This document shows positions 1-58,262 of a stretch of 58,262 bases of DNA, one piece after another; position 1 is the stretch's first letter; each line of letters begins with the position of its first letter. The stretch lies in assembly GCA_017482565.1 (NCBI GenBank), contig JAFUMO010000015.1:1-58262 (forward strand), read 5' to 3'. The stretch comes from Bacteroidales bacterium. GTDB taxonomy: Bacteria; Bacteroidota; Bacteroidia; Bacteroidales; UBA932. The position numbers and the translations under genes were made by a program. Below the pieces are notes generated by a model. It was not told the origin of the DNA, made no database searches, and saw only the letters and a list, made by a program, of their open reading frames with translations.

Positions 1-1
1 C

Positions 2-67
2 TATCTTGCATCATTGGACACTGTAGCCATCGACAAGGCGAACAGCATGATACTGAAATCTCTATGA
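2..67 (+). CDS. Tyrosine recombinase, C-terminal end only (5' cut by window)
   Basis: An open frame runs in from the left edge and ends in TGA at 65-67. The 21 visible residues begin YLASLDTVAIDKAN and end MILKSL. This resembles the tail that follows the catalytic Tyr in Bacteroidetes phage-type integrases, where a short YLxS...xD.AN..I segment closes the protein. No catalytic residue is in view, so this rests on tail resemblance and on context: the gene ends 28 bp before a palindrome-flanked promoter region, a place where Bacteroidetes often keep the recombinase that inverts the promoter. It could also be an unrelated protein tail. Confidence 0.5.
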   Translation, partial: YLASLDTVAIDKANSMILKSL

Positions 68-94
68 GTGAAGGATTGTTAAGCGAATGAAAGG

Positions 95-318
95 TCTCTT
101 TGAAAGAGTGATTTATGTGACATATCCTCATTGATTACGAGCCGGTTATTTGAATAGACCCAATGCAGTTTGCTCAACAATCCACATCACCACTAAACAA
201 AATCAAAATCGGACATAACATTTTTTAGTGTAATTTGGTGCCATTTGCCGAAAAATGAGTAACTTTGTACGGGTAATCATTTCTCTTTCAAAGAGATAAG
301 TTTTCTCTTTCAAAGAGA
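95..318. repeat. Three copies of a 13-bp palindrome around a promoter
   Basis: The motif CTCTTT-N-AAAGAG occurs at 96-108 (centre G), 283-295 (centre C) and 305-317 (centre C). With one flanking base, 95-108 is the exact reverse complement of 283-296 and of 305-318, so the left copy is inverted relative to the two right copies. The two right copies form a 16-bp direct repeat (281-296 and 303-318) on a 22-bp pitch. A promoter-like sequence lies between the left and right copies. They may be recombination sites for promoter inversion or operators for a dimeric regulator. Because each copy is nearly palindromic, orientation rests mainly on the central base and one flanking base. Confidence 0.75.
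234..267 (+). promoter_or_regulatory. Bacteroidetes-type promoter for the peptide operon, inside the repeat-flanked segment
   Basis: TTTG at 234-237 and TAACTTTG at 260-267 match the Bacteroidetes -33 (TTTG) and -7 (TAnnTTTG) elements with a 22-bp spacer. The promoter points right, towards the peptide gene at 384. Transcription would start near 272, placing both right-hand palindromes in the 5' untranslated region. In this orientation the operon would be ON. Confidence 0.6.
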
Positions 319-383
319 AGCGACCTTCAAGCAAAAGAAAAAGAGAGTATAACATTTTATAAACATTTAAAATTCAATTGACT

Positions 384-506
384 ATGGACAAGAGAAATGC
401 ATTTGAAAACTATGAGGTTCCACAGGTGGAAATCATAGAAGTTGAGGTAGAAAAAGGTTTCGCTTCAAGCGGTGAACCCGGCGATTGGGGTGATGGAGTA
501 ATGTAA
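384..506 (+). CDS. 40-residue peptide, candidate precursor of a modified or exported peptide
   Basis: A 40-codon ORF starts at ATG 384 and ends TAA 504-506. The N-terminal half is charged and regular (MDKRNAFENYEVPQVEIIEV). It is followed by GFASSG and a Gly/Asp/Trp-rich tail ending in GDGVM. There is no signal peptide. The layout of a charged leader, a small-residue junction and a Gly-rich core resembles a ribosomally made peptide precursor. I recall short peptides of the YExPxxExxEI type in Bacteroidales, often near fimbrillin-like genes. It is first in a run containing a PqqD-like chaperone, an HPr-kinase-like ATPase and an S26-type peptidase, which fits peptide modification and cleavage. 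The function is inferred. Confidence 0.6.
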   Translation: MDKRNAFENYEVPQVEIIEVEVEKGFASSGEPGDWGDGVM

Positions 507-538
507 AACGGACAATTCTAACTAAAATCATTTGGATT

Positions 539-2137
539 ATGAAAAAAGTGACATTATTTGCAGCAATGGCTGCATTGGTTTTCGCATCCTGCAACAAGGA
601 CGAGAACTTGCAACTTGATATGAGTAATCATACAATTACAGCCTCAATGGAAACTGATTCTCCTGAAACAAGAACAGCCTTTGACCGAACAAGCGGTGCT
701 CTTTATTGGATTGCAGGAGATGATATTGCTGTATTAAACACAAATGGCAGCTTTACCGAATATACTTTGACCGAAGGAGCAGGAACAGCTAATGGAAAAT
801 TTGAAGGCACACAAATCGGTTCCAATTCCATTTATGCACTGCATCCGTATAGTTCAGGACATAAGTATGAGAACTCAGCATTGACTTTCAATATGCCTAC
901 AACTTACACATATGCAGACACTGAGAAAGGCAATGAATATGGTGCAGCTCCTATGATTGCTCAGACAGAAGAAACAGATGCTTCAAATTTCTATTTTGAG
1001 CATTTGGGTGGTGCATTCTGCTTTACAATCAAAAATCTTCCTGCGACCACAACTTACTTCAAGTTCGAGGCTGATGAGCAGATTACAGGAGAGTTCCCTG
1101 TTGAAACAAATACAGAGACAGGTAAACTCGAAATTTCATTACCTAATACGCAGGCTGCATCAGGAACTACTTATGCTGTAACCATTAATTTCCCTACTGA
1201 GGAGTCTGCTACAGATAAAAAGTTCTTCATTCCTCTTCCTGTCGGCACAATTGAAGGTTTCAAAATCAGTTTGGGTACAGCAGAAGGTGAAACTTGGAGC
1301 TATACTTCAACAGCATCCAACACTATTATAAGAAAGAGATTGTTGGCAATGCCTGAAGTGACTCTTTATACTACAGTTGATGGAAGTGTAGCGACTGCAA
1401 TCTCAACAATAGACCAATTGAAGTCAGCATTCGCTAATGGAGGAACCTATACGCTGGATGCCAATATTACTGTTGGCGAAACTCTGACTCTCCCTAAAGG
1501 AAAAACTTTGATTCTTAACCTCGGCAGCTACACGTTGACTTCTACCGTGGCATATAGTAATGATTCAAAAGCTATCGTAAATAATGGTAAACTAACCATT
1601 ACAAGCAATACGGAAGGTGGTATTGTTACAGAAACTCGTGGTGTCTATAATGAAGCTGGTTCCGAGGCGATTCTTAACTGTAACATCACGTCAAGCAAAT
1701 CAAATGCTGTATGTAACTACTTTGCCAGCAAATTGACCATTAACGGTGGTAAATATGAATCAAAACTTACAAATGGTAACCAAGGTGGTGTTGCCGTAAG
1801 AATGGGAGATAATACTACTGATAATGCATGGATTTTAGAAATTAACGGAGGTACATTCACGGCTCCATATACAGCTCTTCACCTTATTAATAACTATTAT
1901 GGTTTAGAAACTGCTGGCAGTGCTACTATTAACGGAGGTACATTCAATGGTGAAATAGCTGATATAGGTGCTGGAGCGGTAAAGAACATTACTATTTCAA
2001 AGAATTGCAGTTTGGATGTAATCAAGAACCTCTCAAATAATCCTTCTTCATATTCTTGTGAAATTACAGGTACTGTAATGTGTGATTTACAAGACAATGA
2101 AAATCACTATAGTGATATATTTTCAACAGATAATTAA
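539..2137 (+). CDS. Surface lipoprotein: fimbrillin-like domain plus beta-helix-like C-terminal region
   Basis: A 532-residue protein with a lipoprotein signal peptide; the lipobox ends FASC with Cys18 followed by NKDEN, so it is probably surface-exposed. Residues ~30-280 have the pattern of fimbrillin-like (Mfa/FimA-like) proteins: SPETRTAF near residue 45, a W-x-x-GD motif, then alternating beta strands. Residues ~285-530 contain repeated strand-turn units such as LTINGGKY, LEINGGTF and ATINGGTF, suggesting a right-handed beta-helix or solenoid. It lies 32 bp after the peptide gene and probably shares its promoter. The codon use is AT-rich compared with the housekeeping genes. It could be a fimbrial tip or an adhesin; the ligand is unknown. 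Confidence 0.7.
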   Translation: MKKVTLFAAMAALVFASCNKDENLQLDMSNHTITASMETDSPETRTAFDRTSGALYWIAGDDIAVLNTNGSFTEYTLTEGAGTANGKFEGTQIGSNSIYALHPYSSGHKYENSALTFNMPTTYTYADTEKGNEYGAAPMIAQTEETDASNFYFEHLGGAFCFTIKNLPATTTYFKFEADEQITGEFPVETNTETGKLEISLPNTQAASGTTYAVTINFPTEESATDKKFFIPLPVGTIEGFKISLGTAEGETWSYTSTASNTIIRKRLLAMPEVTLYTTVDGSVATAISTIDQLKSAFANGGTYTLDANITVGETLTLPKGKTLILNLGSYTLTSTVAYSNDSKAIVNNGKLTITSNTEGGIVTETRGVYNEAGSEAILNCNITSSKSNAVCNYFASKLTINGGKYESKLTNGNQGGVAVRMGDNTTDNAWILEINGGTFTAPYTALHLINNYYGLETAGSATINGGTFNGEIADIGAGAVKNITISKNCSLDVIKNLSNNPSSYSCEITGTVMCDLQDNENHYSDIFSTDN

Positions 2138-2166
2138 TAATTGAAATATCATTAGCAGACAATTTG

Positions 2167-2203
2167 AGCCTTGCTGTTCGCAGGAATAGCAGGGCTTCTT
2201 TTT
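2167..2203 (+). terminator. Hairpin with T-run between the lipoprotein and pqqD-like gene
   Basis: AGCCTTGCT (2167-2175) pairs with AGCAGGGCT (2188-2196) with one mismatch, followed by TCTTTTT. It would terminate or reduce transcription into the modification genes, making peptide and lipoprotein more abundant than the enzymes. Confidence 0.5.
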
Positions 2204-2216
2204 AAAGAAACAGCAA

Positions 2217-2483
2217 ATGAGAATCAATCCCAATTATAAACTGCGTAATATTGCAGGAGAAAACATTGTGGTGAATCAAGGTGCTACAGTCACGAATATG
2301 ACCCGTATCATTTCCTTAAACAATTCGGCACGATTGCTTTATGTACATTTTTATGGCAAAGAATTTACATTGGAGGATGCAGCGGAATATCTGTCTGCAA
2401 CATACGGTATAAGTGAAGAACAGGCACTCCGCGATGCTGGATTGTGGGTAAATTCCCTGAAGAAATGTGCAGTGATAGAATGA
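2217..2483 (+). CDS. PqqD-like peptide-binding protein (RiPP recognition element)
   Basis: An 88-residue protein of the size and pattern of PqqD/RRE proteins, which form a small winged-helix domain that binds the leader of a precursor peptide and presents it to modifying enzymes. The N-terminus has the beta hairpin pattern (YKLRNIAGENIVVNQG). The rest is helical, with an acidic, Leu-rich C-terminal helix (LWVNSLKKCAVIE). Its TGA stop overlaps the ATG at 2480 (ATGA), which suggests translational coupling to the next gene. Together with the 40-residue peptide upstream, this is the strongest sign of a peptide-modification cassette. The identity is based on pattern and length. Confidence 0.7.
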   Translation: MRINPNYKLRNIAGENIVVNQGATVTNMTRIISLNNSARLLYVHFYGKEFTLEDAAEYLSATYGISEEQALRDAGLWVNSLKKCAVIE

Positions 2484-3309
2484 GTGACAGATATACATAT
2501 CAAGTTGCAGGACATATTTTGAAGTGTCGGGAGGGCGATTGTGCAAGGCCGTAGAGAAAATAAACGGCTTCAAGCCTTTTGAAACAGCCAATGGTAACAC
2601 TTCATTTTTATTCGTAGAGGGCAGGAATATTCCCGAAATGAGGAGCTTTCAGTATCGTTTCACTTATGAAGATGTCACAGGCAGTTTCGGAAGCATTGAT
2701 GGCGGTTATATGCTTATATTGCAGCCCCAAAATGGTGCAGTTTTGTATATGTGGCACTTCAACGAGACTAAGGATGTACAGATGTATGGTAATTATGAGA
2801 TACGGTTATATCGCTTCGCCTTATGGGTGGGTTATGGATTAATGGTATTACCACTCGGTGCAGTGGCGATCCACAGCAGCTGCATAGTCTATCGGGATAA
2901 AGCCGTTCTGTTTTTAGGTGAAAGTGGCACGGGGAAGAGTACGCACACACGCTTATGGCGAGAGCACATTGATGGAGCATTTCTGTTGAACGATGACAGC
3001 CCTATCGTAAGGGTAGAGGATGGCAAGGTATGGGCATACGGTAGTCCTTGGAGTGGGAAGACCCCTTGTTATAAGCCCGAAAGATATGAACTGATAGGGT
3101 GTGTCCGCTTATCACAAGCCCCTTATAATAAAATCAGCAAACTATCCATATTGCAATCATACGGAGCCATACATCCCTCATGTCCTCCCGAATTTGCATA
3201 CGATAACATGTTGTACGACCACATCGGCAGTTTCCTAAACAAGCTGATTGCAACTCTCCCCTTCTATCATTTGGCTTGTTTGCCTGACGGTGATGCCGTA
3301 TCCCTCTAA
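2480..3309 (+). CDS. HPr kinase/PEP carboxykinase-like ATPase, apparently frameshifted near its 5' end
   Basis: The long frame (2524-3309, only a GTG start available) encodes an HprK-like protein. It has the P-loop GESGTGKST at residues 132-140 counted from 2524, then LLNDDSP and GSPWSGKT, as in kinases of lasso-peptide and related clusters. The expected beginning (MSDRYTYQVAGHILKC) is in another frame, starting at the ATG that overlaps the upstream stop and ending at TAG 2552-2554. The long frame is closed by TGA at 2485-2487, so a net -1 shift between ~2520 and 2551 is needed to join them. This could be mutation, assembly error or real recoding; no heptameric slippery site is seen. The substrate could be a Ser or Thr of the peptide. 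Confidence 0.6.
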
Positions 3310-3334
3310 TGTAAGACACTTTTCCCAGTGCAAA

Positions 3335-3781
3335 ATGAAACGGATTCCCAATGAACTATTCTTCTTATGGGTGGAGAACGAAATCGCACAAGGACGTTCC
3401 GTTACATTCCGCTTGAAAGGATATTCCATGTACCCCCTGTTGCGTGATGGGATTGATTATGTCGTAGTGTATCCTTGTAAAAGCGAGGAACTTCACCCTA
3501 TGGATGTAGTGCTGTTAAGATATAGGGGTAAACATCTTTTGCATCGTATCATCAAAATAGACGGAAACCACTTATACATTCATGGTGATGGCTCTATTGT
3601 GGCCAAAGAGGAATGTCTATATTCCGACGTAGTTGGCAAAGTAAAGGCTGTCGTTAGACCGTCAGGGAGAATTGTCTCCCTGAACAGTCGGCAATGGCGA
3701 TTTTTCAGTTTCTTATGGACAAGATTGGGAATCATCAGAATTATCATTTTATATGCTTCTCTATCCGAGATGCGTTGGTAG
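3335..3781 (+). CDS. S24/S26-type signal-peptidase-like protein, C-terminus replaced at a junction
   Basis: The start at ATG 3335 (MKRIPNELFF) gives 148 residues; the more distant upstream ATG would overlap the kinase gene deeply. GYSMYPLLRDG around residue 30 carries the Ser-Met motif of S24/S26 peptidases. LLHRIIKI and HGDG further on match the second part of the fold, with His in the place used by archaeal/ER-type S26 enzymes. It has no N-terminal membrane anchor, but a short hydrophobic stretch lies near the end (FFSFLWTRLGIIRIIILY). The last ~9 residues (ASLSEMRW) are antisense to an integrase gene, so the original C-terminus was lost at a recombination junction near 3751. It may cleave the 40-residue peptide. 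Confidence 0.65.
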   Translation: MKRIPNELFFLWVENEIAQGRSVTFRLKGYSMYPLLRDGIDYVVVYPCKSEELHPMDVVLLRYRGKHLLHRIIKIDGNHLYIHGDGSIVAKEECLYSDVVGKVKAVVRPSGRIVSLNSRQWRFFSFLWTRLGIIRIIILYASLSEMRW

Positions 3782-4014
3782 TGCTTGATGATTTGAGCCT
3801 TGATGTTATCCAAAGCAAGATTGATTTCTCTTGCTTCCTTGCTCTTGCCCTTTGCTCGGTTGCCTTTGGCATCCCACATTGTTTTGGCAATGGTCAGTTT
3901 GCAACTGAATTGAGCCACCGAACCATTGATTGTAACTCGTCCCATAATGGGGACAATACCGTTTTTCTCTTTGCTTCCGTTCACGTAGAACAGCACCTTA
4001 AATGGACTTCGCAT
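3751..4014 (-). pseudogene. Truncated phage-type integrase, N-terminal arm domain only
   Basis: Reading leftwards from ATG 4012-4014 gives MRSPFKVLFYVNGSKEKNG, then TINGSVAQFSCKL and IKAQIIKHYQRISDREAY. This is the arm-type DNA-binding N-terminus of Bacteroidetes tyrosine recombinases. After REAY the family similarity stops, exactly where the antisense peptidase gene begins. The core-binding and catalytic domains are missing. It is not the other half of the recombinase at the left edge, because the two lie in opposite orientations and could not have formed one gene by simple insertion. It is best read as a scar of integration or deletion. Confidence 0.75.
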
Positions 4015-4034
4015 AATCCAATTCTTTTTGGTTA

Positions 4035-4042
4035 CAAAATTA
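4035..4042 (-). promoter_or_regulatory. -7 box of the integrase remnant
   Basis: On the minus strand TAATTTTG (TAnnTTTG) lies 20 bp upstream of the integrase ATG, so the remnant kept its promoter. Confidence 0.4.
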
Positions 4043-4283
4043 GTTATCAGTGAGTTGTACATTGTTATGCAGAATGTGGCAGAGAGTAGAAATAAACTCC
4101 AACGACCTATAAACTTACCTCGTTATCGGGTAATGATTTGAAAACCGTCCGCCCTCATTACCTTTCATTTCCTTGCACTTTTGCTTCGGCGAGGCTTTCA
4201 TCATAAGTCCTCATAAGTCATTGAACACCAGTGCCGCCATCATTATTTTCCCTCATTCGTTAGATTTTTCCAGAGATAATGTC
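4043..4283. other. Intergenic stretch at the right edge of the acquired island
   Basis: No coding frame with family features is seen. It holds a tandem 10-mer repeat, TCATAAGTC(C/A), at 4201-4220. The base composition shifts from the AT-rich island to the housekeeping region around here. No tRNA end or convincing attachment core was found. Confidence 0.4.
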
Positions 4284-4291
4284 TATTTTTG
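4284..4291 (+). promoter_or_regulatory. -7 box upstream of hpt
   Basis: TATTTTTG matches TAnnTTTG, 34 bp before the hpt start. No clear -33 TTTG at standard spacing. Confidence 0.45.
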
Positions 4292-4325
4292 TAGTTTAAA
4301 GGCAAATTTGGAAAAACACAACACT

Positions 4326-4871
4326 ATGAACAAGATAACACTTCACGACAAACGCTTTAAAGTGTGCATGACGGCAGCACAGATAGATGAAGCTGTGGCA
4401 GCTGTTGCAGAAAAAATCAACAATGACCTCAAGGATGTGGACACACCCATATTCCTGAGCGTACTCAACGGCTCATTCATGTTCACGGCAGACCTCATGA
4501 GGAAGGTGGACGTGAAGAGTGACGTGGTATTCATCAAGCTTGCTTCATACGAAGGGACATCTTCAACCGGCCAGGTAAAGCAGATAATGGGACTTACAAC
4601 AAGTGTTGCAGGGAGGACAGTGATAATTGTTGAGGACATTGTGGAGACCGGCAACACCATAGAGGAGATGTACAGGATATTGAAGGAGGCTGGTGCAGCT
4701 GACATAAGGGTATGCACACTCCTGCTCAAGCCGGACGCATACAGGAAAGACATAAGGATTGACTATGCAGCCCTCCAGATTCCCAATGACTTCATTGTAG
4801 GTTACGGACTGGACTACAACCAGCTTGGAAGACAATACAAGGATATATATGTCCTTGACGAGAACGAGTAA
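4326..4871 (+). CDS. hpt: Hypoxanthine phosphoribosyltransferase
   Basis: A 181-residue cytosolic purine-salvage enzyme that joins hypoxanthine or guanine to PRPP. The PRPP-binding loop is VIIVEDIVETGNT at residues 99-111, and LNGSFMFTADLM near 47-58 is the usual N-terminal motif. I chose ATG 4326 because the family begins close to this point; the frame continues 51 codons upstream but that part does not look coding and the promoter lies inside it. It is followed closely by adk and obgE in the same direction, a common Bacteroidetes arrangement. Confidence 0.93.
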   Translation: MNKITLHDKRFKVCMTAAQIDEAVAAVAEKINNDLKDVDTPIFLSVLNGSFMFTADLMRKVDVKSDVVFIKLASYEGTSSTGQVKQIMGLTTSVAGRTVIIVEDIVETGNTIEEMYRILKEAGAADIRVCTLLLKPDAYRKDIRIDYAALQIPNDFIVGYGLDYNQLGRQYKDIYVLDENE

Positions 4872-4911
4872 AAGGAAACACTTGAATAAATAACAAAAAA
4901 CACAAATTACT

Positions 4912-5475
4912 ATGAAATATTATCTTCTGTTCGGCCCTCCAGGTGCAGGAAAGGGCACACAGGCAAAACTTCTGGTGGAGAAGTTCAATTTCCACCATGT
5001 CTCTACCGGAGACCTGCTTAGAAAAGAGATTGCAAAAGGCTCAGAGCTGGGGCTCAAGGCCAAGACCCTCATTGATGCCGGCAACTTTGTGGATGACTCC
5101 ATTGTTGTAGGGATGATAGAGAGCGAGATTGCCGCCAATCCGGATGCCTCCGGATTCCTCTTTGACGGATTCCCAAGGACTGTTGCCCAGGCTGAGATTC
5201 TGGACAAGATGCTTGAGGGCAAAGGTTCACAGGTAAACAAGGTAATCTCAATCATCATCAGCGATGAGATGGTATTCCAGAGGATCCAGCACAGGGCAAA
5301 CATTGAGGGAAGGAAGGATGATGCAGATCCAAAGACCATCCAGAACAGGATTGACACATACCATGCAAAGACAGAGCCTCTCATAGAGTACTACAAGCCG
5401 CAGGGAAAATACAATGAAATCTGCGGGGAGGGTACAGTTGTGGAAATTTTTGAAAAAATCAGCAGCTTGCTGTAA
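4912..5475 (+). CDS. adk: Adenylate kinase
   Basis: A 187-residue enzyme that interconverts ATP + AMP and 2 ADP. The P-loop GPPGAGKGT is at residues 8-16, followed by HHVSTGDLLR for AMP binding and GFLFDGFPRT in the middle. The short LID type is present, without the zinc Cys pairs of Gram-positive enzymes. The start at ATG 4912 places the P-loop at the standard distance. It sits 40 bp after hpt and 42 bp before obgE with no terminator between, so the three are probably cotranscribed. Confidence 0.96.
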   Translation: MKYYLLFGPPGAGKGTQAKLLVEKFNFHHVSTGDLLRKEIAKGSELGLKAKTLIDAGNFVDDSIVVGMIESEIAANPDASGFLFDGFPRTVAQAEILDKMLEGKGSQVNKVISIIISDEMVFQRIQHRANIEGRKDDADPKTIQNRIDTYHAKTEPLIEYYKPQGKYNEICGEGTVVEIFEKISSLL

Positions 5476-5517
5476 GAAATCCCATCAAGAGGGGTATATA
5501 CCATAAACTTCAAGAAT

Positions 5518-6516
5518 ATGGCAAATTCCAATTTTGTTGACTATGTAAAGATGTTTCTTGCCTCAGGAAACGGAGGCAACGGATCCATGCACCTGCACAG
5601 GGAGAAATATGTACCCAAGGGGGGTCCCGACGGAGGTGACGGAGGACGCGGAGGACACATAATCCTGCGTGGAAACCCTCAGTTCTGGACACTCATCCAC
5701 CTCAAGTACAAGAAGCACATCCGTGCAGAGGAGGGTGAATCTGGTAGCGGAAGCCTCAGGCATGGGCGCAACGGAAAGGACATCTACCTGGATGTCCCCC
5801 TGGGAACAGTTGCAAAGGATGCGGAAACCGGAGAGGTGCTCTTTGAGATAACCGAACCAGGTGAGGAGAAGATTATAGTCAAAGGAGGACGCGGAGGATT
5901 GGGAAATGCCAACTTCAAGACCGCCACAAACCAGACTCCCCGCTATGCACAGCCGGGCGAACTTGGAGTGGAAGGCTGGTTCATACTTGAGCTGAAGATA
6001 CTGGCCGATGTAGGATTGGTAGGATTCCCCAACGCCGGAAAATCCACACTCCTCTCAACCGTTTCTGCAGCCCGTCCCAAGATTGCAGACTACGCCTTCA
6101 CCACACTGGAGCCGAGCGTAGGTATAGTTAACTACTACGATGACAAGTCATTTGTTATGGCGGATATCCCCGGCATCATTGAGGGGGCAAGCGAGGGGCG
6201 CGGACTCGGACACAGGTTCCTAAGGCACATTGAAAGGAACTCCGTACTCCTGTTCCTGGTACCTGCAGACAGCAAGGATATCCTTGCAGAATACAAGATA
6301 CTCCTCAAGGAGCTCAAGAAGTTCAACCCTGACCTGCTGGACAAGGAAAGGATACTTGCCATCTCCAAATCAGACATGCTGGATGAGGAGCTAAAGAGGG
6401 AGATAAGGCCTCACCTTCCAAGAAAAATCCCTACAATCTTCATCTCTTCGGTTGCCAACGAAGGGATAAGGGAGCTGAAGGACCTTATCTGGAAAACATT
6501 GAATTCTGAAGTTTAA
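5518..6516 (+). CDS. obgE: Obg family GTPase, ribosome assembly
   Basis: A 332-residue protein with the Obg layout: a glycine-rich N-terminal Obg fold ([16 protein letters not shown], then [10 protein letters not shown]), followed by a GTPase domain with G1 GFPNAGKST near residue 168, switch [12 protein letters not shown], and the SKSD base motif near 280. It is shorter than Obg proteins that carry a C-terminal OCT domain. It binds the large ribosomal subunit and takes part in its maturation. It ends 4 bp before the PAP2 gene. Confidence 0.96.
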
Positions 6517-6520
6517 GCTT

Positions 6521-7105
6521 ATGCTTGACTGGCTCATAGAACTTGACAAGGAACTGCTTCTGGCCATAAACGGTTGGAACAGTTCCTTTTTTGATCCCAT
6601 AATGGTGTTCATCACCAACAAATGGAGCGGACTTCCCATCTACGCTGCCCTGCTCTACATGATATTCAGGCACAGGGATGTGAAGACAGCAGTGCTGATG
6701 ACTGCCGCCATACTCCTCACATTCGCCCTCACCGACCAGCTGGCCGTACACCTGTTCAAGAATACCATTGAGAGGTTCCGCCCGGGCTGGGACCCTACCA
6801 CAGAGCACCTTATAAGGATGCTTGAGAGCAAGGGGGGCAAATACGGGTTTGTCTCCAACCATGCGGCAAACTTCTTCGGGCTGGCAGTGGTTTCACAGGG
6901 AATACTAAAAAATAAATGGTACACCGTATTCATCTTCTGCTGGTCTGTGGCAGTTGCCTACAGCAGGATATATGTAGGGAAACACTTCCCGGGAGATGTA
7001 ATCTGCGGGGCCATATTCGGTGCCCTGATGGGATACCTGGTCCTCACCCTCTACAGATATATGATAAGGAAATATAACCTCAATGAAGATGCTGTACATA
7101 AATGA
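6521..7105 (+). CDS. PAP2-family membrane phosphatase
   Basis: A 194-residue membrane protein with about five hydrophobic helices. The three PAP2 signatures are visible: K80-x6-R87-P88, SNHAAN (112-117, where many members have SGHA), and S148-R149-x5-H155-x3-D159. Such proteins remove phosphate from undecaprenyl diphosphate, phosphatidylglycerophosphate or lipid A; the substrate cannot be told from sequence. The last 23 bp overlap the start of lplA, suggesting coupled translation. Confidence 0.85.
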   Translation: MLDWLIELDKELLLAINGWNSSFFDPIMVFITNKWSGLPIYAALLYMIFRHRDVKTAVLMTAAILLTFALTDQLAVHLFKNTIERFRPGWDPTTEHLIRMLESKGGKYGFVSNHAANFFGLAVVSQGILKNKWYTVFIFCWSVAVAYSRIYVGKHFPGDVICGAIFGALMGYLVLTLYRYMIRKYNLNEDAVHK

Positions 7106-8132
7106 TTCATGCACAGATCCCTACTGGAACCTTGCAACTGAAGAATATCTGCTGAAGGAGTTCTCCCAACCGGTTTTCAGGCTATGGACAAACTCCCCCT
7201 CCATAATCATAGGGCAATACCAGAATGCACTTGCAGAAATTGACTACAATTATATAAAGGAGCATAATATAAAGGTGGTGAGGCGGCTTACGGGAGGCGG
7301 AGCCGTTTTCCATGACCTGGGAAACCTCAACTTCACATTCGTGGAAGCCAGGCGCCAGGGGGAGGATGCCCCTGCCATGTTCAGGAGGTTCACCGCACCC
7401 ATTCTGGATGCCCTCAACAACATTGGGGTAAAGGCATACCTTGAAGGGAGGAACGATCTCCTCATAGACGGACGCAAGTTCTCCGGCAACGCGGTATGCA
7501 TACACAAGGAGAGGATACTCCAGCACGGCACCCTATTGTTCAGCGCAAGTATGAACACCCTGGGGAACGCCTTGAAGGCCCGCCCTGAAAAATTCATAGG
7601 GAAGGCGGTACAGTCCAACAGGAGCAGGGTAACAAACATAAGTGAACACCTTGCCAACGCCACTGCCGCTGCACAGGGGATACAGGACATGGAGGCATTC
7701 AAGGATTATCTGGCGGAGTACATCTCTTCCCGATATGATTCCATAATCCCATACACCTACACTCCGGAAGACCTGGCCGCCATTGAGAGGCTCAGGGAGG
7801 AAAAATACGCCACCCGGGAGTGGAACTTCGGCAAATCCCCTTCATACACCTTCTCAAAGGTATCAAAGCTGCAGGGGGGAATTGTGGAGATCTATATGGA
7901 TGTGGCCAAAGGGGCAATCTCCAGCCTCAGCATAATGGGAGACTATTTCTTCTCCCTCCCTACAGAAGAGTTCACCGGCATGCTCATCGGCACCCCGCAC
8001 ACACAGGAGGCCATAGCCGGAAAAATCCAGGAGATTGACCGCACCATGAAGGCTGCCGGCAACCATCTTGGCTTATCAGCATATTTCAGCAACATCACAC
8101 CGGAAGAACTGGCAGGGATGTTCTTCAATTAA
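7083..8132 (+). CDS. lplA: Lipoate-protein ligase A
   Basis: A 349-residue enzyme that activates lipoate with ATP and attaches it to lipoyl domains of oxo-acid dehydrogenases or glycine cleavage protein H. RRLTGGGAVFHDLGNLNFTF at about residues 66-85 is the adenylate-binding signature. GRNDLLIDGRKFSGNA further on holds the expected catalytic Lys, and a C-terminal accessory domain is present. The length matches the two-domain LplA type. ATG 7083 overlaps the PAP2 gene; ATG 7089 is an alternative start. Confidence 0.92.
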   Translation: MKMLYINDSCTDPYWNLATEEYLLKEFSQPVFRLWTNSPSIIIGQYQNALAEIDYNYIKEHNIKVVRRLTGGGAVFHDLGNLNFTFVEARRQGEDAPAMFRRFTAPILDALNNIGVKAYLEGRNDLLIDGRKFSGNAVCIHKERILQHGTLLFSASMNTLGNALKARPEKFIGKAVQSNRSRVTNISEHLANATAAAQGIQDMEAFKDYLAEYISSRYDSIIPYTYTPEDLAAIERLREEKYATREWNFGKSPSYTFSKVSKLQGGIVEIYMDVAKGAISSLSIMGDYFFSLPTEEFTGMLIGTPHTQEAIAGKIQEIDRTMKAAGNHLGLSAYFSNITPEELAGMFFN

Positions 8133-8138
8133 TTACAC

Positions 8139-8169
8139 AAAAAAAGGGGCACGCCGGATTGCGTGCCCC
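8139..8169 (-). terminator. Terminator of the xerC-hpf operon
   Basis: GGGGCACGC (8146-8154) pairs perfectly with GCGTGCCCC (8161-8169) over a 6-nt loop. On the minus strand the stem is followed by seven T (8139-8145). It separates lplA from the converging hpf. Confidence 0.9.
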
Positions 8170-8194
8170 ACCTGTACGTGTATGATATAAGGGC

Positions 8195-8488
8195 CTATTT
8201 GCCCATTTTCTTCTCTTTGATCTTCACAATCTGCTCCTTGAGAACATCAACGCAGTCAACAACCGCATCTTCAAATGTAGAGGCATTCTTCTCAATGAAG
8301 AGATCCTTGCCCGGCATGTTTACCCTAATCTTGACACATTTGTTTGCCGTGTCAGGCAGAAGGGTGAGTGTAACCTCGGCATTGATGATTTCCTCGTAGA
8401 ACTTCTCCAGTTTTCCAACTTTCTTGTCAATGAAATCCAATAATTTAACGTCTGCGTCAAATTTTACCGATTGAACTCTGATATCCAT
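8195..8488 (-). CDS. hpf: Ribosome hibernation promoting factor (short HPF/RaiA family)
   Basis: A 97-residue protein of the short HPF type. It has the beta-alpha-beta-beta-beta-alpha pattern (MDIRVQSVKFDADVKLLDFI at the start) and a basic end (KEQIVKIKEKKMGK). It occupies the decoding site of idle ribosomes in stationary phase. It lies one base after the xerC stop in the same operon. Unusually for this phylum, a full AGGAGG (8494-8499, minus strand) precedes the start by five bases; part of that sequence also encodes the end of XerC. Confidence 0.93.
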   Translation of the reverse strand: MDIRVQSVKFDADVKLLDFIDKKVGKLEKFYEEIINAEVTLTLLPDTANKCVKIRVNMPGKDLFIEKNASTFEDAVVDCVDVLKEQIVKIKEKKMGK

Positions 8489-8489
8489 A

Positions 8490-9446
8490 CTAACCTCCTT
8501 TTTTTGCTCGTGGATGAGCGGTTAAATATATTTTCTTCAGCTGCCCGAAGGAGTTGTGGGTGTAAACCTGCGTTGCCGCCAGCGAGGAGTGTCCCAAGAC
8601 TTCCTTTATGCTGTTGAGGTCCGCCCCATTATTCAGAAGGTGTGTTGCAAATGAGTGCCTCAACACATGCGGAGAGATTTTTCCCTCAAAACCGTTCAAG
8701 CCTGCCAATTCTTTCTTCACTGTATCATTAACAAATTTCAGGTACAGCGGGGCACCCTTATCCGTTAAAAAAAATGAACTTTCTTCAGTAGAGGCGAACT
8801 CCTGGTTTCTTTTCTGTAAATATACAGAAATTTTTTCATATAACACAGGTGTAATGGGAATTTCTCTTTCTTTATCCCCTTTTCCTGTTATTTTGAACAA
8901 TTTTCTTCCCAAATCAACCATCTGGAGGGTAAGGGAAGCCACTTCCATCCGCCTCATGCCGGTTGCATAGATGAGCATCACCATCAGCCTGTCCCTCATC
9001 TGTGAATAATCACCGGAAAGACTAATGCAGCAATACTCTTCAAGGGCCTCGTTGCGGAAAAAGTGGGGAAGGCGCCTCTTCTCCTTGGGGCGGGGAATGC
9101 TGCTTACAGGGTTATCCTCCAATACCCCCTTCCTGAGGAGCCATTTGCAGTATCCCGACAAGGCACTCAGGTGGAGGTTGGCACTTCTGGCACCCAACCC
9201 TCTGTTAAGGCAATCTGCGATGTATCCCCTGATTTGAGGAGCGGTGAGGTGGGCCTTGGGGAGCTGAATGCCATCTTCCAGGTCTTTCCCAACTTCCTCT
9301 TCCAGCCCTGCATCATCTTCCGCATCATAGATATGGAGCCAGAACCTCCTCAGAACATCCCTGTAGAGCTCCTGTGTCCTGGGTGAGTATCTTTTCTGCA
9401 CCTTTATATATTCTATGTATGCATCAGCCAGCAGTTTGGGATTCAT
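8490..9446 (-). CDS. xerC: Tyrosine recombinase XerC/XerD type
   Basis: A 318-residue tyrosine recombinase with an N-terminal SAM-like core-binding domain (KRYSPRTQELYRDVL) and a C-terminal catalytic domain. The catalytic set is visible: Arg in ATGMRRMEVASL, HVLRHSFATHLL, and the nucleophile Tyr in ATQVYTH. The length and chromosomal operon with hpf suggest the housekeeping Xer protein that resolves chromosome dimers, not a mobile-element integrase. Xer family members are hard to tell apart, so the C versus D name is tentative. Confidence 0.85.
   Translation of the reverse strand: MNPKLLADAYIEYIKVQKRYSPRTQELYRDVLRRFWLHIYDAEDDAGLEEEVGKDLEDGIQLPKAHLTAPQIRGYIADCLNRGLGARSANLHLSALSGYCKWLLRKGVLEDNPVSSIPRPKEKRRLPHFFRNEALEEYCCISLSGDYSQMRDRLMVMLIYATGMRRMEVASLTLQMVDLGRKLFKITGKGDKEREIPITPVLYEKISVYLQKRNQEFASTEESSFFLTDKGAPLYLKFVNDTVKKELAGLNGFEGKISPHVLRHSFATHLLNNGADLNSIKEVLGHSSLAATQVYTHNSFGQLKKIYLTAHPRAKKGG
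8494..8499 (-). promoter_or_regulatory. Strong Shine-Dalgarno sequence of hpf
   Basis: AGGAGG on the minus strand, five bases before the hpf ATG and overlapping the last codons of xerC. Such sequences are rare in Bacteroidetes. Confidence 0.6.
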
Positions 9447-9465
9447 TACGCATATCTGGATTTGA

Positions 9466-9497
9466 TTTGTAAAGTTAAAAAAAAATATATACTTTTG
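9466..9497 (+). promoter_or_regulatory. Promoter of rpsU
   Basis: TTTG at 9466-9469 and TACTTTTG at 9490-9497 with a 20-bp spacer form a good Bacteroidetes promoter, pointing to rpsU away from the divergent xerC. Confidence 0.7.
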
Positions 9498-9510
9498 CGG
9501 TCCAAATAAA

Positions 9511-9517
9511 AAGGAGG
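9511..9517 (+). promoter_or_regulatory. Strong Shine-Dalgarno sequence of rpsU
   Basis: AAGGAGG ends nine bases before the rpsU ATG. In Bacteroidetes the anti-SD end of 16S rRNA is sequestered by a pocket including bS21, and rpsU encodes bS21, so an SD here can serve as a sensor of ribosomes lacking bS21. Confidence 0.75.
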
Positions 9518-9526
9518 TGGTTTAAG

Positions 9527-9718
9527 ATGATTATAGTTCCAATTAAAGAGGGTGAGAACATTGAGAGAGCTTTGAAAAAATTCAAGAGGAAATTTGAGAA
9601 GACAGGTATCGTCCGTGAGCTTAGAAGCAGAAAGACTTTTGTTAAGAAATCTGTTCAGAGAAGGGAGGAGCTTAAAAAAGCTATCTACGTACAGCATCTG
9701 AGACTTGATGAGGAATAA
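9527..9718 (+). CDS. rpsU: 30S ribosomal protein bS21
   Basis: A 63-residue, strongly basic protein with the bS21 pattern: MIIVPIKEGENIERALKKFK, then ETGIVRELRSRK-type sequence and a Lys/Arg-rich middle. The length is typical for Bacteroidetes. It sits on the platform of the small subunit near the 3' end of 16S rRNA. It is a single-gene unit with its own promoter and terminator. The strong SD is unusual in this window and probably allows autoregulation. Confidence 0.95.
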   Translation: MIIVPIKEGENIERALKKFKRKFEKTGIVRELRSRKTFVKKSVQRREELKKAIYVQHLRLDEE

Positions 9719-9743
9719 TTTCCCTTGTCCATGCAAGATATTG

Positions 9744-9776
9744 CCGTTGTCCGTTGTTGCGGGCAACGGTTTTTTT
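9744..9776 (+). terminator. Terminator of rpsU
   Basis: CCGTTG-T-CCG (9744-9753) pairs with CGG-G-CAACGG (9760-9769) over a TTGTTG loop, followed by a seven-T run. Confidence 0.9.
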
Positions 9777-9801
9777 GTAGCCATATTTCAGATTAATTTT
9801 T

Positions 9802-9820
9802 TACTTACAATTTGTAAGTA
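9802..9820. promoter_or_regulatory. 19-bp perfect palindrome over the leu promoter, possible operator
   Basis: TACTTACAA-T-TTGTAAGTA is a perfect 9-bp inverted repeat with one central base. It covers the TTTG -33 element at 9811-9814, so a dimeric regulator bound here would block RNA polymerase. No regulator gene is adjacent. Confidence 0.5.
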
Positions 9821-9840
9821 CAGATTTTTTTCTACCTTTG
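9811..9840 (+). promoter_or_regulatory. Promoter of the leu leader and leuACDB operon
   Basis: TTTG at 9811-9814 and TACCTTTG at 9833-9840 with an 18-bp spacer, 23 bp before the leader peptide ATG. Confidence 0.7.
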
Positions 9841-9863
9841 TAACGCTTAAAACAGAAGAAAAC

Positions 9864-9911
9864 ATGTACAATTTGCCGAACAATCACCTGCGACTGCTGC
9901 TTTATTGTTGA
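9864..9911 (+). CDS. leuL: Leucine-rich leader peptide
   Basis: A 15-codon ORF, MYNLPNNHLRLLLYC, with five leucines, four of them in the last seven residues. It lies directly before a terminator hairpin and the leuACDB operon. This is the layout of classic ribosome-mediated attenuation: with scarce Leu-tRNA the ribosome stalls on the Leu codons, freeing an antiterminator. GAGAGC (9916-9921), just after the stop codon, can pair with GCTCTC (9970-9975) in the terminator stem. The gene name is by analogy. Confidence 0.75.
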   Translation: MYNLPNNHLRLLLYC

Positions 9912-9965
9912 AATAGAGAGCTTTGCACGTGTATTTGGTCATTTGTAGTGAAAAATATTGCTGAA

Positions 9966-9996
9966 AGGGGCTCTCAAATTGCTGGGAGCCTCTTTT
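9966..9996 (+). terminator. Attenuator terminator before leuA
   Basis: AGGGGCTCTCA (9966-9976) pairs with TGGGAGCCTCT (9983-9993) over a six-base loop (11 pairs, two of them G-U), followed by TTTATTT. The 5' arm is also complementary to 9916-9921, giving the alternative antiterminator fold. Confidence 0.7.
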
Positions 9997-10027
9997 ATTT
10001 GGATTGAACTAACAATTACATACTATT

Positions 10028-11524
10028 ATGGATAAGAAGATTTTTATCTTTGATACGACGCTCAGAGATGGCGAACAGGTTCCAGGATGCCAGTTGAACA
10101 CAATTGAGAAAGTGGAAGTTGCACGCTCTCTGGAGATGTTGAATGTTGATATCATTGAGTGCGGGTTCCCCGCATCCAGCCCCGGAGATTTCAATTCGGT
10201 AGTTGAAATTTCAAAGAATGTTGAAAGTCCAATAATCTGCGCCCTTACAAGGGCCGTGGAGAGTGACATTGATGCTGCAGCCCAGGCGCTCCATTTTGCC
10301 AGGAGGAAGAGGATACACACAGGTATAGGTACCAGTGACCCCCATATAAAATATAAGTTCAACTCCACCCGAGAAGAGATAATTGAGCGTGCAGTAAAGG
10401 CAGTCAAATATGCCCGCAGGTTTGTGGATGACGTGGAGTTCTACGCGGAGGATGCAGGGCGTACGGAGAACGAATACCTTGCCAGGGTTGTGGAGGCCGC
10501 CATTGCAGCAGGTGCCACAGTTGTGAACATACCGGACACTACAGGATACTGCACTCCATGGGAGTATGGAGAGAAGATAAAGTTCCTGATGAACAATGTC
10601 CCTAACATAGACAAGGCTATAATCTCAACCCACTGCCACAATGACCTTGGAATGGCCACCGCCAATACCATTTCCGGAATCATGAACGGTGCAAGGCAGG
10701 TGGAGGTTACCATAAACGGTATTGGAGAGAGGGCAGGAAACACCTCTCTGGAGGAGGTGGCAATGGCCCTCAAGTGCCGCAAGGACATCCCTTATTACAC
10801 AGATATCAAGCATAAGCATATATACAAGATGTCCCGACTGGTTTCAACCCTGATGAGGATGCCGGTACAGCCCAACAAGGCCATTGTGGGGAGGAATGCA
10901 TTTGCCCATTCGTCGGGAATACACCAGGACGGTGTATTGAAGAACAGGGAGAGCTATGAGATAATTGACCCAATGGACGTGGGTGTGAATGATTCGCTTA
11001 TTGCCCTTACTGCCCGCAGCGGACGTGCAGCCCTCAAGCACCATTATGAGCGTATGGGAATCAGCCTTTCTCCGGATGAACTTAACGAAGCGTACAACAA
11101 GTTCCTCCTCCTTGCAGACCGCAAGAAGGATATCAACGATTCAGACCTCATGATAATTGTGGGTGTGAACCGCAATGAGGCGGCCAGAAGGATAAGGCTG
11201 AAGTTCCTGCAGGTAATGTGCGGAAAGAACTCTGTTCCTATGGCAACCGTAAAGCTGAACATAGACGGTGAGATCTGCCAGGCCACCTCTTCCGGAAACG
11301 GACCTGTGGATGCTGCATTCTCTGCAGTGAAGAAGCTCATCAACAGGAAGATTGTGGTGGAGGAATTCCTTGTGCAGGCCATTACCCGCGGATGTGATGA
11401 TGTAGGTAAGGTGCACATTCAGATTGAAAACAGGGGGAATACCTACTACGGATTCTCCGCCAATACAGATATAGTTACCGCCTCCGTGGAGGCATTCATT
11501 GATGCAATAAGCAAATTCATATAG
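10028..11524 (+). CDS. leuA: 2-isopropylmalate synthase
   Basis: A 498-residue enzyme for the first committed step of leucine synthesis: acetyl-CoA + 2-oxoisovalerate to 2-isopropylmalate. The TIM-barrel start carries [13 protein letters not shown], and the metal-binding HCHND motif follows [11 protein letters not shown] near residue 200. The C-terminal LeuA dimer region is present (full-length type), which provides leucine feedback inhibition in the family. It is first of leuACDB, with four bp to leuC. Confidence 0.95.
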
Positions 11525-11528
11525 TATC

Positions 11529-12926
11529 ATGGCTGCAAGGACACTGTTTGACAAGATTTGGGATGCACATATTGTACAGGAGATAAGCGACAGGAAAGAA
11601 TATGACCCTGCCGCCCCACAAAGCATTACCCAGCTATACATAGACCGCCACTTCATCCACGAGGTTACAAGCCCGCAGGCCTTTACCGGCCTGAAGGAGA
11701 AGGGGCTGAAGCCTTTCCGCCCGGGGCAGACTTTTGCAACGGCAGACCACAATATCCCTACAATGGGGCAGGATAAGCCTATTGAGGATGATTCCTGCAG
11801 GATACCTGTGGAAACCTTGGGAAGGAACTGCGAGGAACACGGCATCAAATATTTCAGGATGCTGGATCCCGGGCACGGCATTGTGCATGTGATAGGCCCC
11901 GAGAGGGGAATTACCCAGCCTGGAATGACAATTGTATGCGGAGACAGCCACACCGCCACCCACGGGGCATTCGGCTCCATAGCCTTTGGCATAGGTACAA
12001 GCGAGGTGGAGATGGTTCTGGCCTCCCAGACCCTCCTGCAGAACAAGCCCAGGCAGATGAGGATAACCATAAACGGCTCCCTTAAGGAGAACGTTACCCC
12101 AAAGGATGTTATTCTGTATATAATTTCCAAAGTGGGGACTGCCGGAGGAACAGGACATTTTGTGGAGTATGCCGGGGACGTGTTCCGCAACATGAGCATG
12201 GAGGGGCGCATGACAGTGTGCAACATGAGCATTGAGATGGGAGCAAGAGGAGGCCTTGTGGCTCCCGACAGCACTACGTTCGAATATCTCCGCGGAAGGG
12301 AGTATGCCCCACAGGGGGAGGCCTTTGAAGCAGCTGTAGAGAGATGGAGCACACTACATACAGATAAAGGGGCGGCATTTGACAAGGAATACACCTTCAA
12401 GGCGGAAGACATTGCCCCAATGATCACTTACGGCACAGACCCGGGAAGGGGAATGCCTCTGGACGGGACAATCCCACAGTGTGACGGGAGCGGCCGCAAG
12501 GGTTTGCAGTATATGGGATTCCGGGAAGGGGAAAAGCTCATCGGGAAGAAGATTGACTATGTATTTGTGGGAAGCTGCACCAACGGCAGGATTGAGGATT
12601 TCAGGGCGTTTGCCAATTATGTGAAAGGGAAGAAGAAATCTCCGGATGTTACAGTATGGCTTGTGCCAGGCTCAGCGGAGGTTGAAAGGAAGATACGGGA
12701 GGAAGGGCTCCTTGAGATTCTGAATGAGGCAGGCTTTGAGCTGCGCCAGCCTGGATGTTCAGCCTGCCTTGCCATGAACTCAGACAAAGTGCCGTCCGGA
12801 AAATATTGCCTCTCAACCTCCAACAGGAACTTTGAGGGGAGACAGGGGACAGGCGCCAGGACAATGCTCTGCAGCCCCATTGTTGCCGCTGCAGCTGCAG
12901 TTTCAGGAAAAATAAGCCACATTTGA
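11529..12926 (+). CDS. leuC: 3-isopropylmalate dehydratase large subunit
   Basis: A 465-residue aconitase-family subunit that isomerises 2- to 3-isopropylmalate with LeuD. The [4Fe-4S] ligands are visible as Cys in FVGSCTNGR (about residue 345) and the CSACLAMN pair. It begins [12 protein letters not shown] as usual for bacterial LeuC. It is four bp after leuA and eight bp before leuD. Confidence 0.96.
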
Positions 12927-12933
12927 GAAGATT

Positions 12934-13512
12934 ATGAAAGCAGTTTTTACCAGAATAGAAAATATTGATACAGACCAGATAATCCCGGCCCGTTTCCTAA
13001 AACAGACCAGCCGTGAAGGGTTCGGGAAGGCAATGTTCCATGACTGGAGATACAACGGTGACGGCACCCTGAAGCCGGATTCCATCTTTGCCCCATACGA
13101 GGGGGCTTCCGTGGAGGATAAGCCCCGCATACTGGTTGCGGGAAGGAACTTCGGATGCGGATCCAGCCGCGAGCATGCTGCATGGGCCATTGCGGATTAC
13201 GGATTCACCGCAGTGGTTTCAAGCTTCTTTGCAGACATCTTCAGGAACAATGCCCTGAACAACATGCTCCTTCCGGTGCAGGTAAGCGGAGAATTCCTGG
13301 AGAAGATCTTCACCGCCCTGCAGCAAGATCCTGAGACCTCCATTGAGATTGATCTGGCGGCAAGGAGAATTATAATAGTCTCCACAGGGGAATGGGAGTG
13401 CTTCCCTATAGGTGAATACAAACAGAACTGCCTTTTGAACGGACAGAGGGACATTGATTACCTTGTATCCACAAAAGGGCTGGTTGAATCATTTGAAAAG
13501 GAAAGGAAATGA
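12934..13512 (+). CDS. leuD: 3-isopropylmalate dehydratase small subunit
   Basis: A 192-residue swivel-domain subunit with the N-terminal [12 protein letters not shown] motif and the [13 protein letters not shown] signature, which binds the substrate carboxylate. The length is that of the bacterial LeuD. Its stop codon overlaps the start of leuB, giving translational coupling. Confidence 0.96.
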
Positions 13513-14609
13513 TGGAAAAGAGGATAGCAGTATTGCCGGGCGACGGTATAGGCCCGGAGGTGATTGGTGAGGCCGTAAAGGTACTCAGGCGGGTTGCTGA
13601 GGTTTATGGCCATAAATTTGAATTCGTGTATGCTCCCGTAGGAGGCTGCGCCATTGACGAGTGCGGTGAGCCTTATCCGGAAAGCACCCATCAGGTGTGC
13701 TGCAGCAGTGATGCTGTGCTGTTCGGGTCCATTGGTGACCCGAAATATGACAACAACCCCGCCGCAAAGGTTAGGCCTGAGCAGGGGCTGCTTAAGATGA
13801 GGAAGAGCCTTGGGCTGTATGCCAACCTCCGTCCGGTGGAGCCGTTTGATACACTGCTGGACAAATCCCCCCTCAAGGAGGAGCGGATAAAGGGGGCAAG
13901 CCTCATGATTGTGAGGGAGCTTACCGGAGGGCTCTATTTTGGGGAGCCGAGGGGACGCTCCGAGAAGGGTGATGTGGCATTTGATACATGCGTGTACAGC
14001 AAATCCGAAATTGAGAGGATTGCCAGGAAGGCCTTTGAGCTTGCAATCATACGCAAAGGGCGGGTTACCCTTGTTGACAAGGCAAATGTCCTTGCCACCA
14101 GCCGTCTGTGGAGGGAGACAGTTACACAGATGTATGAAAATGAGTATAAGGAGAAGGTATGCAAGGCTACAGGAGAGAAGCTGAAGCTGGATTTCCTTTT
14201 TGTAGACAATGCTGCAATGCAGCTGGTAACTGCACCTGCCTCTTTTGATGTAGTCCTCACTGAAAACCTGTTCGGTGATATCCTTTCAGATCAGGCAAGC
14301 GTGATTACAGGATCCATAGGGCTCCTCCCTTCCGCTTCCATTGGAGACGGGGTTGGCCTCTATGAACCTATCCACGGCTCTTTCCCGCAGGCAAAGGGGA
14401 AAAATATCGCAAACCCGGTTGCCACAATCCTCTCCGCTGCAATGATGCTGGAGATTTCTTTCGGGCTGCTTGAAGAGGCGGAGGCCATAAGGAGGGCCTG
14501 CAAGGAAGCTGTCGGGAAGAAGGTTGTTACCCCTGACATTGCCGTAGCGGGAGAAAATAACTATGGCACAACGGAGGTGGGAGACTTCATAACCGGCATG
14601 ATTTATTAG
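13509..14609 (+). CDS. leuB: 3-isopropylmalate dehydrogenase
   Basis: A 366-residue NAD-dependent enzyme that oxidises and decarboxylates 3-isopropylmalate to 2-oxoisocaproate. The start is [34 protein letters not shown] and the C-terminal [18 protein letters not shown] with YEPIHGSFP (NAD site) are clear. Two ATGs lie next to each other (13509 and 13512); either may start. This closes the operon; the final transamination step is not encoded here. Confidence 0.96.
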
Positions 14610-14628
14610 GAATTTGCTAAATATATGT

Positions 14629-14636
14629 TATATTTG
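14629..14636 (+). promoter_or_regulatory. -7 box of the hydrogenase gene
   Basis: TATATTTG matches TAnnTTTG, 51 bp before the start of the hydrogenase. No -33 TTTG at standard spacing. Confidence 0.45.
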
Positions 14637-14687
14637 CAGCCGAATTTTGTACCCTTTTGAAACAAATACCTACAATTTATAACTTAT

Positions 14688-16124
14688 ATGGCATTTACTA
14701 ACAATGTTATGATTGTCCGCCACGGCCTGCTTGCAAAGCTTGTGAAGTTGTGGAGAGAGGACAAACTGGTTGAAGATATTGACAGGCTCCCAATTGAGCT
14801 CAGCCCAAGGAAGTCAAAAGTGAAGGGACGCTGCTGCATCCACAAGGAGCGTGCGGTGTGGAAATACAAGTCACTCCCGCTTCTCGGCTTTGACATGACA
14901 GATGAGAAGGATGAGCTTACCCCGCTTTCGTATTATGCACAGGCTGCAATTACAAGGGAGAAGAACCTCAAGGAGGAGATCCTCACAGTAATTGATGAGG
15001 CCTGTTCATCTTGCGTGCAGGTAAACTATGAGATTACAAACCTTTGCCGCGGTTGTGTTGCAAGAAGCTGCTACATGAACTGCCCTAAGGATGCAATCCA
15101 TTTCAAGAACAACGGCCAGGCAGAGATTGACCATGACAAATGTATAAGCTGCGGCATCTGCCACCAGAGCTGTCCTTATCATGCAATTGTATATATCCCT
15201 GTTCCATGCGAGGATGTATGCCCTGTAAAGGCCATAAGCAAGGATGAGTACGGAATTGAGCACATTGATGAGAGCAAGTGCATCTACTGTGGAAAATGTA
15301 TAAATGCATGTCCGTTTGGTGCAATCTTTGAGATTTCACAGGTATTTGACATCCTCCAGAGCATAAAGAGGGGTGAAAAGGTTGTAGCTATGGTTGCCCC
15401 TGCAATCCTGGGCCAGTTCAGCGAGCCTATAGAGCAGATTTACGGTGCAATCAAGGCTATCGGATTTTCAGATGTGATTGAGGTTGCACAGGGTGCAATG
15501 GTAACTACAGAGAAGGAGGCACACGAGCTTGAGGAGAAGCTTGAGGAGGGTCAGCCGTTCATGACAACAAGCTGCTGCCCTTCATACATACAGCTCACAA
15601 AGAAGCATATTCCCGATCTTGAAAAATATGTCTCCACCACAAAATCACCTATGTACTACACTGCGGAGATTGTCAAGGAGAAATATCCTGATGCAAAGAC
15701 AGTGTTCATTGGGCCATGCATTGCAAAGAGGAAAGAGGCAAGGTACCACAATAATGTTGACTATGTTATGACATTTGAGGAGCTTGGTTCAATCCTTGAC
15801 GGATTTGATGTGGATGTGAACAAGGTTGAGCCGTTCGTAATGCCGTTCACTTCTGTAAAGGAGGCCCACGGCTTCGCTCAGGACGGCGGTGTTACCCAGG
15901 CTGTGAAGGTATTCCTGGACAAGGCGAACCTCCAGGCACTTAAGGTTGCAAACCTCAACAAGAAGAACATTGCAATGCTTAAGGTTTACGCCAAGACAGG
16001 CAAATGTCCTGCCCCTTTCATTGAGGTTATGGCATGCGAGGGCGGTTGTGCAAGCGGCCCATGCATAAGGACCGACAAGAACACCTCACAGAAGAGGATG
16101 ACGGCAGAGCTTAACAAACGATAA
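14688..16124 (+). CDS. Monomeric [FeFe] hydrogenase with ferredoxin-like clusters
   Basis: A 478-residue iron-only hydrogenase. Residues ~100-220 hold several [4Fe-4S] Cys clusters (CISCGICHQSCP, CIYCGKCINACP). The H-cluster motifs follow: TSCCPSYI near residue 295, GPCIAKRKEA, and MACEGGCASGPC near the end. The variant motifs (GPC in place of MPC, GGCASGP at the third) fit the group B monomeric type common in gut anaerobes. It would reoxidise ferredoxin with H2 release, or sense H2; direction cannot be told. It stands alone with its own promoter and a strong terminator; the maturases HydEFG are not in this window. Confidence 0.9.
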   Translation: MAFTNNVMIVRHGLLAKLVKLWREDKLVEDIDRLPIELSPRKSKVKGRCCIHKERAVWKYKSLPLLGFDMTDEKDELTPLSYYAQAAITREKNLKEEILTVIDEACSSCVQVNYEITNLCRGCVARSCYMNCPKDAIHFKNNGQAEIDHDKCISCGICHQSCPYHAIVYIPVPCEDVCPVKAISKDEYGIEHIDESKCIYCGKCINACPFGAIFEISQVFDILQSIKRGEKVVAMVAPAILGQFSEPIEQIYGAIKAIGFSDVIEVAQGAMVTTEKEAHELEEKLEEGQPFMTTSCCPSYIQLTKKHIPDLEKYVSTTKSPMYYTAEIVKEKYPDAKTVFIGPCIAKRKEARYHNNVDYVMTFEELGSILDGFDVDVNKVEPFVMPFTSVKEAHGFAQDGGVTQAVKVFLDKANLQALKVANLNKKNIAMLKVYAKTGKCPAPFIEVMACEGGCASGPCIRTDKNTSQKRMTAELNKR

Positions 16125-16130
16125 GAATTT

Positions 16131-16173
16131 ATCCCGGGAGATGCGAAAAAAACAGCGGTCCCGGGATTTTTTT
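16131..16173 (+). terminator. Terminator of the hydrogenase gene
   Basis: ATCCCGGGA (16131-16139) pairs perfectly with TCCCGGGAT (16159-16167), followed by a seven-T run. Confidence 0.9.
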
Positions 16174-16186
16174 AGCCCAAAAACAC

Positions 16187-16194
16187 TATATTTG
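16187..16194 (+). promoter_or_regulatory. -7 box of the methionine operon leader
   Basis: TATATTTG matches TAnnTTTG. Transcription should begin near 16199, 191 bp before metY, leaving a long untranslated leader. No -33 TTTG was found. Confidence 0.5.
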
Positions 16195-16235
16195 CACTGA
16201 TGATCACGAACCGTCATATTCATTTCATTTCATCC

Positions 16236-16289
16236 ATGCCTTCTCTGGCTATGGATATGATGGCCATGTTCATGCGAATGCATCGCTAA
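16236..16289 (+). CDS. Methionine-rich leader peptide
   Basis: A 17-codon ORF, MPSLAMDMMAMFMRMHR, with seven methionines. The same frame also opens at ATG 16200 (29 codons, eight Met), but that ATG is at or next to the expected transcription start, so the shorter form is more likely. It lies 100 bp before metY in the leader of a complete methionine-branch operon. A Met-rich ORF here suggests ribosome-mediated attenuation sensing Met-tRNA, parallel to the Leu leader of leuA. I do not recognise a SAM riboswitch fold. Confidence 0.7.
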   Translation: MPSLAMDMMAMFMRMHR

Positions 16290-16364
16290 GATGCTATCTG
16301 ATTCAATTTAGAATTATCTTGGGCAGGAGGCCCGGGGTTCTTCATCCGGCAAGTTTTTCTTTTT
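16288..16364 (+). promoter_or_regulatory. Candidate attenuator structures between the Met leader and metY
   Basis: AAGAT (16288-16292) can pair with ATCTT (16316-16320), with ATTC/GAAT (16301-16304 and 16311-16314) inside. Downstream, GCCCGG (16330-16335) can pair with CCGGC (16346-16350) with one bulged C, followed by TTTTTCTTTTT (16354-16364), resembling an intrinsic terminator. The CTTG at 16318-16321 could join either structure. Stems are short, so the folding model is tentative. Confidence 0.45.
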
Positions 16365-16389
16365 ACATATTACCAGAAACAGATTCATT

Positions 16390-17673
16390 ATGTCACAATA
16401 TAAATTTGACACGCTTCAGGTGCGTGCAGGCCAGCAGCCTGATCCTACAACAGGAGCATGCATAACTCCAATTTACCAGACATCCGCATACGCATTCAGG
16501 GATGTTGAACATGGAAAAAAACTTTTTGAACTGGAAGAGGCCGGGAACATCTATTCCCGTCTGGGCAACCCTACCGCAGATGTCCTTGAGCAGAGGATAG
16601 CAGCATTGGAGAAGGGTACTGCAGCCGTATCGGCTACCTGCGGCATGAGCGCACAGTTCATTGCCATAACTGCCATATGCAATGCCGGAGACAACATAAT
16701 CAGCTCCATGGCCCTCTATGGCGGCACCTTCAACCAGTTCAAGGTTACACTCCCCAAATTGGGAATAAACGTAAAGCTCAACAAATGCAACAACAGGGAG
16801 GAGATAGAGGGCCTGATTGATGAGAATACAAAAGCCATTTATGTTGAGACCATTGCAAACTCAGATTTCTCCGTACCGGACTTTGAAATGCTGGCCGACA
16901 TCTGCCGAAGGCACAAGATCCTGTTCATGGTTGACAACACATTCGGCTGTGCAGGCTATGTTTGCGCCCCAATTGATTTTGGTGCAAACATCATCTGCCA
17001 CTCCGCCACCAAATATATTGGAGGACACGGAAACTCCCTTGCCGGCATTGTTGTGGATTGCGGCAACTTCAACTGGTTTGAAAGCGGCAAATACCCGCAG
17101 CTTACAGAGCCTTGTGCATCATACCATAACATCAAATTTGCGGAGCACTTTGGGAACTGCGCCTTTGCTGCATACCTAAGGTGTGTGGGACTGAGGGATT
17201 TCGGATGCTGCCTCTCCCCTTTCAATGCATTCCTTATACTTACAGGATGTGAAACCCTTTCACTAAGGTGCCAGCGCACCTGTGACAACACCCTTGCCCT
17301 TGCCAAATGGCTTGAGAGCCATCCTATGGTGGAGAGGGTAAACTATCCGGGACTTGAGAGCCACCCTTCGCACCAGAATGCAGTAAAATATCTGCACAAC
17401 GGTTTTGGAGGTGTATTTACAGTAGACCTGAAGGCAAGCAGGGAAGATACAGGCAAGTTTGTGAACAACCTCAAACTGTATACACTCCTCACCAATCTGG
17501 GGGACAATCGCTCGCTCATCTCACACCCCGCCACCACAACCCATGGCCAGCTGAGCGACCGGGAACTTCTGAGCATAGGCATCACACCGGGCACACTCAG
17601 GATAAGTGTAGGAATTGAAGACATTGAGGACCTGATTGATGATTTTGAGCAGGCGCTTGATTCCATAAAATAA
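16390..17673 (+). CDS. metY: O-acetylhomoserine sulfhydrylase (aminocarboxypropyltransferase)
   Basis: A 427-residue PLP enzyme of the Cys/Met metabolism family. It makes homocysteine from O-acetylhomoserine and sulfide. The start is YKFDTLQVRAGQQPDPTTGA, and the PLP-binding Lys is in SATKYIGGHGNS near residue 205. The length and start are those of MetY, not of the shorter cystathionine synthase group. The next gene makes its substrate (metX). The operon metY-metX-thrA-asd covers aspartyl phosphate to homocysteine. Confidence 0.94.
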   Translation: MSQYKFDTLQVRAGQQPDPTTGACITPIYQTSAYAFRDVEHGKKLFELEEAGNIYSRLGNPTADVLEQRIAALEKGTAAVSATCGMSAQFIAITAICNAGDNIISSMALYGGTFNQFKVTLPKLGINVKLNKCNNREEIEGLIDENTKAIYVETIANSDFSVPDFEMLADICRRHKILFMVDNTFGCAGYVCAPIDFGANIICHSATKYIGGHGNSLAGIVVDCGNFNWFESGKYPQLTEPCASYHNIKFAEHFGNCAFAAYLRCVGLRDFGCCLSPFNAFLILTGCETLSLRCQRTCDNTLALAKWLESHPMVERVNYPGLESHPSHQNAVKYLHNGFGGVFTVDLKASREDTGKFVNNLKLYTLLTNLGDNRSLISHPATTTHGQLSDRELLSIGITPGTLRISVGIEDIEDLIDDFEQALDSIK

Positions 17674-17687
17674 TTCCACCTCAAGAT

Positions 17688-18707
17688 ATGGAAAAAAGGA
17701 TATACAGACACAACGGGGCATTTCCGCTTGAATGCGGGGGTTCCATTGAAAACCTTGAGATATGCTACCACATTTCCAGGGAATTCGGAACCGGCACTGA
17801 AAAGGGGAAGAAGGTAATATGGATCACCCACGCCCTCACTGCCAACTCTGACCCTTCGGACTGGTGGGATGTACTTGTTGGGGAAGGGAAGTTTCTGGAC
17901 CCGCGCAAATACACCATTGTATGTGCAAACATATTGGGGTCATGCTACGGCAGCACATCCCCCTCTTCCATAAATCCGGCTACCGGAAGGCCGTATCTGC
18001 TGGATTTCCCCAAGACCACAGTAAGGGATGTGGCAATCTGCCACAACATCCTTATGGAGCATCTTGGTATAGGACAGATTGACCTCCTCACAGGCGGCTC
18101 GGTAGGCGGTTTCCAGGCATTGGAATGGAGCATCATGTTTCCACGCAAGATAAAGAACCTTGTGCTCCTCGCATGCAACTGCCGCTTCACCCCTTGGGGA
18201 AGCGCCTTCAACGAATCCATGAGGATGGCTCTCTACGCAGACCCCACCTTTGCCAGCGGGGAAGGGGGCAAGGCAGGACTTGCTGCTGCAAGGTCAATTG
18301 CCCTTATCTCATACAGGAGCTTTGAGGGGTACAATACCACCCAGTTTGAGCAGGATGAAGACTGCACATTTCCACAGAGGGCCGGATCATACCAGCGGTA
18401 CCAGGGAAAGAAGCTCGTTGACAGGTTTGACGCCTACTCATACCTGAATATGCTCAACCTCACCGACAGCCACAATGTAGGGCGCCACAGGGGCGGAGTT
18501 GAAAAGGCACTGGGAAGCATAAAGGCCAATACTGTATGTGTGGGAATAGATTCAGACGGCCTGTTCCCGGTTGCTGAACAGAAGTTCATGGCCCGGCACA
18601 TTCCTGGAGCCAGATACAGGGAGATAACATCCGCATTCGGGCACGACGGTTTCCTCCTTGAATGGGAACAGATAAAGGAAGTAATTGAGAATGAAAAATT
18701 GATATAA
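17688..18707 (+). CDS. metX: Homoserine O-acetyltransferase
   Basis: A 339-residue alpha/beta-hydrolase-fold enzyme that acetylates homoserine with acetyl-CoA. The nucleophile Ser is in LTGGSVGGFQALEW (about residue 135). The His of the triad is in GHDGFLLEW near the C-terminus, and the Asp is in the preceding DSDGLFPV. HALTAN near residue 50 is the usual oxyanion region. Located 14 bp after metY. Confidence 0.94.
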   Translation: MEKRIYRHNGAFPLECGGSIENLEICYHISREFGTGTEKGKKVIWITHALTANSDPSDWWDVLVGEGKFLDPRKYTIVCANILGSCYGSTSPSSINPATGRPYLLDFPKTTVRDVAICHNILMEHLGIGQIDLLTGGSVGGFQALEWSIMFPRKIKNLVLLACNCRFTPWGSAFNESMRMALYADPTFASGEGGKAGLAAARSIALISYRSFEGYNTTQFEQDEDCTFPQRAGSYQRYQGKKLVDRFDAYSYLNMLNLTDSHNVGRHRGGVEKALGSIKANTVCVGIDSDGLFPVAEQKFMARHIPGARYREITSAFGHDGFLLEWEQIKEVIENEKLI

Positions 18708-18718
18708 ACCAACCAGCT

Positions 18719-21187
18719 ATGCAAGTACTTAAATTCGGAGGCAGCTCGGTTGCCAACGCTGCAAATATAAACAAGGTAATTGCCATTGTAAAGAATGCCC
18801 TTGCAAACGACCGCACAGTTGTTGTTTCATCGGCAATAAGCGGGGCCACAGATGCCCTGATACTTATTGGAAAGACCGCCAAGACCGGTGATGAAAGATA
18901 TCTGGAACTCATAGCAGAACTCCAGCAGAGACACCTGCAGATTATTGGGGAACTTATCCCTCAGGAGGAATCCGAGACAATAAAGGAGACCTGCAACAGC
19001 CTCTTCAACAAGCTCCGGGAGATATGCAAGGGGGTATATCTGCTGAAGGAGCTTACTGAACTTAGCCAGGACCACATTGTAAGTTTTGGAGAGATACTCT
19101 CCACAAACATAATCAGCGCAAAGCTTAAATCCCTCAACATCAGCCACCAGTGGAAGGATTCCAGAGAGCTGATAAAGACAGAGCTGCAGGCAGGGAAAAA
19201 TGCCGTGATTGACAACCTCACCACTTCCGGCATCAGTGAATATTTTGCCAATGACACACACAAGCTCTACATCATGCCTGGCTTCATTGCATCTGACCTG
19301 GCAGGACGCACAACCACATTGGGACGCGGCGGCTCTGACTACACTGCATCTATAATTGCGGTGGGAACACAGGCCCGCAGGCTTGAGATATGGACTGATG
19401 TATGCGGAATGATGACAGCAGACCCACGCATAGTACCGGATGCCCGCCCTATCAGGAACATCTCCTACAAGGAGGCCCTTGAGCTCTCCCACTTCGGGGC
19501 AAAAGTGGTATATCCGCCTACAATACAGCCTGTTGTAAAGCAGGGTATTCCAATTTATGTAAAGAACACCTTTGCTCCCGACGATTTTGGCACCCTCATT
19601 GAACGCAACCCGCCTGAGGGACAGGATAAGATAAGGGGAATCTCAAGTTCCAACAAGATAGCCCTCCTCTCAATGGAAGGGAGCGGCATGGTTGGAATCC
19701 CGGGCTACTCCAGCAAGCTGTTTGATGTCCTGAGCAAGAACAATGTGAACATCATCCTCATCACCCAGGCATCATCCGTGCACACAATGTGCATTGCAAT
19801 TGCAGAAGAGGATGCAGACAAGGCAAAGAAGGCCGCAGACGAGCTGTTCGCCTACGAGATCTCCTTGGGCAAGGTGGATCCGCTCCGGGTAGAGAAAGGG
19901 TTTTCAATCATCTCCCTTGTTGGTGATGACATGAAGAACCAGAGCGGTGCCAGCGGAAAGATGTTTGATGCACTTGGGCGTGAAGGGATAAACATCAGGG
20001 CCATTGCCCAAGGCTCATCAGAGAAGAATGTATCCGCCGTACTCCACACAGAGGATGTGAACGATGCCATCAGGGCCATCCACGCGGAGTTCTTCTCCAC
20101 ATCATCCAACAGGGTAAACCTCTTCATTGCAGGATACGGCACGGTTTCAAAGGCACTTGTATCCATCATCTACGCTCAGAAGGATTCCATTGAGGCACGC
20201 CTTGGCAAGGAACTGGTGATATGCGGAATCTGCAACAGCAGGAACTACATCATCAACCGCAACGGCATAAGGGAAGGATTCAACCTTCAGGATGGTGAGA
20301 AGAATACGGACAACAGGTATGTAAGTGAGATCTGCCGCTTCCAGCTTAGCAACTCCATATTTGTTGACTGCACAGCCAACAGGAACATAGCCTCATTGTA
20401 CGTAGACCTGTTCAGGCACAAGTTCTCGGTTGTAACCTGCAACAAGATTGCAAACTCCCTCTCATATGAATCCTACAGGGAGCTCTTTGCAACAGCAAGG
20501 CAGGAGAAGGTGAAATACAGGTATGAGACCACAGTATGCGCCGCTCTCCCTGTTCTGGAAACATTGCTCCAGCTGCTCAACTGCGGGGACACCATAAGGA
20601 AAATTGAGGGGATATTGTCGGGAACACTGAACTTCCTCTTCAGCAGCTACAATGGAGAAAAATCCTTTGCCACACTGGTAAGGGATGCTGCACAGATGGG
20701 CTATGCGGAGCCTGACCCAAGGCTCGATCTGGCCGGCACGGATGTCTTCCGCAAATTCCTTATCTCTTCACGGCAGGGAGGCTTCCCTATTGAGAGCAGC
20801 GATGTGAACTTTGAGGGATTCATTCCTGAGGATATAATGAACTCCGGGGAGAGCAACTTCCCTGCCTATGCGGAAGAGTTCTACAGCAGGCTGGAGGCCT
20901 ATGAGCCGCAGCTGAAGGCCAGATATGCAGAGGCTGCCGCCAAAGGTGAGAAGCTCCGCTTCATCGCATCACTTGACGCCACAAAACCTGGTGCAGAAGG
21001 CAAGCCGCAGTGCACAATCAGCCTAAGGAGCATTGGGAAAGAGCATCCTTTCTACACCCTGGAGGGGACAGACAATGCTGTAATCATTGAATCCGGATAC
21101 TACCCTAACGCAATAGTGATCAAAGGTGCCGGTGCTGGTGCCAGACAAACTGCAGGAGGGGTATTGAATGATATTTTAAGTCTATAA
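18719..21187 (+). CDS. thrA: Bifunctional aspartokinase / homoserine dehydrogenase
   Basis: An 822-residue fusion. Residues 1-~290 are aspartokinase (VLKFGGSSVANAAN at the start, FGEILSTNI, TLGRGGSDYTAS). About 310-460 are two ACT domains (SMEGSGMVGIPG and ISLVGDDMKN), which bind the allosteric amino acid. The rest is homoserine dehydrogenase (LFIAGYGTVSKAL, DCTANRNIAS, GTLNFLFSS). It supplies aspartyl phosphate and homoserine. Its place in a Met operon suggests it is the methionine-linked isoenzyme; whether threonine or methionine inhibits it cannot be read from sequence. Confidence 0.95.
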   Translation: MQVLKFGGSSVANAANINKVIAIVKNALANDRTVVVSSAISGATDALILIGKTAKTGDERYLELIAELQQRHLQIIGELIPQEESETIKETCNSLFNKLREICKGVYLLKELTELSQDHIVSFGEILSTNIISAKLKSLNISHQWKDSRELIKTELQAGKNAVIDNLTTSGISEYFANDTHKLYIMPGFIASDLAGRTTTLGRGGSDYTASIIAVGTQARRLEIWTDVCGMMTADPRIVPDARPIRNISYKEALELSHFGAKVVYPPTIQPVVKQGIPIYVKNTFAPDDFGTLIERNPPEGQDKIRGISSSNKIALLSMEGSGMVGIPGYSSKLFDVLSKNNVNIILITQASSVHTMCIAIAEEDADKAKKAADELFAYEISLGKVDPLRVEKGFSIISLVGDDMKNQSGASGKMFDALGREGINIRAIAQGSSEKNVSAVLHTEDVNDAIRAIHAEFFSTSSNRVNLFIAGYGTVSKALVSIIYAQKDSIEARLGKELVICGICNSRNYIINRNGIREGFNLQDGEKNTDNRYVSEICRFQLSNSIFVDCTANRNIASLYVDLFRHKFSVVTCNKIANSLSYESYRELFATARQEKVKYRYETTVCAALPVLETLLQLLNCGDTIRKIEGILSGTLNFLFSSYNGEKSFATLVRDAAQMGYAEPDPRLDLAGTDVFRKFLISSRQGGFPIESSDVNFEGFIPEDIMNSGESNFPAYAEEFYSRLEAYEPQLKARYAEAAAKGEKLRFIASLDATKPGAEGKPQCTISLRSIGKEHPFYTLEGTDNAVIIESGYYPNAIVIKGAGAGARQTAGGVLNDILSL

Positions 21188-21191
21188 AGAT

Positions 21192-22226
21192 ATGAAAGTA
21201 GCAGTAGTAGGAGCCACCGGACTGGTTGGCAGAAACATGTTGAAGGTGCTTGAGGAGAGGAATTTCCCTGTAAGTGAGCTGATTCCTGTAGCATCTGAAA
21301 AATCGTCGGGAAGCAGTATCCCATTCAAGGGGAAGGAATATATTGTATGTACCCCCCAGCAGGCAATTGAAAAGGGCCCCCAGATTGCCCTCTTCTCAGC
21401 AGGAAGCGGGGTATCCAAGGAGTGGGCGCCAAAATTTGCAGAGGCAGGGTGCTACGTGATTGACAACTCCGCCTGCTGGAGGATGGACCCTACAAAGAAG
21501 CTTGTAATCCCTGAAATAAACGGGGATGTGATTGAAAAGGGGGACTATATCATTGCAAACCCCAACTGTTCAACCATACAGATGCTTGTGGCAATTGCAG
21601 ACCTGCACAAGAGGTTTACAATAAGGAGGATTGTGGTTTCAACCTACCAGTGCATAACAGGTACCGGCAAGAAGGCCGTTGACCAGATGAGTGCCGAAAG
21701 GGATGGCAGGGAGCCCGATGTGAAGGCCTACCCTTACAGGATTGACCTGAACCTCCTCCCACACATTGACATCTTCCTGGAGAACGGATATACCAAGGAG
21801 GAGATGAAGATGGTGAACGAAACCCACAAGATCATGAGGGACGAAAGCATAAGGGTATCCCCTACCACCGTAAGGGTTCCGGTACTCGGAGGCCATGCGG
21901 AATCCATAAACCTTGAGTTTGCCAGGCCGTTTGAAATGGAGGAGATCTTCCAGACTCTCAGGGGTACGGCCGGTGTTGTAGTACAGGATGCCGTTGCACT
22001 TGAGGACGGAGGGCAGCCTTCTGCCATAGGTTCAATGGAGAACCTCCCATATCCTATGCCGCTTTTCACCAAGGACAGGGACGAGGTATTTGTAGGCAGA
22101 GTGAGGAGAGACCCGTCCGTAGAGAACGGCATAAACCTCTGGTGCGTTGCAGATAACCTGCGGAAAGGGGCAGCCACCAACACGGTGCAGATAGCTGAAT
22201 TATTGATTGAAAAGGGGTTGGTATAA
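21192..22226 (+). CDS. asd: Aspartate-semialdehyde dehydrogenase
   Basis: A 344-residue NADPH-dependent enzyme reducing aspartyl phosphate to the semialdehyde. The start KVAVVGATGLVGRNML is the Rossmann motif, and the catalytic Cys is in IIANPNCSTIQM near residue 127. GGHAESINLEF near 230 holds the active-site His. It begins 4 bp after thrA. Its final codons form part of the terminator hairpin that ends the operon. Confidence 0.95.
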   Translation: MKVAVVGATGLVGRNMLKVLEERNFPVSELIPVASEKSSGSSIPFKGKEYIVCTPQQAIEKGPQIALFSAGSGVSKEWAPKFAEAGCYVIDNSACWRMDPTKKLVIPEINGDVIEKGDYIIANPNCSTIQMLVAIADLHKRFTIRRIVVSTYQCITGTGKKAVDQMSAERDGREPDVKAYPYRIDLNLLPHIDIFLENGYTKEEMKMVNETHKIMRDESIRVSPTTVRVPVLGGHAESINLEFARPFEMEEIFQTLRGTAGVVVQDAVALEDGGQPSAIGSMENLPYPMPLFTKDRDEVFVGRVRRDPSVENGINLWCVADNLRKGAATNTVQIAELLIEKGLV

Positions 22227-22238
22227 CCCCTTTTTTTT
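22211..22238 (+). terminator. Terminator of the methionine operon
   Basis: AAAGGGGTT (22211-22219) pairs perfectly with AACCCCTTT (22225-22233) over five bases, with T to 22238. The stem overlaps the asd stop codon. Confidence 0.9.
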
Positions 22239-22239
22239 G

Positions 22240-22247
22240 TACTTTTG
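22240..22247 (+). promoter_or_regulatory. -7 box immediately before parE
   Basis: TACTTTTG starts two bases after the T-run of the terminator and ends six bases before ATG 22254, so the parE transcript would be leaderless or nearly so. Confidence 0.45.
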
Positions 22248-22253
22248 CATAAT

Positions 22254-24134
22254 ATGCAGACAGATAACCACACAAAGCCCTCCGGATATACGGAGGCGGA
22301 TTTTGAGACCCTGAGCTGGAACGAGCACATCCGGAGGAGATCCGGAATGTACATTGGCAAGCTTGGAGACGGCTCTTCTCCGGATGACGGAATATATGTG
22401 CTCTTCAAGGAGATTGTTGACAATGCCATTGATGAGTTCATCATGGGGTACGGCAAGAGTGTGAAGATTACCCTTGGCGAAGACAACATGGTTACCGTAA
22501 GGGACTACGGGAGGGGCATTCCGCTGGGCAAGCTCATTGATGCTGTGAGCAAGATGAACACCGGTGCAAAATACGGCAGCAGCGCATTCTCAAAATCCGT
22601 AGGCTTGAACGGTGTGGGTACAAAGGCGGTGAACGCCACTTCAACCTATTTCTACATACAGTCATTCAGGGACGGCGAAAGCGCATGGGCCGAGTTCTCA
22701 AAGGGAGACCTTGTTGACAACGGCAACCTCCTTACCACAGAGAAGAACGGGACCCTTGTGAAGTACATTGCAGACCCTGCGCTCTACGAGAACTACAAGT
22801 ACAACGTGGAGTATCTTGAGACAATGCTCAAGAACTACTCCTATCTGAATACCGGGCTTGCCCTCAACTTCAACGGCACAGAATACAAATCAAAGAACGG
22901 TCTGCTTGACCTGATCAACGATTCCCTCTCCGAGACACCGCTCTATGAGCCTATTCACCTGCAGGGAAAGGACATTGAGGTAACAATCACCCATGGTACC
23001 GAGAACGGCGAGAACATAAGCTCGTTTGTAAACGGACAGAATACAATACACGGCGGTACCCACCTGGCAGCTTTCAGGGAGGGTGTTGCCAAGACCATAA
23101 AGGACTTCTTCAAGAAAGACTTTGACCCCAAGGATGTAAGGCAATCCATAGTAGGTGCCATAAGCATAAAGGTAGTGGAGCCTTCATTCTCAAACCAGAC
23201 AAAGACATTCCTAAACTCAAAGGATGTTGAGCCTGGAGGGCAGAGCATAAGGAACTTCATTGTGGAGTTCATCTCATCCGAGCTTGACAACTACCTCCAC
23301 AAGAACCCGGCACAGGCAGATGCAATCCTGAAGAAGGTGCTTGCAAACGAGAAGGAGAGGAAGGCAATCTCAGGGATACAGAAGCTTGCCAGGGAGAGGG
23401 CCAAGAAGGCAAGCCTCCACAACAGGAAGCTCAGGGACTGCCGTATACACTACGGCGACAAGGACCCAAGGAACCAGGAGACCATCCTCTTCATCACTGA
23501 GGGTGATTCTGCCAGCGGTTCAATTACAAAAAGCCGTGATGTGAACACCCAGGCGGTATTCTCATTGAGGGGAAAACCCCTGAACAGCTACGGCCTCACC
23601 AAAAAGATAGTCTATGAGAACGAGGAGTTCAACCTCCTGCAGGCTGCCCTCAACATTGAGGAGGATCTGGAAAACCTCAGATACAACAAGGTGGTTGTGG
23701 CAACGGATGCCGATGTAGACGGCATGCATATCCGCCTGCTGCTGCTCACCTTCTTCCTGCAGTTCTTCCCCGACCTTATCCGCCAGGGGCATCTCTACAT
23801 ACTGCAGACACCACTTTTCCGTGTAAGGAAAAAGAACGAGACATACTACTGCTACAGCAGCGAGGAGAAGGAGAAGGCCATCAAGAAGCTTGGCAAGAAC
23901 CCGGAAATTACCCGATTCAAAGGTTTGGGTGAGATTTCTCCCGACGAGTTCCGCGGCTTCATAGGCGAGAACATCAGGCTGGACAGGGTAAGGCTGAGCA
24001 AAGATGACACCATCCACGAGCTGCTGGAGTTCTACATGGGCAAGAACACTATGGAGAGGCAGACATTCATAAAGAGCAACCTCCGTTCAGACCTTATTCT
24101 GGAAGAGCTTGCCGAAAAATCAAATATGCATTAG
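22254..24134 (+). CDS. parE: DNA topoisomerase IV subunit B (type IIA ATPase subunit)
   Basis: A 626-residue ATPase subunit. The GHKL motifs are [19 protein letters not shown] and [13 protein letters not shown]. The transducer and TOPRIM domains follow, with [11 protein letters not shown] and the metal-binding [10 protein letters not shown]. The end is [11 protein letters not shown]...F. The length and lack of a long insertion favour ParE over GyrB, though the two are close relatives and the partner subunit (parC) is not in this window. I chose ATG 22254; a TTG at 22245 in the same frame lies inside the -7 box. Confidence 0.88.
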
Positions 24135-24150
24135 AATATACTTTACGGAA

Positions 24151-24714
24151 ATGAAGAAACATATCTGCAAATTCTTTTTGAAACTGCTTGGCTGGAAAGC
24201 CGGAGAACCTCCTTGCGAAGGGAACAAGGCCATTATCCTTGGGGTTCCGCATACTTCCGCCTGGGATTTCATAATATCATTCCTGTACTACAACAGCATT
24301 GGAGGCAAGGCCTTTGTAATGGTGAAGAAAGAGTTCTTCTGGGGCCCCCTCGGACCTATAGTAAGATGGATGGGGGGCGTACCGGTTGACAGGTCAAAAG
24401 GAGCCACTGTTGCAAAACAGGCTATTAACGCCATGAACAAGGCAGAATACATGCACCTTGCCATTGCACCAGAGGGGACAAGAAAAAGGACAGACAACTG
24501 GAAGACCGGCTTCCACACAATAGCAAGGGCGTGCAATGCGCCTGTATATCTGGGCTACTTCGACTGGAAGACCAAGACTATCGGCAGGGGTGAAAGATTT
24601 GAGCTTACAGATGATGCCAAGGCCGACATAAAGAGGATCAGACAGCATTACAAGGACAAGGGCTACGGAGCCAAATATCCTGAGCTGTACTCTACAGGCA
24701 AGGACCTTGACTGA
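24151..24714 (+). CDS. 1-acyl-glycerol-3-phosphate acyltransferase-like
   Basis: A 187-residue membrane-associated acyltransferase. HTSAWD near residue 33 is the HX4D catalytic motif, VPVDRSKG is the second conserved block, and APEGTRKR is the third. The start at ATG 24151 (MKKHICKFF) is favoured; the frame also opens at 24109, within parE. It probably acylates lysophosphatidic acid or another lysolipid. The neighbouring acyl-CoA synthetase fits lipid metabolism. Confidence 0.85.
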   Translation: MKKHICKFFLKLLGWKAGEPPCEGNKAIILGVPHTSAWDFIISFLYYNSIGGKAFVMVKKEFFWGPLGPIVRWMGGVPVDRSKGATVAKQAINAMNKAEYMHLAIAPEGTRKRTDNWKTGFHTIARACNAPVYLGYFDWKTKTIGRGERFELTDDAKADIKRIRQHYKDKGYGAKYPELYSTGKDLD

Positions 24715-24772
24715 TTTGGGCACACTTTTTGAATAAATACACCACCTGAACCAAAACAATTATTACTACCAT

Positions 24773-26647
24773 ATGGAATTCAAGACATTAAAGGAGCTAT
24801 TACATTGTGCTGCAGAATCTTATTCAAAAAACAAGTTTCTATGCATAATTGGTGGCAATTATTACACTTTTCAACAGTTCAATGAGAAGGTAAAGGCCAT
24901 TTCAGCTCTTCTTTATAAGAACAATGCAAAATTCGGGGACAGGATAGGAATCCTTGCCCAGAGCATGCCCAACTGGGGAGTTGCCTGCATGAGCTGCTGC
25001 TCATACGGAAGGATTGCTGTGCCCATGCTCCCGGACTTCTCAGTTGATGAGATCAGGAACATCATAGACCACTCTGAGTGCAAGGGCCTGTTTGTTTCAA
25101 AAAGGCTCCTCCACAAGATTACCGGTGACATGAAGGAGAAGCTCAGCTTCATCATTGAGGTTGATGACTTCACCGTACTCAAGGGGGAAAGCTGCACCAG
25201 TGCGGTAAATGAGGAGGCAGAGAAGATGACCCCCAATGAGCTTGACCTCGCCACAATCATCTATACCTCCGGAACCACCGGAAACTCAAAAGGTGTGATG
25301 CTTACCCACAAGAACCTCTGCTCGCATGTGAAGATTGCCAACAAGATGAGGCCTTCATTCGAGTGGGATGTTTGGCTCTCTGTACTTCCATTGTCACATA
25401 CTCTGGAGTTCAGCCTCTCATTCCTTCTCCCTATGCTCGCAGGTTCTTCTGTATATTACCTCGACAAGCCGCCTGTACCCAAACTCCTGATGCAGGCCCT
25501 AAAGGAGGTAAGGCCTACCACCATGCTTACAGTGCCTATGATCATTGAGAAGATATACAAGGGCGCCGTGCTTCCCAAGATTACTGCAAACCCTATCATG
25601 GCCAAGATGTACAAGTCTGCCATTGGAAGGAAGCTTATCAATAAAGTTGTCGGGAAGCAGCTGAGGGAGACATTTGGAGGCAGGATGAGGTTCTACGGCA
25701 TTGGCGGTGCGAAGCTTGACGGCACAGTGGAAAGGTTCCTCCTGGAGGCAAACTTCCCTTACGCAATAGGCTACGGCCTTACAGAGTGCTCGCCGTTGCT
25801 TGCAGGTGCTACACCTGACCTTGTAAAATGGCAGACCACAGGCCCTGCCGTACCTAATGTGCAGCTGAAGATTAACAACCCGGATCCTGTTACAGGTGAG
25901 GGTGAGATCATTGCCAAAGGCGACAATATCATGCCTGGATACTACAAGAACCCTGAGGCTACAGCCGAGGCATTTACGGATGACGGATGGTTCAGGACAA
26001 AGGACCTCGGATACATTGATGAAAAGGGATGGCTCTCAATCCGCGGCCGCCTTAACAGCATGATTGTAGGTCCGAGCGGAGAGAACATCTATCCAGAGGA
26101 GATTGAGACTGTAATCAACACCCACGGATGTGTTGCAGAATCAGTTGTAACCATGAAAAAAGGTGCCCTCATTGCAAAGGTGTGCATTCATCCCGACAAG
26201 GTTGAAGCCCTTGCAAAGATGAAGGATGATGCCCTTGCAGCATACCGCGAGAAGAAGCTCCAGCTTATAGAGGCATACGAAGCCAAGAAGGCCGAGTGGC
26301 TGAAGGAGTATGAGGGGAAGAAAGAGCAGTGGAGCAAGGAGTACGAGGGCAAGAAGGCCGAATATGAAGCCAGAAAAGAGGAGTGGAAAGCTGAATATGA
26401 CCAGATGAGGCGTGAGATGTACAAGAGCTACATTGCCAAGAAGGAAGAGGCTGCAGCCATCTATCTGGCAAAGAAGGAGGAGGCCAAGAAGACTCTTGAG
26501 GCAAAGATGGCCGAGTGGGAGAAGGATATCCACCAGTATGTGAACTCAAAGGTGAACAAGTTCTCAAAGATTGCCCAGGTAGAACTCAGGACAGAGGCTT
26601 TTGAGAAGACAGCCACCCAGAAGATCAAGAGGTATCTGTACGCATAA
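24773..26647 (+). CDS. Acyl-CoA synthetase with a long charged helical insertion
   Basis: A 624-residue AMP-forming synthetase. The P-loop-like TIIYTSGTTGNSKGVM is near residue 165-180. GYGLTECSPLLA, TKDLGYIDEKGW and RGRLNSMI follow, and the C-terminal Lys motif is ATQKIKR. Residues ~478-582 are an unusual run of charged heptad-like repeats rich in Glu, Lys, Trp and Tyr (KEYEGKKEQW, EYEARKEEW). They are inserted between the start and end of the normal C-terminal domain and predict a long single helix or coiled coil. It activates fatty acids, presumably long chain, for CoA transfer. The preceding gene is an acyltransferase. Confidence 0.88.
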   Translation: MEFKTLKELLHCAAESYSKNKFLCIIGGNYYTFQQFNEKVKAISALLYKNNAKFGDRIGILAQSMPNWGVACMSCCSYGRIAVPMLPDFSVDEIRNIIDHSECKGLFVSKRLLHKITGDMKEKLSFIIEVDDFTVLKGESCTSAVNEEAEKMTPNELDLATIIYTSGTTGNSKGVMLTHKNLCSHVKIANKMRPSFEWDVWLSVLPLSHTLEFSLSFLLPMLAGSSVYYLDKPPVPKLLMQALKEVRPTTMLTVPMIIEKIYKGAVLPKITANPIMAKMYKSAIGRKLINKVVGKQLRETFGGRMRFYGIGGAKLDGTVERFLLEANFPYAIGYGLTECSPLLAGATPDLVKWQTTGPAVPNVQLKINNPDPVTGEGEIIAKGDNIMPGYYKNPEATAEAFTDDGWFRTKDLGYIDEKGWLSIRGRLNSMIVGPSGENIYPEEIETVINTHGCVAESVVTMKKGALIAKVCIHPDKVEALAKMKDDALAAYREKKLQLIEAYEAKKAEWLKEYEGKKEQWSKEYEGKKAEYEARKEEWKAEYDQMRREMYKSYIAKKEEAAAIYLAKKEEAKKTLEAKMAEWEKDIHQYVNSKVNKFSKIAQVELRTEAFEKTATQKIKRYLYA

Positions 26648-26676
26648 GGCTTCCTGTTGGGAAACTTTCATTAAAT

Positions 26677-26711
26677 TTGCGCGCTGCCTGCAAGGCAGTG
26701 CGCAATTTTTT
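26677..26711 (+). terminator. Terminator of the acyl-CoA synthetase gene
   Basis: TTGCGCGCTGCC (26677-26688) pairs with GGCAGTGCGCAA (26694-26705), one G-T pair, five-base loop, then six T. Confidence 0.9.
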
Positions 26712-26728
26712 AATTTGTCGGGAAGAAA

Positions 26729-27676
26729 ATGAAGATAATACAATTCATAAAGGATTGGACACTCCCTCTGGCAATGGTTACCGGAGTGGCCTCATATTTC
26801 ATATACGCAAACATCCCTTTTCTGGCACCTACCAAACACTTTGTGGAGGAAGCGGTGGCGGTTGTGCAGCCTATGCTCATCTTTACCATGCTGTTCCTCA
26901 CCTTCTGCAAGATTGACTTCTCCCAGCTCAAGCCGTGCAGGTGGAACATCTGGCTACTTATGATACAGGGAGGAAGTTTTCTCCTCCTTGGATCTTTGCT
27001 GTACTTTTTGAAGGATAACCCTATACATATCCTGATTGAATCTGCCATGCTCTGCATGATATGCCCCACAGCAACTGCTGCGGCTGTGGTAACTGAAAAG
27101 CTGAAGGGGAATGCGGCACATGTTACATCCTATACAATCCTCATAAATCTCCTTGTGGCAGTGCTTGTACCCCTTGCTGTATCAATACTGTTCCCTAACG
27201 AAACCATGAGCTTCACCACCTCTTTCATGACCATTCTGGGCAAGGTATTCCCGCTGCTGCTGTGCCCGTTCGTATGCGCCTTCCTTCTCAAACACCTGTG
27301 GCCTTCTGTACACCGGAAACTTGGGAGGATTGCCCATATATCATTCTATATCTGGGCCGTGGCTCTTACCCTTGCAATTGCGGTAACCGTAAAAAGCATT
27401 GTCCACAGCAACGTATCAATCTGGTACCAGATTGGCATTGCCGCCGTTGCGCTTGTCACCTGTATTCTCCAGTTTGCACTTGGGAAGGGGATAGGAAGGA
27501 GATACAATGACACAATAACAGCAGGACAGTCGCTCGGGCAGAAGAACACCGTACTTGTAATCTGGATGGGATATACATTCTTCACCCCTATCACTGCTGT
27601 GGCCGGCGGATTCTACAGCGTCTGGCACAACATATACAACTCATACCAGCTATACAGGCAGAGGAAAGGAAAATGA
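26729..27676 (+). CDS. BASS-family (bile acid:Na+ symporter-like) transporter
   Basis: A 315-residue protein with about nine to ten hydrophobic helices and the pattern of the bile acid:sodium symporter superfamily. CPTATAAAVVTEKLKGNA near residue 113 and TAGQSLGQKNT near 262 resemble the two crossing-helix motifs. Members move organic acids, amino-acid precursors or other anions with Na+. The substrate is unknown. It has a terminator on each side and looks like a single-gene unit. Confidence 0.75.
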   Translation: MKIIQFIKDWTLPLAMVTGVASYFIYANIPFLAPTKHFVEEAVAVVQPMLIFTMLFLTFCKIDFSQLKPCRWNIWLLMIQGGSFLLLGSLLYFLKDNPIHILIESAMLCMICPTATAAAVVTEKLKGNAAHVTSYTILINLLVAVLVPLAVSILFPNETMSFTTSFMTILGKVFPLLLCPFVCAFLLKHLWPSVHRKLGRIAHISFYIWAVALTLAIAVTVKSIVHSNVSIWYQIGIAAVALVTCILQFALGKGIGRRYNDTITAGQSLGQKNTVLVIWMGYTFFTPITAVAGGFYSVWHNIYNSYQLYRQRKGK

Positions 27677-27742
27677 TAGCCTGAGCATATATCAGGCCGG
27701 GCCCGCCTGAACCGGTAAATCCCGGGGGAGCAAAGAAAAAAG

Positions 27743-27774
27743 AAGAAGGATGACCGTTTTGGCCATCCTTCTTT
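27743..27774. terminator. Bidirectional terminator between BASS transporter and mutB
   Basis: AGAAGGATG ending at 27752 pairs with CATCCTTCT starting at 27764, with A-rich sequence on one side and T-rich on the other, so it can serve both converging genes. Confidence 0.8.
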
Positions 27775-27797
27775 CATATCATATCAATGGAGTTCTC

Positions 27798-29945
27798 CTA
27801 GAACTTCTGCATCAACATCTCAACAATCTTGATTGCTGCATAGGCAACTGGAGTACCAGGGCCGAAGATTGCAGCGGCACCAGCCTTGTAAAGGGCATCG
27901 TAATCCTGTGCAGGGATAACACCGCCGGCAACAACGATGATATCCTCACGGCCAAGTTTCTTGAGCTCGTCTACAATCTGAGGAACAAGAGTCTTATGAC
28001 CTGCAGCAAGTGAAGATACACCCACTACGTGTACGTCATTCTCAACAGCCTGTTTTGCAGCCTCCTCAGGAGTCTGGAACAAAGGTCCCATATCCACGTC
28101 AAAGCCACAGTCTGCGTAACCTGTTGCAACAACTTTTGCACCACGGTCGTGACCGTCCTGACCAAGTTTTGCAATCATGATTCTTGGCTGACGACCCTCT
28201 TTCTTAGCAAACTCAGCTACAAGCCCTTTTGCCTTCTCAAAGTCTGAATCGTTCTTAACCTCTGAAGAGTAAACACCTGTATTCATACGGATAACTGCTT
28301 TATAACGTCCTACAACTTTCTCGCAAGCATCAGAGATCTCTCCCAATGAAGCGCGTGCCTTGGCAGCCTCAACAGCAAGCTCAAGGAGGTTGCCTGATTT
28401 GTTTGCAACAGCCTCAGTGATAGCGTCAAGACACTGCTGTACCTTAGCGTTGTCACGGTTAGCCCTAAGCTCTTTGAGCCTTGCAATCTGCTGCTCACGA
28501 ACCTTGGCGTTATCTACGTCGAGAATCTCAATAGGATCCTCTTTCTCAAGACGGTATTTGTTGATACCAACGATAGTGTCAATGCCTGAGTCAATTCTTG
28601 CCTGCTTTCTTGCAGCAGCCTCCTCAATCCTGAGTTTAGGAATACCTGTCTCAATGGCTTTTGCCATACCGCCAAGCTCCTCAACCTCCTGGATGTGTGC
28701 CCAAGCCTTGTCAGCCAACTCTTTTGTAAGGCTCTCAATGTAGTAAGAACCTGCCCAAGGGTCAATTGACTTACATACGCTGGTCTCCTCCTGGATGTAG
28801 ATCTGGGTGTTACGTGCAATACGTGCAGAGAAGTCTGTAGGAAGTGCGATAGCCTCATCCAATGCATTTGTATGCAATGATTGGGTATGTCCTAAAGCTG
28901 CACCCATAGCCTCAATACATGTCCTTGCAACGTTGTTGAAAGGATCCTGCTCTGTAAGTGACCATCCTGAAGTCTGGCAGTGGGTTCTCAATGACAATGA
29001 TTTAGGGTTCTGTGGGTTGAACTGGTTAACAAGTTTTGCCCATATCATACGTGCAGCACGCATCTTTGCAATCTCCATGAAGTGGTTCATACCGATTGCC
29101 CAGAAGAATGAAAGGCGTGGAGCGAAAGCATCTACTGAGATACCTGCCTTGATACCTGTACGCAAGTACTCAAGACCGTCTGCCAATGTGTAAGCCATCT
29201 CAATGTCATTGGTAGCACCTGCCTCCTGCATGTGGTAACCTGAAATTGAAATTGAGTTGAACTTAGGCATATATTTGGAAGTGTAGGCGAAAATGTCGCC
29301 AATGATTCTCATTGAGAACTCAGGTGGGTAAATGTAGGTATTACGAACCATGAACTCCTTAAGGATATCGTTCTGGATAGTACCTGCCATCTCCTCAAGT
29401 TTTGCACCCTGCTCAAGACCTGCAACAATGTAGAATGCCATTACCGGAAGAACGGCTCCGTTCATTGTCATTGATACAGACATCTTGTTCAAAGGAATCT
29501 GGTCAAAGAGGATCTTCATGTCCTCTACTGAACAGATTGATACACCCGCCTTACCTACGTCACCTACCACACGTGGGTGGTCAGCATCGTAACCGCGGTG
29601 TGTTGCAAGGTCAAAAGCAACTGAAAGTCCTTTCTGTCCTGCAGCAAGGTTCCTTCTGTAGAATGCATTTGACTCCTCAGCTGTAGAGAAACCTGCATAC
29701 TGTCTTACAGTCCAAGGTTTCTGCACATACATTGTGCTGTAAGGTCCACGAAGGAAAGGGGCAACACCTGCAGCATAGTTCAAGTGCTCCATTCCCTCAA
29801 GGTCAGAGGCACTGTAGTTTGTCTTTACAGCAATCCTCTCTGGTGTCATCCACTCGCTGTTGTTGTTCTGTGAGCAGGCGGCGCCACCGTTATATTTTAG
29901 TTCTGAAAAATTCGGACGCATAATCTTATTCTGATTTAAATTCAT
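27798..29945 (-). CDS. mutB: Methylmalonyl-CoA mutase large (catalytic) subunit
   Basis: A 715-residue adenosylcobalamin enzyme that interconverts succinyl-CoA and (R)-methylmalonyl-CoA, central to propionate production in Bacteroidales. The TIM barrel carries [20 protein letters not shown] and [13 protein letters not shown]. The cobalamin-binding motif is GQDGHDRG at residues 595-602 with the Co-ligating His599. MutB is the only subunit with a complete B12 motif. It lies 6 bp after mutA. Confidence 0.97.
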
Positions 29946-29951
29946 TATTGC

Positions 29952-31817
29952 TTATTTAATACCCAATTTAGCCTGATAACCTTTAAGTGTCTCAAGAACG
30001 TTGCTCTTCACACTTATGAAGTTCTCAATGCCCTTAGCTGTAAGTTCCTCCTTGCAAGCAGGCTCTCCGGCAACAACCACGATAGCCTTGTCACCAACAA
30101 GTGAAGCAATCTGTGGAACGCCCTCTGCATACTCGTCATCAGATGAACAAGCAACAATAATATCAGCTTTAGCCTCCAATGCAGCCTTAACACCCTCCTC
30201 TACTGAAGAGAACCTGTTGTTGTCAACAACCTTGAAGCCTGCAACGGCAAAGAAGTTACATGCAAACTGAGCCCTTGCCCTGCACATTGCCAGGTTACCG
30301 TAAGTAACCATGTATGCAACAGGCTCCTTGCCGCTCTGCTCTGTAGCATAACGCAAAGCCTCAAAAGGCTGTGCGCCCCTGTATTTTACAAGCGGCTGGC
30401 CGAGAACTGTACCGCAAGCTGCAGGTGCAGGTTTTCTGGTAACAACCTCCAAGGTAACATCCTTGTCTGCCTTCTCGGTGAAGTTAGGGTACTGGTTTGA
30501 ACCGAGGATGATGGCCCTGCGGGTCTCAATCTTCTTGTCACGTGCATCAGCGGTAGCCTTGATTGTATTCTGGATGAAACCGGCCTTGAATGCCTCAACA
30601 TAACCGCCCATATTCTCAACCTCAGTAAAGAGTTTCCATGCAGTCTCAGAAATTGACTGGGTAAGGTTCTCAACGAAGTATGAACCTGCAGCAGGATCAA
30701 CAACCTTGTCAAAGTTTGCCTCCTCCTTAAGGATAGACTGGGTATTTCTTGCAATACGGTTGCTGAACTCGCCAGGTGCGCGGAACGGATAGTCGAATGG
30801 AAGCACCTCAAGAGAATCAACGCCTGCAATTGCAGCACTCATTGCCTCTGTAGTGCCTCTCAACATGTTTACATATGGATCGTAAACTGTCATGTTCCAC
30901 TCGCTTGTTACAGCGTGGATCTTCATCTTCTGGCAGCACTCCTTCTCTGAACCGTAGGCTTTCACAATGTTTGCCCACAACATTCTTGCAGCACGGAATT
31001 TTGCAATCTCCATGAAGTAGGTTGAACCAACTGCAAATGTGAACTTGATGCGTCTTGCAGCATCGTCAGCGCTCAAGCCAAGCTCCATAAGCTTGTTGAT
31101 GTACTCGCTACCCATAGCAAGACCGAAACCAAGCTCCTGTGAGATGTTTGAACCTGCATCGTTGAATGAATAAGCCTCAACACCTATAACCCTTACTCTT
31201 GGGTACTCTGCAACTGCATCAACTACAGCCTTGAGGTTGTCCATTGATTTGTCTGAGCAGAAAGCGCCTGTCTGGTTAAGACCTCTGAGAGGATCATAAT
31301 CAAATGAAGCCTTCAAATCCTCAGCACCCACACCCTGAGCCTTTGCAACTGCAAGGAATGAGTTGATGATCTCTACTGAAGCGCAGCAGCATCCTGTAAA
31401 GTTAACCTCAACCTTTGCAAGGTCTATTCCCTTAAGTAGAGTGTTCATCTCAGCCTCGCTGATGGCCTTTTTGCCATCAATGCAGAAACCTACAGACTCA
31501 ACACCTTTCTTCAAGCCGTCAACAGCCTGTGCGTTTGCAGCCTCAAAACCGCACTGGCATGCGCAGTAGTCCTGACGTACCAACCAGTTGTTGTTGTCTT
31601 TTGTACCCCTTACAAAAGGGAAAGCGCCGGCCTCTCCTCCAAGGTGTTTCAAACCCTCAAGATTCTCGGCACGGTAGTAAGGGCGGACTGAAAAACCTTC
31701 CTCGGTTTTCCATACGAGCTTCTTCTCGTAATCGGCACCTTTCAAATCCTTGATTATCACCTCTTCCCATTGCTCTGTGGAAACAGGTGGAAACTCAGCA
31801 AATAATTTTTCTGCCAT
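29952..31817 (-). CDS. mutA: Methylmalonyl-CoA mutase small subunit
   Basis: A 621-residue subunit that pairs with MutB. The start MAEKLFAEFPPVSTEQWEEV is typical; I chose ATG 31817, since the 18 codons above it are AT-rich and contain the promoter. The barrel region resembles MutB (AYSFNDAGSNISQELGFGL), but the C-terminal domain lacks the D-x-H-x-x-G motif, as expected. Together with the adenosyltransferase gene at 41999 it suggests active B12-dependent propionate metabolism. The epimerase and decarboxylase are not here. Confidence 0.96.
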   Translation of the reverse strand: MAEKLFAEFPPVSTEQWEEVIIKDLKGADYEKKLVWKTEEGFSVRPYYRAENLEGLKHLGGEAGAFPFVRGTKDNNNWLVRQDYCACQCGFEAANAQAVDGLKKGVESVGFCIDGKKAISEAEMNTLLKGIDLAKVEVNFTGCCCASVEIINSFLAVAKAQGVGAEDLKASFDYDPLRGLNQTGAFCSDKSMDNLKAVVDAVAEYPRVRVIGVEAYSFNDAGSNISQELGFGLAMGSEYINKLMELGLSADDAARRIKFTFAVGSTYFMEIAKFRAARMLWANIVKAYGSEKECCQKMKIHAVTSEWNMTVYDPYVNMLRGTTEAMSAAIAGVDSLEVLPFDYPFRAPGEFSNRIARNTQSILKEEANFDKVVDPAAGSYFVENLTQSISETAWKLFTEVENMGGYVEAFKAGFIQNTIKATADARDKKIETRRAIILGSNQYPNFTEKADKDVTLEVVTRKPAPAACGTVLGQPLVKYRGAQPFEALRYATEQSGKEPVAYMVTYGNLAMCRARAQFACNFFAVAGFKVVDNNRFSSVEEGVKAALEAKADIIVACSSDDEYAEGVPQIASLVGDKAIVVVAGEPACKEELTAKGIENFISVKSNVLETLKGYQAKLGIK

Positions 31818-31868
31818 ATTTTTATTTTTATATATGAATGGATAATATGATTTTTCTTGAAAATCGTC

Positions 31869-31876
31869 CAAAGGTA
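31869..31876 (-). promoter_or_regulatory. -7 box of mutAB
   Basis: Minus-strand TACCTTTG matches TAnnTTTG, about 50 bp before the mutA start, so mutAB can be expressed independently of hutU upstream. Confidence 0.55.
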
Positions 31877-31899
31877 CAAATAATATAATTTAAAACCAA

Positions 31900-33930
31900 T
31901 TATTTAAATGCCTCTTCAACTACCGCATCCTCGGCAATTTCCGGTATCGTAACCTTAAGGCCCGGAGTGCGTTCCATCTCCCTGCGGATTGCCGAAACTG
32001 CCCCCTTGTTCCTTGCCCAGCTGCGCCTTGCAATGCCGTTGTCCACATCCCACATGAGCATGTTACGTATCCTGCGGTCTGCATCCTCTGAGCCGTCTAT
32101 CACCATTCCGAACCCTCCGTTTATAACCTCACCCCAGCCTACTCCGCCACCATTGTGGATGGAAACCCACGTAGCCCCGCGGAACGCATCACCAATGACA
32201 TTCTGCACTGCCATATCTGCCGTAAAGCTTGAGCCGTCATAGATGTTTGAGGTCTCCCTGTAAGGGGAATCTGTCCCGGAAACATCATGATGGTCACGCC
32301 CGAGCACTATAGGGGCACTCACCTTCCCTTCCCTGATGGCCTTGTTCATTGCCAGAGCTATCTCAATCCTACCCTGCGAATCCGCATACAGGATACGGGC
32401 CTGCGAGCCTACCACAAGCCTGTTCCTTCCGGCCTCCCTTATCCAGTGGATATTGTCCGCCAGCTGCGGCCTTATCTCTTCCGGAGCATCCTTCATTATA
32501 TCCTCAAGCACCTGTGCAGCAAGCATATCAGTATATGCAAGATCCTCAGGCCTTGAAGAGGTGCACACCCACCGGTATGGGCCGAACCCGTAATCAAAGA
32601 AGAGCGGCCCCATGATATCCTGCACATACGAAGGGTACCTGAACTTGCGGCTGTGCTCCGTATCATTAGAAGAAGCATCCATCCCCGGATTGAAGATGTC
32701 TGCCCCTGCCCTTGAAGCCTCCAGCAGGAATGCATTGCCATAGTCAAAGAAGTACATTCCCCTTCCCGACAGCTTGTTGATGGCAGCCACCTGCCTCCTC
32801 AGGCTCTCCTGCACACACTCCCTGAACCTTTCAGGCTCAGATGCCATCATCTCCCTGCTCTCCTCAAACGAGTACCCTACAGGATAGTACCCGCCTGCCC
32901 AAGGATTATGCAGCGAGGTCTGGTCCGAACCCAGATCCACGTGCATTTCCTCCGCGGCAAGCTTCTCCCAAAGGTCAACCACATTGCCGTGGTATGCCAG
33001 TGAAACCGCCTCCTTGGCTGCACGGGCCTTCTCTATACGGGCTATGAGTTCATCAAGATCACTGTAAACCTCATCTACCCACCCCTGCGAATATCTTGTC
33101 TGTATGGCCTTCTCATTAATCTCAGCAACAACACCCACAACACCGGCAATCACAGCCGCCTTAGGCTGCGCCCCGCTCATTCCTCCAAGCCCTGAACTTA
33201 CAAACACCTTGCCTGCCGGATCCGGGTTCCCGTGCATCCTGGCCGCATTCAGTACAGTTATGGTTGTACCATGTACAATTCCCTGCGGCCCTATATACAT
33301 GAACGAGCCTGCCGTCATCTGTCCGTACTGGGAAACCCCAAGTGCATTGAACTTCTCCCAATGGTCCTTGCCGGAATAGTTGGGTATCACCATCCCGTTT
33401 GTAACCACCACCCGAGGTGCATCCTTATGTGAAGGGAAAAGCCCCAGCGGATGGCCGGAATAGAGCACCAGCGTCTGTTCGTCTGTCATTTCAGAGAGGT
33501 ATTTCATTGCAAGCCTGTACTGCGCCCAATTCTGGAACACGGCACCATTGCCTCCGTATGTAATGAGCTCATGCGGATGCTGTGCCACCGCATTGTCAAG
33601 ATTATTGCTAATCATAAGCATGATTGCCGCAGCCTGGACGCTCTTGTGGGGAAAATCATTTATGCTCCTGGCACAGATCTTATAGTCAGGCCTGTACCTG
33701 TACATGTAGATTCTGCCGTAATCCTCCAGCTCCCTTGCAAACTCAGGGGCCAGGGCCGCATGCTGTTCCTTTGGAAAATACCTCAGTGCATTCTTCAGGG
33801 CCAGCTTCTTCTCTTCCAGGGAAAGGATATCCTTTCTCCTTGGAGCATGGTTCATCTCCTTGTCATAAGGCTTTGCACAGGGAATCCGCGCAGGGATACC
33901 CTCGCATACCAATTCTCTGAAATTATCCAT
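31900..33930 (-). CDS. hutU: Urocanate hydratase
   Basis: A 676-residue NAD-dependent enzyme converting urocanate to imidazolone propionate in histidine breakdown. HELITYGGNGAVFQNWAQYRL near the N-terminus and VFVSSGLGGMSGAQPKAA (NAD-binding) are the clearest signatures. The length matches the long type in Bacteroidales. Other hut genes (hutH, hutI, ftcD) are absent here; it follows the ABC exporter genes by three bases and is read with them, which is an unusual location. Confidence 0.95.
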   Translation of the reverse strand: MDNFRELVCEGIPARIPCAKPYDKEMNHAPRRKDILSLEEKKLALKNALRYFPKEQHAALAPEFARELEDYGRIYMYRYRPDYKICARSINDFPHKSVQAAAIMLMISNNLDNAVAQHPHELITYGGNGAVFQNWAQYRLAMKYLSEMTDEQTLVLYSGHPLGLFPSHKDAPRVVVTNGMVIPNYSGKDHWEKFNALGVSQYGQMTAGSFMYIGPQGIVHGTTITVLNAARMHGNPDPAGKVFVSSGLGGMSGAQPKAAVIAGVVGVVAEINEKAIQTRYSQGWVDEVYSDLDELIARIEKARAAKEAVSLAYHGNVVDLWEKLAAEEMHVDLGSDQTSLHNPWAGGYYPVGYSFEESREMMASEPERFRECVQESLRRQVAAINKLSGRGMYFFDYGNAFLLEASRAGADIFNPGMDASSNDTEHSRKFRYPSYVQDIMGPLFFDYGFGPYRWVCTSSRPEDLAYTDMLAAQVLEDIMKDAPEEIRPQLADNIHWIREAGRNRLVVGSQARILYADSQGRIEIALAMNKAIREGKVSAPIVLGRDHHDVSGTDSPYRETSNIYDGSSFTADMAVQNVIGDAFRGATWVSIHNGGGVGWGEVINGGFGMVIDGSEDADRRIRNMLMWDVDNGIARRSWARNKGAVSAIRREMERTPGLKVTIPEIAEDAVVEEAFK

Positions 33931-33933
33931 ATA

Positions 33934-35259
33934 TCAATATTTTAACCACTTGTAAATGTCTTTCCAACCAGGCTTCTTCCCATACATGAGGATTCCCACC
34001 CTGTATATTTTTCCCGACAAGTATGCCATTCCCACAAACGTAACTGCCAGCAACCCTACAGAGAGGGCCAGCTCCCATGCAGGGACACCGTATGCAATGC
34101 GGGCCATCATCACCATAGGGGATGTGAAAGGTATCACAGAACCCCAGAATGAGAGGGTGCTGTCGGGATACTGGAATGTATGGAGCATCATGAACAACCC
34201 TATGATAAGGGGCATTGTGATAGGGAGCACCAGCTGCTGGGTGTCCGCCTCATTGTCCACTGCAGCACCTACAGCCGCAAACATGCTGGAATAGAGGAGG
34301 TACCCTAAAACAAAGTATATTATGAAGCATCCTATTATCTGCACATAGTTGATGTCCCTGAGGGCCTGCAGGAAACTGTCCCCCTCACTCTGCACTGCAG
34401 CAGTAATCTGGTCTACAGGTATCTCCGGAGAAGCTGCAGCCATTGTCTGTGCCGCATCATTCAGCCCAAGTGCAGAACCGGCAACGGTAACTATCAGCAG
34501 TGTGAAGACAATCCAAATGAAGAACTGCACAAGTGCCACGGATGCAACTCCAAGTATCTTTCCCATCATTATCTGGAACGGCTTCACCGATGACACAATC
34601 ACCTCTATTATCCTTGTAGTCTTCTCCTCAATCACACTCCTCATCACCATACTTCCAAACATGAAGATGAACATATAGATGAGGAAGCTCCCTATATATC
34701 CTATCACCATGAATATCTCCACCTTGGATGCCTTCTCCCCACCTTTCTCATCCAGGGTATATGTGCTCAGCTTCACGTCAGACTCCACATCCGCCATTAT
34801 CTGCTCAAGCTGCGGGATTCCATACCCCTTCAGCTTGTTCTCCTCCACGGCACTCTCCACATTGCGGGAAATCCTGCTCTGGAGGTCCATGTTCATCTGT
34901 TTCTTTGAATAGGTTACAACGGATACGTTCCTTGAAGAATCCAGCGTTGAAATCCCTACAACGGCAAATGCATCAAGATTGTCAAAATCCCCCTTCAGCT
35001 CCTCAATGGACCGGTCTGTAACCTCTGTAAATGTAACCTCGGAATCGCTCTCCATATACGGCATCACAATGCCGCTCTCATCAACCACGCACACCTTAAG
35101 CCCCTCTTCCCCTTCAGAATACATTGCTATCAGGCTTGGAACCACCATAAGTGCGGCAAACAGCAGCGGCGTAAGAAGAGTGGTGAAGATGAACGACTTC
35201 TTCTTTACCCTTATTGCAAACTCCCTTGCAATAATCACAGATATCTTGCTTTTTCCCAT
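33934..35259 (-). CDS. ABC-2 type permease (NatB-like)
   Basis: A 441-residue membrane protein. One hydrophobic helix lies at the N-terminus (FTTLLTPLLFAALMVVPSLI), followed by a large extracytoplasmic domain of ~150 residues and six helices after residue ~180, as in NatB and related ABC-2 permeases. VVMRSVIEEKTTRIIEVIVSS is the conserved coupling region. It works with the ATPase encoded just before it to export Na+, a drug or a peptide; the substrate is unknown. It starts 11 bp after the ATPase gene. Confidence 0.85.
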   Translation of the reverse strand: MGKSKISVIIAREFAIRVKKKSFIFTTLLTPLLFAALMVVPSLIAMYSEGEEGLKVCVVDESGIVMPYMESDSEVTFTEVTDRSIEELKGDFDNLDAFAVVGISTLDSSRNVSVVTYSKKQMNMDLQSRISRNVESAVEENKLKGYGIPQLEQIMADVESDVKLSTYTLDEKGGEKASKVEIFMVIGYIGSFLIYMFIFMFGSMVMRSVIEEKTTRIIEVIVSSVKPFQIMMGKILGVASVALVQFFIWIVFTLLIVTVAGSALGLNDAAQTMAAASPEIPVDQITAAVQSEGDSFLQALRDINYVQIIGCFIIYFVLGYLLYSSMFAAVGAAVDNEADTQQLVLPITMPLIIGLFMMLHTFQYPDSTLSFWGSVIPFTSPMVMMARIAYGVPAWELALSVGLLAVTFVGMAYLSGKIYRVGILMYGKKPGWKDIYKWLKY

Positions 35260-35270
35260 ATTGATTCAAT

Positions 35271-36179
35271 TTAATTGTTGGTAACCAGTTTTATGAAAAT
35301 GTCATTCATCCTCGGGATGAGCTCCTGATAGGAGACAATGTCATTCCCCTTTATGAGTTCTCCAAGAATCTCCGCATTTGTTGCATCCTTCTCCACATCC
35401 AGTACAGCCCTCCTGTTCCCCTTGTATTCACTGTCCGATACCACCCTTGCAGGTGCATCTGCCAAAGCAACAGGCTCTGTTCCCCTGTAGATCACCTCCA
35501 CATGGTTGTTGCCATAGCGGCGCCTGATCTCATCCACTCCACCGGAAACAATGAGATTGGACTTGTTTATGAGGGCAATGTTGTCACACAGCTCCTCAAC
35601 GCTCTCCATATTGTGGGTGGAGAGGATAATTGTGGTGCCTGCCTCCCTCATTGCAAGTATCTCCTTCCTGATGAGGTTCACGTTCACAGGGTCAAATCCA
35701 GAAAACGGCTCATCCAGGATAAGCAGCTGCGGCCGGTGCATCACAGTTGTGATGAACTGTATCTTCTGGGCCATACCCTTGGAGAGCTCCTCCACCTTCT
35801 TGTCCCACCATCCCTGTATGTTGAACTTCACAAACCACTCCTTCAGCTCCCTTGTAGCCTGACGGGTATCCATACCCTTGAGCCTGGCCAGATATATGGC
35901 CTGCTCACCCACCTTCATCTTCTTGTAGAGCCCCCTCTCCTCCGGAAGGTAGCCTATGCACTCCACTGCCTCAGGCCTTATCGGCTCCCCGTTGAACAGG
36001 AGCGTCCCGCTGTCGGGAAGAGTAATTTGGTTTATTATCCTTATAAGTGTTGTCTTTCCCGCACCATTAGGGCCAAGAAGACCAAAAATCTTCCCTTTTG
36101 GAATATCCAGGCTCACCGCATTGAGGGCGGTGAAATCCCCAAACTTCTTGGTAATTTTCTCACAGGTTATTATTCCCAT
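35271..36179 (-). CDS. ABC transporter ATP-binding protein (NatA-like)
   Basis: A 302-residue ATPase with Walker A GPNGAGKTT at about residues 36-44, Q-loop, signature LSKGMAQK (a variant of LSGGQ), Walker B LLILDEPFSG and the H-loop STHN. A ~70-residue C-terminal extension fits the DrrA/NatA branch. It works with the ABC-2 permease gene that follows. It starts 31 bp after the helix-hairpin-helix gene. Confidence 0.88.
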   Translation of the reverse strand: MGIITCEKITKKFGDFTALNAVSLDIPKGKIFGLLGPNGAGKTTLIRIINQITLPDSGTLLFNGEPIRPEAVECIGYLPEERGLYKKMKVGEQAIYLARLKGMDTRQATRELKEWFVKFNIQGWWDKKVEELSKGMAQKIQFITTVMHRPQLLILDEPFSGFDPVNVNLIRKEILAMREAGTTIILSTHNMESVEELCDNIALINKSNLIVSGGVDEIRRRYGNNHVEVIYRGTEPVALADAPARVVSDSEYKGNRRAVLDVEKDATNAEILGELIKGNDIVSYQELIPRMNDIFIKLVTNN

Positions 36180-36210
36180 CTTTAATTCGCTTTAAAGTAC
36201 ATTATCAACC

Positions 36211-37275
36211 TTACAAATGTAACAAATATTCCCTTAACCTGAGCGCATTATTTTCACTGATTATATGCTCCCTCACAAGCTGTTCCAGCAGCTGCAGGTT
36301 ATCCTTGAACCGTTTCCTCCCCTTATGCTCCAGATACATGAGTATTCCTCTGGCTGCATAGGCCCCTATATAGGGGTGCCGCTCCAGGGCCTTGCGTTCG
36401 GCATCAAGAATGGAGAACCCCTTCACATCCTCCTCCTTCACCTCAATGTACTTCTCTATACCGGAGAACCGTTCCGGAGTAAACCCCTCTATCTCCAGAA
36501 GCTGTCTGGCACTCACAAAGCTCCCTCCCAGCCTCTCCCTGTAATCCAGGATCTTCCTGGCGTAGTATCCCCCTATCCCATATAGCCTGACCAGCTCCGT
36601 ACTGTCCGCCGTATTGAGGTTGCATATGAACCTGTTCCCATCCCCCCTGCGGCCATAAAGGGCATACGTACTTTTCCCTATATTGCTTTCCGCTGCCCGC
36701 ATGGAATCATGGAGAGCACCATCTGGCCCCAGGCCATCATCCGCAATCCGTCTGGTACCGGCGCGTACGTTTCTCACTCCGGAACCGTTATCCGTTGCCC
36801 GCTTGGAAGCAGGACTGGCACTTTCCGCCGCGGGAACTGCAATATACTCCTCCAGAGAGGCATACATAATGCTGTCCACCACATAGAGCCGGGCAAAATC
36901 CTCCTTCCTGCGGAACTTGCCACCCTTGCTGCGGTAATTAAGGATACTCTGGGCCTGCCGCGGAGTAAAGCCAAGCCTCTGGAGGCTGTCCTGCCCTACG
37001 GTGTTGGGGTTGAACCGGAACCTTTCATGTCTCCTTCCCGCACGCTCCCCACTCTTCCCTACGGCTCCTCCATCCCCTGCTGCAGCTGCACCGGACACCT
37101 CTGCAGCATATCCATCTCCAACAGCAGAAAGTTCTGCCGTCCTGCAGATCCTCTCCCTTATCTTGTGCACGGTGAATGTCACCACCTGAAACACAAACAA
37201 CAGTGCAATGAGGATAATCACCCCCATTGCCCTGCTGTTGGATATTTCCATGTTCCCCTTTCCGGAACTATTCAT
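36211..37275 (-). CDS. Helix-hairpin-helix protein with an N-terminal membrane anchor (ComEA-like)
   Basis: A 354-residue protein. One hydrophobic segment (GVIILIALLFVFQVVTF) anchors it near the N-terminus. Three HhH-type units follow: FNPNTVGQDSLQRLGF near residue 90, NLNTADSTELVRLYGIGGYYA near 225, and RHPYIGAYAARGIL near 305, each with the pattern of DNA-binding helix-hairpin-helix motifs. It may bind DNA at the inner membrane; a role in DNA uptake is only suggested by ComEA similarity. The start at ATG 37275 overlaps the rsmI stop by eight bases; upstream ATGs would overlap more. Confidence 0.7.
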   Translation of the reverse strand: MNSSGKGNMEISNSRAMGVIILIALLFVFQVVTFTVHKIRERICRTAELSAVGDGYAAEVSGAAAAGDGGAVGKSGERAGRRHERFRFNPNTVGQDSLQRLGFTPRQAQSILNYRSKGGKFRRKEDFARLYVVDSIMYASLEEYIAVPAAESASPASKRATDNGSGVRNVRAGTRRIADDGLGPDGALHDSMRAAESNIGKSTYALYGRRGDGNRFICNLNTADSTELVRLYGIGGYYARKILDYRERLGGSFVSARQLLEIEGFTPERFSGIEKYIEVKEEDVKGFSILDAERKALERHPYIGAYAARGILMYLEHKGRKRFKDNLQLLEQLVREHIISENNALRLREYLLHL

Positions 37276-37969
37276 CCTGTGATTGCTCTCCTGCCTCATG
37301 CCCGGCCCCACTTACAATCATCACTATCTCACCTTTCGGCTCATGGCTGCCGTACCATTTGTGCAGTTCCTCTACCGTACCGCGCCTGCACTCCTCGTGC
37401 ATCTTGCTTATCTCACGGCAAACCGCAGCCCTGCGTCCCGGGCCGAAGAACTCCACCATCTGCCCCAGTGTCTTCACAAGACGGTATGGGGACTCATAAA
37501 TTATCATTGTCCTCTCCTCTGTGGCCAACTCCCTGAATTTGGTCTGGCGCCCCTTCTTCACCGGAAGAAACCCTTCAAAGCAGAACCTGTCACATGGGAA
37601 TCCTGAAGTTACCAGAGCCGGGACAAAGGCCGTTGCACCGGGAAGGGTCTCCACCTGAACATCCGCCTCAACACATGCCCTTACAAGGAAAAAGCCGGGA
37701 TCGGATATCCCCGGTGTACCGGCATCACTTATCAATGCCACATTTATACCACCCAGGATCTTCTCCACCACACCGGCAGCAGTCTTGTGCTCATTGAACT
37801 TGTGGTGGCTCTCCATGTGTGTGGAAATCCCATATTTCTTCAACAATACAGAACTTGTCCTGGTATCTTCCGCCAGGATAAGGTCAACCTCCTTCAGCAC
37901 CCTCAACGCCCTTAAGGTAATATCCTCCATATTCCCTATGGGTGTAGGGACCAGATACAACTTTGCCAT
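37268..37969 (-). CDS. rsmI: 16S rRNA (cytidine-1402 2'-O)-methyltransferase
   Basis: A 233-residue tetrapyrrole-methylase-fold enzyme using SAM. MAKLYLVPTPIGNMEDITLRAL is the standard start, LAEDTRTS is the second motif, and SDAGTPGISDPG is the third. It is on the short side because the usual C-terminal extension is reduced. It methylates the ribose of C1402 in the decoding centre. It overlaps the downstream HhH gene, suggesting coupling. Confidence 0.94.
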   Translation of the reverse strand: MAKLYLVPTPIGNMEDITLRALRVLKEVDLILAEDTRTSSVLLKKYGISTHMESHHKFNEHKTAAGVVEKILGGINVALISDAGTPGISDPGFFLVRACVEADVQVETLPGATAFVPALVTSGFPCDRFCFEGFLPVKKGRQTKFRELATEERTMIIYESPYRLVKTLGQMVEFFGPGRRAAVCREISKMHEECRRGTVEELHKWYGSHEPKGEIVMIVSGAGHEAGEQSQDE

Positions 37970-38059
37970 TTCCCCTCCTTTATACTTTACACTTCATATT
38001 CAATAACGGTGCGCCATCGCGCCACAGGCAGATTGCGTCCTGCTCCCGACAGCAGCACT

Positions 38060-38659
38060 CTAATGCAGGCTTACACCAATGAGCCTCATGAACTCCTCCC
38101 TTGTCCTTATATCCTTGAGGAATGCCCCTGTAAATGCAGATGTTGTGGTAACCGAATTCTGCTTCTGCACACCCCTAATCTGCATGCACATGTGGGCCGC
38201 CTCAATCACAACCGCCACCCCCAGAGGGTTCAATGTCTCCTGGATACAGTCCCTGATCTGGATAGTGAGCCTCTCCTGTACCTGCAGCCTGCGGGCAAAC
38301 GCATCCACCACACGTGGAATCTTGCTCAGGCCCGTAATCACTCCATTTGGGATATATGCCACATGGGCCTTGCCGTAGAACGGAAGCATGTGGTGCTCGC
38401 ACATGGAGTATATTTCAATATCCTTTACAAGTACTATCTGATGGTAATCCTCCTGGAACCTCGCCGAGTTGAGAATCTCTATAGGATCCATATTGTACCC
38501 CTGGGTAAGGAACTGCATGGCCTTGGCCACCCTCTCCGGTGTCTTCAAAAGCCCTTCACGCTCCGGATCCTCCCCAAGAAGGGAAAGGATTGCATGATAA
38601 TGCTCCGCAAGCTTTGCTGTAGTCCCAGGATCAAACTGCTCTATTTTTGTATATGCCAT
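38060..38659 (-). CDS. folE: GTP cyclohydrolase I
   Basis: A 199-residue enzyme making 7,8-dihydroneopterin triphosphate from GTP for folate synthesis. The zinc ligands are visible in MCEHHMLPF (Cys, His) and the second Cys in [12 protein letters not shown] chose ATG 38659 ([10 protein letters not shown]), where the family similarity begins; the 27 codons upstream contain the promoter. It is 90 bp upstream of rsmI in the same direction. Confidence 0.94.
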
Positions 38660-38693
38660 ATATTTTGCAGACTTTTCATTAACTGTGTGGAGA

Positions 38694-38701
38694 CAAAGGT
38701 A
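38694..38701 (-). promoter_or_regulatory. -7 box of folE
   Basis: Minus-strand TACCTTTG, 35 bp before the folE ATG, divergent from the response-regulator promoter 22 bp away. Confidence 0.5.
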
Positions 38702-38722
38702 GCAAATAAAAAAATATTGTGC

Positions 38723-38730
38723 TATTTTTG
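38723..38730 (+). promoter_or_regulatory. -7 box of the two-component operon
   Basis: TATTTTTG matches TAnnTTTG, 30 bp before the response-regulator ATG, back to back with the folE promoter. Confidence 0.5.
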
Positions 38731-38760
38731 TAAAAGACACAAAATAACCTTACCTGAATT

Positions 38761-39492
38761 ATGGGGAACCCATCGGACAAATACAGAATACTTGTAGTGG
38801 ATGACGAAGAGGACATCCGCGACATTCTGCAGTACAATCTGCACCAGGCAGGCTATATTGCCCACACAGCATCAAGCGCAGAAGAGGCGCTCTTCAAATT
38901 GAAGGACAGTTACCACCTCCTCCTGCTGGACATCATGATGGACGGCATCAGCGGGCTCAAGATGGCCCAGCTCCTGCGCGAAGACTACAACAACGACATC
39001 CCCATAATCTTCATCTCCGCACTGGACGGCGAGAATGACATCATATCCGGCTTCAGCAAAGGCGGGGACGACTATATCCCCAAGCCCTTTTCGGTAAAGG
39101 AGATGCTTGCGAGGGTAAGTGCCGTACTCCACAGATGCTACAGCAGTCCCGACAAGGAGAGCCAGCCACAGGCCCAAAATGACAGCCGCAGGGAAAAGGA
39201 GGATATCTTCACCCATAAGGAGCTCAGGATTGAGTTCGGCACAAAGAGGGTATTCATAGGGGGCGGGGAGATTGCCCTCACAAAGAAGGAGAATGAGATT
39301 CTTGTACTCTTCGCCCGCAATCCCAACAAGATATACTCGAGGGACGAGATACTCCAGCTTGTATGGAAAGAGGAGAGCTATGTCCTGGACCGCACCGTAG
39401 ATGTGCACATAGCCAGGCTCCGCAAGAAACTTGGGGTCTGCGGTGAATGGATAGTGAACAGATCCGGATACGGATATTGCCTGCATATATGA
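38761..39492 (+). CDS. OmpR/PhoB-family response regulator
   Basis: A 243-residue regulator. The receiver domain has acidic VVDDEED near residue 12-18, phospho-acceptor Asp57 in LLLLDIMMDG, and Lys in YIPKPFSV. The winged-helix DNA-binding domain starts near 155 (FGTKRVFIGGGEIALTKKE) and ends with RSGYGYCL. Its stop overlaps the start of the histidine kinase gene (ATGA). The target genes cannot be told from sequence. Confidence 0.93.
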   Translation: MGNPSDKYRILVVDDEEDIRDILQYNLHQAGYIAHTASSAEEALFKLKDSYHLLLLDIMMDGISGLKMAQLLREDYNNDIPIIFISALDGENDIISGFSKGGDDYIPKPFSVKEMLARVSAVLHRCYSSPDKESQPQAQNDSRREKEDIFTHKELRIEFGTKRVFIGGGEIALTKKENEILVLFARNPNKIYSRDEILQLVWKEESYVLDRTVDVHIARLRKKLGVCGEWIVNRSGYGYCLHI

Positions 39493-40517
39493 AACTGAGA
39501 CTCAAATACCAGCTTATAGTATACTACATCATTGTGATAGCCATTGTGATGTGTGCGTTTCTGGTGTACATATTGCAACATGACTCAGCCAGCCCCAATA
39601 CGGGTTACCAATATGCTATAGTCTCATTGATAGTGGTGCTTCTTGTCACCCTCATCTACATCACAAAAAAGCTCACAGGCCCCCTTAAGGCATTCAATGA
39701 CTTCTTTGAGATGGTAAAGTCCAACAAAAAGGATTTCTCCTCAATTCATTTTCCCGACAACGAGTATGGGGAAGTGGGGCGCAAGATAGTTGACACATAC
39801 AACCAGCTGGAGCAGGTTAAGCAGTTCAAGCAGCAGGTATCCCACAATATTGCCCATGAGCTCAAGACACCCCTTACAGGAGTGAGGGCATACCTTGAGA
39901 CCATCATACAGGATGAGCAGATGCCCCCTGAGATAATGAAGAAGTTTGCCGGCAGGGCATACAAACAGACACTCAGGCTCTCCTCCCTTGTGAATGATGT
40001 ATCCGTACTCAACAAGCTGGACGAGCAGTCTGAATATTACAAGATAGAGGAGATAAATATTTCTGACTGCCTCAAGGAGATTGAGGAGGAACTGGCACAC
40101 AAGCTGAAGGCCAACAATACGGTCTTCAAGCCGCTGATAAGCAGCGAACTGTGCATAAGGAGCAGCCATGACATCATATACTCCCTCTTCAAGAACCTGG
40201 TTGACAACACACTTGAACATGCCGGACCGGACACAACAATTACAATAATGGCCGGCATATCACAGATCTCCGGGGAACCCAACTACAGGATAAACTTCAC
40301 ATACAGGGACAACGGAAAGGGGATTCCTGAGGAATCGCTCGGCAAACTGTTCGACCGCTTCTACAGGGTTGAGGAAGGGCGTACAAGGAAGAACGGGGGA
40401 AGCGGCCTGGGGCTTGCCATAGTGGAGAGCTCCGTATTGTTCCATAAGGGGGAGATTACTGCCGAGAATTCACCTGACGGTGGAATCGTATTCAAATTTA
40501 GCTTGATGTCCCTATAA
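39489..40517 (+). CDS. Membrane sensor histidine kinase
   Basis: A 342-residue kinase, short for its class. Two membrane segments (residues ~9-29 and ~41-58) enclose only about a dozen extracytoplasmic residues, so the signal is probably sensed in or near the membrane. The H box is HELKTP with His123. The ATPase domain has the N box DNTLEHAG, the DNGKGIPEE motif and GGSGLGLAIV. It starts four bases inside the regulator gene and works with it. Confidence 0.9.
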   Translation: MKLRLKYQLIVYYIIVIAIVMCAFLVYILQHDSASPNTGYQYAIVSLIVVLLVTLIYITKKLTGPLKAFNDFFEMVKSNKKDFSSIHFPDNEYGEVGRKIVDTYNQLEQVKQFKQQVSHNIAHELKTPLTGVRAYLETIIQDEQMPPEIMKKFAGRAYKQTLRLSSLVNDVSVLNKLDEQSEYYKIEEINISDCLKEIEEELAHKLKANNTVFKPLISSELCIRSSHDIIYSLFKNLVDNTLEHAGPDTTITIMAGISQISGEPNYRINFTYRDNGKGIPEESLGKLFDRFYRVEEGRTRKNGGSGLGLAIVESSVLFHKGEITAENSPDGGIVFKFSLMSL

Positions 40518-40568
40518 TGGGGTACACTTATTGTACATGTAAATATAAACAATGAAGGAGACAAAGGA

Positions 40569-41261
40569 ATGAGGATCTTGATTACGGCAGCCGAGCAGGA
40601 AGAGCTGGATTGTGCAATAAACGGCTGCATGGCTCTGGGATTCGGGCCGGAAGTTATGGGAGACATTACATTCATGCTTACCGGAATAGGCTCAACCCAG
40701 GCGTGCCATACGGTTACAAGGGAGATATGGAAGGCACGGCTTGCAGGGAAGCCGCTGGATCTTGTGGTGAACATAGGGATTGCAGGAAGCTATGACATGG
40801 AGGCGTTCCCCCTTGGAAGTGCCGCTGTAATTGACAGGGAATATTTTGCCGACCTGGGGTTTGAAACCACCCACGGATTTGAGGACCTGTTCCAGTGCGG
40901 TATCCTTGGGAAGGATACCATGCCATATACCGGCGGGGCACTCAAACGCAGGCCAATACCGCATGGAGGGATTGAAGAGGCACTTGCAAGGTACAGGGGG
41001 GTTACGGGTGTCACTGTACAGACAGTAACCGGCAACCCGGAGAAAGTTAAGGAGATATACAGAAGATACACCCCACAGATTGAAAGCATGGAGGGGGCTG
41101 CTGTCTATTTTGCCTCAATTATGGAGGATATACCATTCTTAGGACTGAGGACAGTTTCCAATGAGGTTGGGGAGAGGGACAGGAAGAAATGGGACATCCC
41201 GGCCGCACTGCATACCCTTGAGGAGTGCTGCAGGGATATTTTCAGTGGAATTGCAGAATGA
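40569..41261 (+). CDS. mqnB: Futalosine hydrolase
   Basis: A 230-residue nucleosidase of the MTA/SAH-nucleosidase fold. It releases hypoxanthine from futalosine in the alternative menaquinone route. The start is [24 protein letters not shown] and NIGIAGSYD are the purine-site motifs, and [11 protein letters not shown] holds the ribose-binding Glu. ATG follows an AAGGAG at 40555-40560. Other mqn genes are absent from this window. Its presence argues that the organism uses the futalosine pathway and not the classical men pathway. Confidence 0.85.
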
Positions 41262-41995
41262 AATTGGATATGGACAACGGGAGAAAGGAAGTGATAAGGA
41301 TTGGGGGGCTGAAGAAGATATACAGGCTGGGAGCGCAGCAGGTAAATGCCCTCAATGGAGTTGACATCTCCATATACAGGAATGAATATGTGGCAATCAT
41401 GGGACCGTCGGGATCCGGAAAATCCACACTTATGAATATTCTCGGATGCCTGGATACCCCTACAGAGGGGAGATATATCCTCAATGGCACTGATGTAAGC
41501 CAGATGGGTGACGGTGAACTTGCCGAGGTGAGGAACAGGGAGATAGGGTTTGTGTTCCAATCATTCAACCTGCTTCCAAGGTACACCTCCCTGGAAAATG
41601 TAGCCCTGCCGCTTATATACTCCGGGGTACCTGGGCGCATCAGGGAGGAGAAGGCCCGGGAGGCCCTCATTGCCGTGGGGCTCGGGGAGAGGATGGACCA
41701 CAGGCCGGCAGAGCTGTCGGGAGGACAAAGGCAGAGGGTTGCCGTGGCAAGGGCCCTGATAAACAACCCTTCAATCATCCTCGCCGACGAACCTACAGGC
41801 AATCTGGACACAAAGACCTCAATTGATATAATGAGGCTCTTTGAAGAGATATACAGGAAGGGGAATACTGTAATTGTGGTTACCCATGAGGAGGATATTG
41901 CAAGGCATGCAAGGAGGATAATACGCCTGCGTGACGGAAAAATTGAATCAGACGCCATGAATTATACCCCAGCAATGGAAGGACAAAACTTTTGA
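41258..41995 (+). CDS. ABC transporter ATP-binding protein (LolD/MacB type)
   Basis: A 245-residue ATPase of the lipoprotein-release/MacB branch. Walker [10 protein letters not shown] is near residue 50, the Q-loop is [18 protein letters not shown], the signature is [15 protein letters not shown], and Walker B is [11 protein letters not shown]. No permease gene is adjacent, so its partner must be elsewhere. ATG 41258 overlaps the mqnB stop, suggesting coupling. Confidence 0.85.
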
Positions 41996-41998
41996 ATC

Positions 41999-42556
41999 AT
42001 GAAAATATATACTAAAGGAGGAGACAAAGGGACCACATCTCTGGTAGGAGGTAAGAGAGTTCCCAAGAACCACCCGAGGGTTGAGGCCTACGGAGACCTG
42101 GATGAACTGATATCATTCATCGGGATCATAATAAGTGATACAGACATTGTGCAGGTGAAGGAGCACCTGAGGAAAATACAGGAAGATCTGATGCTCATTT
42201 CCGCACATTTTGCCTCAGACGGATCCGGCAAGAGCCTCAAGGAGGTAAATGAAGAGGCCGTAGCATTCCTGGAGAGGGAAATTGACAGGATGACAGCACT
42301 CCTTCCTCCCCAGACTGCATTCATATTGCCAGGAGCACCGAGGGTGTCTTCCGAATGCCATGTTGCAAGAACTATCTGCAGAAGGGCCGAGAGGCATGCA
42401 CTGGCCATAGGAACAGGGGGTGAAGGGAACACTGAAGTATCTGGGCAAGTGGAGGTTGGGATGAGATATCTGAACAGGCTGTCTGACTATCTGTTTACCC
42501 TTGCAAGATTTTTATGCGTTGAGGATAAAGAAAAGGAAGTGTTTTGGCTGCCATAA
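41999..42556 (+). CDS. ATP:cob(I)alamin adenosyltransferase (PduO type)
   Basis: A 185-residue enzyme that adds the adenosyl group to cob(I)alamin. The start KIYTKGGDKGTTSLVGGKRV is the ATP-binding motif, and RTICRRAERHAL is the conserved C-terminal helix. It provides the coenzyme form of B12 needed by methylmalonyl-CoA mutase, encoded ~10 kb away in this window. It begins three bases after the ABC ATPase gene. Confidence 0.92.
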   Translation: MKIYTKGGDKGTTSLVGGKRVPKNHPRVEAYGDLDELISFIGIIISDTDIVQVKEHLRKIQEDLMLISAHFASDGSGKSLKEVNEEAVAFLEREIDRMTALLPPQTAFILPGAPRVSSECHVARTICRRAERHALAIGTGGEGNTEVSGQVEVGMRYLNRLSDYLFTLARFLCVEDKEKEVFWLP

Positions 42557-42568
42557 CAATTTTTTTAC

Positions 42569-42576
42569 TATATTTG
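42569..42576 (+). promoter_or_regulatory. -7 box of the DUF2795 gene
   Basis: TATATTTG matches TAnnTTTG, 55 bp before the ATG. Confidence 0.5.
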
Positions 42577-42631
42577 CGCCCCTAAAAGCATTATAGTAAT
42601 ACTAATTGGTTAAAAATTAAAAATTTACATT

Positions 42632-42853
42632 ATGTATTGGACACTGGAACTCGCTTCAAGACTTGAGGATGCCCCATGGCCTGCCACCAAAGATGAGCTA
42701 ATTGATTACGCAACCCGCTCGGGAGCCCCTCTGGAGGTTATTGAGAACCTTAATGATCTTGAGGATGACGGCGAGGTTTATGAAAGCATTGAGGAAATAT
42801 GGCCTGATTATCCAAGCAAAGAGGATTTCTTTTTCAACGAAGATGAATATTAG
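42632..42853 (+). CDS. Small acidic DUF2795-like protein
   Basis: A 73-residue, strongly acidic protein starting MYWTLELASRLEDAPWPATK and containing ATRSGAPLEVIENLNDLEDD, the pattern of DUF2795 proteins, which are common and well conserved in Bacteroidetes and of unknown function. It has its own promoter and terminator and so looks like a separately controlled, well-expressed small protein. Confidence 0.75.
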   Translation: MYWTLELASRLEDAPWPATKDELIDYATRSGAPLEVIENLNDLEDDGEVYESIEEIWPDYPSKEDFFFNEDEY

Positions 42854-42861
42854 AATTTGAG

Positions 42862-42887
42862 ACCGCCCTTCACGGGCGGTTTTTTTG
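42862..42887 (+). terminator. Terminator after the DUF2795 gene
   Basis: ACCGCCC (42862-42868) pairs perfectly with GGGCGGT (42874-42880), followed by TTTTTTG. Confidence 0.92.
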
Positions 42888-42889
42888 TT

Positions 42890-42897
42890 TATATTTG
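42890..42897 (+). promoter_or_regulatory. -7 box of trkA
   Basis: TATATTTG just after the preceding terminator and 20 bp before the trkA ATG. Confidence 0.45.
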
Positions 42898-42917
42898 TAT
42901 CAGCAAATATTTCTGGT

Positions 42918-44267
42918 ATGAAAATTATTATTGCAGGTGCAGGAGAGGTTGGAAGCCATCTTGCAAAGATGCTCAGCAATGAGTCCAATTCCCTTACTAT
43001 CATTGACAATGATGAGAACCGCCTTAACAAGCTGCGTGAGGTTGCAGATGTGATCACCATTCTTGGAGACCCCACTTCCATTGAGACGCTCAAGAGTGCC
43101 GGGGCCGAGAAGGCAGACCTGTTCATTGCAGTAAGCCCTGCCCAGGAACAGGATGTCAACATCATAAGCGCACTCCTGGCCAAGAAGCTGGGAAGCGGCA
43201 AGGTGACTGCCCGTGTAAACAATGATGAATATATGCACCATGAGAACAAGCTTTTGTTCAAGGAGCTTGGAATAGACCTCCTGTTCTATCCCGAGAAGAT
43301 TGCCTCATACGAGATTGTAGACCTGCTCAAACAGACCGGCACAACAGAGTTCATGGAATTTGCAAGGGGTGTGCTGCAGATGGTGGCCTTCAGGCTGGAG
43401 GACGGAGCCCCGCTGATTGACAAATGTGTATCTGACATATCCTCATTTACCGGCAAGAGCCAGTATAAGGCAGTTGCCATTGCCAGGAATGAGACCACAA
43501 TAATCCCCTCTCCAGGGACAAAGTTCATGGAAAATGACCTTGTATTTGTAATATGCACCAAAGATGGTGTACAGGATGCCATGAGTTTCTCCGGCAAGAC
43601 TGAAATCCCCATCAAAAACCTGATGGTTGTTGGAGGCGGAAGGATAGGTGAGATGCTGGCAAAGAAGATGGGCAAGGTCTCTGACCACATAAAGATTATT
43701 GAGATAAAGCCGGAAAGGTGCGAATATCTGGCCGAGACACTGGACAACGTACTTGTCATAAACGGCGACGGCAGGAATTCAGACCTGCTGCTTGAAGAGG
43801 ATGTAACCAAATACGATGCATTCGTGGCGGTTACAAGCAACTCCGAGACAAATATCCTCTCATGCGTGGCAGCAAAGAAGATGGGCATTGCCAAGACAAT
43901 TGCAGAAGTGGAGAACATTGAATATATAAAGCTTGCTGAGGGAATGGGAGTTGATGCCGTAATAAACAAGAAGCTCTCTACCGCGGGGCGCATATTCCGC
44001 TTCACCCTCAGCAACAAGGTGCGCTCAATCAAATGCCTTAACGGCTCCGATGCCGAGGTACTTGAGTTTATCGTAAACCCGAGCAGCGCCATAACAAAAG
44101 GGCCCCTCAAGGATCTTCACTTCCCTAAAGAGGCCATTATCGGTGGAATCATCCGCGGTAACGAGATATTTGTGGCAACTGATGACACTGTCATAAAACC
44201 TTACGACAGGGTTGCCGTATTCGCCCTGCCGCAAGTTCTTGCCCAAGTAAACAAATTCTTTATCTAA
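42918..44267 (+). CDS. trkA: Trk potassium uptake regulatory subunit TrkA
   Basis: A 449-residue cytosolic protein with two tandem units, each an NAD-binding RCK-N domain (MKIIIAGAGEVGSHLAKML at the start; LMVVGGGRIGEMLAKKM near residue 235) followed by an RCK-C domain. It gates the TrkH/TrkG potassium channel. The membrane partner is not next to it. I chose ATG 42918 because the family starts at this Rossmann motif. It converges on the next gene with three bases between stops and no visible terminator. Confidence 0.92.
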   Translation: MKIIIAGAGEVGSHLAKMLSNESNSLTIIDNDENRLNKLREVADVITILGDPTSIETLKSAGAEKADLFIAVSPAQEQDVNIISALLAKKLGSGKVTARVNNDEYMHHENKLLFKELGIDLLFYPEKIASYEIVDLLKQTGTTEFMEFARGVLQMVAFRLEDGAPLIDKCVSDISSFTGKSQYKAVAIARNETTIIPSPGTKFMENDLVFVICTKDGVQDAMSFSGKTEIPIKNLMVVGGGRIGEMLAKKMGKVSDHIKIIEIKPERCEYLAETLDNVLVINGDGRNSDLLLEEDVTKYDAFVAVTSNSETNILSCVAAKKMGIAKTIAEVENIEYIKLAEGMGVDAVINKKLSTAGRIFRFTLSNKVRSIKCLNGSDAEVLEFIVNPSSAITKGPLKDLHFPKEAIIGGIIRGNEIFVATDDTVIKPYDRVAVFALPQVLAQVNKFFI

Positions 44268-44270
44268 GGT

Positions 44271-45410
44271 CTACAGAAGGGAAAACAGCACAAACAGCCA
44301 GTGCGCTATAACGCCTGCACAAAGCCCGCCTATTGTGTGGGCTATGATTGCCTTTGATGTGAGCTCCCTGTATCCCAATGAATCAAGCATTGCAGTATGG
44401 GTGCTGAGATAGCCGCTCCAGCACATTCCCATTGCTGTGAATACTGCAATTGCATTTGCATCCACAAAACCGCTTGCCTGAAGCTTCGGTACAAGTCCCA
44501 ATGCCGCCCCTACTGCTCCGAGTGATGTCATAGGGAAAGCCACAAGCTCAGGATGGGTGAATCCGAAGAGCCAGTCAAAAAGGAAATCCACCTTTTCCGC
44601 CAAAGCCGGAAGCAGTGCTATACCCTCATATGCTGCACCGGTATAACCGTTCTCACCCGGGCCGAAAGTGAACATCATTACAAAAGTGGAGATGATGAGC
44701 ACACCTGGGATAATTGCCATACCAAGCTCTACTCCTGATTTTCCTCCATCCAGGAGTGAATTGAGGATCCTGAGGAAAGTTCCCTCCTCCTTTGCCGCTT
44801 CAACTTCATTTGCCTCCATACTTCCATTATCCTCCGGCACCACACCCTCTCCGAACTCAGGTCTCGCCTTAAGGATAAGCTTCTGTGCAATCCTTGTAGA
44901 GATGATGCTCCCGATAAATGCACTTACCAGACCTACCACAGCCGACATGGCAAAGCCGCGGCCGGCCATGAATACCATTACCACAAGACCCATTCCAAAG
45001 GCAGTACCGAAATTGGTGATTGAAATAAGCTGGTACTTCTTGAAATATTTGCTGAAGTTCTTGTCATTTGCAAGTGTAAGGATTGCAGGATTGTCTGAAA
45101 GGAAAGTGAGCACACCGCCAAGGGCTGCCACACCAGGGAGGTTCCAAAGCGGCTTCATGAGCGGCCTGAGGAGCTTCTCCAGAACTCCCACAACACCGAA
45201 CTCAACAAGAATCTTGCCCAAGGCTCCGGACAATACAGTAATTGCCATTATATAGAAACATGTCTCTATAAGGAGGCTGTAGGAGGTGTTCATAAGGGTA
45301 TTGAGCATATTGGGAACCCCCATCTCAGAACCCAAGGCGCCGAAAATCAGGAAGAATATTATCAGGAAAAACAGCGGCTCAAACTTTTTCAGTCTTTTGT
45401 CTTTTTTCAT
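44271..45410 (-). CDS. Gate/nucleoside-recognition domain membrane protein (SpmA/SpmB-like)
   Basis: A 379-residue membrane protein with about eight hydrophobic helices. Two halves have the pattern of the nucleoside recognition (Gate) domain found in spore maturation proteins SpmA and SpmB, with KPLWNLPGVAALGGVLTFLSDNPAIL in the first and FTHPELVAFPMTSLGAVGAALG in the second. An acidic loop (VPEDNGSMEANEVEAAKEEG) lies between. In a non-spore-former it is more likely a transporter or a membrane regulator. Sixteen bases follow the porin gene. The substrate is unknown. Confidence 0.65.
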   Translation of the reverse strand: MKKDKRLKKFEPLFFLIIFFLIFGALGSEMGVPNMLNTLMNTSYSLLIETCFYIMAITVLSGALGKILVEFGVVGVLEKLLRPLMKPLWNLPGVAALGGVLTFLSDNPAILTLANDKNFSKYFKKYQLISITNFGTAFGMGLVVMVFMAGRGFAMSAVVGLVSAFIGSIISTRIAQKLILKARPEFGEGVVPEDNGSMEANEVEAAKEEGTFLRILNSLLDGGKSGVELGMAIIPGVLIISTFVMMFTFGPGENGYTGAAYEGIALLPALAEKVDFLFDWLFGFTHPELVAFPMTSLGAVGAALGLVPKLQASGFVDANAIAVFTAMGMCWSGYLSTHTAMLDSLGYRELTSKAIIAHTIGGLCAGVIAHWLFVLFSLL

Positions 45411-45426
45411 CGGTTATATGTTGTTT

Positions 45427-46446
45427 TTATCTTTCAAGCACTTTCATCTGCCACCTTACACCAATATTGAATGTATGCGGTACAGGATCAGAGGTATTGG
45501 AATACCAGAACGCGTGCAGCCTCAATGACTGCCTTGCGTCCTTGATTGGAAAATACTCCATACCAGCTCCGTAAAAGCCAAGGTCCACACCCGGCAACAC
45601 ATACCTGTCATACACAAAACCGGCGGATACATCCTGGGCCCTATTCACATCATAGCCTCCCTTGGCAAACAGGTTTACGCTCTCTGAAACGGCATAAGAG
45701 ACCCTCCCATGAAGGGAGAAGTCCTCAAGGAAAGCTGTCCCTTTCCCGGCATAGCGGTTCATGTAGTCCAGGTCCATCTCAAGCCTGTGACACGGCTCAA
45801 ACTTGTTTCCAAGAGCTATATAATTGATGAAATGCCCCTTCTGGTACTCAATCATGTTTGCAGACCATATTGTGCTGTACCACCCGGCAACCTTGCCGTA
45901 CCATATGACATTATATGCATAAATGTTCTCCAGTTCCCTTGTGGAAAAGGGGGAGTTTGTCATCTGTATAAAGAACTTGTTGTTTTTGTCGGGAGCAAAA
46001 CCTACATTTACACCTATCTGGAACGGGCTTACATGGTTCCAGAAGTCTGAGGCGAAATAGACATCAATCGGAGCATAATCATACTCTATTGTGCCTATAC
46101 ATACCATCTGCTTGCCTGCAGTGATGGAAAGCTTCTCATTGTGGTGATATGTCACATTTGCCCAATCGGTGGCGTTGAAGAAAGATTTGGGGTTCTGGTG
46201 GTCTACATAAAGGCGGTGCCTGAAACTGTAGCTGAACTTCTCATTTATCCTGCCGTTGATCAGCAGCTTCAGATAACGCCCTACAAAGCCTCCATCTGTC
46301 TCCTCCTCCCCCTTTGTCATTTCACCGTCAAACCTTGCATCAAGCTTTATAGAAATGCCCGGGTCCTCACTTGCATTCCCCTGTCCATATGCGGCTGCAG
46401 ATAACAAAGAGAAACAAAAGACCAGCAAAACATGCAATAATTTCAT
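45427..46446 (-). CDS. Outer-membrane porin (phosphate-selective porin O/P-like)
   Basis: A 339-residue protein with a signal peptide (MKLLHVLLVFCFSLLSAAAYGQ). The mature part is rich in alternating beta strands and aromatic residues and ends in a final strand (FNIGVRWQMKVLER). The pattern GRYLKLLINGRINEKFSYSFRHRL and the length agree with OprO/OprP-like porins in Bacteroidetes. The selectivity is not readable. It is probably read together with the downstream Gate-domain protein. Confidence 0.75.
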   Translation of the reverse strand: MKLLHVLLVFCFSLLSAAAYGQGNASEDPGISIKLDARFDGEMTKGEEETDGGFVGRYLKLLINGRINEKFSYSFRHRLYVDHQNPKSFFNATDWANVTYHHNEKLSITAGKQMVCIGTIEYDYAPIDVYFASDFWNHVSPFQIGVNVGFAPDKNNKFFIQMTNSPFSTRELENIYAYNVIWYGKVAGWYSTIWSANMIEYQKGHFINYIALGNKFEPCHRLEMDLDYMNRYAGKGTAFLEDFSLHGRVSYAVSESVNLFAKGGYDVNRAQDVSAGFVYDRYVLPGVDLGFYGAGMEYFPIKDARQSLRLHAFWYSNTSDPVPHTFNIGVRWQMKVLER

Positions 46447-46479
46447 AAAAAAAGCCCGTTTAAGTCAAAAACCAAGCGT

Positions 46480-46487
46480 CAAAGGTA
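46480..46487 (-). promoter_or_regulatory. -7 box of the porin gene
   Basis: Minus-strand TACCTTTG, 33 bp before the porin ATG and just after the ABC-F stop region. Confidence 0.5.
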
Positions 46488-46489
46488 AT

Positions 46490-48280
46490 TCAAATATCAT
46501 TCAATTCCAACCATCTCATCTCTTTCTCATCCAGAAGAGCCATAACCTCCCCTATCCTTATTGAAGCATCTGAGAGTTCCTGTCCCTGCAGCTCTCCTCC
46601 CGACAGCTTCTCCTCAAGCGCCTTCTTCTCCGCCTCCAGTTCCTGCAGCTCCCTCTCCAGCTGCTCAAGCTCCCTCTGCTCCTTATAGCTGAGCTTCCTC
46701 TTCTTCTGCTGCACCTGCGGTTCCTGGGCAGCCACAGCCTTCTTCTGTGCCTCCCTCTGTGCAATCTCCCTCTCCCTTGCCCTAGCCTGTTTTTCCTTCT
46801 CCTTAATATACTCCCTGTACTCAGAATAGCTTCCCACAAAATCCTTCACCACTCCGTCACCCTCAAATACAAAAAGATGATCAGCTATCTTGTCTAGGAA
46901 GAAGCGGTCATGTGACACAATGATTACAGAACCTGCAAAACCTTTCAGGTACTCCTCAAGGACATTAAGGGTAAGGATATCCAGGTCATTGGTAGGCTCA
47001 TCAAGTATGAGCACGTTGGGATTCCTCATGAGCACAGTAAGGAGATACAGCCTCCTCTTCTCCCCTCCGCTCAGCTTCTCAATCTTGTTATAGTGCATAC
47101 TTGGAGGGAAGAGGAAATAATTCAGGAATGTTGATATAGGGACGCTCTTGCCGTCTCCCAGAGTAACTACCTCCGCTATCTCCCTTACCGCATCAATTAC
47201 CGTATCCTCCGGATTGAACTCTATACCCTGCTGCCTGTAATAGCCGAACTTCACGGTCTCCCCTATCTGTATCTCTCCAGCAGTAGGCTGGAGGTCTCCG
47301 GTAATAAGATTGAGGAATGTAGATTTTCCAACGCCGTTCTTCCCCACTATACCTATCTTCTCTCCAGGGGCAAAGTTATATGTAAAGTCCTTCAGCCCTA
47401 TCCAGTCCTCCCATCTGAAATCTACATGTGAACAATTTACAATCTTCTTTCCAAGCCTTGCAGACTGCACATTTATGTTCATGTTCTTCTCCTGGATTCT
47501 CTGCTCAGCCTTATCCTTGAGGTCATAGAAGGCATCAATCCTGTATTTGGCCTTAGTACCCCTAGCACATGGCATTCTCCTCATCCAGTCCAGCTCTGTT
47601 CTCAGAAGGTTTCTTGCCCTGTCTATCTCCTTCCTGAAATTCTGCATCCTCTCCTCCCGCTTCTGCAGATAGTATGAATAGTTCCCATCATAAGGGTACA
47701 GGGTACCGTCAGCCATCTCAAGGATACGGTTACATACCCTGTCCAGAAAATAACGGTCATGGGTAACCATGAGCAACGTGCACTTCTGCCTGCTGAAATA
47801 ATCCTCCAGATACTCTATTGTCTCCATATCCAAATGATTGGTAGGCTCATCCATAACAAGGAAATCCGGCTTCTTCACAAACATGCACGCAATTGCAACC
47901 CTCTTTATCTCCCCTCCGCTCAATTCCTTTACTTTCTGGTCTGTATTGAAAAGCTTGAGGGAAAAGAGCACCTCCTCAATCTCATGGCGGGGAAGATCGC
48001 CTGCTGCAGGAGCAACAACATCCATTATGGAGGCCTCCGGATCATATACATTGTCTTGTGCCAGGAATGCAACAGATATCTCCTTCAGGAACTTTACCCG
48101 TCCGTCACCGTCCGAGCCCTCAATCCCTGCCAGAATTCTCAACAAAGATGTCTTTCCTGTTCCGTTGGGTGCAATTAGGGCTATCTTGTCTCCCTCATTT
48201 ATATTCATGTTGATATTACTGAAAAGGACCTTTGGCCCGTATGCCTTTGAGACATTTTCTACCTGAAGATAACTTGCCAT
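46490..48280 (-). CDS. ABC-F ATPase (ribosome-associated)
   Basis: A 596-residue protein with two ABC domains and no membrane segment. First domain: Walker A APNGTGKTS, signature LSGGEIKRVA, Walker B LVMDEPTNHLD. Second: GKNGVGKST, LSGGEKRRLY, LILDEPTNDLD. Between them is the basic linker (PtIM) that enters the ribosome, and the C-terminal ~100 residues are a charged coiled coil (EQRELEQLERELQELEAEKK), as in Uup. ABC-F proteins rescue stalled ribosomes or protect against antibiotics. The coiled coil and lack of a resistance-specific linker favour the Uup/housekeeping type. Confidence 0.9.
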   Translation of the reverse strand: MASYLQVENVSKAYGPKVLFSNINMNINEGDKIALIAPNGTGKTSLLRILAGIEGSDGDGRVKFLKEISVAFLAQDNVYDPEASIMDVVAPAAGDLPRHEIEEVLFSLKLFNTDQKVKELSGGEIKRVAIACMFVKKPDFLVMDEPTNHLDMETIEYLEDYFSRQKCTLLMVTHDRYFLDRVCNRILEMADGTLYPYDGNYSYYLQKREERMQNFRKEIDRARNLLRTELDWMRRMPCARGTKAKYRIDAFYDLKDKAEQRIQEKNMNINVQSARLGKKIVNCSHVDFRWEDWIGLKDFTYNFAPGEKIGIVGKNGVGKSTFLNLITGDLQPTAGEIQIGETVKFGYYRQQGIEFNPEDTVIDAVREIAEVVTLGDGKSVPISTFLNYFLFPPSMHYNKIEKLSGGEKRRLYLLTVLMRNPNVLILDEPTNDLDILTLNVLEEYLKGFAGSVIIVSHDRFFLDKIADHLFVFEGDGVVKDFVGSYSEYREYIKEKEKQARAREREIAQREAQKKAVAAQEPQVQQKKRKLSYKEQRELEQLERELQELEAEKKALEEKLSGGELQGQELSDASIRIGEVMALLDEKEMRWLELNDI

Positions 48281-48301
48281 TTCTCATTTATTTTGCAGAG
48301 A

Positions 48302-48309
48302 CAAAAATA
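48302..48309 (-). promoter_or_regulatory. -7 box of the ABC-F gene
   Basis: Minus-strand TATTTTTG, 21 bp before the ATG, right after the ompA operon terminator. Confidence 0.45.
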
Positions 48310-48310
48310 C

Positions 48311-48342
48311 AAAAAAGAGGCTGCAATTCATGCAACCTCTTT
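48311..48342 (-). terminator. Terminator of the envelope (ompA) operon
   Basis: AAAGAGG-C-TGCA and TGCA-A-CCTCTTT form an 11-pair stem with one mismatch. The minus strand continues with a run of T. Confidence 0.85.
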
Positions 48343-48362
48343 CTATATGAGTGAAACTATAA

Positions 48363-49508
48363 TTAGTTAGCTTTCTCAATAACAACAACTCTTGTAAGAG
48401 CATTGCTGTTGTCATACATAGCACCCTGGCCACCGTTACCCTTCCACTCAATCTGGCTCTCGCTTACGCCAGCCTTGATAAGTGCATTGTAAACAGCCTC
48501 AGCACGTTTGTCAGAAATCCTCTGGTTAGTGTTAGCAGAACCAGTAGCTTTATCAGCGTAACCGTTAACAATGTATTTAACCTCAGGGTTAGCTTTCATT
48601 ACGTCAGCAGCAAGCTGGATGTTAACCTGACCTTTTGAGTCAATCTTAGCGCTACCGATGTTGAAGAAGATAGCTCTAGGACCAGCAACAGCAACCTCAA
48701 CCTCTTTAACAACCTCTACAGGCTGTTTAGCCTTAGCCTCAGCAGCTGCCAAAGCCTCTTTAGTTGCAGCGTGGCTGTTCTGCTCAGCAGCCAAAAGCTC
48801 TTTGTACTTCTTGATGTCACCGTTAACTGAAGCAAGAAGAGCCTCGTTGGTAACTTTCACAAACTTTTTGCCACCGAAGAAATAAGTTGCACCTACAGTT
48901 GCACCTACAGCGCCGTCAGCTACTGAAGAGCTGTAATCGCCAAATGGAGACTGTCCCAACTCACCTCTTACCTCTACATTAATAGCGAAGAATTTGTTGA
49001 TGTTGAATGCACCACCCAAACCAACTGAACCGTTGATAAGAGCTTTGGTATCATCTTTGCCACCAATCTCAGCTTTTGCAAACTGGAGACCAGGACCCAT
49101 GAAAGCATAACCCTCAAACAATCTGTCAGGATTGTAACCAGCTACAGCGTTAGAGATGTTGAACATAGCGTCAGCGCGAAGAGTGAAGTAGTCAGTCTTG
49201 TACTCCTCGAAAGGACCAACTGCACCGTTAGCAAAGTTTGAGTAAAGTTTTGTGTTGAAACCAGCAACCTGAGCTCTAACGCCCCATACTGGGTTGATCA
49301 ATTTACCTACTGAAAGGTTGAACAATGGAGTAATGGCATCTCCCAAGCCATAATCTGAGTTGTCTGGGTTTACGCAAACCTGAGCACCAACACCTACACT
49401 GATAAAGTAGTTGTCTTTAGCACTCTCAGCGTAGTATCTGCTCTGAGCATTTGCAACTGTTGCAAGACCAGCCAACACCAAAGAAAGTATTACTATTTTG
49501 CTTTTCAT
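48363..49508 (-). CDS. OmpA-family outer-membrane protein
   Basis: A 381-residue protein with a signal peptide ending ANAQ, a beta-barrel of about 210 residues, a helical/Ala-rich linker (LLAAEQNSHAATKEALAAAEAK), and a C-terminal OmpA-type peptidoglycan-binding domain (IFFNIGSAKIDSKGQVNIQL and NQRISDKRAEAVYNALI). I chose ATG 49508; an earlier TTG in frame is less likely. It anchors the outer membrane to peptidoglycan. It is last in an operon with two YjbH-like proteins and a His/Asp-rich lipoprotein. Confidence 0.9.
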   Translation of the reverse strand: MKSKIVILSLVLAGLATVANAQSRYYAESAKDNYFISVGVGAQVCVNPDNSDYGLGDAITPLFNLSVGKLINPVWGVRAQVAGFNTKLYSNFANGAVGPFEEYKTDYFTLRADAMFNISNAVAGYNPDRLFEGYAFMGPGLQFAKAEIGGKDDTKALINGSVGLGGAFNINKFFAINVEVRGELGQSPFGDYSSSVADGAVGATVGATYFFGGKKFVKVTNEALLASVNGDIKKYKELLAAEQNSHAATKEALAAAEAKAKQPVEVVKEVEVAVAGPRAIFFNIGSAKIDSKGQVNIQLAADVMKANPEVKYIVNGYADKATGSANTNQRISDKRAEAVYNALIKAGVSESQIEWKGNGGQGAMYDNSNALTRVVVIEKAN

Positions 49509-49542
49509 TATTTTAATTTTTTTCAATTTTAATTGTTGAGGC

Positions 49543-50292
49543 TTATTTCAGATGAACCTTATAAGCCAAACCTCCTGTAAAATATCTGAACCCCTGTAAC
49601 TCAAACTGTGCGTGAATCTGGTTGAAAAGTTCATAGGTAGCACCTATTGCAAAGTCTTTTGTATCATGCTCAAGAATCAGTCTCAAGTTAGGTACAAAGG
49701 AAGGGTCGTATGTAACACCGGCTGCAATGCCGTTGAGCTTGTAGCTCAACCTGGTGTTGTACAGATAGGCCAAGTGTAGCCCCAACCTCTCTGATCCAAC
49801 AAGAAAGTGTTTTGTGGCTGCAACAAAGAACCTGCTGAAATAGCCGTTTCCGCTTGTTGTGTTGATCTGTCCTCCACCGCTCTCGGTATAAGGGTCAGAT
49901 GTCCCAACCACTATGGAAGGCATATGCTTCCAATACTTCCCTTCGTTTATCAACCTTATCCTGGCAGAAAAATATCTGTCCTGATTGGTGAACTTTTCAC
50001 CATCCACCTTCCAGTCTATGCCAATTGTCTTCGCTTTGAACATTGTTGCTGTATAGGCAACCTCAAAGAACGGGAGAATTGTCACATTCAGGAAGTAGTT
50101 GTAAGTTCCGTAAGTCCACGGATATGGTGTAATGTGCTTGTTCAAATAGTTACCACCAACAACGAATGTCTTTGCATCCTGCATCTCTGCCGAAGGCATA
50201 TGGAGAAGCCCGGTGGTACCATAGGTAAATTGAGCTGAGAGCGTAAAACTTACGCACAAGAAAGAGAATATAAGTACTAATTTCCTAAACAT
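49543..50292 (-). CDS. YjbH-like outer-membrane protein (short)
   Basis: A 249-residue protein with a signal peptide (KLVLIFSFLCVSFTLSAQ) and beta-rich sequence. TTGLLHMPSAEMQDAKTFVVGG near the N-terminus is the YjbH (Wza/YmcA-linked exopolysaccharide) motif, and it ends in a terminal strand (GGLAYKVHLK). The start is ATG 50292. YjbH-like proteins are linked to exopolysaccharide export or surface structure, but the function in Bacteroidales is unknown. It lies ~40 bp after the lipoprotein gene and 34 bp before ompA. Confidence 0.7.
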   Translation of the reverse strand: MFRKLVLIFSFLCVSFTLSAQFTYGTTGLLHMPSAEMQDAKTFVVGGNYLNKHITPYPWTYGTYNYFLNVTILPFFEVAYTATMFKAKTIGIDWKVDGEKFTNQDRYFSARIRLINEGKYWKHMPSIVVGTSDPYTESGGGQINTTSGNGYFSRFFVAATKHFLVGSERLGLHLAYLYNTRLSYKLNGIAAGVTYDPSFVPNLRLILEHDTKDFAIGATYELFNQIHAQFELQGFRYFTGGLAYKVHLK

Positions 50293-50331
50293 AGCCAACG
50301 TCTCTCAGTCAATTTATCTCAAGCTGCAAAA

Positions 50332-50961
50332 TTACTCAGGGTCGCCTGCTCCACCACCAGCGTTAGGGTTGTGTGAGTGGTCATTGTGGCTATCGTGGTG
50401 TGAATCGTGTGAATCGTGTGAGTCATGTGAATCGTGAGACTCAAACAACTGAGCAACTTTATAACCATCACCCATTACACAATTAGCTTTGTAAACTACA
50501 CCGTCCATCACATAAGTGAGAGCCCACTGGCTGAAGTAGTTATGAACGTATACGCAAAGAAGAGTTCTTGCACCGTCCTCATTAGCTACATATTCATCAG
50601 TCTTAGTAACGAAATCTTTGAAGTTGTCACCTTTAACTACAGAATTCAACTCTGCATTTGAGTACTGAGTGATAATGAATTTAACACCAGCATCAACATT
50701 CCCGTTCTGAGCGTCGAAATCCCAGATATAACCGCTGTAGTTAACAACATTTACTGGATAAGGATCATTTGTATAGTGAACATAGCCACAACCAGCACCT
50801 GCATGTGAATCGTGTGAATCATTGCCAGCAGCATGTGAATCGTGCGCATCATGTGACTCAGCAAAAACCTGGATATGTTTGCAGATTACAATCCTACCTT
50901 CCTCGTCAATCTCAGTACCCTCAGGGAAACCGAACAACTCAATCAACTCAGCAGCTGTCAA
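50332..50961 (-). CDS. His/Asp-rich C-terminal part of the lipoprotein, after an in-frame amber codon
   Basis: This stretch is in the same frame as the lipoprotein upstream, separated only by TAG at 50998-51000; the codons between are open (TVIPDTEVAEG). A fresh start would need the TTG at 50961. The 209 residues contain two His/Asp-rich segments built from SHD units (HDSHDSHDSHDSHHDSH at the end, SHDAHDSH earlier) and a middle domain with YIWDFDAQNG. The SHD runs suggest metal (Zn, Ni, Cu) binding. The whole gene resembles DUF3869-type proteins of gut Bacteroidales, recalled, not searched. If the TAG is read through, the complete product is ~350 residues. Confidence 0.65.
   Translation of the reverse strand: MTAAELIELFGFPEGTEIDEEGRIVICKHIQVFAESHDAHDSHAAGNDSHDSHAGAGCGYVHYTNDPYPVNVVNYSGYIWDFDAQNGNVDAGVKFIITQYSNAELNSVVKGDNFKDFVTKTDEYVANEDGARTLLCVYVHNYFSQWALTYVMDGVVYKANCVMGDGYKVAQLFESHDSHDSHDSHDSHHDSHNDHSHNPNAGGGAGDPE
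50401..50436 (-). repeat. Tandem 9-bp repeats encoding SHD units
   Basis: Four 9-bp units (50401-50409, 50410-50418, 50419-50427, 50428-50436) with consensus TGAATCGTG; three are identical. Each encodes Asp-Ser-His on the minus strand. Less regular copies of the motif are at 50803-50860. Tandem units of this length can expand or contract. Confidence 0.8.
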
Positions 50962-50997
50962 AGTACCCTCAGCAACCTCAGTGTCAGGAATAACAGT

Positions 50998-51393
50998 CTA
51001 TGGCTCTGGATCTGGCTCTGTCTCTGGAACTTGTACCATTGCGATATCAGCGTTGCTAACACTGATCTGGTTCTTGCCAGCAGGAGCAACCTGAACTGTC
51101 CTTGAAACTGGATAGTAACCCTCAGCCTCAGCAGCAACTGTTACAGCACCTGCTGCGCTAACCTTAGTAATGAATGAACCGTTAGTTACAGTTACAGAGT
51201 TGCTGTTAACGGTAACATTTGCTGCAAGCGCCTGTGAAGTTGCTGCATCATAAACAGTTCCAACTACATAGTAAATTGGCTCCTGATCAACTACTGGAGT
51301 CGATTTCTCATAGCAGCTTGTAAGTGCGAAAGAACAAACTGCCAATACGGCCATCGCAACTTTTGCGCCTAAGCCGAACAATGATTTTTTCAT
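50998..51393 (-). CDS. Lipoprotein N-terminal part (DUF3869-like), ending at an in-frame TAG
   Basis: 131 residues from ATG 51393 (a second ATG at 51399 gives two more). The signal peptide ends FALTSC, a lipobox, so the protein is lipid-anchored. Residues ~35-110 form a carboxypeptidase-regulatory-like beta domain (VGTVYDAATSQALAANVTV, YYPVSRTVQV), followed by an acidic/Pro linker (ETEPDPEP) and TAG. The same frame continues open for 222 codons, so the stop sits in a flexible linker of what looks like one gene. A single G-to-T change at GAG would explain it. Confidence 0.7.
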   Translation of the reverse strand: MKKSLFGLGAKVAMAVLAVCSFALTSCYEKSTPVVDQEPIYYVVGTVYDAATSQALAANVTVNSNSVTVTNGSFITKVSAAGAVTVAAEAEGYYPVSRTVQVAPAGKNQISVSNADIAMVQVPETEPDPEP

Positions 51394-51427
51394 TTGCATC
51401 TTAATTAAAAATTAAAATTGTTATTAG

Positions 51428-52678
51428 TTAAAATTTTAGTAGTTCCGATTTTATGTAATAAGGGTTAAACCTGTTTTCCTCGCTTATGTTGTCACTTGCC
51501 TGGGCCTTGAAACCCTTTCCGTAGATAAACTCATTACCTGCGTTGTATGACAGACCAACATTGCGGCTCAACTGAACCCTCGGCACATAGCCTCTTCTTT
51601 TATATTTATAAGGGGGCAAGGTCACCTGGAACCTGAAACCCGCATTATAACCGTCATTTCCGGCATCCTCTACCTTCATTCCATAGAAACCGATGGAACA
51701 GTATCTGAAATGCCTTATCATGTCAAACCTTATACCCAACTCCTCAAGGAGATACTTCTCGCCATGCAGTGAAAACTGCAGATTGTACTTGGGGATGTAA
51801 TAGGAACCACCTATTGACCCGGTGAATATCATATTATGCTTGTCATATCCAAACCTGAAAGCATTGATACTCTTTCCGCGCTCCCATTCACCCCATCTGC
51901 CCCAACCGGTATAGCTCACACGTGCATCCACCGAAAACCTCTCGTTCTTGAAGAAATGCTCCACCTTCATGTCTGCACCCCACCTCTCGTTGCTGAATAT
52001 TCCAACAGTTCCCGTAAGGAAAGTGTTGTACGGCAGCCTTACTGTCTGCGACAATGTAATCATTCCAGGCCTTACCTCATCATACAGATAACCGTACTGG
52101 TTAAGTATAGGGATAACGAGCTGTGCAGACAATTTGCTGCCCCTCCACAACGAAACCTCCATTGCCGGAGATGCGTTTATCTGGAACTCATACATCACCG
52201 AAAGCCTCACATTCTTGAAGCTGAAGCTCGGGTATACAAGAAAATCAACTTTGTACAAAGAACTGTTCTGCCTCTTCTCACCCTTCACAAGCTCCCAACT
52301 GTCACCAAGGTCATAGCTGACATTCCAGTCATGTCTTGTAATCTCCTTATCCCCGCCTGCATTGCAGCATAGCGAAATCATAGGGACATTATTATTGAGG
52401 ACAATCAACCTGCACACCTTGTCCTGCGGCAAACCGTACTTTTGGATAAGGTCTATCGCCTTTCCTATACCTATGCCGTCAATCCTGTATGCAGTATTCT
52501 CCAATACATACACCCTCTCCTCTTCATCTTCCGCCCAACCCACGTTCTCAAACCCCATACGCACCAGCTCATCCACTGTATCTTCCCCACTCTGTGCTGC
52601 CGCAAAAACCGGCAATACAGCCACCAAGAGCATTAAAAAAATGCTTTTCAAGCCCTTCTGAGCGCGTTTTTTAGTCAT
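51428..52678 (-). CDS. YjbH-like outer-membrane protein (long)
   Basis: A 416-residue protein with a signal peptide ending FAAAQ. The N-terminal ~100 residues form a small domain (GFENVGWAEDEEERVYVLENTAYR), and the rest is beta-barrel-like with many aromatic residues. Features such as RPGMITLSQTVRLPYNTFLTGTVGIFSNERWG recall the YjbH family. I chose ATG 52678; the base above is TTG. It is first in the envelope operon leading to ompA. Confidence 0.65.
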   Translation of the reverse strand: MTKKRAQKGLKSIFLMLLVAVLPVFAAAQSGEDTVDELVRMGFENVGWAEDEEERVYVLENTAYRIDGIGIGKAIDLIQKYGLPQDKVCRLIVLNNNVPMISLCCNAGGDKEITRHDWNVSYDLGDSWELVKGEKRQNSSLYKVDFLVYPSFSFKNVRLSVMYEFQINASPAMEVSLWRGSKLSAQLVIPILNQYGYLYDEVRPGMITLSQTVRLPYNTFLTGTVGIFSNERWGADMKVEHFFKNERFSVDARVSYTGWGRWGEWERGKSINAFRFGYDKHNMIFTGSIGGSYYIPKYNLQFSLHGEKYLLEELGIRFDMIRHFRYCSIGFYGMKVEDAGNDGYNAGFRFQVTLPPYKYKRRGYVPRVQLSRNVGLSYNAGNEFIYGKGFKAQASDNISEENRFNPYYIKSELLKF

Positions 52679-52681
52679 CAA

Positions 52682-52902
52682 CGATAGTATTTCACATTAA
52701 AATCAGCCGCTAAGATATACATTTTTTACATAAAGCCAAAGAAAATTAAAAAATTTCCTATCATTAATTTGCCGCCAGCCAATGTGATAATTACACCATA
52801 TCCACACTCTTCTTTTTACCATGTATATAGAGGAGCCATATCCTATATATCAAGGGTGCTGTAAAAGCCTGCAGCACCCCTGATGTTACAGTCTCATCAG
52901 AT
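52682..52902. other. Spacer between the envelope operon and fumarase gene
   Basis: No gene seen. GGGTGCTG (52854-52861) can pair with CAGCACCC (52872-52879) just after the fumarase stop; it has no T-run, so it is a weak or factor-dependent terminator at best. No convincing TAnnTTTG for the envelope operon was found here. Confidence 0.5.
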
Positions 52903-54534
52903 TCAGTCTTTGCAGCAGACAGGCCTGATCTGAGAGAAGAAATCGTTCCCCTTGTCATCAACAAGAATGAATGCAGGGAAGTTCTCAACCTCAATCTTCC
53001 AGATGGCCTCCATACCCAGCTCAGGATACTCAACGCACTCTACACTCTTGATATTCTCCTTTGCAAGGATTGCAGCAGGGCCGCCAATGCTTCCAAGGTA
53101 GAAACCGCCATGCTTGTGGCATGCATCTGTAACCTGCTGGCTCCTGTTTCCTTTGGCAATCATGATCATGCTGCCGCCGTTCTCCTGGAACAGGTCAACA
53201 TAGCTGTCCATACGGCCTGCTGTTGTAGGGCCGAACGAACCGCTGGCCATTCCTTTAGGGGTCTTGGCCGGACCTGCATAATATATAGGATGGTTCTTGA
53301 TATACTCAGGAAGTCCTTCACCCTTATCAATCCTCTCCTTAAGTTTCGCATGGGCTATATCCCTGCCCACAATGATGGTACCGTTCAAGAGCAGGAAAGT
53401 TGAAACAGGATACTGGCTCAGCTGCTCAAGAATCTCCTTCATAGGGCGGTTCAAGTCTACCTTAATGCCTTTTGCAAGAGCAGAACCTGAAAGATACTGC
53501 TCAGGGATAAGGCGTGCAGGATTTGAATCAAGTGTCTCAAGCCATATACCGTCCTTGTTGATCTTTGCCTTAACATTCCTGTCTGCACTGCAGCTCACAC
53601 CCATACCTACAGGGCAGGACGCACCATGGCGCGGAAGACGGATTACCCTAATGTCATGTGCAAAGTATTTTCCGCCGAACTGTGCACCAATTCCAAGGCA
53701 ATGTGCAGCCTTCAGGAGTCGCTTCTCCATCTCCACATCCCTGAAAGCATAACCCTCCTCACTTGCAGAGGTTGGAAGAGAATCATAATACTTGGTTGAA
53801 GCAAGCTTCACTGTCTTGAGGTTAAGCTCTGCTGAGGTACCTCCTATTACAAATGCAATATGGTAAGGAGGACATGCCGCTGTACCCAAAGTCTTCATCT
53901 TCTCAATAAGGTATGGCTCAAGCTTGTCGGGAGTAATTAGGGCCTTTGTCTCCTGGAAAAGGTACGTCTTGTTTGCAGATCCGCCGCCCTTAGCCACAAA
54001 GAGGAACTTGTATTCGTTGCCGTCGGTGGCAAATATGTCTATCTGGGCAGGAAGGTTGCAGCCTGTGTTCTTCTCATTGTACATGTCAAGAGGGACATTC
54101 TGAGAATAGCGGAGGTTATCATTTGTATATGTATCAAACACTCCGTAGGAGAGGGCCTCCTCATCACCGCCGCCTGTAAATACAAACTGACCTTTCTTTG
54201 CAACTATTGTAGCTGTACCTGTATCCTGGCAGAAAGGGAGCTGTCCCTTTGCAGAAACATCAGCATTCATGAGCATCTGGATTGCAACAGCCTTGTCATT
54301 GTCGCTGCTCTCCGGGTCTGAGAGTATCTTTGCAACCATCTCATTGTGTTCAGGGCGCAACATGAATGACACATCATGCATTGCCTGTCTTGCAAGAAGC
54401 CTCAGGCCCTCAGGGTCAACCTTGAGGAACTCCTTGTCACCGAATTTCTCCACAGATACATACTCTTTAGTAAGCAGGTGATACTCTGTGGTATCTTTTC
54501 CCATAGGGAACATTTCTTTGTAAACAAATTCCAT
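52903..54534 (-). CDS. Fumarate hydratase class I
   Basis: A 543-residue iron-sulfur fumarase, interconverting fumarate and malate. The FumA/FumB-type layout is seen: the N-terminal alpha domain has [17 protein letters not shown], the [19 protein letters not shown] region holds a cluster Cys, and the C-terminal beta domain has [20 protein letters not shown]. In Bacteroidales it is part of the reductive branch to succinate, feeding methylmalonyl-CoA mutase. It lies 24 bp after prfB and may share its transcript. Confidence 0.94.
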
Positions 54535-54558
54535 AATTTATTGTATTTTAAGCATTCA

Positions 54559-55618
54559 TTATTGTTTCGTATTCTCCATGAGGTAGCTCCTCATAAACTC
54601 ATTGAGGTCACCGTCAAGCACCGCTGCGGTATCTGAAGTCTCGCACCCTGTACGAAGGTCCTTCACCATCTTGTAGGGATGCAGCACATAGCTCCTTATC
54701 TGTGACCCCCACTCAATCCTCTTCTTCTGTCCTTCCAGTTCAGCCTGCTTTGCCCTCTTCTTGGCAAGCTCTATTTCATATAGGTGTGATTTCAATATCC
54801 TCAGCGCATTCTGACGGTTATCAAGCTGTGAACGGGTCTCGGTATTCTCAACCACAATGCCGCTTGGGATATGCCTTACCCTCACACCAGTCTCCACCTT
54901 GTTCACATTCTGCCCTCCCGCACCGCTGGAACGGAAAGTGTCCCACTCCAGGTCTGAAGGATTTATCACTATCTCTATTGAGTCATCCACAAGGGGATAG
55001 ACAAAAACAGAAGAGAAGGTTGTCTGGCGTTTGCCCTGCGCATTGAAAGGTGATATCCTCACCATCCTGTGCACACCGTTCTCAGACTTGAGGTATCCGT
55101 AGGCAAAATCACCCTCAAATTCAATTGTGGCTGACTTTATCCCAGCCTCATCCCCCTCAAGCACATCATATACGGTAACCTTATATCCGTTTCTCTCGCC
55201 CCATCTGGTGTACATCCTCAGGAGCATGCTGCTCCAGTCGTTGCTCTCGGTGCCGCCTGCTCCTGAATTGATCTTCAGCAAGGCTCCAAGATTGTCACCC
55301 TCCTCTCCCAACATGCTCTTGAGTTCAAGCTCACCCAGCATGCTGTCAATCCTCTTCTCTTCAGATGCCGTCTCATCCTCCCCGGCACCCATCTCCTTCA
55401 GCAGATCCAACTCCTCCAGCGCCACAGCCACCGCATCCAGAGCATTTACCCAATATTTAACTCCCGACAATTTCTTCAGGAAAGCCTCCGCCTCCTTGGG
55501 ATCATCCCAAAAGCCTTCAGAAGTGCTTATCCTCTCTTTCTCCTGTACATCAGCCTTTTTACCGGCATAGTCAAAGAGACCTCCTCAGCGCATCCAGGCG
55601 CTCAATAAAACTGCTCAT
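54559..55618 (-). CDS. prfB: Peptide chain release factor 2, with programmed +1 frameshift
   Basis: The first frame runs from ATG 55618 for 15 codons (MSSFIERLDALRRSL) to TGA 55571-55573. The junction reads AGGAGG-TCT-CTT-TGA-C, the classic RF2 autoregulatory site: an internal Shine-Dalgarno three bases before CTT, then TGA C. A +1 shift continues as DYAGKKADVQEKE to 54559, giving 352 residues. RF2 features are SPF (189-191, stop recognition) and GGQ (234-236, peptide release). When RF2 is scarce, the ribosome pauses at TGA and shifts frame. Confidence 0.96.
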
Positions 55619-55643
55619 ATCAAATAAATTTAAACGCTTCCTG

Positions 55644-55651
55644 CAAAGATA
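55644..55651 (-). promoter_or_regulatory. -7 box of prfB
   Basis: Minus-strand TATCTTTG, 25 bp before the prfB ATG. Confidence 0.5.
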
Positions 55652-55660
55652 AGAAAAAAA

Positions 55661-56146
55661 CTACCTGAAACCCTTAATTGCATCCATAATTTGCCCATAG
55701 CCGTATCCCCGCCCCAAGGCGAAACGGAGGAGCTTCTGCCTTTTCACCTCAAGTGAATCATTCTCCTTCATCTGCCTCCACCGCTTCTGCAGCAGATCCA
55801 GCAGCACATCCTCACCAAACAGTTCCGCATTCTCCTCAAGAGCAATCCTTATGACGGATGCCTGTATCCCCAGCATCTTGAGGTTATAGGCTATCTTCAC
55901 CTCACCCCACCTGCTGAAGCGGGCCTTGTCCCTCACATACGCTCCGGCAAACCTTGCATCATCCACATACCCCTCCTCCACAAGGGCCCGCAGGATATCC
56001 TCGGCCTCATCATCTGTAAATGAAAGCATACCCTTTGCCAGAGAGGCATCCCTCCAGCGGGAAAGTTTCTGCCTCACCTGTGAACTGCAATATTCCGCTC
56101 TGCTGCATTGCCCCTGCAGCCTTGCCAAAGCCTGTTGCGGTGTCAT
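55661..56146 (-). CDS. recX: Regulatory protein RecX
   Basis: A 161-residue helical protein of the RecX family, which binds RecA filaments and limits them. The repeat pattern is seen in ALARLQGQCSRAEYCSSQVRQKL, DILRALVEEGYVDDARFAGAYVRDKARF and IAYNLKMLGIQASVIRIAL, three-helix units. It starts at ATG 56146; an in-frame TTG lies two codons upstream. The patatin gene ends seven bases before it, so they probably share a transcript. Confidence 0.9.
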   Translation of the reverse strand: MTPQQALARLQGQCSRAEYCSSQVRQKLSRWRDASLAKGMLSFTDDEAEDILRALVEEGYVDDARFAGAYVRDKARFSRWGEVKIAYNLKMLGIQASVIRIALEENAELFGEDVLLDLLQKRWRQMKENDSLEVKRQKLLRFALGRGYGYGQIMDAIKGFR

Positions 56147-56153
56147 AAACAAA

Positions 56154-58262
56154 TCAGAAATAATGGCCCAGGCTCACATAAGCCCCAACCTTGTGTTCAT
56201 AATCAGACCAATGCAGATTAAACGAAAGCGGTCCTATAGGACTGTTGTATGAATACTTGATGCCTGCACCCCACATACCTGCACTGTCTCCTGCAAGGAG
56301 GTCATCCAAACCATGGGATGTAGCAAGATAATTGGCCATACCATATATATAATGCTTCTCCCCAATCCTCTGCCTGAGGTCCAGCCTTGCAATGGCAACC
56401 GTATTATCCATGACAATTGCATATGGTACACCTACAAACGGAAGCTGTTGCCTGAAATACCTGCCGGGAACCATACCTCCTATATAATTAAGGAACGGTA
56501 CCCTTGTACAGGTCCCTATGATTGCACGGCCATACAGCTGCGGAAGCAGTACAAGCCTCTCTGCAAGCGAAATTGCCCCTCCAACATCAATCCTCACCGC
56601 CCCAAACTCCTCAAATCCGGACTTGAAATTGCTGTGATAGAAAGTCCCCTCTGCATCAAAGGTCATTCCACGGGTGGCAAAATAACTGTCATCGCGGCTG
56701 TCCATCCTCCCTTCCACATAATAGCCGAGGAATCCCTCATCCTTCACCTTATAAGCCTCATATTCAGGAGGCAGGTCATATTTCAGGTACTTGCTGAAAT
56801 CAAAATACTCATATCTGGCCCCACCTTCAAAATTAAAGTTCCTCAGATAAATGTTGGAAAGCTTCAGCTGCACCCTCTGATACCTGAATGAAAGGTTATC
56901 CTGGTTCCTTGTGGACTTATAGATGTTCATATCCTCTCCACCTGCCCTATAAGAAAGCCCTATCTTTGGAAAATCCTTGGAAGTATATGAATAATCAATC
57001 TCACCATAAGGATTATAGCTCAGCCTTGCCGTTACACCCAACTTTGAACCAAGCAGCTTATATTCACCCAAGCCCATATGCACCAGGATGGCAGCAGCCT
57101 CCTCCGAATCATACCTTGCTCCTACAGCAAGGAGATTTGCAGGCCCCTTCTTCACATTCACCACAAGAGACTCGTCATCATTCCCCTTGTTTACTACTGT
57201 ATAGGTAACAGAAGAGAAAGCCTTTGTACCCATAAGGATGGAAACACCCCTGTTTATGTCGCTTCCCGAGAGCTTTACATTATGCCTCAGCCCTGAAACC
57301 CTCTTCAGCCAATGCTCGTTCTCCTTCTCTATTCCCCTTATCTCCACACTCTTGAAACAGAATGTATCCTTCACCACCTCAGTTGCCTTGGGAACATCCG
57401 GACCCTTTGCCCCTGCATCCATTGAGTTCAGCTGACGTGCCAGCTTCTCCAGTTCAGCATATTTCTCCTGCGCCGCCTCCCTGCCGTTAATCATAAGCTG
57501 TTCAACCGCAGCCTTGTTGAAGCTGTAGGTACCATACTCGGAAACATCCGGCTTGATGAGGATATCCACATCCGCCACATTCTTCAGATATGTCTCACGC
57601 CCCATAAGCCCAATCATCTGGTTGAGCACCTGAGGGATGGATCTCAGATTTTCCGGCCCCGGATCATCATTCTGTATATCCACGCCTATCACAATATCCG
57701 CCCCCTTCTTCCTTGCCACATCCACCGGGAAATTGTTTATTATGCCGCCATCCACAAGCACCCTGCCATCCAGGTCCACAGGGGCAAACACACCAGGGAT
57801 TGCCATTGTTGCCCTCATGGCTACAGGGAGTATCCCTTCATCCAGAACCACAGGCTGTCCGGTAGAAAGGTCCGCAGCCACACAGGCAAAAGGAACGGGA
57901 AGATCATTGAAGTCCATGGGCTCCTGATACCCCATAGATAGGCCGTTGAGAAAATTCAGCACATTCTGTCCGCTGATAAGCCCTGCCGGAAGCCTTGAGA
58001 TTGGAGAATCCTCCTTAGCTGCCCCTTTCCCTGTGGTTATTCCATAGAAGGGGACCCTCAGCAGATATTTTGAATCCAGGCTCTTGATTGCAAACGAGGC
58101 ATCCCTCCTGGAAGAGGTATTGTCGCTGAGAAGATATTTCCAGTCACACCCGGCCACAATTGAATCCAGCTGCTCCGCATCATATCCCATCGCATACATA
58201 CCGCCAACCAGGCCTCCTATACTGGTCCCGACAATCATATCCACAGGCATCCCCACCTCCTC
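56154..58262 (-). CDS. Patatin-like phospholipase fused to an Omp85-type barrel (5' end cut by window)
   Basis: At least 703 residues are visible; the frame continues past the right edge. The patatin domain has the nucleophile elbow GTSIGG and the DGG of the catalytic dyad in VDGGIINNFPVDVARKKGADIVIGVDI. After ~310 residues a POTRA-like segment follows (FCFKSVEIRGIEKENEHWL), then a BamA/Omp85-type beta-barrel to the end (FNLHWSDYEHKVGAYVSLGHYF). This is the PlpD-type autotransporter-like architecture, placing the phospholipase at the outer membrane or outside. Confidence 0.9.
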   Translation of the reverse strand, partial: EEVGMPVDMIVGTSIGGLVGGMYAMGYDAEQLDSIVAGCDWKYLLSDNTSSRRDASFAIKSLDSKYLLRVPFYGITTGKGAAKEDSPISRLPAGLISGQNVLNFLNGLSMGYQEPMDFNDLPVPFACVAADLSTGQPVVLDEGILPVAMRATMAIPGVFAPVDLDGRVLVDGGIINNFPVDVARKKGADIVIGVDIQNDDPGPENLRSIPQVLNQMIGLMGRETYLKNVADVDILIKPDVSEYGTYSFNKAAVEQLMINGREAAQEKYAELEKLARQLNSMDAGAKGPDVPKATEVVKDTFCFKSVEIRGIEKENEHWLKRVSGLRHNVKLSGSDINRGVSILMGTKAFSSVTYTVVNKGNDDESLVVNVKKGPANLLAVGARYDSEEAAAILVHMGLGEYKLLGSKLGVTARLSYNPYGEIDYSYTSKDFPKIGLSYRAGGEDMNIYKSTRNQDNLSFRYQRVQLKLSNIYLRNFNFEGGARYEYFDFSKYLKYDLPPEYEAYKVKDEGFLGYYVEGRMDSRDDSYFATRGMTFDAEGTFYHSNFKSGFEEFGAVRIDVGGAISLAERLVLLPQLYGRAIIGTCTRVPFLNYIGGMVPGRYFRQQLPFVGVPYAIVMDNTVAIARLDLRQRIGEKHYIYGMANYLATSHGLDDLLAGDSAGMWGAGIKYSYNSPIGPLSFNLHWSDYEHKVGAYVSLGHYF

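What the first reader, a model, noticed from the sequence alone, without database searches (positions are those of the whole stretch)
16187..16389. Methionine-rich leader peptide before a complete Met operon
A 17-codon ORF with seven Met codons lies in a ~190-bp leader before metY-metX-thrA-asd, followed by competing hairpins and a T-run. Met operons are usually controlled by SAM riboswitches, T-boxes or repressors; attenuation through Met-tRNA with a Met-rich leader would be unusual. The parallel with the Leu leader in the same window supports a real mechanism.
Basis: partly seen in the sequence, partly recalled or inferred. Interest (0 to 1): 0.8.

Follow-up and report, generated by a model that had tools for sequence, protein, structure and literature searches.

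The report
Methionine-codon leader peptide before Met operon
In front of a methionine-making operon lies a tiny gene whose end is packed with methionine codons, and relatives keep those codons in the same reading frame, which suggests that the cell senses methionine shortage through stalled ribosomes, in many cousins together with a riboswitch that senses SAM.

Summary
Nothing in the window reaches an Rfam gathering score; no SAM-I was found in the genome. The Met codons are conserved. In the same family a near-invariant end (MRMHR*, hairpin over the stop codon) precedes metY or metX in 28 of 30 pattern hits; ATG triplets before it fall 77:3:2 by frame. Elsewhere in the order, in 55 of 88 SAM-I loci a uORF begins 7-16 nt after the aptamer; 46 of the 55 have Met in the last ten codons, ATG there falls 96:3:3 by frame, in 26 families. 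Met-tRNA sensing is thus well supported by comparison. The output step is not settled: terminator-like sites occur in only 5 of 36 leaders of the window's family; the window's own is weak and not found in its 3 nearest named relatives. Ten searches of an open-access library listed no Met leader peptide. Best label: a new variant of ribosome-mediated attenuation, inferred from sequence only.

The parts
16131..16167 (+). intrinsic terminator-like hairpin (9-bp ATCCCGGGA/TCCCGGGAT) followed by a T-run; separates the leader from the upstream [FeFe] hydrogenase gene
   Evidence: sequence; upstream gene named by NCBIfam TIGR04105
16187..16194 (+). promoter-like box TATATTTG (Bacteroidetes -7 type TAnnTTTG, type recalled), 5 nt before the leader start codon
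   Evidence: TAnnTTTG lies 0-60 nt before an in-frame start in 32 of 36 family leaders (nearest of several possible starts taken; box density 0.0025 per nt forward, 0.0011 reverse)
16200..16289 (+). leader ORF MITNRHIHFISSMPSLAMDMMAMFMRMHR*, 29 codons, 8 Met
   Evidence: shuffle test; similar leaders in L002, L003, L018 and in the family
16272..16294 (+). near-invariant core ATGCGAATGCATCGCTAAGATGC (codes MRMHR*)
   Evidence: pattern search, gene behind each hit, alignment of 13
16280..16294 (+). hairpin H1 GCATC-GCTAA-GATGC, stop codon in the loop
   Evidence: hairpin peak near the stop codon
16317..16337 (+). hairpin H2 TCTTGGGC-AGGAG-GCCCGGGG; similar hairpins in L002, L003 and genera g10 and g12
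16332..16364 (+). weak terminator-like hairpin CCGGGGTTCTTCATCCGG (16332-16349), CAAG, then T-run TTTTTCTTTTT; shares bases with H2, so the two exclude each other
   Evidence: not found in L002, L003, L018
16390..17673 (+). metY, O-acetylhomoserine sulfhydrylase family
   Evidence: TIGR01326 above cut-off
17688..18707 (+). metX-like homoserine O-acyltransferase
   Evidence: TIGR01392 best hit, below its cut-off
18719..21187 (+). thrA, bifunctional aspartokinase/homoserine dehydrogenase
   Evidence: NF006959 above cut-off
21192..22226 (+). asd, aspartate-semialdehyde dehydrogenase
   Evidence: TIGR01296 above cut-off

Best explanation
A cis-acting, ribosome-mediated regulator that reads the supply of methionyl-tRNA. 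Transcription starts a few bases before the leader start codon, so the leader ORF is translated at once from a nearly leaderless 5' end (inferred). When Met-tRNA is plentiful the ribosome runs through the Met codons to the stop codon and leaves; H1 and the structures behind it then form and the transcript ends early, or downstream expression is kept low. When Met-tRNA is scarce the ribosome stalls on the Met cluster next to H1, H1 cannot form, and the metY-metX-thrA-asd operon is expressed. Shown here: the ORF; in-frame conservation of Met codons in relatives; the predicted hairpin over the stop codon; the link to Met operons whether metY or metX comes first; no SAM-I found in this genome. Inferred: translation, stalling, the direction of the response and the output step. 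Some relatives have what looks like intrinsic termination. For the window's own type the output may be Rho-dependent termination or a weak intrinsic terminator that competes with H2. In other families of the order a similar leader stands behind a SAM-I aptamer, which probably controls whether the leader is translated at all.
For: Frame-specific Met codons: ATG falls 77:3:2 before the family core (36 leaders) and 96:3:3 in the last ten codons of 55 SAM-I uORFs, against 13:12:6 earlier in the same ORFs. 31 of 71 family loci reach p<=0.01 on the sense strand, 0 of 71 on the antisense. Of 30 pattern hits for the core, 19 lie before metY and 9 before metX; one is the same leader at a contig end, one looks like chance; the reversed control pattern gave 0. 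Hairpins peak within 15 nt of the stop codon and are stronger than in synonymous resamples (1 of 40 resampled sets as strong for the family, 0 of 40 for the SAM-I set). Five loci of genus g19 and three Alistipes loci, picked by eye, show textbook attenuators: a leader with Met and Cys codons plus a strong terminator, 8 of 8. No Rfam element in the window.
Against: No expression, ribosome or termination data. 40 of 71 family loci do not reach p<=0.01; some of these are operon-internal metY genes, and in some the Met codons lie earlier in the ORF. Only 5 of 36 family leaders (1.3 expected) and 0 of 3 nearest named relatives have a terminator-like site, and T content after the strongest downstream hairpin is at background (0.33 against 0.31, 37 leaders). 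The arms of H1 do not vary in the 13-sequence alignment, so covariation does not prove its pairing there. Placing a ribosome in the fold shows no clean switch. The core is conserved as DNA, rare CGA codon included, which pure Met counting does not require. The family leaders were chosen for Met content before the 77:3:2 count, which inflates the in-frame number. A cruder scan of 96 order loci found Met-dense ORFs on the sense strand in 17 and on the antisense strand in 9, a weak contrast.
Confidence: 0.75

Rival explanations
1. A classic trp/leu-type attenuator in the window itself: H2 (16317-16337) is the antiterminator and CCGGGG...CCGG plus T-run (16332-16364) the intrinsic terminator; stalling at Met codons decides between them.
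For: The two hairpins share bases and exclude each other; the terminator scan found 1 site where 0.2 are expected; genus relatives have terminator-like sites before leuA in 5 of 8 (one of them, L340, may belong to the gene upstream), and g19 loci have them in Met leaders.
Against: The terminator stem is 5 pairs with an 8-nt loop and is not found in L002, L003 and L018, although the metY protein of L002 is 97% identical. The predicted fold keeps H2 with the ribosome absent, at the stop codon or at the Met codons.
Confidence: 0.3
2. Rho-dependent version: a ribosome stalled at or near the end of the leader covers RNA next to the stop codon that Rho would use after the ribosome leaves (tnaC-like geometry, recalled, but triggered by scarcity).
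For: Few intrinsic terminators; RNA after the leader has more C than G, 0.239 to 0.158 from 16 to 76 nt after the stop.
Against: The bias is mild (0.211 to 0.201 inside the leader ORFs; 0.212 to 0.175 after the SAM-I uORFs), strong hairpins lie in the same stretch, and Rho was not tested.
Confidence: 0.35
3. The conserved core is a structured RNA that binds a ligand or protein; the Met codons are a by-product of its sequence.
For: The core is nearly invariant as DNA, including a rare CGA codon (30 of 32 Arg codons between two Mets), and in genus g10 the stop codon has moved while the hairpin stayed.
Against: Met codons upstream of the core vary in number and place but stay in frame (77:3:2). 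SAM-I uORFs have Met enrichment with quite different hairpin sequences. No Rfam match.
Confidence: 0.12
4. A short ORF by chance, or a small functional peptide, with no regulatory role.
For: No translation data for the window.
Against: 0 of 300 shuffles reach the observed Met count; among family leaders mainly the end of the peptide is alike, and the core sits before Met genes.
Confidence: 0.03

Closest known systems
Ribosome-mediated transcription attenuators of amino-acid operons (trp, his, leu, thr, phe leaders; recalled)
   Same: Short leader ORF rich in codons of the pathway's end product, hairpins at and after its end, biosynthetic operon directly downstream. The Leu leader in this window looks like one.
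   Different: The codon is Met, for which I recall no described leader, and most family members lack a clear intrinsic terminator.
uORFC-8-2, Cys leader before cysS in Rhodobacterales (PMC8632094, passages seen)
   Same: Codon-specific uORF with hairpins, found by comparative genomics.
   Different: Cys, alpha-proteobacteria, with a stem that fits an intrinsic terminator.
SAM-I riboswitch (Rfam RF00162)
   Same: Stands before the same genes in other genomes of the order; there an ORF often starts 7-16 nt after the aptamer.
   Different: No match in the window and none found in this genome.
B12 riboswitch plus uORF of M. tuberculosis metE/ppe2 (PMC11260477, abstract and outline seen)
   Same: A riboswitch linked to a translated uORF before a gene.
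   Different: B12, not SAM; the abstract mentions no codon-specific stalling.
S. meliloti metA SAM-II element (PMC9373788, abstract and outline seen)
   Same: A SAM riboswitch acting on translation, with an earlier start codon upstream of the one used.
   Different: SAM-II; the abstract mentions no Met-codon leader peptide.

Membership tests
Ribosome-mediated transcription attenuator | Short ORF before the operon with a cluster of codons for the pathway's amino acid | tested here: met
Ribosome-mediated transcription attenuator | Regulatory codons conserved in frame among relatives | tested here: met
   77:3:2 in 36 family leaders, 96:3:3 in 55 SAM-I uORFs
Ribosome-mediated transcription attenuator | Intrinsic terminator between leader and first gene | tested here: inconclusive
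   Weak site in the window; 5 of 36 family leaders, 0 of 3 nearest named kin, 8 of 8 in g19 and Alistipes loci picked by eye
Ribosome-mediated transcription attenuator | Mutually exclusive antiterminator set by ribosome position | tested here: inconclusive
   H2 and the terminator share bases in the window; simple folding does not switch them with ribosome position
Ribosome-mediated transcription attenuator | Leader is translated and the response follows charged-tRNA supply | not testable with these tools
   Needs reporter, Met limitation and ribosome profiling
SAM-I riboswitch (RF00162) | Aptamer matches the covariance model | tested here: not met
   No match in the window at gathering score; none found in this genome with the faster filters
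Other SAM riboswitches and T-boxes in Rfam | Match at gathering score | tested here: not met
   0 matches of 4227 families in 58262 bases

The most novel reading that the evidence does not exclude
In many families of this order, Met genes are run by a two-input RNA device: a SAM-I aptamer decides whether a leader ORF that starts about 12 nt after it is translated, and the Met codons at the end of that ORF read Met-tRNA. An untranslated leader (SAM high) and a fully translated leader (Met high) would both be OFF; only a stalled ribosome, which needs low SAM and low Met-tRNA, is ON. The window's family has mostly lost the aptamer, moved the promoter up to the leader and kept the Met sensor. A few leaders use Cys codons instead.
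Probability: 0.55. Interest if true: 0.85.

Novelty: new variant of a known kind. Interest (0 to 1): 0.76.

Why it matters
Methionine is the textbook case of control by SAM riboswitches, T-boxes or repressors (recalled). A Met-codon leader would add Met-tRNA attenuation to that list, and the tandem with SAM-I would be a natural riboswitch-plus-ribosome logic gate, here seen at 46 loci in 26 families. It also suggests a concrete target for SAM-I in this group, the start codon 7-16 nt downstream, instead of the usual terminator, and offers a test bed for how sensors are gained and lost in front of one operon.

Tried and rejected
Rfam match in the window: none at gathering score. SAM-I in the own genome: none found. 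Of 19 loci scanned only L053 has SAM-I. The core motif in the order: 4 of 393 genomes, two of them family members; the other two (L106, L107, one mismatch each) were not followed up. First crude scan of order metY leaders: of 109 loci, 12 gave no gene start and one (L165) was too short; of the 96 scored, 17 had a Met-dense ORF (3 or more Met in 12 codons) on the sense strand and 9 on the antisense, so this scan alone would not have convinced. Phylum-level SAM-I: the 30 loci L307-L336 show no Met-ended uORF from the first ATG 4 nt or more downstream (by eye), but 23 of the 30 come from two genera of one family; of 20 further loci from the same class one does (L358..ITRMR*). Only these 50 places were read, of 247 genomes with SAM-I. 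Consensus folding of 13 leaders: two pairs with changes on both sides, both outside H1. Ribosome-position folding did not show a clean switch. The C-over-G test for Rho is only suggestive. Homology between the SAM-I uORFs and the family leaders rests on the shared string ATGCGAATGC (30 of 36 and 5 of 46) and is not proven. In one search L076 was scored negative although one search shows a leader there, because it lies more than 300 nt upstream; L305 (no start) and L051 (short) were not scored, L074 was not given. L296 was dropped from the family leaders before (composition). L129's uORF was counted from its first ATG and so as a miss. Not all g19 loci have a Met leader: L068 and L293 show none.

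Literature: ten searches of an open-access library; no listed title or abstract describes a Met leader peptide or a SAM-I/Met-leader tandem. Listings were capped, and subscription papers and preprints are not covered.

Full report
WHAT IS THERE. Upstream of metY-metX-thrA-asd (names by NCBIfam; metX below its cut-off) the window holds, in order: a terminator-like hairpin after an [FeFe] hydrogenase gene (16131-16167), a TATATTTG promoter-like box (16187-16194), a 29-codon ORF (16200-16289) reading MITNRHIHFISSMPSLAMDMMAMFMRMHR*, a small hairpin over its stop codon (H1, 16280-16294), a stronger hairpin (H2, 16317-16337), a weak terminator-like hairpin with T-run (16332-16364), and the metY start at 16390. 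None of 300 shuffles of the upstream 300 nt gave as many Met in the last 12 codons of an ORF. No Rfam family reaches its gathering score in the window.

CLOSE RELATIVES. The three nearest named loci (metY identity 97, 93 and 85%, the last over 129 residues only; Bacteroidales MAGs from caecum samples) all keep a leader ending MRMHR*. Among the 24 named loci read, three uncultured-Alistipes loci (L008, L009, L014) have another leader rich in Met and Cys, followed by a strong terminator; in the other 18 I saw none.

THE FAMILY. In 149 genomes of the same family, 104 have a MetY at E<=1e-60. A DNA pattern for the leader end, one mismatch allowed, hit 30 places in 28 genomes and 8 of 25 genera, with 0 hits for the reversed control. 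Of the 30 places 19 lie 68-227 nt before metY and 9 lie 83-395 nt before metX; one (L104) is the same leader at a contig end and one (L105) has no Met gene behind it and looks like chance. So the element follows the Met operon, not one gene. Without using the pattern, 31 of 71 scored upstream regions reach p<=0.01 for a Met-rich ORF end and 0 of 71 antisense controls do, in 7 of 19 genera. The nine metX-first loci among these 71 had been found through the pattern. The misses include operon-internal metY genes, genus g19, whose Met and Cys codons lie earlier in the ORF, and one leader beyond the 300 nt (L076). The window genome's own second metY homologue shows no such leader (L074). In the 36 leaders kept, ATG triplets in the 45 nt before the conserved core fall 77:3:2 by frame; the leaders had been picked for Met content, so the in-frame number is inflated, but the scarcity in the other frames is not explained by that.

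BEYOND THE FAMILY: A TANDEM WITH SAM-I. Of 294 order genomes, 142 have MetY at E<=1e-95. I took 109 loci: 29 that came with that search and 80 fetched by place (one of the 80, L216, is a family genome). A crude Met-density scan of the 96 that could be scored was weak, 17 sense against 9 antisense. Of 80 of the 109 given to Rfam, 26 carry SAM-I, and in 23 of the 26 the aptamer is followed by an ORF with Met near its end (by eye). A direct search for SAM-I in 247 order genomes found it in 76. I analysed 88 loci: 87 of the 88 places listed there (the one left out is below the cut-off) and one from the metY survey. In 55 the first ATG lies 7-16 nt after the aptamer and opens an ORF of 12-60 codons; in 6 it opens a main gene directly (5 look like metH, 1 is metY); 27 have neither. 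Of the 55 uORFs, 46 have Met in the last ten codons, in 26 families; 34 have two or more, in 22 families. ATG there falls 96:3:3 by frame, against 13:12:6 earlier in the same ORFs. Compared with the earlier codons Met is about 15-fold, Arg 3.4-fold and Cys 2.5-fold enriched, and 0 of 5000 within-peptide shuffles reach 96 Met (mean 37). Genes behind are metY, metX and thrA and, by eye, metH, aspartokinase and homocysteine-biosynthesis genes; Pfam confirms one metH-like and one HcyBio fragment, the aspartokinase fragment stays below its cut-off. Of the nine uORFs without Met near the end, four precede metH-like genes, two end in Cys runs (L248, L260, both in one genome), and one (L129) has a second start that does reach Met codons.

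STRUCTURE. Local hairpins peak within 15 nt of the stop codon and again about 30 nt (family) or 45 nt (SAM-I set) downstream. They are stronger than after synonymous resampling of the last 12 codons (family 1 of 40, SAM-I set 0 of 40 resampled sets as strong), so the hairpin is not just a by-product of the peptide. Stem sequences differ widely in the SAM-I set; in the family the arms of H1 do not vary in the 13 sequences aligned. In genus g10 the stop codon has moved while the hairpin stayed. The Arg codon between two Met codons in the family is CGA in 30 of 32 cases although CGA is 2 of 166 Arg codons in eight genes of the window; I have no tested explanation.

OUTPUT. A hairpin-plus-T-run terminator was found in 5 of 36 family leaders (1.3 expected), 0 of 3 nearest named kin, 8 of 46 SAM-I leaders (2.2 expected), but in 8 of 8 g19 and Alistipes leaders (picked by eye) and before leuA in 5 of 8 genus loci (L340's may belong to the gene upstream). 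At least 4 of those 8 leuA loci have a Leu-rich leader ORF. T content after the strongest hairpin is at background (0.33 against 0.31 in 37 family leaders, 0.33 against 0.32 in 46 SAM-I leaders). So the lineage can build classic attenuators and seems to do so for Leu, but the window's type of Met leader mostly ends in something else, perhaps Rho (rivals). In the window itself a weak intrinsic terminator exists and overlaps H2.

HOW IT PROBABLY WORKS. See best explanation. In the SAM-I families the common spacing between aptamer and start codon, also seen where the next ORF is a main gene (10-15 nt), suggests that SAM acts on translation of whatever starts there. Combined with the Met codons this makes a gate in which plenty of either SAM or Met-tRNA shuts the genes. 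The window's family would be the aptamer-free form; one family genus (g6, L053) still has SAM-I followed by an ORF ending GRMRA*. All of this is comparative inference.

LITERATURE. Ten searches of the open-access library (named in Tried and rejected) listed no Met leader peptide and no SAM-I/Met-leader tandem. Of single papers I saw passages of PMC7366714 (B. thetaiotaomicron: long 5' UTRs with sORFs reminiscent of leader peptides), PMC2965389, PMC8632094, PMC4833913 and PMC12121620, and the abstract and outline of PMC9373788 and PMC11260477. That Met operons are usually run by SAM riboswitches, T-boxes or repressors is recalled.

Noticed in passing
window 9864-10000: Leu leader MYNLPNNHLRLLLYC* before leuA with a strong intrinsic terminator (GGGGCTCTC..GGGAGCC plus T-run); at least 4 of 8 genus loci, this one included, have a Leu-rich leader ORF.
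   Followed up: partly
L248, L260 (genome G402): SAM-I aptamer followed by uORFs ending in Cys runs (..LCCCCCCC*..SFCCCFCCC*), as if the same device sensed cysteine; the gene after L248 is not identified.
   Followed up: partly
L228, L239, L246, L255, L263, L244: SAM-I aptamers 10-15 nt before the start codon of metH-like genes (five, by eye) or metY (one), with no uORF: looks like direct translational control.
   Followed up: partly
window 16275-16277 and family leaders: The rare Arg codon CGA sits between two Met codons in 30 of 32 family cases, against 2 of 166 Arg codons in eight window genes.
   Followed up: partly
L043, L045, L047, L048, L058 (genus g19); L008, L009, L014: Leaders with Met and Cys codons followed by strong CCGG-containing terminators, a different design before the same gene.
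   Followed up: partly
L053 (genus g6 of the same family): SAM-I (63.9 bits) followed by a uORF ending GRMRA*, a possible remnant of an ancestral tandem in the window's family.
   Followed up: partly
L075 and G003:C1:224499-225769: In genome G003 the MetY match comes as two separate pieces behind an intact-looking leader.
   Followed up: no
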